In this document: piece after piece, positions 1-40,639 of the stretch
How positions within the stretch are numbered: the stretch's first letter is position 1
Layout: each line of letters opens with the position of its first letter
Source: a virus
IMG/VR virus record: IMGVR_UViG_3300009499_000003
Coordinates: 1-40,639 of that record
Strand: one strand, 5' to 3'
DNA: 40,639 nt
The notes under the pieces: model-generated
Seen by the model: only the letters and a program-made list of their open reading frames with translations
Told to the model about the DNA's origin: nothing
The model's database searches: none
Translations under genes and position numbers: made by a program

Positions 1-47
1 GACTGGCAGTCAGAAGGTAGTGGGTTCGAATCCCATCAGCTCCACCA
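1..47 (+). repeat. attL: Left attachment-site core (3' part of tRNA-Ala(GGC))
   Basis: Identical over 47 bp to 40593-40639. It folds as the 3' part of a tRNA: anticodon loop CTGGCAG (3-9), variable loop 15-19, T-arm 20-36 with loop TTCGAAT, acceptor strand CAGCTCC (37-43), discriminator A44 and CCA 45-47. The anticodon GGC and T at tRNA position 70, which would pair with G3, are alanine identity features. A tyrosine integrase starts just downstream, as expected for tRNA-targeting phages. The 5' half of the tRNA lies outside the window. Confidence 0.9.
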
Positions 48-124
48 TGAAGCTAAATTGGGCAAATAATCGAGAAATTAAGGGGTTAATACCATCTGAT
101 TTCTTGCGGTTTATATCTAAAGAG

Positions 125-1012
125 ATGCTTTTAGATAATCTAATTTCCAAATCTGTAGCTGATTCTTTACAGGAATTTCTGATAGACCTCAAAATCGAGG
201 AGCGAAGCCCAAAGACAATTTTATTCTACCGGGACCGCCTGAAGTGGTTTGTGAATTTCATTAAGCCCTATACATTATTAAAAGACATCGAAATCGGCGA
301 CATCAAACAGTATTTCAGCGCTCAGAACAGCCAGCATATCTACGCCTACCATGCCAAGTATCGAGCATTGAGAGCCTTCCTTAACTGGTGCGTTAAGCAG
401 AATTATATCCTGGAAAGCCCACTCACCTTCAACCCTCCAAAACTCCCCGACATTATCAAGCCTGCTTTCACCGATGATGAATTGAGGGCAATAATCAAAG
501 CCTGCACAGGCTCATTGGGACTGAGGAATAAAGCGATGATATTAGTTTTAATTGACACTGGGATTCGCCGGGAAGAATTGGCGGGACTTAAAATAACAGA
601 TATTAACCTGGATGCTCACCTTATATCTGTAATAGGCAAGGGCAGGAAGCAACGGCTGATACCCATATCCCCCACCACGCTGAAAGCTATCTGGCAATAT
701 ATCAAGGCGAGAAGGAATCCCAGTGAATCCTTATGGCTTACTGAAGAAGGCAGATCCCTTACTGGGGACGGCATAGGACAGACTATTCAGAACTTAATGA
801 GCCGTGCCGGGATAAAGCACAAAGGAGCTCATACCTTTCGCCATACCTTCGCCAACAATTTCCTTGACAATGGTGGCGATCCGCTAGACCTACAGTATCT
901 TTTAGGTCATGCCTCTCTCAAAATGGTAGAGAACTATTCCCGCGCCCACAAACAGCGCCGAGCATTGAAGGCTCTGGAAAAACAAAGACCGGTTGACAGG
1001 TTGATGAAATAA
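125..1012 (+). CDS. int: Tyrosine recombinase / phage integrase
   Basis: This is the site-specific recombinase that joins attP and attB in the tRNA. Counted from the GTG at 20, the catalytic set is complete: Arg183 (TGIRREEL), Lys207 (GKGRK), His271 and Arg274 (HTFRH), His297 (LLGH) and the nucleophile Tyr306 (ENYSRA). A SAM-like core-binding domain precedes it, from about residue 45. The frame is open from position 20, but those first codons translate the tRNA 3' end, so ATG125 is preferred; ATG47 is the alternative. The ribosome site is weak. The stop abuts a terminator for the opposing transcript. On the attP circle the gene lies downstream of the repressor unit. Confidence 0.93.
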   Translation: MLLDNLISKSVADSLQEFLIDLKIEERSPKTILFYRDRLKWFVNFIKPYTLLKDIEIGDIKQYFSAQNSQHIYAYHAKYRALRAFLNWCVKQNYILESPLTFNPPKLPDIIKPAFTDDELRAIIKACTGSLGLRNKAMILVLIDTGIRREELAGLKITDINLDAHLISVIGKGRKQRLIPISPTTLKAIWQYIKARRNPSESLWLTEEGRSLTGDGIGQTIQNLMSRAGIKHKGAHTFRHTFANNFLDNGGDPLDLQYLLGHASLKMVENYSRAHKQRRALKALEKQRPVDRLMK

Positions 1013-1019
1013 AAAAATC

Positions 1020-1039
1020 ACCCTGGATTTCTCCAGGGT
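1020..1039 (-). terminator. Intrinsic terminator of the leftward transcript
   Basis: A perfect 8-bp stem (ACCCTGGA/TCCAGGGT) with a TTTC loop. Read on the minus strand it is followed by GATTTTTTTATTTC, a clear U-tract; on the + strand no T-run follows. It therefore stops the long leftward late transcript from entering the integrase antisense. Confidence 0.85.
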
Positions 1040-1079
1040 ATAATTAAAAAAGGCGTATTAAATTGGTTTCGAGTATAAG

Positions 1080-1125
1080 AACATAGGTCTCTATGTTTAA
1101 TGCCCTTTCTTGAGGCTCTCAGGGC
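1080..1125 (-). other. Two extra hairpins before the terminator
   Basis: AACATAG/CTATGTT (1080-1086/1091-1097, loop GTCT) and GCCCT/AGGGC (1102-1106/1121-1125) lie between the last leftward gene and the terminator. Neither has a good U-tract. They may protect the 3' end of the late mRNA. Confidence 0.4.
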
Positions 1126-1142
1126 GTGTTCAGCTTAATCAG

Positions 1143-1337
1143 TTACTTCTTCCTGCCACCGTTTAGCCTGTTCAGCATCCGGGCTTCTCCATTCAGCATA
1201 TCAGCTTCCTTAACCAATTCCCTGAACCGTGCCTCTAATCCCTGCCGTTGGGCGATGTTCTGGTTCATCTCCTCGACTACGGCTTTCTGGCGTTTCTTTA
1301 AGTCTGCCTGTGCTTCCTTTATATCCTTTATATCCAT
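1143..1337 (-). CDS. Small charged coiled-coil protein
   Basis: A 64-residue protein, nearly all predicted helix, rich in Lys, Glu, Gln and Arg with a heptad-like pattern. It has a strong ribosome site (AAGGAGGTATC before ATG) and is the last gene of the leftward structural transcript. I recognise no family and no membrane segment. Its ribosome site overlaps the -35 box of the divergent promoter at 1347, so the two transcription units abut. A minor virion or assembly protein is possible from position only. Confidence 0.6.
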   Translation of the reverse strand: MDIKDIKEAQADLKKRQKAVVEEMNQNIAQRQGLEARFRELVKEADMLNGEARMLNRLNGGRKK

Positions 1338-1346
1338 GATACCTCC

Positions 1347-1374
1347 TTGACAAATTATTGGGATAGGGTATATT
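1347..1374 (+). promoter_or_regulatory. Sigma70-type promoter for the membrane gene at 1383
   Basis: TTGACA (1347-1352), 16-bp spacer, TATATT (1369-1374). The predicted start of transcription (about 1381) almost coincides with the ATG at 1383, implying a leaderless or near-leaderless mRNA. Confidence 0.7.
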
Positions 1375-1382
1375 TTGAGAAT

Positions 1383-1706
1383 ATGGCGGAATTATTGTAT
1401 AAGTTAAAACGCCTAGAGCATATAAAACTGGCGATTGTTTTCGTTGCCTTGAATATGCTCGATGCCCTCTTTACTGATATGATTCTCAACGCTGGCGGGA
1501 CTGAATTAAACCCGATGATGCGTCCCCTATGGGAGCAAGCTAGATGGATACCTTGGAGTGTTGAAATTGGCAGCACCTTACTTGTTGCATTTGCCTTTCT
1601 GATATTAGCAACTTACACACCTCGCCTGATAAAGGTAGTGCTTATTGTCTTAATAATTTGTATGGCTGCTGCTTGTATCCACAATGGAGTTGTTCTATTC
1701 ACTTAA
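1383..1706 (+). CDS. DUF5658-like small membrane protein
   Basis: A 107-residue protein with about three hydrophobic segments. The N-terminal pattern NMLDALFTDMILNAGGTELN, then NPMM, is typical of the DUF5658 family (integral membrane, function unknown). An upstream in-frame TTG at 1347 lies inside the -35 box, so ATG1383 is the likely start. The gene is on the opposite strand to the late genes and has its own promoter. That arrangement suggests expression from the prophage, as in a lysogenic-conversion gene; the role itself is inference. Confidence 0.72.
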   Translation: MAELLYKLKRLEHIKLAIVFVALNMLDALFTDMILNAGGTELNPMMRPLWEQARWIPWSVEIGSTLLVAFAFLILATYTPRLIKVVLIVLIICMAAACIHNGVVLFT

Positions 1707-1714
1707 TCCTATAT

Positions 1715-4069
1715 TTAGTATGCGTTATCCTGGAGAACTCGCCAGCCTACTCCGCTTCGATAATAACAAATTAGGTTTTTTGTGGTGTCATAATAAAGCC
1801 TACCTCCGAAGTTAGATGGGTTGGAGCTTTTCGCAGGCAAATTCAAGAATTGTCCACTCGACATGTCAATTCCATGACCACTGAGTGGTGTCAAGCCAAT
1901 ATTCCCATCATGTGCTATGAGAAAAATGCCTTTAGTGCTGCCTATCATGAGTCCTCCTACATCCCCATAGATAGATCCCCGTGGTAAACCACCAGATGTC
2001 TTGAAATAAATCTCTTCTCCCTTGATAGTGATACCACTACTATCTAGCACAACTTTTCCGCCAGCTTGGGAGAATATCGTGCCTGTTATTGTGCCACCAT
2101 AAATTCGGTTTCCAGATAAAGTTCCGACGAGAATATTGTCCGCTGTAATCAAGCTGGACTTAATATAACCACCCTCAACTATCGTTGTCCCCAGTTTAGC
2201 TTTCTCTACCATATCTTCATAGGCCATCTCACCAACGATGCTAGCTGTATGGTCGGCATTTATAGGAGGCTTTGAACCTGTAATCCAATAGTAAGATTGG
2301 GGATGAGCAGATGTCTGGTCGGCATCAGGGTCTGTGCATTTGGCATCAGAATTAGCTGTAGGCAATGAACCATCTACACCAGCTCCGCCTGTTAATATAA
2401 TCTTTCCTGCTGATATAGCTGTCTTTTTAACCAATCCATAATCATCCCCTATCTGAACTTTATCCAGCAAAACCAGCCCATCAGGTGATAGGCTAGCCAG
2501 TTTAGTATGTGATGTAAGAAGCCCCTTATTTAAGGCATCTATCTCGGCTTGCTCAATCGTAAACCAAGCAGAACCCGTCCAGCGCTTAATTATGGGTTCT
2601 GCGCCAGAGGTATCAATCCAGTATTCTCCTACATCAACTCCAGTCGGAGCAGTATCTTGTCGGCGAATCCCTGCCTCGTCTGAATCAGGAGAGAATCTTA
2701 TGTAGTATTTCATTCCCTCCCACAGAGTCAGCCCAGTCTCACCATTAAGATTCATTTTCCTTGCCCGATAGTAGGATTCCCCTTCAGGTAAATTGTCAAA
2801 GGTATCCCCGATCTTAGACAGGTCAATCGTATTGTCCGGGTCAATCCACACAAAGTCCATATTGTCGGCCAGGATATGCTCGGCGTAGAGGTCGCCAACT
2901 TGTAGGCGAGAGAAGTATTGACCGGCATCGGTATAAGTCTCCAGCTCCTTGAGTAGCTTCTGGTAACGAAGTGCATCAAACCAGTTACCGAAGCCGAAGG
3001 TCATCATCCACTTATCACCACCGAACCTTCGGTGAATATAGCCAAGATTGCCAGTTCTGGTATCGCCTTGCCTTGAGTCGGTTACCTTTACATAGTCAAA
3101 GACTTCAGCCCCAACATTGATTCTAATTTCAGCTTGCCCTCTCGCAGAGCCCATTTCTGCTTTAGATATAAGTGCCTCAGCTATATCTTGAGCCTGGGCG
3201 TTGCTTTCTAATCTGGTTTGGAAGAACTTAGTTTTCTTTGCTTTAGAGGGAAGGTCATCATAGCCATCAATAGCAGCTTCACCTGAATATTGAGGATCAT
3301 CGTCTGGCTGGCTTTCCACAACGAACCTGTTTGGTCGAATAAGGGTATTCCTGTATGCCTTGCTGAAGAACTGATGAGCGCCTTTATCGAGGCTGTATTC
3401 TGAATCGCAGTCAGTTCCAGAGGTAACATGCTTCATTATGTGAATCTTGCCATCGTCTTCAAATCTCGGCACATTTGCCGTGTAGTCGAGGACTTTCCGA
3501 AAGGCAGATAACCTTGAACTATTTTTATAAATCCTCAGATTGTCTTTAGGCTTGTAAGTATCTGCAAGTGAATCGTATCCCGTATCCCATACTACCTCGT
3601 AAGCGTGGCAATGAGTGAATGGGGCTAAGGTAGCTCCAGCAATAGCATCTATCAATGTTTTAACTGTGTCCTCATTATCTTCCTCTGGTAGATAGCTTTC
3701 ACTGGCTTCATCCTCAGCCATTGAATTGGGAATACCCTCAAGGAAAAGTGTGCAGCTTAGATTATTGGGGTCGGAGTCAAACTGCTGGTCCATGACAGAA
3801 AGAGAGGCAGTTGCCGAATATTCATCGGCAAAGCCATAGGAGATAACAGCATCATAGCCCCTCAAGTCTATGTCATCGAGTGCATGGTCTCTGTTATGTA
3901 GGACGATCTTGGCCCGGTGAGAATACATCTCCTCATCGTGTTCAGAAGGTAGTATCCTGTCCTTCTCATAAGTGTAGCTACTCCCCTGTTTTGTGAGTAC
4001 AATCTTGTACAGAGGATTTAGAGCCCCTGCCTGCTGTGCTGCTTTTAGAGTATCGCTTAATGTTCTCAT
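1715..4069 (-). CDS. Tail-tip / baseplate-hub-like protein with C-terminal receptor-binding-like region
   Basis: A 784-residue structural protein. The middle, around residues 190-380, has the composition of phage hub (Tal or gp27-like) proteins: an element like DYVKVTDSRQGD followed by an aromatic-rich FGFGNWFD stretch. Around residue 490 is an IDT-x-KRWTGSAW motif common in tail fibres. The C-terminal 250 residues are Gly/Thr/Ile-rich repeats (GNRIYGGTITGTIF) suggestive of a beta-helical fibre. It overlaps the upstream gene by 4 bp. It probably forms the distal tail or host-contact structure. The assignment rests on sequence character and position. Confidence 0.68.
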   Translation of the reverse strand: MRTLSDTLKAAQQAGALNPLYKIVLTKQGSSYTYEKDRILPSEHDEEMYSHRAKIVLHNRDHALDDIDLRGYDAVISYGFADEYSATASLSVMDQQFDSDPNNLSCTLFLEGIPNSMAEDEASESYLPEEDNEDTVKTLIDAIAGATLAPFTHCHAYEVVWDTGYDSLADTYKPKDNLRIYKNSSRLSAFRKVLDYTANVPRFEDDGKIHIMKHVTSGTDCDSEYSLDKGAHQFFSKAYRNTLIRPNRFVVESQPDDDPQYSGEAAIDGYDDLPSKAKKTKFFQTRLESNAQAQDIAEALISKAEMGSARGQAEIRINVGAEVFDYVKVTDSRQGDTRTGNLGYIHRRFGGDKWMMTFGFGNWFDALRYQKLLKELETYTDAGQYFSRLQVGDLYAEHILADNMDFVWIDPDNTIDLSKIGDTFDNLPEGESYYRARKMNLNGETGLTLWEGMKYYIRFSPDSDEAGIRRQDTAPTGVDVGEYWIDTSGAEPIIKRWTGSAWFTIEQAEIDALNKGLLTSHTKLASLSPDGLVLLDKVQIGDDYGLVKKTAISAGKIILTGGAGVDGSLPTANSDAKCTDPDADQTSAHPQSYYWITGSKPPINADHTASIVGEMAYEDMVEKAKLGTTIVEGGYIKSSLITADNILVGTLSGNRIYGGTITGTIFSQAGGKVVLDSSGITIKGEEIYFKTSGGLPRGSIYGDVGGLMIGSTKGIFLIAHDGNIGLTPLSGHGIDMSSGQFLNLPAKSSNPSNFGGRLYYDTTKNLICYYRSGVGWRVLQDNAY

Positions 4070-4572
4070 TTTACCCTAACAGAATAATGTCCTATGCTTG
4101 TCCTAGCAGTATCGCCGGTGCCGTCAATAACTTCTGCCAAGCCCTGCCACCATCCCTTAGCAGAGTCCACCGTTGTATTGTAGAAATGCTGGTAGATGCC
4201 ATCTTCAATCTTACCATCCACAACGATCTCCTCACCATAAACACAATAAATCTCATAGCTCTCGCCCTCATCCATAATGTCGGTGTCAAGGGTAACATCA
4301 GACGGGCTGGTGTATCCGGTTATCGTGGCAGTGGTCTTATCGGTGACATTGTAGATAACCTTGCCGACATCATTGGCGGTAAACTGATTCTTAATAGTGT
4401 CAATAAGGTGGTCTGCTGTGAGTGCAGTCGCCTTGCCACTTCTCGGGCCTTCAGGTTCAGCCCAAGTAATCAAAACTGAATCTGGCTTAACCAGGGCATC
4501 ATCGTCATCGTAAACATATACGAGAGTTCTTATGGTTGCTTTCGCTGTAAATTCTGTGATAACTTCTATCAT
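4066..4572 (-). CDS. Hypothetical tail-region structural protein
   Basis: A 168-residue acidic, beta-rich protein. The first half has an Ig-like alternation (ATIRTLVYVYDDDDALV). No signal peptide or membrane segment is present. It overlaps the downstream tail-tip gene by 4 bp and lies 2 bp after the repeat gene at 4575, so it is co-translated with tail genes. I recognise no family. A virion or tail-attachment role is inferred from position. Confidence 0.6.
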   Translation of the reverse strand: MIEVITEFTAKATIRTLVYVYDDDDALVKPDSVLITWAEPEGPRSGKATALTADHLIDTIKNQFTANDVGKVIYNVTDKTTATITGYTSPSDVTLDTDIMDEGESYEIYCVYGEEIVVDGKIEDGIYQHFYNTTVDSAKGWWQGLAEVIDGTGDTARTSIGHYSVRVK

Positions 4573-4574
4573 TT

Positions 4575-4985
4575 TTACACTCCTGTTAAAATCCTTACTT
4601 TACGATATAGACTGGTAAGCACATTCACCTTGCGGTTCTGGGTGGTAACGATTATCAACCTTAGTTTCCTGCCTATAATACCCCAACTACTAATTGCGAT
4701 AGCTTTTAGTCCTAGATAGGCTGTCTGCATCCTTGTTAAAGAGAGTGTCCTGATGGCCGTAGTTTTTAACCCTAGATAGGCAATACCGCTCCTGATGTAA
4801 TGCTCCACAATAGACATTGCACTAGTGGCTTTTAAGCCGAGTAAGGCAATTCCAGCCCTGGATAAAACTAAGCCCCTTGAGCCAGAACACAACAATCCAA
4901 GATAGGCAATGCCAGTCCGAATGTACGCTGTTAATGTCTGGAAGGCATTTTTCTGTACAAAATCACTTTGAAAAGCTCCAGCCAT
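4575..4985 (-). CDS. Short LGL-repeat protein, paralogue of the C-terminus of the gene at 5802
   Basis: 136 residues. The N-terminal AGAFQSDF...NAFQT resembles GAFQ-type motifs in phage virion proteins. Four repeats of about 20 residues follow, each with a YLGL or LLGL core (Leu-Gly-Leu near residues 29, 49, 71 and 91). The last 30 residues match the end of the gene at 5802 at 24 of 30 positions (shared IVTTQNRK and NVLTSLYRK). The 3' DNA is also alike: 70 of 81 bases in my alignment. This is a partial duplication of that gene's repeat domain with a different N-terminus. Confidence 0.65.
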   Translation of the reverse strand: MAGAFQSDFVQKNAFQTLTAYIRTGIAYLGLLCSGSRGLVLSRAGIALLGLKATSAMSIVEHYIRSGIAYLGLKTTAIRTLSLTRMQTAYLGLKAIAISSWGIIGRKLRLIIVTTQNRKVNVLTSLYRKVRILTGV

Positions 4986-5000
4986 TATTTAACTCCAACT

Positions 5001-5786
5001 CTATGTATCGGCATATTCCACACTAGCTTTGACAGACGTAATTATACCAGCATCAACACAACCTGAATCGAACTCCATAGTGAATTTTTGGCTAATAAGG
5101 CTCTGGAAAATACAGATACAACCCCTATCATTCGCTTGCACAGCCTTGATCCACTGTCTCTTGCCTGCATTGTAGGCTTCGTAAGGATGAAAGTTTACAC
5201 CCCGATTACCATCAAAATTACCTTCATTATCGTAGTGCATGGCAAATATCAAAATGGCTTCAGTCGTTGCTGGCACTTCAGCACTGACATCAACATCAAA
5301 GTAACCTGCATTGGCATTAGTTTGAGATTGGCAAGTTATGACATCATCGTCTGCCCAATCGTCTGTGCTTGATTCAGTGGTAATGGTATTTGTTCCTAAA
5401 TTTATTGATACTATCTTCCTAGAATTGCCCCTAGTGGTGTTGTGAAGAATAATCCTACCCCAATAGCTAGCACCTGAAGCCAAGCCATTAAGAGCGTTTT
5501 CGTTAGCTTCACCATCATAGACTACCGATGTGGCACTAGGAGAGCCATTTATCACAGCAGAGAATGGACTAGCAGCACCATTCGCTATGCGTATAATCTC
5601 GCCAGCAATGGGCGCTACGATAAGGTTTCGCAATCTCCCAGCAGATGCCCCGAAGTCTTGGCTGAGATGTGTTTTGTCAATGGTATCGGCTTCTATCGTA
5701 TGGTCAGCGTTCCAGTCAACAGGGCGGACTAGAGTCTCGTCTGCTCCATCTTCTACTTCGCTTTCAAATTGATGCTTTATTGCCAT
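5001..5786 (-). CDS. Tail or fibre-type structural protein
   Basis: 261 residues, beta-rich, no membrane segment. The N-terminus carries a VRPVDWNADHTI motif of the kind seen at the start of phage tail or fibre proteins. The centre is Ser/Thr/Ala/Gly-rich, with a SYWGRIILHNTTRGNSRKI stretch typical of a beta-sandwich. It sits between the two genes that share the LGL-repeat cassette. Function beyond a virion surface component is not evident. Confidence 0.6.
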   Translation of the reverse strand: MAIKHQFESEVEDGADETLVRPVDWNADHTIEADTIDKTHLSQDFGASAGRLRNLIVAPIAGEIIRIANGAASPFSAVINGSPSATSVVYDGEANENALNGLASGASYWGRIILHNTTRGNSRKIVSINLGTNTITTESSTDDWADDDVITCQSQTNANAGYFDVDVSAEVPATTEAILIFAMHYDNEGNFDGNRGVNFHPYEAYNAGKRQWIKAVQANDRGCICIFQSLISQKFTMEFDSGCVDAGIITSVKASVEYADT

Positions 5787-5801
5787 AATTAACTCCCTTG
5801 C

Positions 5802-7721
5802 TTACTCTGTTAAAATCCTTATCTTGCGGTATAGGCTGGTAAGCACATTCAACTTGCGATTCTGAGTGGTAACGATTACCAATTTTAATGCTCTGCCTGG
5901 AACACCCAAACTACCAATAACTTTGAGGCCCAATAGAGCGGTTTTGGCTCTGGATAATGCTAAACTCCTTGTTCCAACAGCTTTCAGCCCCAGTAGTGCA
6001 GTATTTAATCTGGTAAGGGCAATACTCCGACTGGCGGTAATCTTCAAGCCTAAATAAACTGTGCCAGTGCGAATATATGGTATGATTAGGACACCCGTTG
6101 TTTTCAGTCCCAATAATGCCGTGTCTGCTCTTGTTAAAGTTATTGCCTTTGTCGCTGTCGCCTTCAAGCCCAATAAAGCCGTCTCCGCTCTGGTTAGAAC
6201 GATTGGCCTTGTGCCTGCAACTGCTAATCCTAGATAGACAATGCCTTCCTTGGTGTAATGTCCTAATGTGGACATTGCACCAATAGCTTTCAATCCCAGT
6301 AATGCGGTCTTAGAACGGCTCAAGGCTATTGTTCTTGAACCCGTAGCAAGCAAACCTAGTAAGGCGGTGCCTGTTTTAGCTGCATAATCAACAGTCTCTG
6401 ATGCTGTCGCTTTCAGTCCAAGCAGAGCCGTTTGTGCTCTGACAGGAGTTATTATTCTACTAGCCGTTGCTTTTAATCCTAATAAAGTAGTATCCTCTCT
6501 GCTCAAAGCCCAACTTCGGGTAGCTGTAGCAAGCAAACCGAGTAAACCTGTATCACTTCTTACATAGCCTACAGGTCGTGTGCCAGCTCCTACTAGACCT
6601 AGTGAGGCTGTGCCTGAGCGGACATACTGCTGTCCCCATGCCAAATCAGCACTGGCATAGTATTTTAGGGTCGTCCCATCTACAAATATAAAGGTAAAGC
6701 CAGTTTTAGTTGTTTGCCTAGCGTCTAAATGTCTCGCACAGAGGGTATTGGGATACCATTTGTTAGTATCTCCTGAAGTTAAGTCCTCTACGCTTCCCCA
6801 CGAACTGCTGTGCTTGATATGTCGGACTTGCCAATAGTTCGAGCTTGGCGTTTCGCCATACCAGACAACATTTAGATAATTGTTCGAGTCAACAGCGATT
6901 GATGGCTCATAGTGTTCATGTTCATCGGAAGTTATGTTCTCAATCGTCTGCCAGGAATCGGTATATTTCCTATATCGGATTTGGAAGTAATGGGTAGAGC
7001 CTGAATGATTCCCATACCAGACAACATGGACGTAATTGTTTCCATCAACCGCTATGCAGGGGCAATCCTGATAGTATTCTGAATCCTCCAGCTTAACAAT
7101 ATCCTGCCAGGAATCAGTGAATTTCCTGTATTCAATATTGTCGCCTGCCCAAACGATATGTAGGTAGTCATTGCCGTCTATGGCTATGGACGGCTCATAA
7201 TTACTGTAGCTCGCAGAGGTAAGATTGGTTATCCCACTCCACGAAGTAGTATATTTTATGTATCTGATTTGGTAATAAGTGGCTGACTCGGAGTGATTAC
7301 CGTTCCAGACTATATGAAGATAGTCATTGCTGTCTATAGCTATGGACGGATAATCCTGGGTATAGTAGCCAGATGTTAGGTCTGATATGTCACCCCAAGA
7401 GCCGTCATATTTCCTATACCTGATTTGACGCAGGTCTGGGGATGATTCTGAATACCCGCTCCACACGACATGAAGGTTATCGTTAGAGTCAACAGCTATT
7501 GATGGCTCAAGTTGATGGTAGCTCCCTGAAGTTAATGCTTCCTCAGTCCATGTCTCACCCTCATCGCTTGAATAAGCATGGTAGATTTGCGATTTATAAA
7601 ATTCATCATTGCGGTAGTAAACGGCATGCAAAACACCATCGGTAGTTCTGACTAACTTTCTTGCACTTAGATATGAAGTGCTAAGCTCATGTGTGTCAGT
7701 CGTTATCGTTGCATAGGGCAT
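5802..7721 (-). CDS. Beta-propeller / LGL-repeat surface protein
   Basis: 639 residues in two parts. Residues 1-360 hold five to seven blades of about 50 residues: EPSIAVDSNDNLHVVWSG, then an aromatic stretch, then IRYRKYDGSW. This is the pattern of sialidase/BNR-like beta-propellers; sialidase catalytic residues cannot be confirmed. Residues 366-609 are twelve 19-23-residue repeats around TALLGLKATASR. A 30-residue tail follows that is shared with the gene at 4575. It overlaps the preceding gene by one base. It is probably a receptor- or glycan-binding virion protein. Confidence 0.66.
   Translation of the reverse strand: MPYATITTDTHELSTSYLSARKLVRTTDGVLHAVYYRNDEFYKSQIYHAYSSDEGETWTEEALTSGSYHQLEPSIAVDSNDNLHVVWSGYSESSPDLRQIRYRKYDGSWGDISDLTSGYYTQDYPSIAIDSNDYLHIVWNGNHSESATYYQIRYIKYTTSWSGITNLTSASYSNYEPSIAIDGNDYLHIVWAGDNIEYRKFTDSWQDIVKLEDSEYYQDCPCIAVDGNNYVHVVWYGNHSGSTHYFQIRYRKYTDSWQTIENITSDEHEHYEPSIAVDSNNYLNVVWYGETPSSNYWQVRHIKHSSSWGSVEDLTSGDTNKWYPNTLCARHLDARQTTKTGFTFIFVDGTTLKYYASADLAWGQQYVRSGTASLGLVGAGTRPVGYVRSDTGLLGLLATATRSWALSREDTTLLGLKATASRIITPVRAQTALLGLKATASETVDYAAKTGTALLGLLATGSRTIALSRSKTALLGLKAIGAMSTLGHYTKEGIVYLGLAVAGTRPIVLTRAETALLGLKATATKAITLTRADTALLGLKTTGVLIIPYIRTGTVYLGLKITASRSIALTRLNTALLGLKAVGTRSLALSRAKTALLGLKVIGSLGVPGRALKLVIVTTQNRKLNVLTSLYRKIRILTE
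5895..6626 (-). repeat. Array of twelve diverged ~60-bp coding repeats
   Basis: This DNA encodes the twelve LGL repeats of the gene at 5802. The gene at 4575 has four more at about 4670-4925. The copies are degenerate at DNA level but keep phrases such as GGCTTTTAAGCC-like segments for Leu-Gly-Leu-Lys. They are in frame and protein-coding, and could support recombination between the two genes. Confidence 0.7.
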
Positions 7722-8107
7722 TAGCTTCCTTGCTTAGATTGAACTTTGATGGTTTGGGTTACAGTGTCGCCAGCCGCAAATGTAATCGAGGTAGCCCACT
7801 CATGGAAAGCCTGTAGTGTAGGATCCGCAGCGCCACAAAATATGCCAGCACCATAGATAGTGTCAGCTCCAGGCTCCCAAGCCGATTTTGCCATTACTAT
7901 CGTGTCATCAGTCTTGGTGACGGTTTCGAGTGTCGGCGAAACTGCTTGCCTGGTGAGTTCGTCAGCAAAGTCCGCGGTGTCTACACCGAAGCCACCCATG
8001 GCCTCACCGCACAAGCTCAGGTGAGTGAAACTAGCTGGCGCATCACCTTTGAGCAGCTTGCTCACACTCTGAAATAGTTTTGCTGTAGGGATTGCTCTTT
8101 CAGCCAT
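7721..8107 (-). CDS. Hypothetical virion protein
   Basis: 128 residues, no membrane segment. The first half is helical and the second beta-rich (SITFAAGDTVTQTIKVQ), a pattern common in small capsid or tail components. It lies between the zinc-ribbon gene and the propeller gene and is preceded by an AGGAGG ribosome site (AAGGAGGTAAAAA before ATG). I do not recognise the family; neck, tail or adhesin-base roles are all possible. Confidence 0.58.
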   Translation of the reverse strand: MAERAIPTAKLFQSVSKLLKGDAPASFTHLSLCGEAMGGFGVDTADFADELTRQAVSPTLETVTKTDDTIVMAKSAWEPGADTIYGAGIFCGAADPTLQAFHEWATSITFAAGDTVTQTIKVQSKQGS

Positions 8108-8110
8108 TTT

Positions 8111-8461
8111 TTACCTCCTTAAAAGATTCTTAATCCTTAGTTTGATTGTCTCTGTTGCTATATTTGGTGGAAGCTCGCCTGTCCTGAGATATTCAGGAAT
8201 CGTATCTCGCCTATGTCTCATCGCATACCTTATTCTTTGTTTCTGATATTGATTCCCCCAATAGCTTTCAGCCTCTTTGGAATTAAAGGCAACAAGTAAC
8301 TCGCCTATATTTCTGCCACAATTAGGGCATCGGCGAATATCTGGCTTTTCACCCTCTTGCTCGATTACCTCAAGGGGAATGTGGCATTTCTCGCAATTCC
8401 CGCTTCTGATTTCCGTGAAACCCTCTGCCTCAGTTCCTGCCGTAGTAATACATTTCGCCAT
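8111..8461 (-). CDS. Zinc-ribbon protein in the head-tail gene cluster
   Basis: A 116-residue product if translation begins at ATG8461, which overlaps the stop of the upstream gene as TAATG. An upstream in-frame TTG8485 is less likely. Two CxxC pairs (CEKC and CPNC) about 25 residues apart form a classic zinc ribbon in the N-terminal half. The C-terminal half is basic and helical (YAMRHRRDTIPEYLR, IKLRIKNLLRR). This suggests a nucleic-acid-binding or structural role. No family was recognised. Confidence 0.6.
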   Translation of the reverse strand: MAKCITTAGTEAEGFTEIRSGNCEKCHIPLEVIEQEGEKPDIRRCPNCGRNIGELLVAFNSKEAESYWGNQYQKQRIRYAMRHRRDTIPEYLRTGELPPNIATETIKLRIKNLLRR

Positions 8462-9051
8462 TAGCTTCTCGAGTAAAATTTCCAACCTTTAGCCGGGGTT
8501 ATATCCCGGAGACTGTTTTGATAAATAATGAATTGATTGTTTGCCCAAGCCTGATACCATCTAGCAGATGCGGGGACTATCTGAGAACGCATCTTGTTAC
8601 ACCACGCTTGGGCAGCCTTAGCCACGACACCCTCTACCAAAACCTTCTCTGAATCAGGCTTTAATGTAGATGTAGCTTCTGTCAACTGGTGAACCTTATG
8701 GCAATACAGGTAAACATCCTCTCCTGAAGTCGGTGTGGTGTTTATCTTGATTCTCAGCGTAGTCCCGAAGACGCTAACATCCCTATAGTCAGGCGGGTCA
8801 TTACCTGTAGGGTATTCTGCCTTCTCCACATCTAGTAAGTCTGTAATCGAGCTAATGTCCACTTCCTTTGTGCCATCGCTAACTACAGTCTCCCTTACCT
8901 CGTATGGTCTCCTCTCGGAGATTTCTACCAGGCACTCGTTAATGTGCAAGTCCAGCTCATCATCGGCAAACTCATAGTCATTGCCGGTATATTCATCTCT
9001 AAGGAACTGTCTTGCTGTGCCACGAATTGCACTAAGCGTTTTTGTAGCCAT
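8461..9051 (-). CDS. Putative head-tail adaptor protein
   Basis: 196 residues. The N-terminus (LSAIRGTARQFLRDE, then FADDELDLHINECLVEISERRPYE) and its helical layout resemble phage adaptor/connector proteins that bind under the portal. The usual features are present: a short N-terminal helix, an acidic loop, and C-terminal helices containing AAQAWCNKMRSQ. It is encoded between the capsid cluster and the tail genes, as expected for a connector. The assignment is from sequence style and synteny, not from a certain match. Confidence 0.6.
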   Translation of the reverse strand: MATKTLSAIRGTARQFLRDEYTGNDYEFADDELDLHINECLVEISERRPYEVRETVVSDGTKEVDISSITDLLDVEKAEYPTGNDPPDYRDVSVFGTTLRIKINTTPTSGEDVYLYCHKVHQLTEATSTLKPDSEKVLVEGVVAKAAQAWCNKMRSQIVPASARWYQAWANNQFIIYQNSLRDITPAKGWKFYSRS

Positions 9052-9078
9052 GCTTCACCTATTCCTTTATTTCAAGCA

Positions 9079-9240
9079 TTACTCCTTCTTAATACTCCCC
9101 TTGCACCACTCACTTAATTTCTCTTCGCTCATAGAATCTGCCATCTTTGCAGCTTCGGCACTGTATTATCTTGGGGTTTCCCCCCGCTTTATGGCAAGGG
9201 CAATACATGAAAGTGTCTTTTGATTTTTACTTACAGGCAT
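9079..9240 (-). pseudogene. Small phage protein gene interrupted by an in-frame TAA
   Basis: ATG at 9240 follows a very strong ribosome site (AAAGGAGGTTAATT). The frame reads MPVSKNQKTLSCIALAIK and RGETPR, then TAA at 9166-9168. It continues in the same frame as YSAEAAKMADSMSEEKLSEW and ends CKGSIKKE-stop at 9079. The two halves together look like small basic phage proteins of the SKKQQ...AKSMSEEKL type found near capsid genes. A single substitution would restore 53 residues. It could be a genuine nonsense mutation, a sequencing error, or two products, since an internal ATG follows. Confidence 0.6.
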
Positions 9241-9242
9241 AA

Positions 9243-10538
9243 TTAACCTCCTTTGACGCACCATCGTTTGTCAAAAATAACTAAGCCCGCCTCCCTCAAC
9301 CAATCATTTATATTCTCACTGTGGTCAAAGTGCATCGGGCTTATATCGTGTTCCCAAAAACAATCAAAGTGGTAAAGTCGCGCACCTTCCTTCATCCCAG
9401 CTCCTAGCTTTAGTAGAAAGCCATGCAAGTCCTCTATATGCTCTAAGGTGTCTATGGCTATAACGAGGTCAAACTTGCTCAGGTCTTGAGGAAATTCGCT
9501 GGTAAAGTTCACGTTCCTTGCCCCTGTTTTAGTGGCTCTAAACCGGGCGAAGTCTAAGGCTGTCTCGCTTATGTCATAGCCTAAGAGCATTTTGTTCTTC
9601 CAGGAGAGTTCAATTAGCGCCGTCCCTATGCCACAGCCCACATCAAGGATATTCAGATGATCAGCGTTCTTGATGCCAGCCATGCGTTGCTCTTTGTAGA
9701 ACTTCGCAGAGTTGAACCCTACTAAGTCATAGAGATAAAGCTGGCCTATCTCCGGGTCTTTGTAGAAGTCCTCAGACATTCCTTGCCATTCCTTCCATCT
9801 ATCGCCTAGTTGCTTTGTTGCTATGGCTTGAGGGACAAGTTCCTTCGGCTCCTTCCCCAGATATTCAGCTAAGTCATTCCATAAATCGGGACTCTCTGGC
9901 TTCCATGTTATTTTCTCTATCGCTTCCTGAGTGGTGTAAACCTTTTCCTTCAGGTGTTGAAGCTGAATACCCGTATGGGCATAAACCTTCGCCCCAGCTT
10001 TTCTAGCCTTGTTGCAGAAGTCCCAATCTTCTGAGATGAAGATGTCTTCAAACCGTCCATCTTCAAAGACTGGATAACACTCCGACCAGCTCTCTTTGTT
10101 AAGAACTGTCATATCCTTGGTAATCTCCTCAAGGATTTTACGGCTGATACCAAGAAAGCCAGTTGAAACGAACTGCACCTCTTCCAATTCGCCTGAAATG
10201 TTGAACTGCCCGTTCCATCCTCTTTGAGCAAGGAAAGTTCCCCCTCTTACCGGGTATAGCCCACCAACTACATCTACCCCACTATTAAGGGCATCCAGTA
10301 GCTTCTCGATGTCTCCGGGTGTGAATATAATATCGCCATCGAGAAATATCATGTATGGTGCTCGGTTTTTCTTTAGGAACTGGTAGGCTGCTACGCTTCG
10401 ACTCCTACTTATCAGTGCATCTCCTGTCTGAAACCACCACTCGAACCTGTAATTCGTCTGGTGTAATCTCTCAACAGATACAACTGTCTGGTCTGTAACC
10501 ATTCCGTAAGAGCAGGTATAAAGTATGAAATCTAGCAT
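9243..10538 (-). CDS. Glycosyltransferase-SAM methyltransferase fusion protein
   Basis: 431 residues, two enzymes. Residues 1-200 are a GT-A glycosyltransferase domain: the metal-binding DxD is at FLDGDI (Asp67/Asp69), with an acidic catalytic-type SEDWDF at 169-174 and a downstream His (QLQHLK). Residues 290-431 are a class I methyltransferase: motif I ILDVGCGIG at 297-305, then GYDIS and AIDTLEHIED. The ribosome site is AAGGAGGCTGCT. The gene lies within the capsid block, so the substrate may be a virion glycan or host surface sugar; this is inference. Both active-site signatures look intact. Confidence 0.8.
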   Translation of the reverse strand: MLDFILYTCSYGMVTDQTVVSVERLHQTNYRFEWWFQTGDALISRSRSVAAYQFLKKNRAPYMIFLDGDIIFTPGDIEKLLDALNSGVDVVGGLYPVRGGTFLAQRGWNGQFNISGELEEVQFVSTGFLGISRKILEEITKDMTVLNKESWSECYPVFEDGRFEDIFISEDWDFCNKARKAGAKVYAHTGIQLQHLKEKVYTTQEAIEKITWKPESPDLWNDLAEYLGKEPKELVPQAIATKQLGDRWKEWQGMSEDFYKDPEIGQLYLYDLVGFNSAKFYKEQRMAGIKNADHLNILDVGCGIGTALIELSWKNKMLLGYDISETALDFARFRATKTGARNVNFTSEFPQDLSKFDLVIAIDTLEHIEDLHGFLLKLGAGMKEGARLYHFDCFWEHDISPMHFDHSENINDWLREAGLVIFDKRWCVKGG

Positions 10539-10574
10539 AGCAGCCTCCTTCTTACTTATCGTTTAGTGTGTTTG

Positions 10575-11003
10575 TCAAGGAATTATGTAGTCCACATAGA
10601 CATCGGCCACAAGGTCATCGGCGTCTGCTATGACACTTGAACCAATCAAAATCCAAGAGTTAGTGGCATTATGATTGGCGTTTTGAGCTGCCACTTTGCA
10701 GTTGACATTAAGCGCTGCCGCTGGCCCGGTCGCAATACCAATGTTCATGGCATTAGTCTCAAGAAACATTGTCGTGGCATTCAGGCTGTTATCAACAGCG
10801 TTATCCCCCAGGCCAACCTCAAGGTTACACGCTCCCTCTGCTGCCGTTTTAATGTCGGCTACTACCCTATCAATGAGAATATCCTCATTTTCGGGGTTCT
10901 CTATACCACCTAATAGGGCATTGGCGTTGAAGTTACTCTTGGAAATCTTTATGGTGCCTTTGCGGACATAAGATGTAATTCCAGAAGCATATAAATCCGT
11001 CAT
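10575..11003 (-). CDS. Putative capsid decoration or head-fibre protein
   Basis: 142 residues, Ala/Asn-rich, beta-rich, no membrane segment. It resembles small phage head proteins in composition: an N-terminal basic strand (YVRKGTIKISKSNF), then an acidic beta-sandwich with repeated hydrophobic strands. It directly follows the major capsid gene in transcription order, the usual place for a decoration protein. The family is not recognised. Confidence 0.55.
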   Translation of the reverse strand: MTDLYASGITSYVRKGTIKISKSNFNANALLGGIENPENEDILIDRVVADIKTAAEGACNLEVGLGDNAVDNSLNATTMFLETNAMNIGIATGPAAALNVNCKVAAQNANHNATNSWILIGSSVIADADDLVADVYVDYIIP

Positions 11004-11072
11004 TTGTGTCCTCCTCGTATTTGACTTGGCGCTAATTATTAGGATTGCGCCTGCTCATCCTGTAAAGTATTC

Positions 11073-11099
11073 AAGGGAGGGCGATAATTACCCTCCCTT
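11073..11099 (-). other. Hairpin after the major capsid gene
   Basis: A perfect 9-bp stem AAGGGAGGG/CCCTCCCTT with a 9-nt loop, just past the capsid stop. It lacks a proper U-tract on the minus strand (TTGAATACTTT). It could be a weak terminator or an mRNA-stabilising hairpin that helps set capsid mRNA level. Confidence 0.5.
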
Positions 11100-11109
11100 A
11101 AATAATTCA

Positions 11110-12117
11110 TCACGTGATAGCTGTGGCATCGTCGCAACTATGAACTCTAGCCACTGACTTGGTACTTCCCATCGCCAGAGCCACATAACAGTAAGCCCGA
11201 ATCCCTTCAGCGTTGTAGTTCTCTAGCTTGTCAAAGTGGTCAACTTCAAAGAAGTCTTGGCCACCAGTTGAACCACCGAGAGCTAAGCTGACTCCACCGT
11301 CTTCTATTGAACCAAACCGAATAGCATAGATGCTGCGTACTCTGACATCAGCTCCCGTAGATTTGCCACCGGTGTTATCAACCTCAGAACACAAGTAATC
11401 TGATACAACAATAGGAATGCCATTGACACTCTCTATCAGAGTACCGAACTCACTTGGACTCCGAGCCATGATAATCGCCCCGGCTTTACTCATAGAGTAA
11501 ATGAACAGTTGGTCTCTTTGCCCAGGCGACATAAGCAAAATGCTTGGCCTGGGTTTGCATTGAGCGATGAGCTTTAGCAATATTGTTATGGTTAGAGGCT
11601 GCCCATCCCCTCCTGCATCGTAGCATTGTGGGTTATTAGTGGCAGCGGTTGCTTTCACAAAGTCGTCACCGGCATAAGCTTGAACGAGTTTATCAAGACC
11701 ATCAAACTGCTTAGGGTAGGTAGTCGCATCACCGTAGATAAGCTGGTCTTCAATAGTCCGCAGTGCCCCCTTTATGATTTGAGCCTGAATAACCCCACGG
11801 TAATCGTTAGGGTCTTTGTAGGTCTCTTGAGCACCTTTGACTAACGCCCACTGGTCGCCGTATTCCTTTAGGGCTAGAGTAGGCTGGGAATAGGTTGTCA
11901 CTTCCTTCCACCCATACTGCTCACCCTTCGATTTTGCAGCGACACTAGGTAGCGCCCCCTCTCGATTCCACTTCAAGGTATAGGAGTCAATAGTGGTAAC
12001 CGGCAGAGTGGGCAAAAGTTGACCGGTCTCATATATTTGCTGGACAACGCCGGGCAGCAACTTGGACTGCACCAGCTTGACCATTTCAGCCGTACTGGCA
12101 AAATATCCAGTAATCAT
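11110..12117 (-). CDS. Major capsid protein (HK97-like)
   Basis: 335 residues. The layout fits an HK97-fold major capsid protein without a protease-cleaved delta domain. The N-arm is followed by GKATxx-like segments, an E-loop region around residues 45-100 (YSQPTLALKEYGDQWALVKG) and helix-rich P-domain residues (IIKGALRTIEDQLIYGDATTYPKQFDG). The A-domain motif ILLMSPGQRDQL and VNGIPIVVSDYL complete the pattern. A scaffold-like gene precedes it and a decoration-like gene follows. No prohead protease was recognised, consistent with use of a separate scaffold. Confidence 0.82.
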   Translation of the reverse strand: MITGYFASTAEMVKLVQSKLLPGVVQQIYETGQLLPTLPVTTIDSYTLKWNREGALPSVAAKSKGEQYGWKEVTTYSQPTLALKEYGDQWALVKGAQETYKDPNDYRGVIQAQIIKGALRTIEDQLIYGDATTYPKQFDGLDKLVQAYAGDDFVKATAATNNPQCYDAGGDGQPLTITILLKLIAQCKPRPSILLMSPGQRDQLFIYSMSKAGAIIMARSPSEFGTLIESVNGIPIVVSDYLCSEVDNTGGKSTGADVRVRSIYAIRFGSIEDGGVSLALGGSTGGQDFFEVDHFDKLENYNAEGIRAYCYVALAMGSTKSVARVHSCDDATAIT

Positions 12118-12136
12118 TTAGTGTTCCTCCTGTTTT

Positions 12137-12802
12137 CTATTTTTTGTCTTTGTCTCGGAAGTTATCGGCATATATCACTCGTGCTGGTTTCCCTTCCGAA
12201 GACGCTTTTCCGCCAGAAGTTACAAGAGAATCGTGAGTTTTTTTCTTGTCAGCAGGTTCTTTAGGCTTTTTATTCAGCCGTTTGGCTACTGTTTTGGCTT
12301 GCTCAACAGTCGTCAATTTAAGGTCTTTCATCGTGTCTTTGAGTTCTACCGGGTCAACGCCTTCTGTACTAGCAATCTTCCAGATTTCAATTTCCAGTTG
12401 CGTTTCCCGAGCAGCCTTAATCTCTGACTCATGTTCAGCCTCTCTCTTATCTTGGGCAGCATCTCGCTCATCTTGTTTCTTTGTTCGCTGCCTCTCTGCC
12501 TGCTTTGACTGGTAAACTGCCAACCTATCAGGGTCTTTCTGGGCCTCTGCTAGTTCGGCTGCGTCTCTTCTTTCTTGCTCTGCCTTGTTAGCATCCTCTC
12601 TAGCTTTGACAGCAACTTCCCTATCAGATAACGATTTGTCGTCCCTGCCGCGCTTAATGCGGTCAGCTTGCAGTGCCTCTTGAAACTCATCCTCATTGTA
12701 AGTCTTGGCTTCGGTTTCCTTTGGAGTAGTCCCTTCGCTACCTTTAGGAGCCTTTTCAGCGTTAACTGAAGGGAGTCCTTCGGTTTCTTTGGTTTTGTCC
12801 AT
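12137..12802 (-). CDS. Scaffolding protein-like coiled coil
   Basis: 221 residues, extremely charged (Glu/Lys/Asp/Arg). It has a long predicted coiled coil over about residues 45-180 and a basic C-terminus. It sits immediately upstream of the major capsid gene, the standard place for a capsid scaffold. The ribosome site AAGGAGG lies before ATG12802. Two hairpins at 12827-12870 precede that site. No sequence family is certain; the call rests on composition, size and position. Confidence 0.68.
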   Translation of the reverse strand: MDKTKETEGLPSVNAEKAPKGSEGTTPKETEAKTYNEDEFQEALQADRIKRGRDDKSLSDREVAVKAREDANKAEQERRDAAELAEAQKDPDRLAVYQSKQAERQRTKKQDERDAAQDKREAEHESEIKAARETQLEIEIWKIASTEGVDPVELKDTMKDLKLTTVEQAKTVAKRLNKKPKEPADKKKTHDSLVTSGGKASSEGKPARVIYADNFRDKDKK

Positions 12803-12826
12803 GTGTAACCTCCTTAAATATAAAAT

Positions 12827-12870
12827 GCCCGCTTAAAACGGGCTCTTGTGCCACATTTGAAGGCTGTGGC
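12827..12870 (-). other. Two tandem hairpins upstream of the scaffold gene
   Basis: GCCCG/CGGGC (12827-12831/12839-12843) is followed on the minus strand by ATTTTATATTT. GCCACA/TGTGGC (12850-12855/12865-12870) lies next to it. The first could act as a weak terminator or attenuator; together they form a structured leader for the scaffold-capsid mRNA. Confidence 0.45.
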
Positions 12871-12900
12871 TACCCTTCGACCCTATTTATTTGACAATAG

Positions 12901-12909
12901 TGTTATAAT
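12901..12909 (+). promoter_or_regulatory. Extended -10 promoter of the small membrane gene
   Basis: TGT-TATAAT is an extended -10 box. No convincing -35 exists at 16-18 bp; the TTGACA at 12891 is too close. The ATG at 12916 lies 6 nt after the box, so the transcript is predicted leaderless. The 12-mer TGTTATAATTTG recurs at 25024-25035 in the same position relative to an ATG. Confidence 0.6.
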
Positions 12910-12915
12910 TTGACT

Positions 12916-13116
12916 ATGAAGGTTTCATTTAAGGGCATTATTTGGGTAATTGCCTCCATTGGTCTTATAATAACTGGTATTGTTCTACCTTGGGAATTCA
13001 CCCTCGTTATCGGCAGTTTATTGCTAGGTGCTTTTTTAGGATTTTGCTTCGGTTATTATCACCGCCGACAGGAAGAAATCGAGGACAGGAAAGATAAGCC
13101 TTCTCTACACCACTGA
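12916..13116 (+). CDS. Small two-helix membrane protein
   Basis: 66 residues from ATG12916. Two hydrophobic helices (GIIWVIASIGLIITGIVL and FTLVIGSLLLGAFLGFCFGY) are followed by a basic/acidic tail (HRRQEEIEDRKDK). It is a lone + strand gene inserted between the scaffold and the giant protein gene, with its own promoter and no ribosome site. A prophage-expressed gene such as superinfection exclusion is possible but unproven. It ends 1 bp before the convergent giant gene's stop. Confidence 0.62.
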   Translation: MKVSFKGIIWVIASIGLIITGIVLPWEFTLVIGSLLLGAFLGFCFGYYHRRQEEIEDRKDKPSLHH

Positions 13117-13117
13117 A

Positions 13118-16100
13118 TTATGGGAACAGCCCCTTGAAAACTTCTACCTCCGCAGCCTTTTCCCAGGGAGTAGGCGGAGCTTCCGCACTCCCCCTATCCG
13201 TAATAGGCTTATAGCCAAACTTCAGGACCAGCCACGCATCTAAGTCTGGATGCTTGGCCCTGAAGTCTAATCTAGGAGTACCCGAAGGTAAGCCTTGATA
13301 TGTCTGGTAGAGTGCATAAACTTCCCTTGTGGGAACTTTAGAAAAGTCTCTCTCTTCCGTCCAGATTCCTAATTTATACATGGTGTCATGGAACTCTTTA
13401 TGCTCCATGAGCCACCAGTCATCCTCATAACCACTTCGGACCTCCGCATACCATTCAACCCAATCCTCAATCAGTGTCTCAGGAAACTTCGCATCCATAG
13501 CCTTCATGCGGTTTCTATCATCCCTAAACTCAGGATGAGAGCTAAGATATTGTTCTCTCACCTCTGTGGTTTCAAGAGCATCATACTCAGCCTGTGCATC
13601 CCGCCATTTAATCTGAAGCTGATAATACTCTATACCTTTATATTCTTCCGTGCCTTCCCAGTCCCAGGTGTCCATTGCCCAGTTAGTGAAGTCAGGATGC
13701 TCTAAGCGCCAGAGCTTAGATTCGGCACTATTGGAGCCAAAGTCCTCTGCAATCTTCCCATACTCAATATTAAGTTCAGCTAGTTCGGCACTCCCTCCAG
13801 ATTGGAATACTTCAAGCCTATTCCTATCATCCCTGAAGTCTGGATGGGTGTTTAGAAATTCCGTTCTAGCCTCGGCCCTGGCATCGTCATCCTTGATATA
13901 TTGTGGCGAGTCCTCATCGCCAAAGGCTTCGTATTGCTCAAATAAATCTCCATGCTTAACCTGTATTCTCAGGACATCAACATTTGCATCCCTCAAGGCT
14001 GATTCCTTCCATCCATAAGCATCCATGCCCCACTCATTAAAGTCAGGGTTTTCCAGCCTGAATAACTTGACTTCAGCAGAAGCAGACCCAAACTCATCGG
14101 ATAGTTCTAAATAACCAAAATAGGCATCGGCAAGCTCTTCAGGTGGCAGCCAAGCTGTCAGATGCTCTAAGGAAACATTGTATTCTTTAGCCCATTTGAC
14201 AACCTGATTATAGGCTTCTCTGGTTTGTAGCCTGCCAGGAAAGCCCCAGAAGGCTAGCATAGCATCCTGCTGAGGGTGAGCGGTTCTCCATTCCTTACGC
14301 CAGTCTTTTTCAAACTCAGGATGAGCTTCCAAGAAAGCATCCCGCTCCTTTTTAGTTTCTAGCCCTGTGTATTCTTGCCAGAGGTTATAGTATTCGCCTC
14401 TCCATGCTTGTAATACTTCAGGGTTATCTTCAGCGAATTGTGCCTTTTCCTCTCCTGTGAGTGTTTGGTAATGCAGCCAAGAGTCCCAATCCTCTGAATC
14501 CATTAAGCGAATAGGCTGATAGGGCAAGTTCTCAAATTCCCCTCGCACTGTTTCAGCTTCAAGGAATCCTGTGATAAAGGGTGAGTCAGCCTTATTGAAC
14601 CGATTATCTCCGACTTGCTGCCTGATTTGCCTGAGTGATGAGACAAAATCACCGAAGTCATAAATGCTTCCATCTTCATCAACTACGCCTAGCTTGGCAA
14701 GTTCGTTCTCGATTTCGTTTGTGATATTCAATCTTGTGGGTAATGGGAATCCTAGAAACTCATACCAAGCTCCCTTCTTCTCATTGAGCTGGTCTATGTA
14801 TTCTCTGCCTCCCCTAGTGGCATAAATACCCCGCGTCAAGGCAGTCAGCCATTCGTCAGGGTGAACTTCAAATAACTGTTTCCCCCTAACATCAGTCCAT
14901 TCCCCATGCACTAGGGCTTGTATGGCATCCAGCATCCTGTTTATCTGGGTCCCACCAAGAACATGATACCTAGTAGCCCATTGCCTTAAGTCTGTCCAGT
15001 TATCGTATTTGAGGACATCATCTATTGCTCCTTTAAGATCGCTTACATACTGAAGAGGCATAGGCAAATACCAAGGATTATTGGAATCCATGCCAGCACC
15101 CATCAAGCTGAAGAAGGGGATGAATGAACTCAATCGCCAGGGTTTGCGGTTGATATACTTATCGGCGACCATGTTAATGACCACCATAGCAGCAAGCCAG
15201 CGCAGAAGCATTGCTGTTCTATTCCGAATAGTAGCTTGCCCCTCTGCCGATGTTGCCGATATAGTTTCGTAAGCCCCAGCCCGAAACCTTCTCACTCCAA
15301 TTATCTCACGCACCGTATTAAATACCTCAAGGGAGAATGTCTGGAAGGGAAATAGTGTGCCGACTTCTCTATTTCGTAGAATACCCGGTAAGTTCTCAAG
15401 GTTATACATAGATTGTGTCTTAGCACCACCTTCCGAGGCATATTCCCACAAGGCTCTCCCTTCATACCCTAGTTTCTGCCCATGATGGTAAGCAGCTCTA
15501 ATTGAAATGCCAGTCAGGAAGTTTTCAATCGTATTGGTCAGAAAGTTGGCGATGTTTTCTACTTTATCAAGTGTAGAACCTTCCCATCTTAGGGATTCCT
15601 CTACCCTTGCCCCAATATCCTGATAGGCAATCTTACCCCCACGCCTGCTCTTAATAATCGAGGAGTAAGCATTTTGCCTTACTTGACGATGAATTGAAGG
15701 AACTAACAGGTAATCGAGCCCCCGAATTGTGTTTACCATACCATACCGGGTAGTTGATAAAGATATGGATGAAGTTTGAACAAAGGCATTCCATGTCCAG
15801 TTCAAAGGAAATACTGCCCTTGTAAGCTGCCGCCTTAACCAAAACCCGAATTTCAGAGCCGGCCTGGGGATAATGCGCCTGGCTGCTCTCGATATGCTCG
15901 GTGTAACCCCGGCGTATGCCTCGCTTATCCAGTCTTCAATTAAGGCCGCCGAGGATTCATGTCCCATAGACCTCAGAGTAGCGGTATGTATCTTGCCGTT
16001 CTGCACGATATTGGTCATAAAGAGGTCCTTGCCCGCCGTTACAGAGTAGTCATACATAAGCTGGACCAAATCTCGCTTCTTGAGATAATCGGCTAATCCG

Positions 16101-19100
16101 CCCTTGCGAGCCTCAGCACGGGGGTTAAATGGGGCATCGGGCTTAATATAGTCGGGCATGGGAACTGTCTGCATCATTATATCGGGGCGCTTGTTCCTCC
16201 CGAATAGCATTGCCCAGAGGTTAGTATCTGTAACCCATTGCCGATAGTTACGGCGATATGGAATTGTGTCCTGTTTCCGCTTTGTCCTAGCTCGGTTCTG
16301 AATATCAAGCATATCGTCAAAGAAGTGCCTTGCTTCCTTGGCAAAGTCAATAATGTTTTGCTGGGTCGTAGTATCAAAACCCTTAACGAGTGCAGCAATC
16401 TCAGGAATATCACGCATCAATTCCTGTGCTGTCTGCATTGATTCCACCTGCCCAATGTATTCAATCACATCACCAGCAGCTTCCCTCGCCTTCTTCATCC
16501 CAAACCTGGTTAAGCCATATTTCTCTGCCAGTTCGTGAACCTGAACCTTTGAGTTATCAACAAACTGGAGATATGCTAAATAGGTTCGTTGTGTCGGCCA
16601 GAGGATATGCTGTTGGGATGCTCCAGCAAATCTTCCTCCATCTACAGCCTGAAGCAACCGAATTGTGTCCATCAGCATCCCCGATGGTAAGCTGACATCT
16701 TGGAAGAAGGGATAATCAGCAAAGTCCTCGGAGACATAAAAACCGCTATTCCTTACCGCGGGTATTAGCTTGCCACCTTTAGTCTTACGCAAAGCCATCC
16801 CCAAATGAACAGCATCGTTAATAGTTAGTCTCTCCCCACCTTTGAGCTTTCGTATTAGCCCATCGAAAAATTCAACGGCTTGTGTGAGCCTAGATATTTC
16901 AGATTCAATAACTGTCCGTTCCTCTGGGGATTCATATTTTTGGCGAGTTAAGTATGCAATATCTTCCTCGCCAAGTTTCTGAAGCTCTACAACCTCAGCA
17001 ATATTAGCCCTGACCTCATCGCTTAATGCCTGAAGTTTCAGCTCGTCATATTCAGGCATTTGGGCAATATAAGTATCAATATCGCCTTCCTGAAGGTATG
17101 CGGTAGCAGCCACATCTAATTCGTTATTGGGAGTCGCATCGTAAAACTCCCTGGCCAGCTCAATGTTTCCAGCCTCTTCGCTCTTAATATGGTCAGGATG
17201 CTGAACTGTGCCTCTCGGTGAGGGTTCACTCGGAGCAACTTCAAACCTTGCCTCGGCATCTCGAATTAAAGATTTAAGCTCAGTAACTCTTTGTTCTGTC
17301 TTGGCTATTTGCTCTATTCGATTGACGAGTTCCTGCTCTCCCATGTGGAAGTGGTCAGCGAGTTCGTCAATGATGTATTCCCATCGCACATTGCCAGCCT
17401 TGTCAAAAGCCCCTGGCTTTAGTTCCCTTCCCATTAACAAGTATTCAGCCTTCGCTGGAGTTAAGGTTTCAGGCATTTTCCCTTCGGTCAGGACTGAGCT
17501 TATCTTGTATTTACGAGTAACCTTCTTGCCCTTCCTAGTATAGGTCACTTCCTTGCCAGTGTATGTCGCCACCGGGTCAGTACTCAACCATTCCTCAGCG
17601 ACCTCTAATTCAGCTTGCAATTCGTCAAGAGCCACACCAACTTCGGCCTTGGAGACAACTTCGGCTTCGGGGATTTCTGCTACTTCTATGCGAGGTTGTG
17701 AAGCCAACTCTTTACTTATCGCATCAGCCTCGCTACTACTAAAAATCCCTCTCTCACTCGCCCAGAAAGCAAATATCTTCTGTATCTCGGAGTTCTTAGC
17801 CCACCTGAATAAAGCAGATGTTTTGCCTACTCCTGTGAATTGGTTATTAACGAATCGGGCAAAGTCATAGACTGTGTAATTGTTAAAGTTCTCTTTCCCG
17901 CCCTTAAAGCTCTCGAGCTGTGTTCTGACCTCTTGGGGTAGCTTGTCATAATTAAGCCCCAGCTCGCCTACTGTTATTTCCGTATCGGCGATATTGCCGA
18001 TATTAAATGCCGAGTTTTGCTTTGCCTGTTCGGATTCCTGAACCTGCTCAACAATATCTTGGACTAATGCTGCACCTTCGGGTGTTTCGGCAACAGCATC
18101 CAGGCCCTTCAGTTCAGCTTGCTCAGGGGCTAGCCCCTCTTCTATGGCTTCAAGTTTGGCCGTGTCAAAAATCTGAGTTAGTCCTGGGGTGAGGTTATCC
18201 TTGATACGAGTTTGAATCGTGGTAAAGACATCGCCGGCTCCGCCTAGTCCAAAACCCATCACGAAACCAAGCGATATAGCTTGCTTCATCTCATCGTCTA
18301 GTGCAAGTTCCTCTCCAAGTGCCTGACGAATAAACCAATCTTGTAAAAATTCCTCCCCTGATTCAGATAAGCCCACGAATATTGGCTTCCCCGCAATCAT
18401 CACAACTTTAATGAGGGGATTAGCTGCCTTGAAGGGTGTTGGGGCAAAGGCTATGAAAAATTCAGCAGCATCCGCACCAAGAAGAAGCATATTTTTGTTA
18501 AACACACTATCAGCAGCTTCGTGAGCTTCTTCACGCGAAAGCCCTTGTGCTAAGGCCGTATCGTAAGCACTGCCAGCCTCTAACGCACTTTCAAGGGGTC
18601 TTGATAAGGCAGCAGCACCGATTGAACCTAGTATTACCTGCCCTAAATGTCCTAGCCCTACCGCACCTGCAACACTCACCCCAGCATAACCACCTATTAT
18701 CGCTGCCGGTATAAGAGACAATGTAAATGGTAAGGCTCTAGGTAATTGGCTTGTCCAGAAGTTAGGATGCCATACCCCTTGCCATTCAGCAGGCGGTGTA
18801 AGCCTTTGATATTTTGCCCCCTCACTTGATACCATCTGCCCAATGCCACCAGCACCTAACCAATTAAAAGTAGCACCAAGAGTATTAAGCATATCACCCC
18901 AGCCAGCTATGAATTGAGCACCAAAACTGGAAGGTGGTGCCGTCTCCTCTAGGAGTGACTCCCAATAGGCATATTTGGTTTCATTTGCCTGGAGTTCCCT
19001 GAGATACTCCGCATTGAACGGGTCTAAGGTAATACCTATTTGCTCTAGTTCCTCCGGTGTTAATCTCAAATAGATAGACGGGACTTCACCTGTGCCTTCA

Positions 19101-20038
19101 ATTATTTCCTTCTGATAATCGGGGATGAACTCGCTTTCGAGCAATCCCCTGTGAATTGTGTCCAGCACAATAAGCTGTTGTTCCGTCCGCACCGGTGTAA
19201 TAAAGAATCGGTGAGAACGCACCCATCCTGTGTCCATGAGTGAGGGTTCTGGCATACCCATCTTTTCAGGCGTTGTCCACTCTACACCCGCTATGCCCTC
19301 AAGGAGCATTGCTATCTCTTCATCGGTATAATGCCGAACATTGCCCTCTTTATCCTCAAATTCAAGAGATTTAAGTAGAGCCACCATATCCTCAGTCGGC
19401 CCAATCTCCCGTATATCAGTAAGGAAGCCTTCAGGATCCTCTCGCATATAATCTAAAACTTCATCAATATCTTGTTCTGGGAATACCCTACCAAATACCT
19501 CTTCAGTCTCAAGCTGCTGTCTCTCTCTGAGGTCTATCCAATCTCCAACACCAAGCTCTCCACCGCCGGCCTGATACTCCTGATATAGAGACTGTCCCTC
19601 TTCGGTCAAGTCCTCTATGTTTAATGCCCTCGCTGTAGTCTCCAGGCCACCAGTCGGCACACTCAGAAGTGCCTCTAAGTCAGCCTGGCTATACTGTGCC
19701 CCTTCAGGCGAGATATAAGCTCCGCCCTCCGTAATCTCCCACTTCTGAGGGGTGATGAAACTCATGGAGTAATCTTCACCCTTCGGGGTCATCTTCAGCA
19801 TCCAGCCTTCCTGAAGAGACAATCCCATCTGGGCAGCCTCAGTCGGTGTGAAAAATAGTTCCTGAGTAGGGAAGGTAGTCGCCAGCCTTCGTTGCTCAAT
19901 GGCACCTGTCAACTGAGGATACATTTCCCTCGTTTCCTTGAGGGAAGTCCCATATTGAGTCAATAATCGCTCTATCTCTGTCTGCTTAGCTTGCCCGTAT
20001 TGCTGAAGTAAGCTCTTGGTGTCTAAGTTAATGGCCAT
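13118..20038 (-). CDS. 2306-residue virion-associated (ejection or polyvalent-type) protein
   Basis: This one gene takes up about 17% of the genome. Residues 1-420 are acidic and helical. About 430-605 contain Gly/Ala-rich hydrophobic segments (AAIIGGYAGVSVAGAVGLGH, ISLGFVMGFGLGGAGDVF) able to enter membranes. About 1280-1650 resemble the large domains of phage polyvalent proteins (RRQLTRAVFPLNWTWNAFVQ). About 1860-2270 hold eight diverged motifs of the type FLxxHPEFxxDR. It lies between portal and scaffold, where MuF or polyvalent head proteins are found. An internal protein delivered with the DNA is the best inference; no catalytic motif is certain. Confidence 0.72.
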   Translation of the reverse strand: MAINLDTKSLLQQYGQAKQTEIERLLTQYGTSLKETREMYPQLTGAIEQRRLATTFPTQELFFTPTEAAQMGLSLQEGWMLKMTPKGEDYSMSFITPQKWEITEGGAYISPEGAQYSQADLEALLSVPTGGLETTARALNIEDLTEEGQSLYQEYQAGGGELGVGDWIDLRERQQLETEEVFGRVFPEQDIDEVLDYMREDPEGFLTDIREIGPTEDMVALLKSLEFEDKEGNVRHYTDEEIAMLLEGIAGVEWTTPEKMGMPEPSLMDTGWVRSHRFFITPVRTEQQLIVLDTIHRGLLESEFIPDYQKEIIEGTGEVPSIYLRLTPEELEQIGITLDPFNAEYLRELQANETKYAYWESLLEETAPPSSFGAQFIAGWGDMLNTLGATFNWLGAGGIGQMVSSEGAKYQRLTPPAEWQGVWHPNFWTSQLPRALPFTLSLIPAAIIGGYAGVSVAGAVGLGHLGQVILGSIGAAALSRPLESALEAGSAYDTALAQGLSREEAHEAADSVFNKNMLLLGADAAEFFIAFAPTPFKAANPLIKVVMIAGKPIFVGLSESGEEFLQDWFIRQALGEELALDDEMKQAISLGFVMGFGLGGAGDVFTTIQTRIKDNLTPGLTQIFDTAKLEAIEEGLAPEQAELKGLDAVAETPEGAALVQDIVEQVQESEQAKQNSAFNIGNIADTEITVGELGLNYDKLPQEVRTQLESFKGGKENFNNYTVYDFARFVNNQFTGVGKTSALFRWAKNSEIQKIFAFWASERGIFSSSEADAISKELASQPRIEVAEIPEAEVVSKAEVGVALDELQAELEVAEEWLSTDPVATYTGKEVTYTRKGKKVTRKYKISSVLTEGKMPETLTPAKAEYLLMGRELKPGAFDKAGNVRWEYIIDELADHFHMGEQELVNRIEQIAKTEQRVTELKSLIRDAEARFEVAPSEPSPRGTVQHPDHIKSEEAGNIELAREFYDATPNNELDVAATAYLQEGDIDTYIAQMPEYDELKLQALSDEVRANIAEVVELQKLGEEDIAYLTRQKYESPEERTVIESEISRLTQAVEFFDGLIRKLKGGERLTINDAVHLGMALRKTKGGKLIPAVRNSGFYVSEDFADYPFFQDVSLPSGMLMDTIRLLQAVDGGRFAGASQQHILWPTQRTYLAYLQFVDNSKVQVHELAEKYGLTRFGMKKAREAAGDVIEYIGQVESMQTAQELMRDIPEIAALVKGFDTTTQQNIIDFAKEARHFFDDMLDIQNRARTKRKQDTIPYRRNYRQWVTDTNLWAMLFGRNKRPDIMMQTVPMPDYIKPDAPFNPRAEARKGGLADYLKKRDLVQLMYDYSVTAGKDLFMTNIVQNGKIHTATLRSMGHESSAALIEDWISEAYAGVTPSISRAARRIIPRPALKFGFWLRRQLTRAVFPLNWTWNAFVQTSSISLSTTRYGMVNTIRGLDYLLVPSIHRQVRQNAYSSIIKSRRGGKIAYQDIGARVEESLRWEGSTLDKVENIANFLTNTIENFLTGISIRAAYHHGQKLGYEGRALWEYASEGGAKTQSMYNLENLPGILRNREVGTLFPFQTFSLEVFNTVREIIGVRRFRAGAYETISATSAEGQATIRNRTAMLLRWLAAMVVINMVADKYINRKPWRLSSFIPFFSLMGAGMDSNNPWYLPMPLQYVSDLKGAIDDVLKYDNWTDLRQWATRYHVLGGTQINRMLDAIQALVHGEWTDVRGKQLFEVHPDEWLTALTRGIYATRGGREYIDQLNEKKGAWYEFLGFPLPTRLNITNEIENELAKLGVVDEDGSIYDFGDFVSSLRQIRQQVGDNRFNKADSPFITGFLEAETVRGEFENLPYQPIRLMDSEDWDSWLHYQTLTGEEKAQFAEDNPEVLQAWRGEYYNLWQEYTGLETKKERDAFLEAHPEFEKDWRKEWRTAHPQQDAMLAFWGFPGRLQTREAYNQVVKWAKEYNVSLEHLTAWLPPEELADAYFGYLELSDEFGSASAEVKLFRLENPDFNEWGMDAYGWKESALRDANVDVLRIQVKHGDLFEQYEAFGDEDSPQYIKDDDARAEARTEFLNTHPDFRDDRNRLEVFQSGGSAELAELNIEYGKIAEDFGSNSAESKLWRLEHPDFTNWAMDTWDWEGTEEYKGIEYYQLQIKWRDAQAEYDALETTEVREQYLSSHPEFRDDRNRMKAMDAKFPETLIEDWVEWYAEVRSGYEDDWWLMEHKEFHDTMYKLGIWTEERDFSKVPTREVYALYQTYQGLPSGTPRLDFRAKHPDLDAWLVLKFGYKPITDRGSAEAPPTPWEKAAEVEVFKGLFP

Positions 20039-20178
20039 TCGGTCTTACCTTGCTCCTTCTTTGCCCGCATCATTTGGATAAGATTGGGCTTTCCTTGTGG
20101 TTTAGCCTGTTCTGGCTTTTGTTCCAACGCCTCCCTATATTCCTTCAGATATTCCTTAATGCCATATTTAGTTGTCAT
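20023..20178 (-). CDS. Small basic protein between portal and giant protein
   Basis: 51 residues, starting MTTKYGIKEYLKEYREAL and ending KKEQGKTEWPLT. The ATG overlaps the portal stop as ATGA and the 3' end overlaps the giant gene's start by 16 bp, so it is translationally coupled on both sides. Lys/Glu/Gln-rich and helical, it probably forms a small virion or assembly factor. No family was recognised. Confidence 0.6.
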   Translation of the reverse strand: MTTKYGIKEYLKEYREALEQKPEQAKPQGKPNLIQMMRAKKEQGKTEWPLT

Positions 20179-21875
20179 GTCTCAGTCTCCTCGGCTGGCA
20201 CTCTTGGTGTTCCCTTAGCCCCACCTCCACCCTTCTCTAAAAGAGGCAACAGGTCTTCTTGCTTTGGCTCCTCCCTCTTGCCTTCTACCGGGCTTAACTG
20301 TCCTAGTGTCTGCCTTTGTCTCAAGATGGTCTTAATTCGTTGCATCAAGGTCTTAGCTTCAAGTTCCATTATCTCCCGCTCAATCCCAGTCTTGTCTTCT
20401 GCTTGACGCAAGAAGCTAAGTCCCCTATTGAAGAGGAATAAAACCTCATCTGTGTTTTCGGCTTGTTGTGATTGAAGCTCAAACTTCATGCCATCGGGGT
20501 TCTGCACCTTGAGAACTTCTCGCAGAATATAATCATCGGATACCACCCCGCGCAAAGCCTTAGCCAACGTAGCGTCGGCCGCCGTTTGTTCCTTTGATAA
20601 CAGGTGGAATTGATAGGTAATAGAAAACTCACCAGCAAAATCACTTGGGCTGTATGTATTGTAGCCCCCTGGCCGTCCTAGCTTTATCGTCTGGTTGAAT
20701 TGCACACACTGGTCAATAATCATCCTCGAAAGAGTCTGGTAGAATGAGGCAATCATGGACAGTATCGGAGCGAAGATGTCATTGCGCGCAGCAATAAGGT
20801 TTAGTATGGCCACTGAGGACAAAGGGAAGGCCAGAGTCCCATAGTCTAAGGGTGTCAGTTCCCCTCTCTGCAAGCAAGTCTCTATTATCGAGTAGAGCAG
20901 CCTGGTAGCACTCTTAATGTCGTTGACTGGTAATTGTCTGAAACCTCCATCTTTTTCTACGGGTATTACCACATCTTCTTGAAAGGGTGACTCCTCTGGC
21001 TTCTTGGCTTGGGTAGGATCGGTTACCTGAAGTTCCAATCCCCCCTTCAGTGCCTTTCTGCTCAGTGTTTTTAGAATAGTGGTAGTCTCATTTTTCTCTT
21101 TCCATAAATCACGATCAGGCCAGAAGATACTCTCACCGTCATGCTCCTGGGCATCTTCCGTATTGAACATGCACCCAATCGGACACTTGGCAATAACAAA
21201 AGGTGGGTATCCGTAAGTGTTCCCACTCTCTATGCACTTCTTTTCAATGAATACCAGCTCATTAGTAGTGTTCCAGAAGTCAATAACCTGGTTCCCGGTA
21301 TCCTTCAACTTGATTCCAATGTCTGGATATTCCCGCTCAATCTGTGCCTTTGAACGGCTACAAATAGGAGCGCCCCACATCATGCCGTTAATGTCAGTGT
21401 CGTAGGGAAGCCATCTCGTATCTACAGGCACAACATCGGGAATTATGCTGTCTTGCCCGTCTAGCTTCAAACATGAACGAGCTCCTATTCGCCCTCGAAT
21501 ACAGGCTTGCTCATTGATAAAAGCGTCTAAACTGGTAATATCCCGCTTTGGAAGATACTCGTTCACCATGTAGAAAATATCGTCCAGAAATTTCTCAATC
21601 TTAGTTGTTTGCTTATCGGTCAGGTCCTTGCCCTTAATGACTGTTTGCCTCTTGTAACTACCGGTAATAGCGATCGCCTTCTTAGCGTATAGCAGGGGGT
21701 CATTCAGGGTAACATTAGCTACATCTTTTTCATCGGCGGTATCGTCCAGATTCCTCATCTTGTAGGGTTTGAGCAGGTAAAGTTTCTCGTCCCCATCCAT
21801 GCGATCAGTGACGGGCTTCATATCCTTTAGCTCGCTCTGGACTAGCTTATATTCTTCTCTGTTTTCGTCTGACAT
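20175..21875 (-). CDS. Portal protein
   Basis: 566 residues, helical and acidic, with features of phage portal proteins. There is an N-terminal wing region, a beta-rich centre (YGYPPFVIAKCPIGCMF), a long helical stem region around residues 320-400 (QRGELTPLDYGTLAFPLSSV) and a glutamine/lysine-rich, Pro/Gly-rich C-terminus. It follows terminase and a small membrane gene in transcription order, the canonical slot. It forms the DNA-entry ring at the capsid vertex. Identification is by layout, length and synteny. Confidence 0.78.
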   Translation of the reverse strand: MSDENREEYKLVQSELKDMKPVTDRMDGDEKLYLLKPYKMRNLDDTADEKDVANVTLNDPLLYAKKAIAITGSYKRQTVIKGKDLTDKQTTKIEKFLDDIFYMVNEYLPKRDITSLDAFINEQACIRGRIGARSCLKLDGQDSIIPDVVPVDTRWLPYDTDINGMMWGAPICSRSKAQIEREYPDIGIKLKDTGNQVIDFWNTTNELVFIEKKCIESGNTYGYPPFVIAKCPIGCMFNTEDAQEHDGESIFWPDRDLWKEKNETTTILKTLSRKALKGGLELQVTDPTQAKKPEESPFQEDVVIPVEKDGGFRQLPVNDIKSATRLLYSIIETCLQRGELTPLDYGTLAFPLSSVAILNLIAARNDIFAPILSMIASFYQTLSRMIIDQCVQFNQTIKLGRPGGYNTYSPSDFAGEFSITYQFHLLSKEQTAADATLAKALRGVVSDDYILREVLKVQNPDGMKFELQSQQAENTDEVLFLFNRGLSFLRQAEDKTGIEREIMELEAKTLMQRIKTILRQRQTLGQLSPVEGKREEPKQEDLLPLLEKGGGGAKGTPRVPAEETET

Positions 21876-21883
21876 AGTTACTC

Positions 21884-22126
21884 CTAGCTGTGCCCATTCC
21901 TAGCTTTTAGCCAAATGATTAGCTCTGTTAGCACTTGAGTGTTCTTTACCTTGGCTTCGGTTTGTTCGTGGGAATCATTATGGTAGGTTTCAATAACACT
22001 GGTGAGGCGATCTTCCATATACTTCCTATCTTCTCGCATTTGGTTACAGACACGCCTATAGACTAGGAACATGCAAACAGCGAAAACTGCTGCTACGCCC
22101 CAATCCAGATACTCTAAAATGCCCAT
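21884..22126 (-). CDS. Small single-pass membrane protein
   Basis: 80 residues. One transmembrane helix at about 8-25 (DWGVAAVFAVCMFLVYRR) is followed by a charged coiled-coil tail. It lies between large terminase and portal genes, 9 bp upstream of the portal start. The topology resembles phage spanins or holin-like proteins and small membrane proteins in packaging clusters. The role is undetermined; a strong lysis-like cassette exists elsewhere (23930-24826). Confidence 0.6.
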   Translation of the reverse strand: MGILEYLDWGVAAVFAVCMFLVYRRVCNQMREDRKYMEDRLTSVIETYHNDSHEQTEAKVKNTQVLTELIIWLKARNGHS

Positions 22127-22135
22127 ATTGCCCTC

Positions 22136-23311
22136 CTAGCGGTATTTCCAAACTGGTGTTTTGTTAGATACGCCTGTAAGTTCATGGCTGGCCACAGCGT
22201 ATCTCCTGCCATCCATACCGTGGGACCAGACATGGGAAGTTTTATCGGTTAATAACCCGGTAGTCTTATCTTTCAGATACCGGAAGTTCCTCTGCTCTTT
22301 AATGCAGTTCAGGCTTTCTTTAGTCCAGAACTGATAATACTGATTGACCTTCTGTATGCCATACTCCACACTCCCCTTGCCCTTGACCGCCTCAATGACA
22401 TTGAACCCAAGCTTTCTTATTTCTTCAGCACTCTTTGGTTCGCTAGGATCCGGGTAGATAGGCTCTTTCTTGACACCGGCCAGGCTTAGTTTCCTTGCTA
22501 TCTGGTCATTGGTTAATCCTGACCTGTCATAGAATATCTCTTCAGAGTAGAGTTTATCCCCGAGTATGACATTCTTAACTAACACTGTGGGATCGGCTGA
22601 AAAGCCGAAGTCCAGCCCATAGAAAACCTCGCCCATCGGTAAGCCATCTACCTGTTCGAAGTGTGGATAAACCAAGCCCTCTATCTTGCCTATCAATCCC
22701 AGCCCGTAGATGTTCCACCAGTTAGGGTCCTTATCCCGGTATGACTCTATGTCAGTTACTTTAGTCTCTGGGATAACATCTATCGCATCGAGATAAGTCG
22801 AGTGGTCATAGGCGTTGTTATCTTCTGTCCACTCCTCATGTGCCCAGAACTCACCCACCGGGTTCCAGTCCATGATAGTGAACAACTCAGTTCTAATGTC
22901 TAAAGCCCTGGCTGTCTCCCAGGGAATGTTATTGGCCTCATTGATGAATAAGATATGCCGGCGCGGTCCTCGCACCTTACTGTCATCATCGGCACTGAAG
23001 AATTGAAACACACCATTCCAATCAGGTCGGCGATAGATGTGGTCAGTCTTATTGTAGTAAGGGCTTGTTTCTCTCTCTTCGTCCAGGATATTAAAAAAGT
23101 CCCTGATGCAACCTTGCTTCAGGTGAGGCAGGGATTCAGAGACTATGGAGATGTCTAATTGAGTTTTAGACTGCTCAGCTATAATCTGGAGTGCCTGTAA
23201 AGCCGAATAAGTCTTGCTGCTCCAGGTTCCGCCCTCAAGTTTAACCCGTCTCTTCCCGCCTGTCCACGCTTGTAGAATGGTCTTGAATACCTTTGTCGTC
23301 TTTACGTCCAT
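22136..23311 (-). CDS. terL: Terminase large subunit
   Basis: 391 residues from ATG23311, which has an AGAGG site 9 nt upstream; the frame is open to TTG23347. This is the ATP-driven packaging motor and nuclease. Walker A-like GGTWSSKT lies near residues 27-34, Walker B HILFINEAN near 119-127 and the RNase H-like nuclease aspartate in YGLDFGFSADPT. The product belongs to the PBSX/terminase_3-6 type. It overlaps the small terminase gene by 71 bp and works with it and the portal. Confidence 0.9.
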   Translation of the reverse strand: MDVKTTKVFKTILQAWTGGKRRVKLEGGTWSSKTYSALQALQIIAEQSKTQLDISIVSESLPHLKQGCIRDFFNILDEERETSPYYNKTDHIYRRPDWNGVFQFFSADDDSKVRGPRRHILFINEANNIPWETARALDIRTELFTIMDWNPVGEFWAHEEWTEDNNAYDHSTYLDAIDVIPETKVTDIESYRDKDPNWWNIYGLGLIGKIEGLVYPHFEQVDGLPMGEVFYGLDFGFSADPTVLVKNVILGDKLYSEEIFYDRSGLTNDQIARKLSLAGVKKEPIYPDPSEPKSAEEIRKLGFNVIEAVKGKGSVEYGIQKVNQYYQFWTKESLNCIKEQRNFRYLKDKTTGLLTDKTSHVWSHGMDGRRYAVASHELTGVSNKTPVWKYR

Positions 23312-23882
23312 TAACCAATACCTCTGTCCTGTCCCCAACGTGTTCAATTAAATCCTTTGTCTCCTGATCAACCACATAAATGTTGACTGTCCTGTTGACT
23401 ACCCTGTTATCTTGGTATCCATCAGAGTAGAGCTTGTCCATCTTGTTCAAGAGGTCTATGGCCTGAATTGAACTATGTAGTTTGATTGTCTTTGTCCTTG
23501 AGCTTGCTACTCCGCCTTTAACACCCCGCCAATCCTTTACGGATATTTCAGCAATAGCTTCCGTGTTTTCCTTTTCGGTGTCTATGTTGCCTTCGCCATC
23601 AATGAATTTCGTCAGGTCAGCTCGACCAATGATAGACAACTTCTGTTGGCGCTCTATAACGCTCATAACCGCTTCCATCCCAATATCCTGGCGTGTCTGA
23701 CCTTCCTTTTCTCGAAGCTCTTTAATCCGTGCCTGGATAGAAGGCCTTCTTAATATCTGACAAGTGTTTACACCAGCCCATTTTGGTGAGTAGCCAGCTA
23801 TTCTCGCAGCCTCACTAGCATTGCCGAGTTCAAAGTATTTTACGCAGAATGTTTCCTGCTTTTGCGTAAGTTGATTTGCCAT
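23241..23882 (-). CDS. terS: Terminase small subunit
   Basis: 213 residues. The N-terminal helix-turn-helix segment LTQKQETFCVKYFELGNASE, with AARIAGYSPKWA, is the signature of the terminase_2 family, which recognises phage DNA and regulates the large subunit. A helical oligomerisation region follows, around residues 75-130. The C-terminus extends into the large-subunit gene, giving a 71-bp overlap with the preferred start. The ribosome site upstream is AGAGGAGTAGT. Confidence 0.9.
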   Translation of the reverse strand: MANQLTQKQETFCVKYFELGNASEAARIAGYSPKWAGVNTCQILRRPSIQARIKELREKEGQTRQDIGMEAVMSVIERQQKLSIIGRADLTKFIDGEGNIDTEKENTEAIAEISVKDWRGVKGGVASSRTKTIKLHSSIQAIDLLNKMDKLYSDGYQDNRVVNRTVNIYVVDQETKDLIEHVGDRTEVLVNGRKDDKGIQDHSTSVDRREETG

Positions 23883-23929
23883 ACTACTCCTCTAAAGTTG
23901 TTGAATCCTCAGTCCATGTAAAGTTACCG

Positions 23930-24208
23930 TTAAATTCCATTTATTCCCCCAATAATCAAGATTATTATTCCTGTTAATGCAATCCCCCACAGCCAACCTT
24001 GAATGTCCGGGTATGCCTTATCTTCGGGGATTTTCCCTTTGACCAACTGAACTACCTCATAAGTGATAAAGCCCAGCCCAAAGACTAACGCAATCCAGCC
24101 AGAGACTAGGCACAAAAGAGTATTGATAACCCCTACCGGTATATGCAGGACCACATTATCAAGGTCATAGACATCACAGAATAAGAGCTTGGCTAAAATC
24201 GCTTTCAT
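23930..24208 (-). CDS. Two-helix membrane protein of the lysis-like cassette
   Basis: 92 residues from ATG24208, which directly follows the peptidase stop (TAACATG). The frame is open to 24265, but that part is antisense-like cysteine-rich sequence and the overlap argues against it. Two strong helices lie near residues 27-52 and 70-92 (GWIALVFGLGFITYEV and GIALTGIIILIIGG). Small, two helices, next to a peptidase and another small membrane protein: a holin-like role is plausible. Confidence 0.62.
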   Translation of the reverse strand: MKAILAKLLFCDVYDLDNVVLHIPVGVINTLLCLVSGWIALVFGLGFITYEVVQLVKGKIPEDKAYPDIQGWLWGIALTGIIILIIGGINGI

Positions 24209-24209
24209 G

Positions 24210-24653
24210 TTACCCGCACAGGAGCAGCAAGCTCCACTCCCCAGGAACGGAATAGACATCATCATTTTGGGGCTCGATAATCTTCACTTGGCCGTCTTTG
24301 TAGTAGCTCAAGACAGCATGGCCATATCCATCAGGCATACCTACCCAAGTAATAAAGATAGGCATAGCTGCCGTCCTCAAGTCCTGATGGAATACACCCA
24401 TCAGTCGAAAGGCGAAGTCATCGCAATCAAACTGTTCTGCCCTATATTTCTCTAAGTCTGTCTCGTCCTTGTCTAAAATAGACAGAATAATAGCCTCATC
24501 AGCTTCATCATAGCTCTGGTCCGCCAGCTTGAATACACCCTGAAACATAGCCAATAAGGACTGCCACCATGACATATTAAAGGCTTGCTGATAGGCCGTT
24601 ATAATTTCTGCCGAATTAGCTCCAGCTCTTACGGTTTTACGAATTATCTTCAT
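24210..24653 (-). CDS. Papain-like cysteine peptidase of the MOA/Agglutinin_C type
   Basis: 147 residues. The pattern FDCDDFAF (Cys77), GYGHAVL (His112) and IIEPQND (Glu127) matches the Cys-His-Glu triad layout of the papain-like domain in Marasmius oreades agglutinin and related phage proteins. No signal peptide is visible. It is flanked by two small membrane proteins, overlapping the upstream one by 4 bp, and no classical endolysin was found in the window. It may be the lysis peptidase, or a virion or host-modifying protease. Chemistry is inferred from motifs only. Confidence 0.62.
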   Translation of the reverse strand: MKIIRKTVRAGANSAEIITAYQQAFNMSWWQSLLAMFQGVFKLADQSYDEADEAIILSILDKDETDLEKYRAEQFDCDDFAFRLMGVFHQDLRTAAMPIFITWVGMPDGYGHAVLSYYKDGQVKIIEPQNDDVYSVPGEWSLLLLCG

Positions 24654-24826
24654 TGTTTACCTCGCAGTATGTTTATTCCTGTTGACACAGCAGGCAAACC
24701 CACTACGGCAAACAGGGCATACATCAGCTTTTCGGATATTTCTGGATTGCTGGGGAATAATAGCGGTGATAAAAGAAAACAAACTCCCAGACTAATAATT
24801 GATACTATCGTTTTCCAATCACTCAT
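24650..24826 (-). CDS. Holin-like small membrane protein
   Basis: 58 residues with two hydrophobic helices: TIVSIISLGVCFLLSPLLF and LMYALFAVVGLPAVST. They are separated by a short turn, with a basic C-terminus (ILRGKQ). A good ribosome site (AAGGAAGGTGAAAC) precedes ATG24826, and the stop overlaps the peptidase ATG by 4 bp. Size, topology and coupling to a peptidase fit a holin. Family not recognised. Confidence 0.66.
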   Translation of the reverse strand: MSDWKTIVSIISLGVCFLLSPLLFPSNPEISEKLMYALFAVVGLPAVSTGINILRGKQ

Positions 24827-24852
24827 GTTTCACCTTCCTTTTCTAAGCTAGC

Positions 24853-24921
24853 TTAATCACCAGTAAAATTCTCCCACTCAGGGGAGTATTCGTAATCTAC
24901 TTCAATTAAAATATCGTCCAT
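24853..24921 (-). CDS. 22-residue acidic microprotein
   Basis: ATG24921 is preceded by an excellent ribosome site (CAGGAGGCTAA). The product is MDDILIEVDYEYSPEW plus ENFTGD. It is the first reading frame downstream of the late promoter at 25473-25501. Very short acidic proteins of this style occur in phage operons, but it could also be a translated leader. Confidence 0.42.
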   Translation of the reverse strand: MDDILIEVDYEYSPEWENFTGD

Positions 24922-24943
24922 TTAGCCTCCTGAAATAGAGCGA

Positions 24944-24981
24944 GAGGCGATTCCCCCGGGGTTACCAGGGACAAGCCCCTC
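24944..24981 (-). other. Imperfect hairpin resembling the terminator at 27032
   Basis: The segment begins GAGGCGATTCCCCC and ends CCCCTC, and resembles 27032-27068 (GAGGCGAGCCCC...CGCCTC) in length and sequence, but the stem is imperfect. It lacks a U-tract. It may be a related element in the leader of the late transcript. Confidence 0.3.
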
Positions 24982-25003
24982 AAAGCAAAAGCCGCTACTA
25001 TAT

Positions 25004-25032
25004 TTGTAATGGCTTCAGTAATATGTTATAAT
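25004..25032 (+). promoter_or_regulatory. Promoter of the zinc-finger gene at 25039
   Basis: TTGTAA (25004-25009), 17-bp spacer, TATAAT (25027-25032) with an extended TGT. The ATG at 25039 lies 6 nt after the -10 box, so transcription should start at or next to the start codon (leaderless). Confidence 0.68.
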
Positions 25033-25038
25033 TTGGAT

Positions 25039-25395
25039 ATGACTAGAAAGGAATCCAATGCAGAATACTATCTCAAAAACAAGGAAACAATAATCGCTAG
25101 AGTAAAGGAATATCGCCGCACTCATGCAATCCGTTATGGGGCACATTCTAAAAAGAAAAGCATATATGGCATAATTAAATCTCCTTATCCACAAAACTCT
25201 ATTTGCTCGTATTGTGGTAAGCAAGTTGATTCATTACAATACCATCATTGGGATGATTCAAATACTAAAGATGGTATATGGGTTTGTAGAGCTTGCCATA
25301 TGCGCATTAGGCGTATATTATGGATGGCTGGCCTAATGCCAATTAAAAGGGAGGCATTAATAAACGCCCTTAAATGCAAAAGCCGCCAAGATTAG
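25039..25395 (+). CDS. Zinc-finger / HNH-like protein on the opposite strand
   Basis: 118 residues. CSYCG, then YHHWDD, then CRACHMR gives CxxC-His-His-CxxC, the zinc-bound arrangement of HNH nucleases and related fingers. The N-terminal half is basic and helical (EYYLKNKETIIARVKEYRRT), as in phage HNH homing proteins. The frame opens at 25009, but the promoter sits inside that extension, so ATG25039 is the start. It opposes the late transcript and is bracketed by direct repeats, suggesting an inserted selfish gene. Confidence 0.66.
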   Translation: MTRKESNAEYYLKNKETIIARVKEYRRTHAIRYGAHSKKKSIYGIIKSPYPQNSICSYCGKQVDSLQYHHWDDSNTKDGIWVCRACHMRIRRILWMAGLMPIKREALINALKCKSRQD

Positions 25396-25472
25396 GCCAT
25401 TTCTGACGGCTTCAGTACTCCTTCCACACTTGGTGGGCGAGCTATTTTGGGCATAGCAATATGCCCATTGTC

Positions 25473-25501
25473 AAGATACCACAGCGAATAAAATTTGTCA
25501 A
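25473..25501 (-). promoter_or_regulatory. Late leftward promoter
   Basis: On the minus strand: TTGACA (25501-25496), 17-bp spacer, TATCTT (25478-25473). Transcription would begin near 25466 and run through lysis, packaging and structural genes. A hairpin GGGCAT/ATGCCC (25449-25454/25461-25466) would form the exact 5' end of the mRNA. Confidence 0.65.
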
Positions 25502-25950
25502 ATTACCCTCGCTAACTGGCGTTTTTCGCCACTTTTTGAGCGGTAATAGACTTCTCTGAGCCACTTTTTGAAACCTATCCTTTTTCGCCTGAATCCCTTG
25601 ACATACATCAAGACTTCCCTGGCTCCGGGGCTCAGGTTAGTCAGCATTCTCCCATCCTCTACTTGTGTTACAAGGAGTTCGCCCTGAGTGCCTGTTCTTT
25701 CCATTCTTTGTTCCACTTCTGCTAGTATGATTTCTGGCTTCACAAAAGAGGCTTCGGTCTTAATGCTTCTTTGCCCAAGATTGCTGTCTGTCCTGTCCGG
25801 ATCTTGCGGCCAGCGCCCATCCCGAAGAATCGAAGCGTTCATGATGATCCACAGAACCTGATAAGGGCACCATCTAATTTGCCCATAATGAAACCACTCT
25901 TTACCTATGCACTCCCTGTAATCCTTGCAGGCTCGGCAGTCTCCGCTCAT
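25498..25950 (-). CDS. Cys-rich protein, candidate late transcription regulator
   Basis: 150 residues from ATG25950, coupled to the methyltransferase stop as ATGA, with GGAG upstream. The N-terminus has CRACKDYREC plus a further Cys 13 residues later: CxxC-x5-C-x13-C, able to bind zinc or an iron-sulfur cluster. The C-terminal LSPGAREVLMYVKGFRRKRI and WLREVYYR resemble a sigma region 4-type helix-turn-helix, as in ArpU/RinA-like phage late regulators. It sits immediately upstream of the late promoter and terminase genes. The regulator role is inferred. Confidence 0.58.
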   Translation of the reverse strand: MSGDCRACKDYRECIGKEWFHYGQIRWCPYQVLWIIMNASILRDGRWPQDPDRTDSNLGQRSIKTEASFVKPEIILAEVEQRMERTGTQGELLVTQVEDGRMLTNLSPGAREVLMYVKGFRRKRIGFKKWLREVYYRSKSGEKRQLARVI

Positions 25951-26834
25951 ACTAGCTCCATAACTTCTTGACAGCACCGCTTGGCTGCTATCTCACAGTA
26001 TTTCTCTTCTATTTCTATGCCTATCGAGTATCGGTTTAACTTCTTGGCACAGTAACAGGTCGTCCCTGAACCAAGAAAGGGGTCAAGGATAAGTCCGTCA
26101 TTTATGCTATGACTAGTCAACTCATCGTATTGACAAAGCGAACACCTACCAGCCACATATTCTGTGATTCTGGCGTATTCCTCCCTTGTCGGTACATTGA
26201 AACCCAGCAACCAATTACTTACACAACCAGTAAGTCCACCAGTCCTCGAAGGGAATAATCGAGCTATCTCTATGTTTCTGATACCAGCTTTAACGAACTC
26301 ACCAGTTAAATAGCGAGATATGCCTTGCAACCTCACGTATTGCTCATTGGCATTTATACAATAGTCTATTACCTTCATCGGTTTTTGCGTTGGGTGAGGG
26401 AAGCGACACTCCCCGTTGTCACGCATATAGCCAGCCCACATAGCCCTCACCAATCTAAAGCCATTCCAGATGTTTGTGCTTGCCATTTCAACTGGTGTCA
26501 TTATTGTCCTGTCTATTTCCAATCCTGGCTGCTTATCCCAAACTAACCAGCCAGTTGCGTTAGCATTAGAGATATAGGGGAACCCAAAGACTAGCCAACG
26601 GGGATAGGTAAATAGCCAAGCCAAATCAAGTGAGCCATCATCATTGGTAATCCTATCTATGCTTTTGCAGCCAATTCGTTTATTGTTGACATTATTTAGC
26701 CAGTCTAGCTCTAGCCCTATCCCATAAGGCGGGTCAGTCAATACTAAATCCACCTTCACGTCTAACTGGGGCAATATTTCCCTGCAATCCCCGTGATATA
26801 TCTTTACCCACTTGTCTTGATAATAAGGCTTCAA
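25947..26834 (-). CDS. DNA methyltransferase (beta-type, amino-group)
   Basis: 295 residues. Catalytic motif IV DPPYGIG (about 34-40) precedes motif I DPFLGSGTT near the C-terminus: the beta-class order of N6-adenine or N4-cytosine methyltransferases. HPTQKP is also present. Between them, about 75 residues including IEIARLFPSRTGGLTGCVSN look like an inserted helix-turn-helix DNA-binding domain. It probably protects phage DNA from host restriction. The last codons carry a 16-bp sequence shared with two other sites. It lies 3 genes below an internal terminator. Confidence 0.84.
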   Translation of the reverse strand: MKPYYQDKWVKIYHGDCREILPQLDVKVDLVLTDPPYGIGLELDWLNNVNNKRIGCKSIDRITNDDGSLDLAWLFTYPRWLVFGFPYISNANATGWLVWDKQPGLEIDRTIMTPVEMASTNIWNGFRLVRAMWAGYMRDNGECRFPHPTQKPMKVIDYCINANEQYVRLQGISRYLTGEFVKAGIRNIEIARLFPSRTGGLTGCVSNWLLGFNVPTREEYARITEYVAGRCSLCQYDELTSHSINDGLILDPFLGSGTTCYCAKKLNRYSIGIEIEEKYCEIAAKRCCQEVMELV

Positions 26835-27016
26835 ATCTCACTCCCAGGAACTTTGCGCATGAGCTTGTCTATCTCCTCTAATGACTCAATTTTAGTTTCA
26901 CAGCGAATAGCCCGCTTGTCCTTAGTCGGGGGAACAAGCTCTATACCGAACCGCTCCTTATACCGCTTAGCGATTCTCTCTTGGTTCTCTTTAGTTATAC
27001 AGTTCCACAAATACAT
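26831..27016 (-). CDS. Small basic protein upstream of the methyltransferase
   Basis: 61 residues, helical, Lys/Arg/Glu-rich (NQERIAKRYKERFGIELVP). It overlaps the methyltransferase start by 4 bp, so the two are translationally coupled. Its own ribosome site is weak. It lies just past a strong intrinsic terminator (27032-27068), implying that expression needs read-through or antitermination. Family not recognised. Confidence 0.55.
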   Translation of the reverse strand: MYLWNCITKENQERIAKRYKERFGIELVPPTKDKRAIRCETKIESLEEIDKLMRKVPGSEI

Positions 27017-27031
27017 CTTCGTAATAAAAAA

Positions 27032-27068
27032 GAGGCGAGCCCCAGGTTTCCCCGGTAAAGCTCGCCTC
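27032..27068 (-). terminator. Strong intrinsic terminator inside the leftward operon
   Basis: GAGGCGAGC/GCTCGCCTC (27032-27040 and 27060-27068), 9 bp, followed on the minus strand by TTTTTTATTACG. It separates the early small genes (27.1 kb upward) from the methyltransferase-regulator pair. A terminator here suits an early/middle control point. Confidence 0.82.
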
Positions 27069-27122
27069 CTGTTTCCCAGGTCAGCGTTTAAGCTATGTTA
27101 CTTCAAGCATCATCAATTATCA

Positions 27123-27344
27123 TCACATACCCAACAGGGTTCTAACATCTTGAGGTTTCATTTTGGTTTTGAGCTTCCCAAAATCTATTGCACCAATCTG
27201 CCCCTTCTGTAGCTGCTGACAGATTCCCTCACGCCAAATTGCCTCAAGCATTGCATCCGCACCTTCCTCAAAGGTTTCAGATGTTGGGTAAAAGCCAGTA
27301 TGAGGATTCTGCCAGCCTTCAGGTCTCCATGTTTTCTTAGCCAT
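27123..27344 (-). CDS. Small hypothetical early protein
   Basis: 73 residues. The N-terminus MAKKTWRPEGWQNPHTGFYP is followed by an acidic helix and a basic tail. The W-P-x-GW-x-NPH style is frequent in small phage early proteins that contact host or DNA factors. The ribosome site AAGGAGGCGAT precedes ATG27344. It is the last gene before the internal terminator. Function unknown. Confidence 0.62.
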   Translation of the reverse strand: MAKKTWRPEGWQNPHTGFYPTSETFEEGADAMLEAIWREGICQQLQKGQIGAIDFGKLKTKMKPQDVRTLLGM

Positions 27345-27359
27345 ATCGCCTCCTTAAAT

Positions 27360-27596
27360 CTACTCCAAATCTACTATCCGCCCCATAGCAAAATTAAGCC
27401 GTTTCTTCCTGGTATGTCGCCAGCGGTACTTCTCTAGCTTAATCATTTGATAAAGCTCATCGTCTTTGTGAGTCTCCTCAGTCATAATAATTGTTCTGCC
27501 CGTCCATCCGTTTTGAAGAGCTATCATTGCCAGCCCTGATACTGGTTTGCCCCTTGAGGCAAGATAGTTCATAAAATCTAAAACAGTGATGTTCAT
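27360..27596 (-). CDS. Small hypothetical early protein
   Basis: 78 residues, mixed alpha/beta with a strongly basic C-terminal segment (YRWRHTRKKRLNFAMGR), suggesting nucleic-acid contact. It overlaps the upstream gene by 4 bp and is part of the chain of coupled early genes. No family recognised. Confidence 0.58.
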   Translation of the reverse strand: MNITVLDFMNYLASRGKPVSGLAMIALQNGWTGRTIIMTEETHKDDELYQMIKLEKYRWRHTRKKRLNFAMGRIVDLE

Positions 27597-28066
27597 ACCT
27601 TAACCCATTCTTCTCCGTTCCAAATCTTCAAGTAGCGTTCCTTCATCACGAAGGCAAGCCATAGTTGCTCCATTGATTTTAGGGATTGCATGAGCACATA
27701 ATCAATTTCATCATGCACCCATTTAGCAAATCTAGCCACAAAAGGTCGTGCATATTCATCACTTCTTTGAATCATCTCCTGTAACTCGTCTTGGCGTGGT
27801 AGCCAAGTTATTTCAAGATGGGGATACATAAATCCCGCCATAACTTGGCTCAAATCAGCTTCCCTTAACTGTTTTACCCTCTTATTTGCATTAAAAGCTG
27901 TAATGGCTTCAATTGTGTATTCTGACCAAGTTAAATAAAAATTCTTGCTATTCTTATTACTCGGATTATGCCGCCAAGCAATAATATCACCCTCTTTTAG
28001 TCTTCTTCGAGCCTGTATCTCCTCTGCCTTCTCGCACATCTTGATATAAGTTTCTGAATTGTCCAT
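27593..28066 (-). CDS. Hypothetical early protein
   Basis: 157 residues, helical, with an SH3-like start (LKEGDIIAWRHNP) and aromatic-rich C-terminus. Lys and Trp are frequent. It has a ribosome site (AGGAGGGATAT) and couples by a 4-bp overlap to the gene at 27360. It has no membrane segment or catalytic motif. No family recognised. Confidence 0.6.
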   Translation of the reverse strand: MDNSETYIKMCEKAEEIQARRRLKEGDIIAWRHNPSNKNSKNFYLTWSEYTIEAITAFNANKRVKQLREADLSQVMAGFMYPHLEITWLPRQDELQEMIQRSDEYARPFVARFAKWVHDEIDYVLMQSLKSMEQLWLAFVMKERYLKIWNGEEWVKV

Positions 28067-28073
28067 ATCCCTC

Positions 28074-28283
28074 CTATTTCAGCAATCCTGCCCTCCGTGC
28101 TATCTTATCAAAGAGTATCATTTGAGTGCCAGCACCGTCATCCGTTGGAACTAAACCTTGCACTGGCACACCGTCTTGGAAGACTACCGTAATACGCCCA
28201 TAGGGGTTTTCTCGCCCCCAGGCAATGAGCGCTGCCTGCAAGGGAGTCAGTTTACATTCTATGAGCTCCACGCCGTTAATCAT
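28074..28283 (-). CDS. Small hypothetical early protein
   Basis: 69 residues: helix (LTPLQAALIAWGRENPYG) then beta strands (RITVVFQDGVPV). It starts within the end of the 51-residue gene at 28276 (8-bp overlap) and has a poor ribosome site of its own, so coupling is expected. The fold resembles small phage DNA mimic or adaptor proteins only loosely; function unknown. Confidence 0.55.
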   Translation of the reverse strand: MINGVELIECKLTPLQAALIAWGRENPYGRITVVFQDGVPVQGLVPTDDGAGTQMILFDKIARRAGLLK

Positions 28284-28431
28284 TGCTTATACGAGTTTCT
28301 GCAAGAATTCGCTTTTCCTCTTTTGTAGCCCACCTGCGTATTCTGCCTATTGTCTTTTGGGGTATCCCAAGTTCCTTTAACCGAGAGGCTATCTCACGAA
28401 TTCTCTTTATGTCTCCTAATGTTTTAGCCAT
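28276..28431 (-). CDS. 51-residue helix-turn-helix-like protein
   Basis: ATG28431 follows a strong ribosome site (AGGAGGTATAG). The product MAKTLGDIKRIREIASRLKE, then LGIPQKTIGRIRRWATKEEK, is almost all helix with a Gly-Ile-Pro turn, the shape of a small helix-turn-helix. It ends SND and overlaps the next gene by 8 bp. Basic charge favours DNA binding. Confidence 0.62.
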   Translation of the reverse strand: MAKTLGDIKRIREIASRLKELGIPQKTIGRIRRWATKEEKRILAETRISND

Positions 28432-28440
28432 CTATACCTC

Positions 28441-28692
28441 CTATTCTTTTGAACGAAGCCGGGAGAGAATCTTCTGGCGACAATCTTCAAAGCCTATCGT
28501 AAATAGCCGGCTGGACTCATGCGATTTATCATCAAGCAAACTCTCTTTGTAGGCAGGATTCGCCACCTTCTCTATCTCCTCGGTCATTAGGGTGAGGACA
28601 CTGTCAGCGTCTTCTAAACAGGAATCCCAAACTAATTCCTTCTCTTCTCCAGTAAAATCCCCAACAAATATTTCTGCTATCTTTTCTCTCAT
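28441..28692 (-). CDS. Small acidic helical protein
   Basis: 83 residues, acidic N-terminus and basic C-terminus (CRQKILSRLRSKE), no membrane segment. It has a good ribosome site (AAGGAGGTATAA) and abuts the preceding gene. Family not recognised; an early phage accessory protein by context. Confidence 0.58.
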   Translation of the reverse strand: MREKIAEIFVGDFTGEEKELVWDSCLEDADSVLTLMTEEIEKVANPAYKESLLDDKSHESSRLFTIGFEDCRQKILSRLRSKE

Positions 28693-28893
28693 TTATACCT
28701 CCTTAAATACAAGATTATGTTTTTTGCAAAACCGCTTAGCTCCTTTCACATCAGTAATTCGCCTTATTGTTCGGGGAAATCTAAGTCGGCTATCAGGGTA
28801 ATAGAAATCTATAACCCAAGAAATCTCATAATCACCACAGCCAAGACGCCTATAACCAAAATCGGTAGCACCAGAAGAATTGTATCTACTCAC
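28693..28893 (-). CDS. Small basic early protein
   Basis: 66 residues, beta-rich and aromatic in the first half, then a basic helix (GAKRFCKKHNLVFKEV). The segment SRLRFPRTIRRITDVKGAKR occurs in small phage proteins that may bind nucleic acid. Ribosome site GGAGG is present upstream. Function unknown. Confidence 0.58.
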   Translation of the reverse strand: MSRYNSSGATDFGYRRLGCGDYEISWVIDFYYPDSRLRFPRTIRRITDVKGAKRFCKKHNLVFKEV

Positions 28894-28927
28894 TATCCCT
28901 CCTTATTTAACATCACAAATTGTGACC

Positions 28928-29326
28928 TTATTCAATCAACGCTCCTGCTGTCTCCTGCTTTAATAGCTCCTTAATCACTATTGCATCTAACTTATCATCT
29001 CTTTTCTTGTAGGTGTGTGCCCGGACATCGAGCAGGTCAAAGCCTCTTTCCCCTAACCTTTGCTTCATAAAGCCGGTATATGCCTGTCTGCCATCTCCGT
29101 GTCCCCAGGCAAACCGATGATGATAGGTGCAAAGTGCTATGCAGTTTTCAGGGTCGAAGCGAGTGTTTTCATGCCCGCGTCCCCAATAGTGGCTGCACTC
29201 CAGGCCTTGTGAACTGAAGTGGTAATCCTTGCTACCACCCCTTTCCGCTATGCAAGCCAGGCACTCCCAGCCATCCCTGGTCCGTATGTATTCTGAAAAC
29301 TTTTTGTCTGTTGTCCTTAGCTTCAT
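28928..29326 (-). CDS. NinG-like HNH nuclease
   Basis: 132 residues. CLAC near the start, CSHYWGRGHENTRFDPENC and CTYHHRFAWG give the zinc and His pattern of NinG (Rap)-like recombination nucleases. These resolve Holliday-type junctions in lambdoid recombination. The C-terminus GERGFDLLDVRAHTYKK also fits. A GGAGCTAG ribosome site, part of a 16-bp repeat shared with two methyltransferase ends, precedes the ATG. Probably acts in late recombination or genome concatemer handling. Confidence 0.74.
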   Translation of the reverse strand: MKLRTTDKKFSEYIRTRDGWECLACIAERGGSKDYHFSSQGLECSHYWGRGHENTRFDPENCIALCTYHHRFAWGHGDGRQAYTGFMKQRLGERGFDLLDVRAHTYKKRDDKLDAIVIKELLKQETAGALIE

Positions 29327-29359
29327 GCTAGCTCCATAGGCTCTTATAACTCAACCTTC

Positions 29360-29461
29360 CTAAAGCCCTCCTGTTATCCATAAAAGAAAAGAGATAAAAC
29401 CAGCAATCCCAATAGCCACCATAATGAGAAACTTAATGAACTCTCTATCCTTAACTGTCAT
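29360..29461 (-). CDS. 33-residue single-pass membrane peptide
   Basis: ATG29461 follows AAGGAGAAGATGAA. The product begins MTVKDREF, continues into one hydrophobic helix (IKFLIMVAIGIAGFISFLLW) and ends ITGGL. Small membrane peptides of this sort are common in phage early regions. Function unknown. Confidence 0.5.
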   Translation of the reverse strand: MTVKDREFIKFLIMVAIGIAGFISFLLWITGGL

Positions 29462-29493
29462 TTCATCTTCTCCTTACCATTAAAGTTATCCCT

Positions 29494-29835
29494 TTAGGTG
29501 TTTACGAAGTCCTTATAAATCCTCTCCCATAATGCTTCAAGTTCACCTTGCCAGCGATTAAATATCTCTTCCGCAACGCTTTCCTTTGCCTGCTTAGCCA
29601 TATCCAATAAGCTCTTTAAATCAGTTATAGCCACATCTTTATCAGCAAGCATTGAGTTTAATAACTCTATTCTAGGCTCATAATAAGCTACAAGGGCATC
29701 ATACTGGGCTTGGGCTACTGGGCGACAATCAACAGTGAATATCTCACTACCATCTGAACAAGGATATTGGTATTCATTATTCAAGTCCAGCAAGTCGCCT
29801 ATTTCCCTGTCACTCAATACATCTGGCTTGTTCAT
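29494..29835 (-). CDS. Hypothetical helical early protein
   Basis: 113 residues from ATG29835, which overlaps the upstream stop as ATGA and has AAGGAGGGACA before it; the frame upstream to 29877 is antisense-like extension. A short acidic N-terminus is followed by a long helical, coiled-coil-like region (LLNSMLADKDVAITDLKSLL). No membrane segment. No family recognised; co-translated with the gene at 29832. Confidence 0.58.
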   Translation of the reverse strand: MNKPDVLSDREIGDLLDLNNEYQYPCSDGSEIFTVDCRPVAQAQYDALVAYYEPRIELLNSMLADKDVAITDLKSLLDMAKQAKESVAEEIFNRWQGELEALWERIYKDFVNT

Positions 29836-30125
29836 TGTCCCTCCTTTATGCCCCATTCCTTGAGCTGGGATTGCCATCTCCCATTATCAATAACAAAATG
29901 CTGGACTTTACCCTTGCGACTATCATAGTAATAATTAGCTATAGCCTCGTCATTCAATAGCCAATCCACCACTTCTTTCCTTCCTACTTTCTCCCCAAGA
30001 TGGAACGAGATTTCTGCTTGGGCTTCAGCTATTGTCCTAGAAAGACCTATCATAGAACCATCACAAGTTGTTCGTCCCATTTGCTGTATTCTCTCCCTAC
30101 TCATCACAATATCTTTGGCTTTCAT
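29832..30125 (-). CDS. Hypothetical early protein
   Basis: 97 residues: an N-terminal helical segment (SRERIQQMGRTTCDG), a central helical region and a tyrosine-rich C-terminal half. Ribosome site AAGGAGGAAAAGA before ATG30125. Similar to small phage replication-adjacent proteins only in composition. The gene follows the replication gene and couples to the next by 4 bp. Confidence 0.58.
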   Translation of the reverse strand: MKAKDIVMSRERIQQMGRTTCDGSMIGLSRTIAEAQAEISFHLGEKVGRKEVVDWLLNDEAIANYYYDSRKGKVQHFVIDNGRWQSQLKEWGIKEGQ

Positions 30126-30158
30126 TCTTTTCCTCCTTTTGTCGCTTAAAATCGTGTT

Positions 30159-30962
30159 TCATCTCTTTACCAGGTGCCCATATTTGCCCTTGATATACTT
30201 GTCCGGGTCCTGGTTTTTAGGGCTGCCTTTGTTCTTAGTATCCTTCCCAAATCGCTTCCAGTTACTTAAGATCGTAGTGATGTATCTCCAGCTCCTTGCC
30301 TTCCGCCTTACTCCCTCCCGGATAGCGTCAATCACCCAGGGCGCAGTAAATCTCCTAATTGCATCTTCTACATCTCTCTCGACATATTCACTGAGAGATT
30401 CTTCTTCACGGATTCCTGCAATCTCTTCTTTGAAAACATCTAAAACTGATTCTTTAGTTATTATTATTTCATCAACAACACTTTCTTCTTTAGTTTCCTT
30501 TACTTTAGTTTCCTTTACTTTAGTTTGTGGATTATCGGTTGTAGTTTCGGGATTATTTCCTGTAGTTATAAGTTTAAGCCCTGTAGAAACGGGTTTTTGG
30601 GGGAGCTCCCGACGCCGGTTTCGGTAGACCTCGGCCACATTGTCGACGAGGTTTTGACTCCAAACTATCTTGTCCCATTCCCATAGCTGTTTGTCGATTG
30701 AGCCCATTTCTACAAGTAGTTTCATCATTTCTACACCAGTATTCTCATCGACCCGCGCCCTGGCCAGAAGGAGTTGCCACTTCTTTGAGTTCTTGCAGTC
30801 AATAAAGTGCCCATCGGTAGAGGCCAGGCGTTCCAAGAGCTTGAACCAGAACACATAGCCGTCATTGCCCCATTGCCCCTCAAGGATCGTCAGAGTGTCG
30901 CCGCCGCTGGCGTTGGCGTCATGTGGGAAGTAGTCGACTATATCCTTCTGTGGTCTAGCCAT
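30159..30962 (-). CDS. Replication initiation protein (DUF4373 / DnaD-like)
   Basis: 267 residues. The N-terminal domain (about 1-115: VDYFPHDANASGGDTLTILE, GYVFWFKLLERL) has the winged-helix pattern of DUF4373-type phage replisome organisers. A Lys/Glu/Thr linker with a tandem TKVKETKVKE repeat follows. The C-terminal part (about 190-250: AIREGVRRKARSWRYITTIL) is the DnaD-like motif that recruits the host helicase. It overlaps the HNH gene by 8 bp. No phage helicase or polymerase was seen, so the host replisome is probably used. Confidence 0.78.
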   Translation of the reverse strand: MARPQKDIVDYFPHDANASGGDTLTILEGQWGNDGYVFWFKLLERLASTDGHFIDCKNSKKWQLLLARARVDENTGVEMMKLLVEMGSIDKQLWEWDKIVWSQNLVDNVAEVYRNRRRELPQKPVSTGLKLITTGNNPETTTDNPQTKVKETKVKETKEESVVDEIIITKESVLDVFKEEIAGIREEESLSEYVERDVEDAIRRFTAPWVIDAIREGVRRKARSWRYITTILSNWKRFGKDTKNKGSPKNQDPDKYIKGKYGHLVKR

Positions 30963-31365
30963 ACCTCGTTCCCTTTTTGAGATTGCAGGTTTTGCATAGC
31001 GTTTCCAGATTATTTAGTTCTGTTTTCCCGCCTCTACTGAATGGCACAATATGGTCAAGTTGAAGATTGTCTATCGCTCCACATTTCACACACTTGTAGC
31101 CATCCCTCTCAAATACCTGATTCCGCAAAGATTCCGATACAGCAATACGATTAACAACAATGAGTTTATGCTCCACCGTATCTATATCATCGCGCATATA
31201 ATCGCAATATAATTTACCTACACACCCCAAGCATAGAGCAAAATGGCCACGTCTCCCCGGGAGATTCTCCCATATTAGAACTGAGCGACCATCATCCACT
31301 TCGCAACAATCGCATATATAGCAGTAATCACTCTTAACACTTGTGCCAGGGCTAAACTTTTTCAT
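30955..31365 (-). CDS. HNH endonuclease with N-terminal zinc ribbons
   Basis: 136 residues. The C-terminal 55 residues are a standard HNH motif: RDGYKCVKCG, LQLDHIVPFSRGGKTELNNL and CKTCNLKKG. Several CxxC pairs precede it (CYICDCC, CLGC). Its ribosome site AAAGGAGGCAACT is embedded at the end of a remnant reading frame that looks like the start of a replication protein (31352-31423). It may be a homing-type gene. Confidence 0.8.
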   Translation of the reverse strand: MKKFSPGTSVKSDYCYICDCCEVDDGRSVLIWENLPGRRGHFALCLGCVGKLYCDYMRDDIDTVEHKLIVVNRIAVSESLRNQVFERDGYKCVKCGAIDNLQLDHIVPFSRGGKTELNNLETLCKTCNLKKGTRYG

Positions 31366-31423
31366 AGTTGCCTCCTTTATTAGCTATCTCGGTGTAGCCA
31401 TCTCCTATTTGAGGATTAGCCAT
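31352..31423 (-). pseudogene. Remnant of a phage replication protein N-terminus
   Basis: ATG31423 has an AGAGG ribosome site 5 nt upstream. The first 16 codons read MANPQIGDGYTEIANK, the start typical of replication protein O-like proteins (MANPQxENGYTxIANE). Then the frame runs into the ribosome site of the HNH gene and stops (GGNYEKV). No continuation was found downstream. This suggests that the HNH gene, or a replacement event, truncated an older replication gene. Confidence 0.5.
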
Positions 31424-31432
31424 TATTACCTC

Positions 31433-33304
31433 TCATGCTAACTCCATAGATAGGGGCACACTCTGTAATCTTTTAGCGTGCATTTTGCAATACTGCGGCG
31501 ATATGTCTATCCCGATGTACCTCCTGCCTAGTTTCTTTGCCACAAGCCCGGTAGTCCCGCTTCCAGCAAAGGGGTCTAATACTACTCCCGATTCAAAGCC
31601 CGCGTTACAGCCACAGTCGGTATAAGTAAACTCCTTAATCTCACTCATACTTTCCAATATGCGCCTTTTACTATCTGATGGGCTTTGCGCTAACCCTGCT
31701 TTATAATCTGCCATGTCTTGTCCCTCATAGTCCGCCTGCTCATTGCACCCTGCTATTCTCATGGCTTCTGTAACCTGTTTCCCTACGACCTTATAAATCT
31801 TCTCCCTAGCCTTCCCGCACTTCTTACAAATCATAGAGGGACAGCCCGCTAATATCGGGACTTCACATAGCTTCTCAGGGAAGGTGGCAAAGTTTCTTAT
31901 CTCACCATGACTAGGCGATGCCTCGGTATTTATCACCCAGACATCACGCTTGTTGCGACCTAGACCAACTTGACCTACTCTATTAAATCCCTTCTCTAAA
32001 GAGGTTTCGCCATCTCCGCTGACCTTGTGAAGATATTTGGCATCTGGCTCGTTCCAATTACCAGACAATTCGCTTGGCTCAAACTGCTGCTCGAACCAAT
32101 ATCTTTTACTCTTAACAAAGAAAAACAGATGTTCCCAAGAGCCTGTGAATCTATCCTTAACTGATTCTGGCATAGGGTTTGGCTTGTTCCACACGATGTC
32201 GTTCCTTAATATCCAGCCTTGTTCTACCATAGCCAGAGCAAAACGAGAGGGGATTAAGCAGAGGGATTTGGCAGGAACTAGGTCTTCTGATTGAAAGTGT
32301 TTGGTAATGGTTTTTGGAATACAGGACTTTTTAACTTGGAATGAGGGCAATATCCCCAAATCCCCAAAGCAGCGTTGCAATTCCAGCAAAGAACTCGATA
32401 CTTGTCCTTCGGGAATCCTTCCTTCTTCACATTCCTGTATATCTGCACCGGTCCCGTAGCTCTTAGGTATTCTCTCCTGCCCCCACCCTTGATGTGGTCT
32501 AAAGTTAAGAATTCCCTTCTGAATTCCCCACAACAAGCACATTTGCCACCCAATTTCGTTAGCACTTCGTCCTTTAATTGGTGCTGCTTTATTGCTTGCT
32601 GGGTTAATAGCTGTTTCCTGTTCTTCTGGTAATAGGTCTTCCCGTAATCTGAATATTTTTCCCGATGCTTCTCCAGGTAATCTCTGTGGTAACACCTCTT
32701 GCACATTCCCCTTGCCCGCTTCTTCTCGGTCTTTTGCCCACACTTGATACAGGTATCGCCATAATTCCAGTTTGACATATTTTAGTTCCTCATTCGTAAT
32801 ATCTTTCCTAATTATAGCATATTTATTGAAGATTGTCGAGGAATTATAGGAGTCGTCAATGTTGACCCAACAGCTACCAGTTGGCTTTAATACCCTTCGC
32901 ACCTCATTGAAGATTTGTATTAAGTGGGATATGTAGAGTTCTATTGTGGGTTCTAAGCCTAGTTCCCCTCGCCAGGCTCCGCAGTGAAGGCAGAAGTTGC
33001 CTTGGGACGCTTTAGCGGTTGTCCCACCGGTAAATGATTGCTGACCTCTTGTATCTATTGCATTGAGTACAAGCCCACCGCTGTTATCCCGCTGCGGACT
33101 AAAGTTCTTAATTGATTCCTTCCCCCACTCATGCTGACACCCATCTTTACTATCCCAAATCTGAGGCTCTGTTTTGTAGGTTCGTAAGCCCCAATATGGC
33201 GGGCTATTTATGCAGCAGTCCACGCTCTCAGGGGACAATTCCCTCAGAACATCAATAGCGTGTCCTTGATAGACTGTTGCGCTTGGCTCTTGGTAAAACT
33301 TCAT
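31433..33304 (-). CDS. DNA methyltransferase containing a nested HNH gene
   Basis: 623 residues, far longer than related phage enzymes. Motif IV NSPPYWGLR lies near residues 33-41 and motif I LDPFAGSGTTGLVAKK near the C-terminus: beta-class order, SPPY favouring N4-cytosine or N6-adenine methylation. Normally a glycine-rich SCWVNIDDSY region leads to AKSL...IPSRFALAM. Here about 190 extra residues (roughly 155-343) intervene, and this DNA encodes an HNH protein in another frame (32278-32778). CxxC pairs (CLHC, CKKC) bind zinc in family members. Whether the enlarged enzyme is active is unknown. Confidence 0.8.
   Translation of the reverse strand: MKFYQEPSATVYQGHAIDVLRELSPESVDCCINSPPYWGLRTYKTEPQIWDSKDGCQHEWGKESIKNFSPQRDNSGGLVLNAIDTRGQQSFTGGTTAKASQGNFCLHCGAWRGELGLEPTIELYISHLIQIFNEVRRVLKPTGSCWVNIDDSYNSSTIFNKYAIIRKDITNEELKYVKLELWRYLYQVWAKDREEAGKGNVQEVLPQRLPGEASGKIFRLREDLLPEEQETAINPASNKAAPIKGRSANEIGWQMCLLWGIQKGILNFRPHQGWGQERIPKSYGTGADIQECEEGRIPEGQVSSSLLELQRCFGDLGILPSFQVKKSCIPKTITKHFQSEDLVPAKSLCLIPSRFALAMVEQGWILRNDIVWNKPNPMPESVKDRFTGSWEHLFFFVKSKRYWFEQQFEPSELSGNWNEPDAKYLHKVSGDGETSLEKGFNRVGQVGLGRNKRDVWVINTEASPSHGEIRNFATFPEKLCEVPILAGCPSMICKKCGKAREKIYKVVGKQVTEAMRIAGCNEQADYEGQDMADYKAGLAQSPSDSKRRILESMSEIKEFTYTDCGCNAGFESGVVLDPFAGSGTTGLVAKKLGRRYIGIDISPQYCKMHAKRLQSVPLSMELA
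32278..32778 (-). CDS. HNH endonuclease nested in the methyltransferase gene
   Basis: 166 residues in a different frame from the methyltransferase. CIKCGQKTEKKRARG, then CKRCYHRDY gives an N-terminal zinc finger. CACCGEFRREFLTLDHIKGG and CWNCNAALGIWGYCPHSK form an HNH nuclease. A promoter (32811-32839) and a GAGGA ribosome site precede ATG32778, and the stop coincides with the point where normal methyltransferase sequence resumes. This indicates a self-contained homing-type cassette that keeps the host frame open. Confidence 0.78.
   Translation of the reverse strand: MSNWNYGDTCIKCGQKTEKKRARGMCKRCYHRDYLEKHREKYSDYGKTYYQKNRKQLLTQQAIKQHQLKDEVLTKLGGKCACCGEFRREFLTLDHIKGGGRREYLRATGPVQIYRNVKKEGFPKDKYRVLCWNCNAALGIWGYCPHSKLKSPVFQKPLPNTFNQKT
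32811..32839 (-). promoter_or_regulatory. Promoter of the nested HNH gene
   Basis: On the minus strand: TCGACA (32839-32834), 17-bp spacer, TATAAT (32816-32811) with an extended TGC. It lies inside the methyltransferase coding sequence, 32 nt before the HNH ATG. Confidence 0.65.
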
Positions 33305-33612
33305 ACCTTCTCCAGGATCTCCCGCGTCCTCTTATCGCTCATATTCCTGCAAGCTACTTTGGGGGATACGCCAGCATCTACTAAAAGCCGGTAATTCCGA
33401 TGTTTCCTTGCAAGCTCTTTCTCAATATTAGATCGTAGATATGATGGTACGCTTGGGTGTGATTTCTTTTCCTTTGGCACAGGTAATGGAGCCACCCTTA
33501 TACATCCCTGACGCTCCCTGTGTAAATTACATCGCCAGTTGATGCAGGCATAAACAATGTAATTCGGGAAGTTAAACTCTTTCAGCTCGCTATTACACTC
33601 TTTACAAGTCAT
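33301..33612 (-). CDS. Zinc-ribbon protein
   Basis: 103 residues. CKEC near the start and CINWRC later form a CxxC-like zinc-binding N-terminus. The C-terminal half is basic and helical (SNIEKELARKHRNYRLLVDA), suggesting nucleic-acid binding. It is coupled by 4-bp overlaps both to the DUF5131-type gene upstream and to the methyltransferase downstream. Family not recognised. Confidence 0.58.
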   Translation of the reverse strand: MTCKECNSELKEFNFPNYIVYACINWRCNLHRERQGCIRVAPLPVPKEKKSHPSVPSYLRSNIEKELARKHRNYRLLVDAGVSPKVACRNMSDKRTREILEKV

Positions 33613-34607
33613 TGTTCTATTGGCATCTCCTGCCTTAATTTCCCCACTTCAGTAGCTCCAGGTGATACACGGCTAAACTTAAAGAATGGCTCTTTGCGGT
33701 TTTCCAATGTCCATAGTGGCTCTAAGTTATCCTTCAAAAACACCTTTACTCCCGCCTTGTCCGCAGCCTCGATAATCTCTCTTAGCCAAGAAATCGGAGG
33801 CTGGGCAGTCCATTTGTTCCCAAAGGGCATTAGCATCAATTCAGGATACTTCCGCACAAGTTCAGTCATTTCCGCCTTTGTGCCAGTGCAAGCCCCGATG
33901 ATGAGCCAGTTACAACTAGCTTTTAATTGTTCTGGCGTCATCGGTATCTCAGCCAGCAAGGGTTCAAAACTGATATATCTAACTGTGGCTTTAATATGGA
34001 CTAAGGCATAGATAGCATCGAGAAATGCTTGCTGGCTCGTAGCCGTCACTCCTACCCAGCAGTTCTCAGGGAAGGGGCTGAAATTGATTAGGTTCTGTGC
34101 CTGCTTCGTGAGAAGGTAGAAGCGGTGTTCTCTATACCAAGACATACCAATATGATTTAATACTCTTCGTGTCCATTCTTCGGGTATTCCTTGTCCGAAT
34201 AAGTCTCCCATATCACAGACAAAAATGCCCTTCGGCTCTGCCCCCCCTGTGCAAGCTCCGAAGTTCTCCCTCCTAATCCTACTTTGCCAAAAGCGGGGAT
34301 AGAAGGGGTCTAATAATCGTGTCTGCAATTCCCCCGCTTGTATAAGCCTCAGAGGTTCTTTGGTAATTATCGGTGGCACATTAGGATTCGCCAAATATAA
34401 AGGCTTCAATCTCCCATTCGCCAGCTTGCAGGCATAGCAGGGAAATAGCCCACCCAGGCATAAGCCCTCTGGCGTGTGATTCTTGCAGCCTGACATGGGA
34501 TTATATGTCCATCCTAATTCATAACTGCTTGCCTGTATTGGGTCTAATCCAGGCGATTTCATTACTGGGTTTCTTACCCAGCCTGTTGGTGATGTTGCTC
34601 TGTTCAT
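33609..34607 (-). CDS. DUF5131 (phage Gp37/Gp68-like) protein
   Basis: 332 residues. The N-terminal TYNPMSGCKNHTPEGLCLGG...CYACKLANGR has the clustered cysteines (C-x8-C-x5-CYAC) and the NP-SGC opening of DUF5131. Later come FVCDMGDLFG, RFYLLTKQAQNL, WVGVTATSQ and ISFEPLLAEI, all family hallmarks of a TIM-barrel, radical-SAM-like fold. The biochemical role is unknown. It lies upstream of the zinc-ribbon and methyltransferase genes, so a link with nucleic-acid modification is a fair guess. Confidence 0.84.
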   Translation of the reverse strand: MNRATSPTGWVRNPVMKSPGLDPIQASSYELGWTYNPMSGCKNHTPEGLCLGGLFPCYACKLANGRLKPLYLANPNVPPIITKEPLRLIQAGELQTRLLDPFYPRFWQSRIRRENFGACTGGAEPKGIFVCDMGDLFGQGIPEEWTRRVLNHIGMSWYREHRFYLLTKQAQNLINFSPFPENCWVGVTATSQQAFLDAIYALVHIKATVRYISFEPLLAEIPMTPEQLKASCNWLIIGACTGTKAEMTELVRKYPELMLMPFGNKWTAQPPISWLREIIEAADKAGVKVFLKDNLEPLWTLENRKEPFFKFSRVSPGATEVGKLRQEMPIEQ

Positions 34608-34645
34608 TTCACCCTCCTACTTATCAATTCTCAAAGGAATGTCAG

Positions 34646-34828
34646 CTACTCCTCGGTCTCGCCTGGTAGTAATTCAGGGTCTCTCATAGAATAACGCTCT
34701 CGGTGAGCCTTCTCACGTTTCAGGGCTTCGATGCCTAGCTTCTTAGCCTTTTCAAGCCTACAGCCAGGCATAAGTGGATTATCCATAAGGTCATCTTTTA
34801 ATGATTCAATGGCTTCTTCTGGTGTCAT
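34646..34828 (-). CDS. Small helical early protein
   Basis: 60 residues: MTPEEAIESLKDDL, then CRLEKAKKLGIEALKREKAH. This MTPEEAI...GIEALKR layout is common in small phage proteins of unknown role. The ribosome site CGGAGGTAAATT lies just past the structured RNA region, so that RNA is also its leader. Confidence 0.65.
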   Translation of the reverse strand: MTPEEAIESLKDDLMDNPLMPGCRLEKAKKLGIEALKREKAHRERYSMRDPELLPGETEE

Positions 34829-34865
34829 AATTTACCTCCGACATTCTTTCAGAAATATCTATCTT

Positions 34866-35276
34866 CTGGCAGGGCTGGTGAGCTTAGTAATTGTCTCGCC
34901 ACTAAGTAGTCTCCTCTCGTTACTACTGCACCCTGCCAGTTTGCCTTCGCCTACAATGGACGCTCCACCATCGGCTTTTCTTGCACACCCAAAGCGGTTC
35001 TAGTTACCATCAGCTCACCACTTCAACTCTTTTCCAGAGTTCCCTCAGCGAAGGCTTTACTAGAGCCTGTCCACTTTCACCTTTCGGTTATCTTCGTGTA
35101 TCACTGGCTCCAGTGTTGTCCAGCCAGTAGAGACAGTTCATTTTTCATATAGACTACTACTCACGCTGCCTGTCCCCTGTCGCTTAGTGCAGTTCCTGAA
35201 GCTAAATTCACTTCACTTCAGGCTTAGATAGGTTTTCTGCCCTTTCGGTTAACACCTAATCTGGCAACTCCCTATC
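34866..35276 (-). ncRNA. Large structured RNA candidate, unassigned
   Basis: The 468-bp gap 34829-35296 has no credible reading frame but many perfect stems (minus-strand RNA). CCTGAAG/CTTCAGG pairs 35195-35201/35216-35222. ACTGGCT/AGCCAGT pairs 35103-35109/35122-35128. GCCTTCGC/GCGAAGGC pairs 34943-34950/35048-35055 and encloses AACTCT/AGAGTT. CTGGCAGGG/CCCTGCCAG pairs 34866-34874/34931-34939 and encloses two 6-bp hairpins, a three-way junction. GATAGG/CCTATC pairs 35227-35232/35271-35276. Two C-C-GAAA-G-G loops occur, and an 8-bp long-range match 34905-34912/35151-35158. I could not fit group I, group II, RNase P or tmRNA cores. Confidence 0.65.
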
Positions 35277-35277
35277 G

Positions 35278-35728
35278 GTGGCTGGCTTTACCCTATTTAA
35301 TTATTAAGGTGCGATATAAGGATTTTCTGTGCTTCTTGCACAGCCTTCTCCTCATCACTCAATCTACGCCCATAACGTCTAGCCTCTTGGAATTTAATAG
35401 CTAGTTCTGCTTGAGGTCGCTTTAGACTCAGGTAAGGGAAAATGAGGTTTAAGAATTCCCCTGCCTGCCTAGAATATATTTCCCATTGATAGCATTTGCT
35501 GTGCGTTGCTTTTGCACGGGGTTTATTATAAACACGCCCTCCATATTGAACTTTTAGCCATTCACAAAGCCAAGCACTGGTATTAGCAACACTAACCATT
35601 AAATACATAGCCTTCATTGTTTTGTTAGGTGGATGCAAATATATACATCCCTCCCCATCTAGAATTCCTGCCGTGTAAGCATACATTTCAGTTTTTCCCA
35701 TCATTTTATTTATCTCCTTTGTGGCTGG
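35278..35728 (+). repeat. 8-bp direct repeats flanking the LAGLIDADG gene
   Basis: GTGGCTGG occurs at 35278-35285 and 35721-35728, just outside the LAGLIDADG gene and its ribosome site. Removing the interval would fuse the structured RNA region to the upstream intergenic hairpin (35756-35787). This is the pattern expected of an insertion, but 8 bp is short. Confidence 0.4.
35297..35704 (-). CDS. LAGLIDADG-type homing endonuclease
   Basis: 135 residues. YTAGILDGEGCIYL is the LAGLIDADG motif (AGILDGEG), followed by a beta-rich saddle (MYLMVSVANT, CEWLKVQYGG) and KCYQWEIYSRQAGEFLN, with LSLKRPQAELAIKF typical of the family. One motif means it would act as a homodimer. Ribosome site AAAGGAGATAAATAAA. 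It adjoins a large structured RNA, as intron-associated endonuclease genes do, though no split gene was identified here. Confidence 0.84.
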   Translation of the reverse strand: MMGKTEMYAYTAGILDGEGCIYLHPPNKTMKAMYLMVSVANTSAWLCEWLKVQYGGRVYNKPRAKATHSKCYQWEIYSRQAGEFLNLIFPYLSLKRPQAELAIKFQEARRYGRRLSDEEKAVQEAQKILISHLNN

Positions 35729-35730
35729 AA

Positions 35731-35820
35731 TTATTCAATTCTTAACGTTCTATTCGGTAGCGGGGGAGTGGTTGAACCCCCGCCACCTACAACAAGGAAA
35801 GGAGTAAAGTTAGTAGTCAT
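35731..35820 (-). CDS. Possible 29-residue peptide after the recombination gene
   Basis: ATG35820 overlaps the preceding stop as TAATG. The peptide is MTTNFTPFLVVGGGGSTTPP plus LPNRTLRIE. The same DNA forms the 35756-35787 hairpin, so the frame may be incidental to an RNA structure. Confidence 0.25.
   Translation of the reverse strand: MTTNFTPFLVVGGGGSTTPPLPNRTLRIE
35756..35787 (-). other. Strong GC-rich hairpin
   Basis: GGTAGCGGGGG/CCCCCGCCACC with a 10-nt loop. On the minus-strand RNA the single mismatch becomes a G-U pair, so the 11-bp stem is fully paired only in the leftward transcript. No U-tract follows. It could be the 5' arm of the structured RNA before insertion of the LAGLIDADG gene. 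Confidence 0.5.
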
Positions 35821-36716
35821 TATCTCGCCCCATATATGGCTATTATTGTCTCCCATGCCCTCTTTCGCTGGTCAACCTTGGTTATATCGTATTCGGCAAT
35901 CTCAGCATCAACCTTGCTTTTTGATAACTTAAAGTGTTCCAAGCAGGCCGTGTAGAACTCACCGGGATTCCTGAGAATCAAGCCGGCCAAGTCTGTCTCG
36001 GGTTCAGTTACTTCGGGTTCGCCAGGGCCTTGCTTTTTTTCTTCGTCTAGTGGCTTTTTTATTCCTGTATGACCAGTATCTTCCATGTCCTGAGTGAAGA
36101 TGTCTGACAGTCTGCCAGCCGATAGCGCAGCATCCACCAAGGCTCTCTTCTTGGCCATCTTGAGAATAGTATTGACCTGAGAATAAATATCATCGTTCTC
36201 AACCCTACCGATTGTCTGCTCTTCAATCTCCGGCTCCCCATCCTCCCACTTAGCCCCGCAACCACCAGTTTTCTTGAAGCATATCCAGCCTCCACCGTAT
36301 TGCTCTTTCCCCTTAATGATTGCCTCAACACCGCATATCGGGCACTTCCGCTTAGATTCTCTCCACCTGTATTTGCCCTCCATGCTATTGCACTCACCAA
36401 GGCCCTCTGATATGATCGAGCCAGTAGCTAGGTGAATTAACCTGCACTTAATCAGGTAGCGGAATAAGGGCTGATGCCAGTCCTCAGACTTGTCCAAAAT
36501 CTCATACTGGTCCGAGAGCCCGAGGAGTTTAGCTATCTTCTCCGCGCCAGGCTTCAGTAAGGTAGGCTTCTGTGTACCCGGGATGATGCCATAGTCCAGA
36601 TCCACAATCATAGTTGAACGGACTATCTGCTGAAAGCGATTTATCGCCTGCATATCATGTCTGAACTGATCTTCATCGGGTAATGTTAGTGCTGTTAGGC
36701 TTTCTCCGTCACTCAT
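35820..36716 (-). CDS. Phage recombination-associated protein (candidate single-strand annealing)
   Basis: 298 residues. The N-terminal segment DLDYGIIPGTQKPTLLKPGA, followed by EKIAKLLGL, is shared by many phage proteins encoded with recombination functions. A zinc ribbon (CPICG and later CFKKTGGCG) lies at about residues 124-155. The helical segment KMAKKRALVDAAL follows. The C-terminus is acidic. It overlaps the preceding gene at the ATG. A DNA-annealing or single-strand-binding role is an inference, not a demonstrated family assignment. Confidence 0.6.
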   Translation of the reverse strand: MSDGESLTALTLPDEDQFRHDMQAINRFQQIVRSTMIVDLDYGIIPGTQKPTLLKPGAEKIAKLLGLSDQYEILDKSEDWHQPLFRYLIKCRLIHLATGSIISEGLGECNSMEGKYRWRESKRKCPICGVEAIIKGKEQYGGGWICFKKTGGCGAKWEDGEPEIEEQTIGRVENDDIYSQVNTILKMAKKRALVDAALSAGRLSDIFTQDMEDTGHTGIKKPLDEEKKQGPGEPEVTEPETDLAGLILRNPGEFYTACLEHFKLSKSKVDAEIAEYDITKVDQRKRAWETIIAIYGAR

Positions 36717-37468
36717 TATTTACCTCCTTTGGCGGCTGTAATGTATTTCTTGGTAATGAGAACACCTGGTATTTCTGTGACTCCAGATTTAACCCTGGCT
36801 CGAATACGACTGATATTCGGATCACATAGTTCGCGAGGCACTAAAAGGGGATTCACAATGATTACCTCAAAGTCGTCTCGATAAGTAACGCTGCCAAGAT
36901 GGGCTTGGCTGGTTTTGCGTGGTGCCTCAGGGACTTCATCTGCCGGGGTAATCTCAACAACTTCTCCTGTTTCTTTAGCCTCTTCAATCTTCGCCGCTTG
37001 TTCAGCGAGAGCTATCATCCTTAGCTCCTCTGCTTCTCTGGCTTGCTGGGCATGATAGTTCTGCAAAGCCTCATTGACAATATGGATGCCCATATTAAGC
37101 CTATCGGTTAAGGGCTTAAACAGGTTATTTATCCGCTCTCTGGTTTCATTGACCGGTTGCAATAAATCCTTGCGCTTGGATTCAATTTCCCTCAGAGATT
37201 GTCTGGCGTGAATCAGCAAGTCCTCAGCGTTTTTTTGTTCTACATTAGTGGTAACAACCACACCTGTCATCCAGCCTAATAGACTTGATTGATTCTGCTC
37301 AAGTGTGGTGACTTCATTTTCCGTTCTTGCTTCTACTGTTTGCATGATTCCTCCTTTCTCTTCTTTAATATCCTCAGAACCACACCCGGGACATTGCCCG
37401 AATTTCTGTTCCGATAAGTTCTGGTCAGTTTCGTCAAATCTTAACCCGCAATTCGCACAAGTCATCAT
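36716..37468 (-). CDS. Recombination-module coiled-coil protein with N-terminal zinc ribbon
   Basis: 250 residues. Residues 1-30 have C4/C7 and C26/C29 as a zinc ribbon. The rest (from Met42) is helical with a coiled coil (about 80-165) and a beta-rich C-terminus (AHLGSVTYRDDFEVIIVNP). Proteins like this commonly precede annealing-type genes in phages. An AAAGGAGGAATC ribosome site sits before Met42 (ATG37345), so a 209-residue second product is likely. The outer start is coupled to the preceding gene as ATGATG. Confidence 0.62.
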   Translation of the reverse strand: MMTCANCGLRFDETDQNLSEQKFGQCPGCGSEDIKEEKGGIMQTVEARTENEVTTLEQNQSSLLGWMTGVVVTTNVEQKNAEDLLIHARQSLREIESKRKDLLQPVNETRERINNLFKPLTDRLNMGIHIVNEALQNYHAQQAREAEELRMIALAEQAAKIEEAKETGEVVEITPADEVPEAPRKTSQAHLGSVTYRDDFEVIIVNPLLVPRELCDPNISRIRARVKSGVTEIPGVLITKKYITAAKGGK

Positions 37469-37662
37469 TTCCCCCTTGCAAAATCTTCAAAGTTTTCCTC
37501 TGTCCAGTAACCGCCTATTTTGTCATAGCTTTCCAAGGTTGCTTTTATCTCGGGTGTCCACGCTCTAAACTTCCTTAAGAGTGATACAATTCGCTCCTCT
37601 AAAGCTATTCGCATCCTAGAAAGGTCATTATCGGTTAGCATTTCTCTTAATTCTGTTGCCAT
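37465..37662 (-). CDS. Small helical early protein
   Basis: 65 residues, charged, mostly helix (EERIVSLLRKFRAWTPEIKA), ending in a basic tail. AAAGGAGCGAA lies before ATG37662. It is coupled to the next gene by a 4-bp overlap. No family recognised; a small partner of the recombination pair is possible by context. Confidence 0.57.
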   Translation of the reverse strand: MATELREMLTDNDLSRMRIALEERIVSLLRKFRAWTPEIKATLESYDKIGGYWTEENFEDFARGK

Positions 37663-37677
37663 TTCGCTCCTTTCCTC

Positions 37678-37729
37678 AGCTCTTCAATCCTGATATTCCC
37701 TCTTTACTGACAGAACAAATCGAAGAGCT
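37678..37729. other. Inverted repeat in a gene-free gap
   Basis: AGCTCTTC (37678-37685) and GAAGAGCT (37722-37729) are perfect inverted repeats 36 nt apart in the gap 37663-37809. An extended -10-like TGCTATAAT faces right at 37759-37767. No U-tract follows the repeat on either strand. Beyond these, I see no gene in the gap. Confidence 0.35.
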
Positions 37730-37809
37730 TGAAAACTTGCCCTGCCTTTCCGCTTAGTGCTATAATTAAATGTCTCAATTCCTTATAGCTTCCATTGCTT
37801 CCTTAACCT

Positions 37810-38064
37810 CTAAAAAGATTGCTCTTCTATGCCAAATTCACTTAGAGAGTGATTAAAACCAATCAATCCTTTAAGTATTTCATCGGGCAATCCCATATCT
37901 CTTAATGCTAATAAGGTTCTCTTTGCTGCTTTTAACCACTGCCAAGTATCATCCTTTCGATACTTCTCACACCAAGCTACATTAGACATATACCAATCAA
38001 AGTTCCTAGCAAGCTCCATTGAGAGCCCAACTTCCGATGCTTTCCATTTGATTCTCTTTCTCAT
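37810..38064 (-). CDS. Small basic early protein
   Basis: 84 residues, helical, basic N-terminus (MRKRIKWKASEVGLSMELAR), Trp-rich (WYMSNVAWCEKYRKDDTWQW). The 4-bp overlap with the upstream gene implies coupled translation; GGGGGGTGAA precedes the ATG. Function unknown. Confidence 0.57.
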   Translation of the reverse strand: MRKRIKWKASEVGLSMELARNFDWYMSNVAWCEKYRKDDTWQWLKAAKRTLLALRDMGLPDEILKGLIGFNHSLSEFGIEEQSF

Positions 38065-38261
38065 TTCACCCCCCTTTCTTTTCGGTAATCCTCTTGCTCC
38101 TTTAGGTAGGCATCAACCGCAAGCGAACACTTGCCAAAGCGTTCATTCCACAATTCACAGCCTGCTTGCTCGCATTGCCAATTCCTTTCGCTGTAATAGC
38201 CCGATTGTGGCAGATAGTGGGAAGCCAGTTCGGGATTAGCCATCTTAAACGGACATTCCAT
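38061..38261 (-). CDS. Small Cys-containing protein
   Basis: 66 residues with C3, C30, C35 and C45 (CPF, then CEQAGCELWNERFGKC), a layout that could bind zinc or iron-sulfur. It has a strong ribosome site (AAAGGAGGCGAAAG). Similar small cysteine proteins recur in phage early operons with unknown role. Coupled to the next gene by 4 bp. Confidence 0.6.
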   Translation of the reverse strand: MECPFKMANPELASHYLPQSGYYSERNWQCEQAGCELWNERFGKCSLAVDAYLKEQEDYRKERGVK

Positions 38262-38279
38262 CTTTCGCCTCCTTTCTAA

Positions 38280-38552
38280 TCAATTCAATTCCGCACTTCT
38301 GACTATCATTTCCCAGGCATAGGTTTTGCTCAGAAGGTCAAATGCCTTGCACTCTGCACCGGCAAGACATCTTCGGTCCCGGCAGTCCTGACAGATTTGC
38401 TCTCTAGTCTTTTCCTGAGCCAGGGGCATCACCCTCTCCAATGCCTTTCGCTCTACTAACTCAATGGTTAATAGAGTCTTTTCGTTAGGGGCGCGCGCCC
38501 CTATTGGTTCCTTGCCTTTCCTTTTTAAGCGCTGTATAATAGACTTAATCAA
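38280..38552 (-). CDS. Small Cys-cluster early protein
   Basis: 90 residues. A basic N-terminus is followed by CQDCRDRRCLAGAEC, four cysteines in a compact cluster, likely a metal site. The remaining C-terminal part is hydrophobic/helical (FDLLSKTYAWEMIVRS). Its ATG overlaps the upstream gene by 4 bp. Family not recognised. Confidence 0.57.
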   Translation of the reverse strand: MIKSIIQRLKRKGKEPIGARAPNEKTLLTIELVERKALERVMPLAQEKTREQICQDCRDRRCLAGAECKAFDLLSKTYAWEMIVRSAELN

Positions 38553-38800
38553 ATTCCTATCCTCCCGGCAGAGAGGGGATCGTCTCCCCCTCTGCCATTT
38601 CGTTTATTACCTCTTCCCCCGAGTCGGCCACACTCACGGTAGAAGTCCCGACCATATTTCCTTAATGTAGCCTCGCCCCCTTTTTGCCCGGTCTTTTCAA
38701 AGAACGAGCTCTTTATTGGATTCCCACAACAAGGGCATAGCTCAATATGGTTATCCCTCGTTGCTAATCCGCCCTTCCTGCCTGATTCTTCAGGTGTCAT
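38549..38800 (-). CDS. KGG-like / zinc-finger small protein
   Basis: 83 residues. The GRKGGLATRD start and later QKGGEATLRKYGRDFYREC and GRLGGRGNKR resemble KGG-type glycine-rich repeats, with CPCCG as a CxxC half-ribbon. Highly basic, probably nucleic-acid binding. Ribosome site AAGGAATTGACG. Common in small phage early genes of unknown role. Confidence 0.6.
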   Translation of the reverse strand: MTPEESGRKGGLATRDNHIELCPCCGNPIKSSFFEKTGQKGGEATLRKYGRDFYRECGRLGGRGNKRNGRGGDDPLSAGRIGI

Positions 38801-38803
38801 TCG

Positions 38804-38929
38804 TCAATTCCTTCTCAGGTATCCCACTCTCTTCCACTCATCCAGGTCCCTCTTGAGCATGAGGTAGTGAACACCTTCAGTCCCTAGCAGCATCACTAAG
38901 CCAGTTAAGATTGTGTCAATGAGTGTCAT
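38804..38929 (-). CDS. 41-residue early peptide
   Basis: From ATG38929: MTLIDTILTGLVMLLGTEGV, then HYLMLKRDLDEWKR and VGYLRRN. One hydrophobic helix and a basic tail. GAGGCTAAGGAA lies before the ATG. The stop precedes the ribosome site of the next gene. Function unknown. Confidence 0.5.
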   Translation of the reverse strand: MTLIDTILTGLVMLLGTEGVHYLMLKRDLDEWKRVGYLRRN

Positions 38930-38933
38930 TTCC

Positions 38934-39098
38934 TTAGCCTCTAATCTTTCTCAAGGCATTACGCGAGATAACTTCTCGCTGCCCATTCTCAAATTCCACA
39001 ACTGCTGAATTTAGGGTAAGCCGTTGTAAGACTCGACATTTTCGACCCTTCAAAGTGGCTCTCTTCGTGTTATTTCCCCAGGTATAGATATATTCCAT
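38934..39098 (-). CDS. 54-residue SH3-like small phage protein
   Basis: ATG39098 directly follows the Cro-like stop (TAAATG), with GCGAGG upstream. The sequence MEYIYTWGNNTKRATLKGRK, then CRVLQRLTLNSAVVEFENGQ, then REVISRNALRKIRG fits a small beta-barrel family often seen in phages, with the recurrent VEFENGQREV and SRNALRK motif. Role unknown, probably an early regulator or DNA-associated factor. Confidence 0.65.
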   Translation of the reverse strand: MEYIYTWGNNTKRATLKGRKCRVLQRLTLNSAVVEFENGQREVISRNALRKIRG

Positions 39099-39428
39099 TT
39101 ACTGCCTCGCCTTGACCCTCCCCAGTAATCCCACGAAAAACCTTTTTAATCCCCAGCCTTGAGCCTCTGAGGGCTGTTTAGGGGGATTTTGAGCACCTTT
39201 CCTGCTTAATCCATCACCATCCTGAACTAAAAATTTTAGTATGTCTTTATGTAGCTCGGGGAAGTTCTTGGAAATACACTTTACAATCGTGTTGCCGGGT
39301 GGGATTTTCCCTGTCCTCGTCATTTGCCAAAGTTGCCGGGAACACCCTAATCTCTCTGCCATTTCACTATCCGTTAATTCCTCCTCAGTCTGTATTGTAA
39401 TAAGTTTGGCGATGGGTTTACATAGCAT
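39099..39428 (-). CDS. Cro-like helix-turn-helix regulator
   Basis: 109 residues, first gene of the leftward operon, divergent from the repressor. A helix-turn-helix spans about 16-40 (TDSEMAERLGCSRQLWQMTR). The C-terminus is basic. The promoter at 39435-39463 places the ATG 6 nt past the -10, so this mRNA is probably leaderless. By position it is a Cro-type lytic switch protein acting on the operators at 39491-39557; binding is not shown. Confidence 0.72.
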   Translation of the reverse strand: MLCKPIAKLITIQTEEELTDSEMAERLGCSRQLWQMTRTGKIPPGNTIVKCISKNFPELHKDILKFLVQDGDGLSRKGAQNPPKQPSEAQGWGLKRFFVGLLGRVKARQ

Positions 39429-39434
39429 GGTGAT

Positions 39435-39463
39435 AGTTTAACAGTATGCAAAAATCTTGTCAA
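39435..39463 (-). promoter_or_regulatory. Early leftward promoter
   Basis: On the minus strand: TTGACA (39463-39458), 17-bp spacer, TAAACT (39440-39435) with an extended TGT. The next ATG begins 6 nt beyond the box. It drives the Cro-like gene and the early genes behind it. Confidence 0.75.
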
Positions 39464-39490
39464 GTCCCCCCTTAGCTTTGGAAGAGGATT

Positions 39491-39557
39491 TAGAACAAAA
39501 TTTCTGTTTTGTATCTGGCATACATATAATTAGAACATTTGACCTAGAACATAGTTC
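39491..39557. promoter_or_regulatory. Operator-like TAGAACA repeats
   Basis: TAGAACA occurs at 39491, 39531 and 39545; the last extends to the palindrome GAACATAGTTC (39547-39557). ACAAAA/TTTTGT forms another inverted repeat near the first. They lie between the divergent promoters. Probable repressor/Cro sites; a further TAGAACA is at 40562. Confidence 0.5.
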
Positions 39558-39559
39558 CA

Positions 39560-39587
39560 TTGACAAATCACCCAATAGTGCTAAAAT
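39560..39587 (+). promoter_or_regulatory. Repressor promoter
   Basis: TTGACA (39560-39565), 16-bp spacer, TAAAAT (39582-39587) with an upstream TGC. Transcription near 39594 would leave only about 6 nt before ATG39600, with a weak AGGG. Confidence 0.7.
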
Positions 39588-39599
39588 ATTTGCAGGGAT

Positions 39600-40244
39600 A
39601 TGACATTAGCAAAAAAGATAAGAGAGTTAAGGGCAGAGAGGGGCTGGACTCAGTTAGAACTAGCTAAATGCTCAGGTTTAGACAGGGGATATATTGCTAA
39701 CCTCGAAGGCTCCAAAAGCATACAGCGTCCATCCGCTGAAGCCTTACTTAAACTTGCCCGAGCCTTCAACATCAAACCAGAGGAGCTCTATCATGCTGCT
39801 GGCTATATCAAAGAAGCCAAAGGCATTTACCCACACCCTGAAACACCAGAGGAAATCCTTGACCGCTTGAGACTCGCCACCCCGCAAAGTATTCCGGTTT
39901 ATCCCTGGGAAGCCTTCCCCTTTCATGCCGGGGATGGTGTTGAACCCATTGAATATGTTTACAGAGCTCACCCTAAATCAACCAGCAAAAACATTCAAGC
40001 CTATATCGTTCATGGGGATTGCTTATCGCCTAAAATCAACGATAAAGATGTAATCATTGTTGATAGAGATGAAGCGATAGATAACGGCGATATTGCCGCC
40101 TGTCTTTGTGCTAATGAATTTCATGTCTTTCGAGTCCGCAAAGTGGCTGATCAAATTTGGCTAGAAAACAATCATGGGAAATACAAGTTTGAAGAAGTCC
40201 AAGAGATAGCCCCGGTTATTGAGTTAATAAGAAGGCTGAAGTGA
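39600..40244 (+). CDS. CI-like repressor: XRE helix-turn-helix plus S24-type domain lacking its catalytic dyad
   Basis: 214 residues. Residues 5-60 are an XRE helix-turn-helix (GWTQLELAKCSGLDRGYIAN). Residues 95-205 have the LexA/CI S24 fold: VHGDCLSPKINDKDVIIVDR aligns with the usual GDSM motif, but the Ser is Cys141. The lysine position in the strand EFHVFRVRK appears to be Phe177. The normal Ser-Lys self-cleavage dyad is therefore missing. It should still dimerise and repress the divergent early promoter; induction may not use RecA-stimulated cleavage. Confidence 0.85.
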   Translation: MTLAKKIRELRAERGWTQLELAKCSGLDRGYIANLEGSKSIQRPSAEALLKLARAFNIKPEELYHAAGYIKEAKGIYPHPETPEEILDRLRLATPQSIPVYPWEAFPFHAGDGVEPIEYVYRAHPKSTSKNIQAYIVHGDCLSPKINDKDVIIVDRDEAIDNGDIAACLCANEFHVFRVRKVADQIWLENNHGKYKFEEVQEIAPVIELIRRLK

Positions 40245-40558
40245 GAAGGACAATTTTCGCGATCGCAATTCTTTTATTTATCGCTTGTATTGTTTTGACG
40301 ATACACGCAAGGGTGGCTTATCCCCAGCCTATCTATGAGCAAATTTACCCTAGTGATCCTCGTTATACAGGCGAGGTAATTGAATGGTTTGACAGAGCAA
40401 GTGGCAGGGAAGTCCAGTCGGTATTAGTCTATGACCCTGAGAATCCTACCTGGGTAGAGGTATTGCAATCTGGCATGGGCTTCTTTATCCTCGTTGGTCT
40501 CTTTATTTTTGTTGCATTATCGGATCCGAAGATACGGCAGAGCAGATTCCAAGAATAA
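40241..40558 (+). CDS. Membrane protein co-expressed with the repressor
   Basis: 105 residues from GTG40241, overlapping the repressor stop as GTGA. Two helices (residues 4-24, IFAIAILLFIACIVLTI, and 78-95, GMGFFILVGLFIFVALS) flank an exposed loop of about 50 residues that has conserved-looking aromatic and acidic content. Transcribed with the repressor in the lysogen, it could provide superinfection exclusion or similar; this is inferred from location. Confidence 0.65.
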   Translation: MRRTIFAIAILLFIACIVLTIHARVAYPQPIYEQIYPSDPRYTGEVIEWFDRASGREVQSVLVYDPENPTWVEVLQSGMGFFILVGLFIFVALSDPKIRQSRFQE

Positions 40559-40592
40559 TAATAGAACATCCTTTCTAGTTTTTAAGAGCAAG

Positions 40593-40639
40593 GACTGGCA
40601 GTCAGAAGGTAGTGGGTTCGAATCCCATCAGCTCCACCA
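40593..40639 (+). repeat. attR: Right attachment-site core
   Basis: Second perfect copy of the 47-bp tRNA-Ala(GGC) 3' segment. Together with 1-47 it defines the phage ends. The 34 nt before it, from the end of the membrane gene, contain TAGAACA (40562-40568). Confidence 0.9.

Follow-up and report, generated by a model that had tools for sequence, protein, structure and literature searches.

What lies between two intact genes of a phage operon when 468 bp of sequence there hold no gene, and why does a LAGLIDADG gene adjoin it? The window analysed here, in full, comprises a single IMG/VR virus record (40,639 bases). It carries an integrase gene (20-1012) and a CI-like repressor gene (39600-40241), and the phage is therefore probably temperate; almost all the remaining genes run on the minus strand. 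Between a 298-aa gene and a 60-aa gene follow a 32-nt hairpin, the LAGLIDADG gene and the gene-free gap (34829-35296), arranged as follows.

35820..36716, minus strand: intact upstream gene of 298 aa (phrog_10048), with 80% identical homologues of similar extent
35756..35787, minus strand: strong hairpin (35787-35777/35766-35756, one G-U pair), assigned to the 298-aa gene (3' region) and outside the RNA
35716..35753, minus strand: upstream arm of an imperfect direct repeat (box plus CCAGCCAC); local alignment score 31, p 0.0014 against shuffles
35297..35704, minus strand: LAGLIDADG gene, 135 aa, GILDGEGC motif, freestanding type (phrog_5046, E=1e-25)
35271..35315, minus strand: downstream arm of the direct repeat (box plus CCAGCCAC), same alignment
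34862..35293, minus strand: body of a structured untranslated RNA, domains A-D, approximately 430 nt (fold z -4.3, no ORF, conserved 3' domain)
34646..34828, minus strand: intact downstream gene of 60 aa, its ribosome-binding site GGAGG straight after the RNA; homologues in related phages share its start

The original prediction saw in the gap, which has no plausible gene, a candidate large structured RNA. Protein coding was rejected for both strands: the minus strand contains no ORF of at least 60 aa inside the gap, and the antisense ORFs (90 and 49 aa) have no PHROG match. Approximately 27 bases ahead of the 60-aa gene (34835-34861) recur alone in the related phage L004, in front of a different gene, which places the end of the RNA near 34862. 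The 60-aa protein itself belongs to a small family (MTxEEAI...LPGETKE) that recurs in related phages, sometimes in several copies per record. Elsewhere in the window, the gene at 12137-12802 is preceded by a 315-nt gap (12803-13117) in which ATTTTATATT follows a terminator-like hairpin (GCCCG...CGGGC).

On the minus strand the gap folds with an MFE of -152.6 kcal/mol (z -4.3), a value equalled by 0 of 100 shuffles, while the plus strand reaches z -2.8. Its energy surplus over shuffles (-26.6 kcal/mol) is the largest among 82 minus-strand windows of 468 nt (81 others), the next-largest (-23.5 kcal/mol) coming from a window that overlaps the gap. By z-score, three windows in coding sequence fold as well (z -4.4 to -5.0), so that single-sequence folding is insufficient as proof. 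The predicted stems, three-way junction and GAAA-type CCGAAAGG loops were located as described, and the MFE fold resolves into four stem-closed domains, with AAA linkers connecting B, C and D.

35119..35286, minus strand: domain A, multibranched, closing stem CCAGCCA/TGGCTGG, holding a CCGAAAGG hairpin (MFE)
35059..35114, minus strand: domain B, hairpin ACTGGAGCC/GGCTCTAGT with loop CCGAAAGG (MFE)
34943..35055, minus strand: domain C, 9-bp closing stem GCCTTCGCT/GGCGAAGGC (35055-35047/34951-34943), with several hairpins inside (MFE)
34866..34945, minus strand: domain D, conserved 3' domain, 10-bp stem CTGGCAGGGT/GCCCTGCCAG (34939-34930/34875-34866), with a homologue in L144
34876..35020, minus strand: candidate pseudoknot pairing TGGTGAGCT (35020-35012) with AGCTCACCA (34884-34876), a 9-bp perfect complement that by itself is not significant

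Evidence beyond the single fold came from related phage contigs, collected via the neighbouring DUF5131 gene, whose non-coding gaps were then searched. One such gap, in L144, carries domain D in the form GGCAAAyTG...GGGTGC...TAGTGGCGAGA...TCACCAGCCC, with the blocks GGCAAA, GGGTGC, TAGTGGCGAGA and TCACCAGCCC common to both phages. A covariance model made solely from domain D of the window retrieved this copy at 38.8 bits (E=1.1e-6, 442 kb searched; next match E=2.4); in other loci, 643 kb in all, it had no match. Three pairs of the 10-bp closing stem differ on both sides in L144 with pairing kept, and 96.7% of pair cells are paired between L144 and the window, compared with 30-50% when partners are slid. 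As the comparison involves two sequences and 69 of 500 shuffles match its covariation, the compensatory-pair count is supportive rather than conclusive, and the weight falls on the independent E-value. A weaker third member was found in L129/L218 (19.9 bits, E=0.006; 71 kb, filters off). Given a homologue in L144 with three compensatory changes in the closing stem, domain D is very probably a real conserved RNA structure.

Several further features of L144 deserve mention. At the 5' end of its RNA stands a promoter-like TTGACA-17-TTTAAT. Directly behind the first domain D, L144:1066-1145 resembles a second copy (GGTAAGGCTAGGGTG...GCCCTAGCC, 14.5 bits). At L144:1047-1080, CTTCACC of domain D complements GGTGAAG just downstream; in the window, GCTCACC complements GGTGAGC, its partner lying upstream rather than downstream. 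The two combinations possibly represent a covarying kissing or pseudoknot pair.

The remainder of the RNA yielded no supported homologue for domains A-C: the domain A model (R3) detected none. Model R1 matched nothing in 50 other phage records. When the RNA was compared by blastn with phages, plasmids and related records, matches were of chance length only, and exact 16-18-mers found no homologue in IMG/VR, matches stopping at the seed (short exact patterns being weak evidence of absence). A 17-mer recovered 33 matches in GTDB genomes, 16S rRNA among them, all of which we discarded as chance. The matches in G013 and L010, weak or coding, were likewise set aside. L125 has CCGAAAGGGCAGAA and GGCGAGA in common with the window and is at most a candidate, supported by neither model nor alignment.

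These results bear on the reading that the gap is a decaying intergenic insert with a chance fold. The coding windows that match its z-score, together with the absence of the RNA from close relatives, speak for it; against it stand the independent L144 homologue with its compensatory changes (E=1.1e-6) and the placement of the record's best boxA-like site exactly at the RNA 5' end, and we regard a chance fold as quite improbable. The prediction of a large structured RNA is supported, on the strength of both the z-score of -4.3 and the covarying homologue of the 3' domain, with its length revised from roughly 550 to approximately 430 nt.

The 5' boundary is marked by a short element that also occurs upstream of the LAGLIDADG gene.

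35294..35308, minus strand: CTTAATAATTAAATA, the boxA-like element that opens the RNA and shares bases with the LAGLIDADG stop codon (motif-model rank 1)
35732..35746, minus strand: GTTAAGAATTGAATA, the other boxA-like copy, lying upstream of the LAGLIDADG gene (motif-model rank 2)

boxA is a signal by which bacteria protect ribosomal RNA transcripts. In the related phages, the RNAs of L125, L129 and L120 start with CTTAACAACTGAATA or near variants, and this motif, allowing at most 2 mismatches, is found at 23 sites spread over 18 of the 47 related records (1 match for the reversed pattern), compared with 1 of 47 other phage records, a set with somewhat fewer bases. Chance probably accounts for several of the 23 that lie inside genes or are oddly oriented. 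The rest sit behind a promoter, or on or beside a stop codon that is followed by untranslated and often folded sequence: in L211, L212 and L213 the motif follows a sigma-70-like promoter by 11-22 bases, and in L204, L206, L208, L214, L217, L218 and L222 it overlaps a stop codon. The published boxA consensus is GYTCTTTAANA (PMC5725501). We read the motif as boxA because two related-phage sites, GTTCTTTAACA and GCTCTTTAACA, match this consensus perfectly and the rRNA spacer in L175 contains CTCTTTGAAAACT.

A motif model built from 16 related-phage sites ranked 35308-35294 first and 35746-35732 second among approximately 81,000 window positions. Both copies have three mismatches to the related-phage consensus, and consensus-like matches in the whole window are only mildly above chance (4 of 100 shuffles). 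A further box-like match at 20165-20179 was rejected, as it overlaps a stop-start (ATGA) with which a stretch that looks coding begins.

Two other boxed loci in related phages are worth recording. L203:1388-1468 (minus strand) encodes a tRNA-like RNA whose anticodon arm is enlarged (36 bits with the Rfam tRNA model, none by ARAGORN). A TTGCTGG/CCAGCAA stem encloses it and follows immediately on a perfect boxA, and L206 has a homologous leader. In G049, L239:566-985 is an untranslated, structured stretch of approximately 410 nt (z -2.9) behind a boxA-like box; it has AGCCTGAGCCGAG in common with L125, and G049 also holds the closest LAGLIDADG relative (L018, 46%).

The boxes recast the relationship between the RNA and its neighbouring nuclease gene, which the original prediction had suggested might split an RNA reaching the hairpin at 35756-35787. 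The 8-bp GTGGCTGG repeats reported around the gene are present and form part of a fuller imperfect repeat of approximately 40 bp that includes the boxA-like box (p 0.0014). The hairpin is likewise present, with its one G-U mismatch, and belongs to the 298-aa gene rather than to the RNA, since L003 and L004 (phages approximately 80% identical) keep its counterpart right behind that gene while having neither the LAGLIDADG gene nor the RNA. With the LAGLIDADG stop codon lying in the 5' boxA-like box, the sequence supports an insertion at the RNA 5' edge, with the box and CCAGCCAC segment duplicated and the RNA body unsplit.

Could the RNA instead be a degenerate or unusual self-splicing intron that had housed the LAGLIDADG gene? 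As in LAGLIDADG-bearing group I introns, a related LAGLIDADG family and a structured RNA lie close together. The window protein is related to one at L002:958-1680, where a LAGLIDADG gene sits in a group I intron (P7 GACTA 1545 / TAGTC 1578) interrupting a capsid-like gene. Rfam misses the L002 intron at E up to 0.5, which makes its silence on the window RNA (no match at the gathering threshold, nor with E relaxed to 10) indecisive for group I introns. A search for an ordered P7 (GACTA...TAGTC) recovered the L002 element and found no usable P7 inside the window RNA on either strand; a group II domain V hairpin was also absent from both strands and from the Rfam results. The lack of either core accords with the original prediction. 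Both flanking genes are intact, so no gene is split, and no known intron family with an interrupted gene emerged. The nearest LAGLIDADG relatives are freestanding or lie in other introns, none with the RNA, so the protein is no guide to it; the closest being freestanding also argues against an intron, which we consider highly improbable.

Among catalogued RNA families, none matches the window RNA. It recalls GOLLD and ROOL in being phage-encoded, several hundred nucleotides long, multi-domain and without assigned function. A further hallmark of GOLLD and ROOL is a homo-oligomeric RNA cage. In GOLLD the 3' region is conserved and the 5' region variable, with tRNAs sometimes inside (PMC12286853), and the window RNA shows the same polarity of conservation. 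The likeness is nevertheless one of style: unlike those RNAs it has no Rfam match (E up to 10), measures approximately 430 nt versus 659 nt and more than 800 nt, is led by boxA and lies in a window where no tRNA was found, whereas a tRNA-island location is frequent, if not obligatory, for GOLLD and ROOL. HEARO RNA and IscB omega-RNA are also structured RNAs of a few hundred nucleotides adjoining a nuclease gene; here the neighbour is a LAGLIDADG rather than an HNH/RuvC protein, its relatives lack the RNA, and Rfam returns no HEARO match.

Another parallel is NusB-S10 antitermination at rrn leader and spacer boxA and lambda nut, where the box likewise follows promoters or translation ends and precedes untranslated structured RNA. 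The phage boxes differ in standing in phage operons ahead of large non-rRNA RNAs and in often being one T shorter (CTTAACA for CTTTAACA), and unlike the lambda nut system no N protein or boxB was identified. One alternative is a cis-acting antitermination or leader element (nut/put-like), in which boxA and structure act on polymerase or on the gene downstream and the RNA plays no independent part. In L204, L206, L211, L214, L215 and L224 the same box stands ahead of short leaders that resemble terminators, and in L211-L213 it follows promoters, like boxA in rrn and lambda; the RNA precedes a same-strand gene in the window and the relatives examined. What speaks against a purely cis-acting element is that the window RNA has no terminator at its 3' end, that domain D is conserved and the 5' part is not, and that some 430 nt in four stem-closed domains go far beyond the size of known nut or put sites. 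We judge it rather unlikely, while still the most serious of the rivals.

We therefore favour, with moderate confidence, the view that this phage RNA represents a new family and is untranslated, independently folded, boxA-protected and co-transcribed within the minus-strand operon. The folding, the covarying domain D and the boxA-like motif with its clade-wide position are read from the sequence itself; Nus binding, antitermination, processing or liberation of a separate ncRNA, and action in trans, if any, we infer from the described role of boxA (PMC4807359, PMC5725501). As proposed, the ribosome would stop at the end of the LAGLIDADG gene and the nascent RNA would expose the boxA-like site, where the host NusB-S10 (Nus factor) complex may bind and keep Rho-dependent termination off the approximately 430 untranslated bases. 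Domains A-D would then fold, probably as a large ncRNA acting in its own right, with domain D as its putative conserved functional part. The freestanding LAGLIDADG gene would have inserted at the 5' edge, and the imperfect repeats of the box region would be a trace of this event. Counting against this explanation, no such RNA accompanies the flanking gene in its closest relatives (80% identical). Action in trans, rather than as a cis element for the operon, is our preference.

More tentatively, the RNA may be one of a class of large phage RNAs that are boxA-led, evolve fast and occur across the clade (approximately 170-430 nt, for example in G010, G017, G022, G026 and G049). Such RNAs would be made as long untranslated transcripts with borrowed ribosomal antitermination machinery and would serve as stand-alone RNA machines. 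Large phage RNAs are few and unexplained, and a boxA mark on candidates would offer a simple genomic handle for finding more, one that ties them to a known process, the Nus-factor protection of untranslated RNA from Rho. If this is true, phages use the antitermination signal of rRNA to make large RNAs of another kind.
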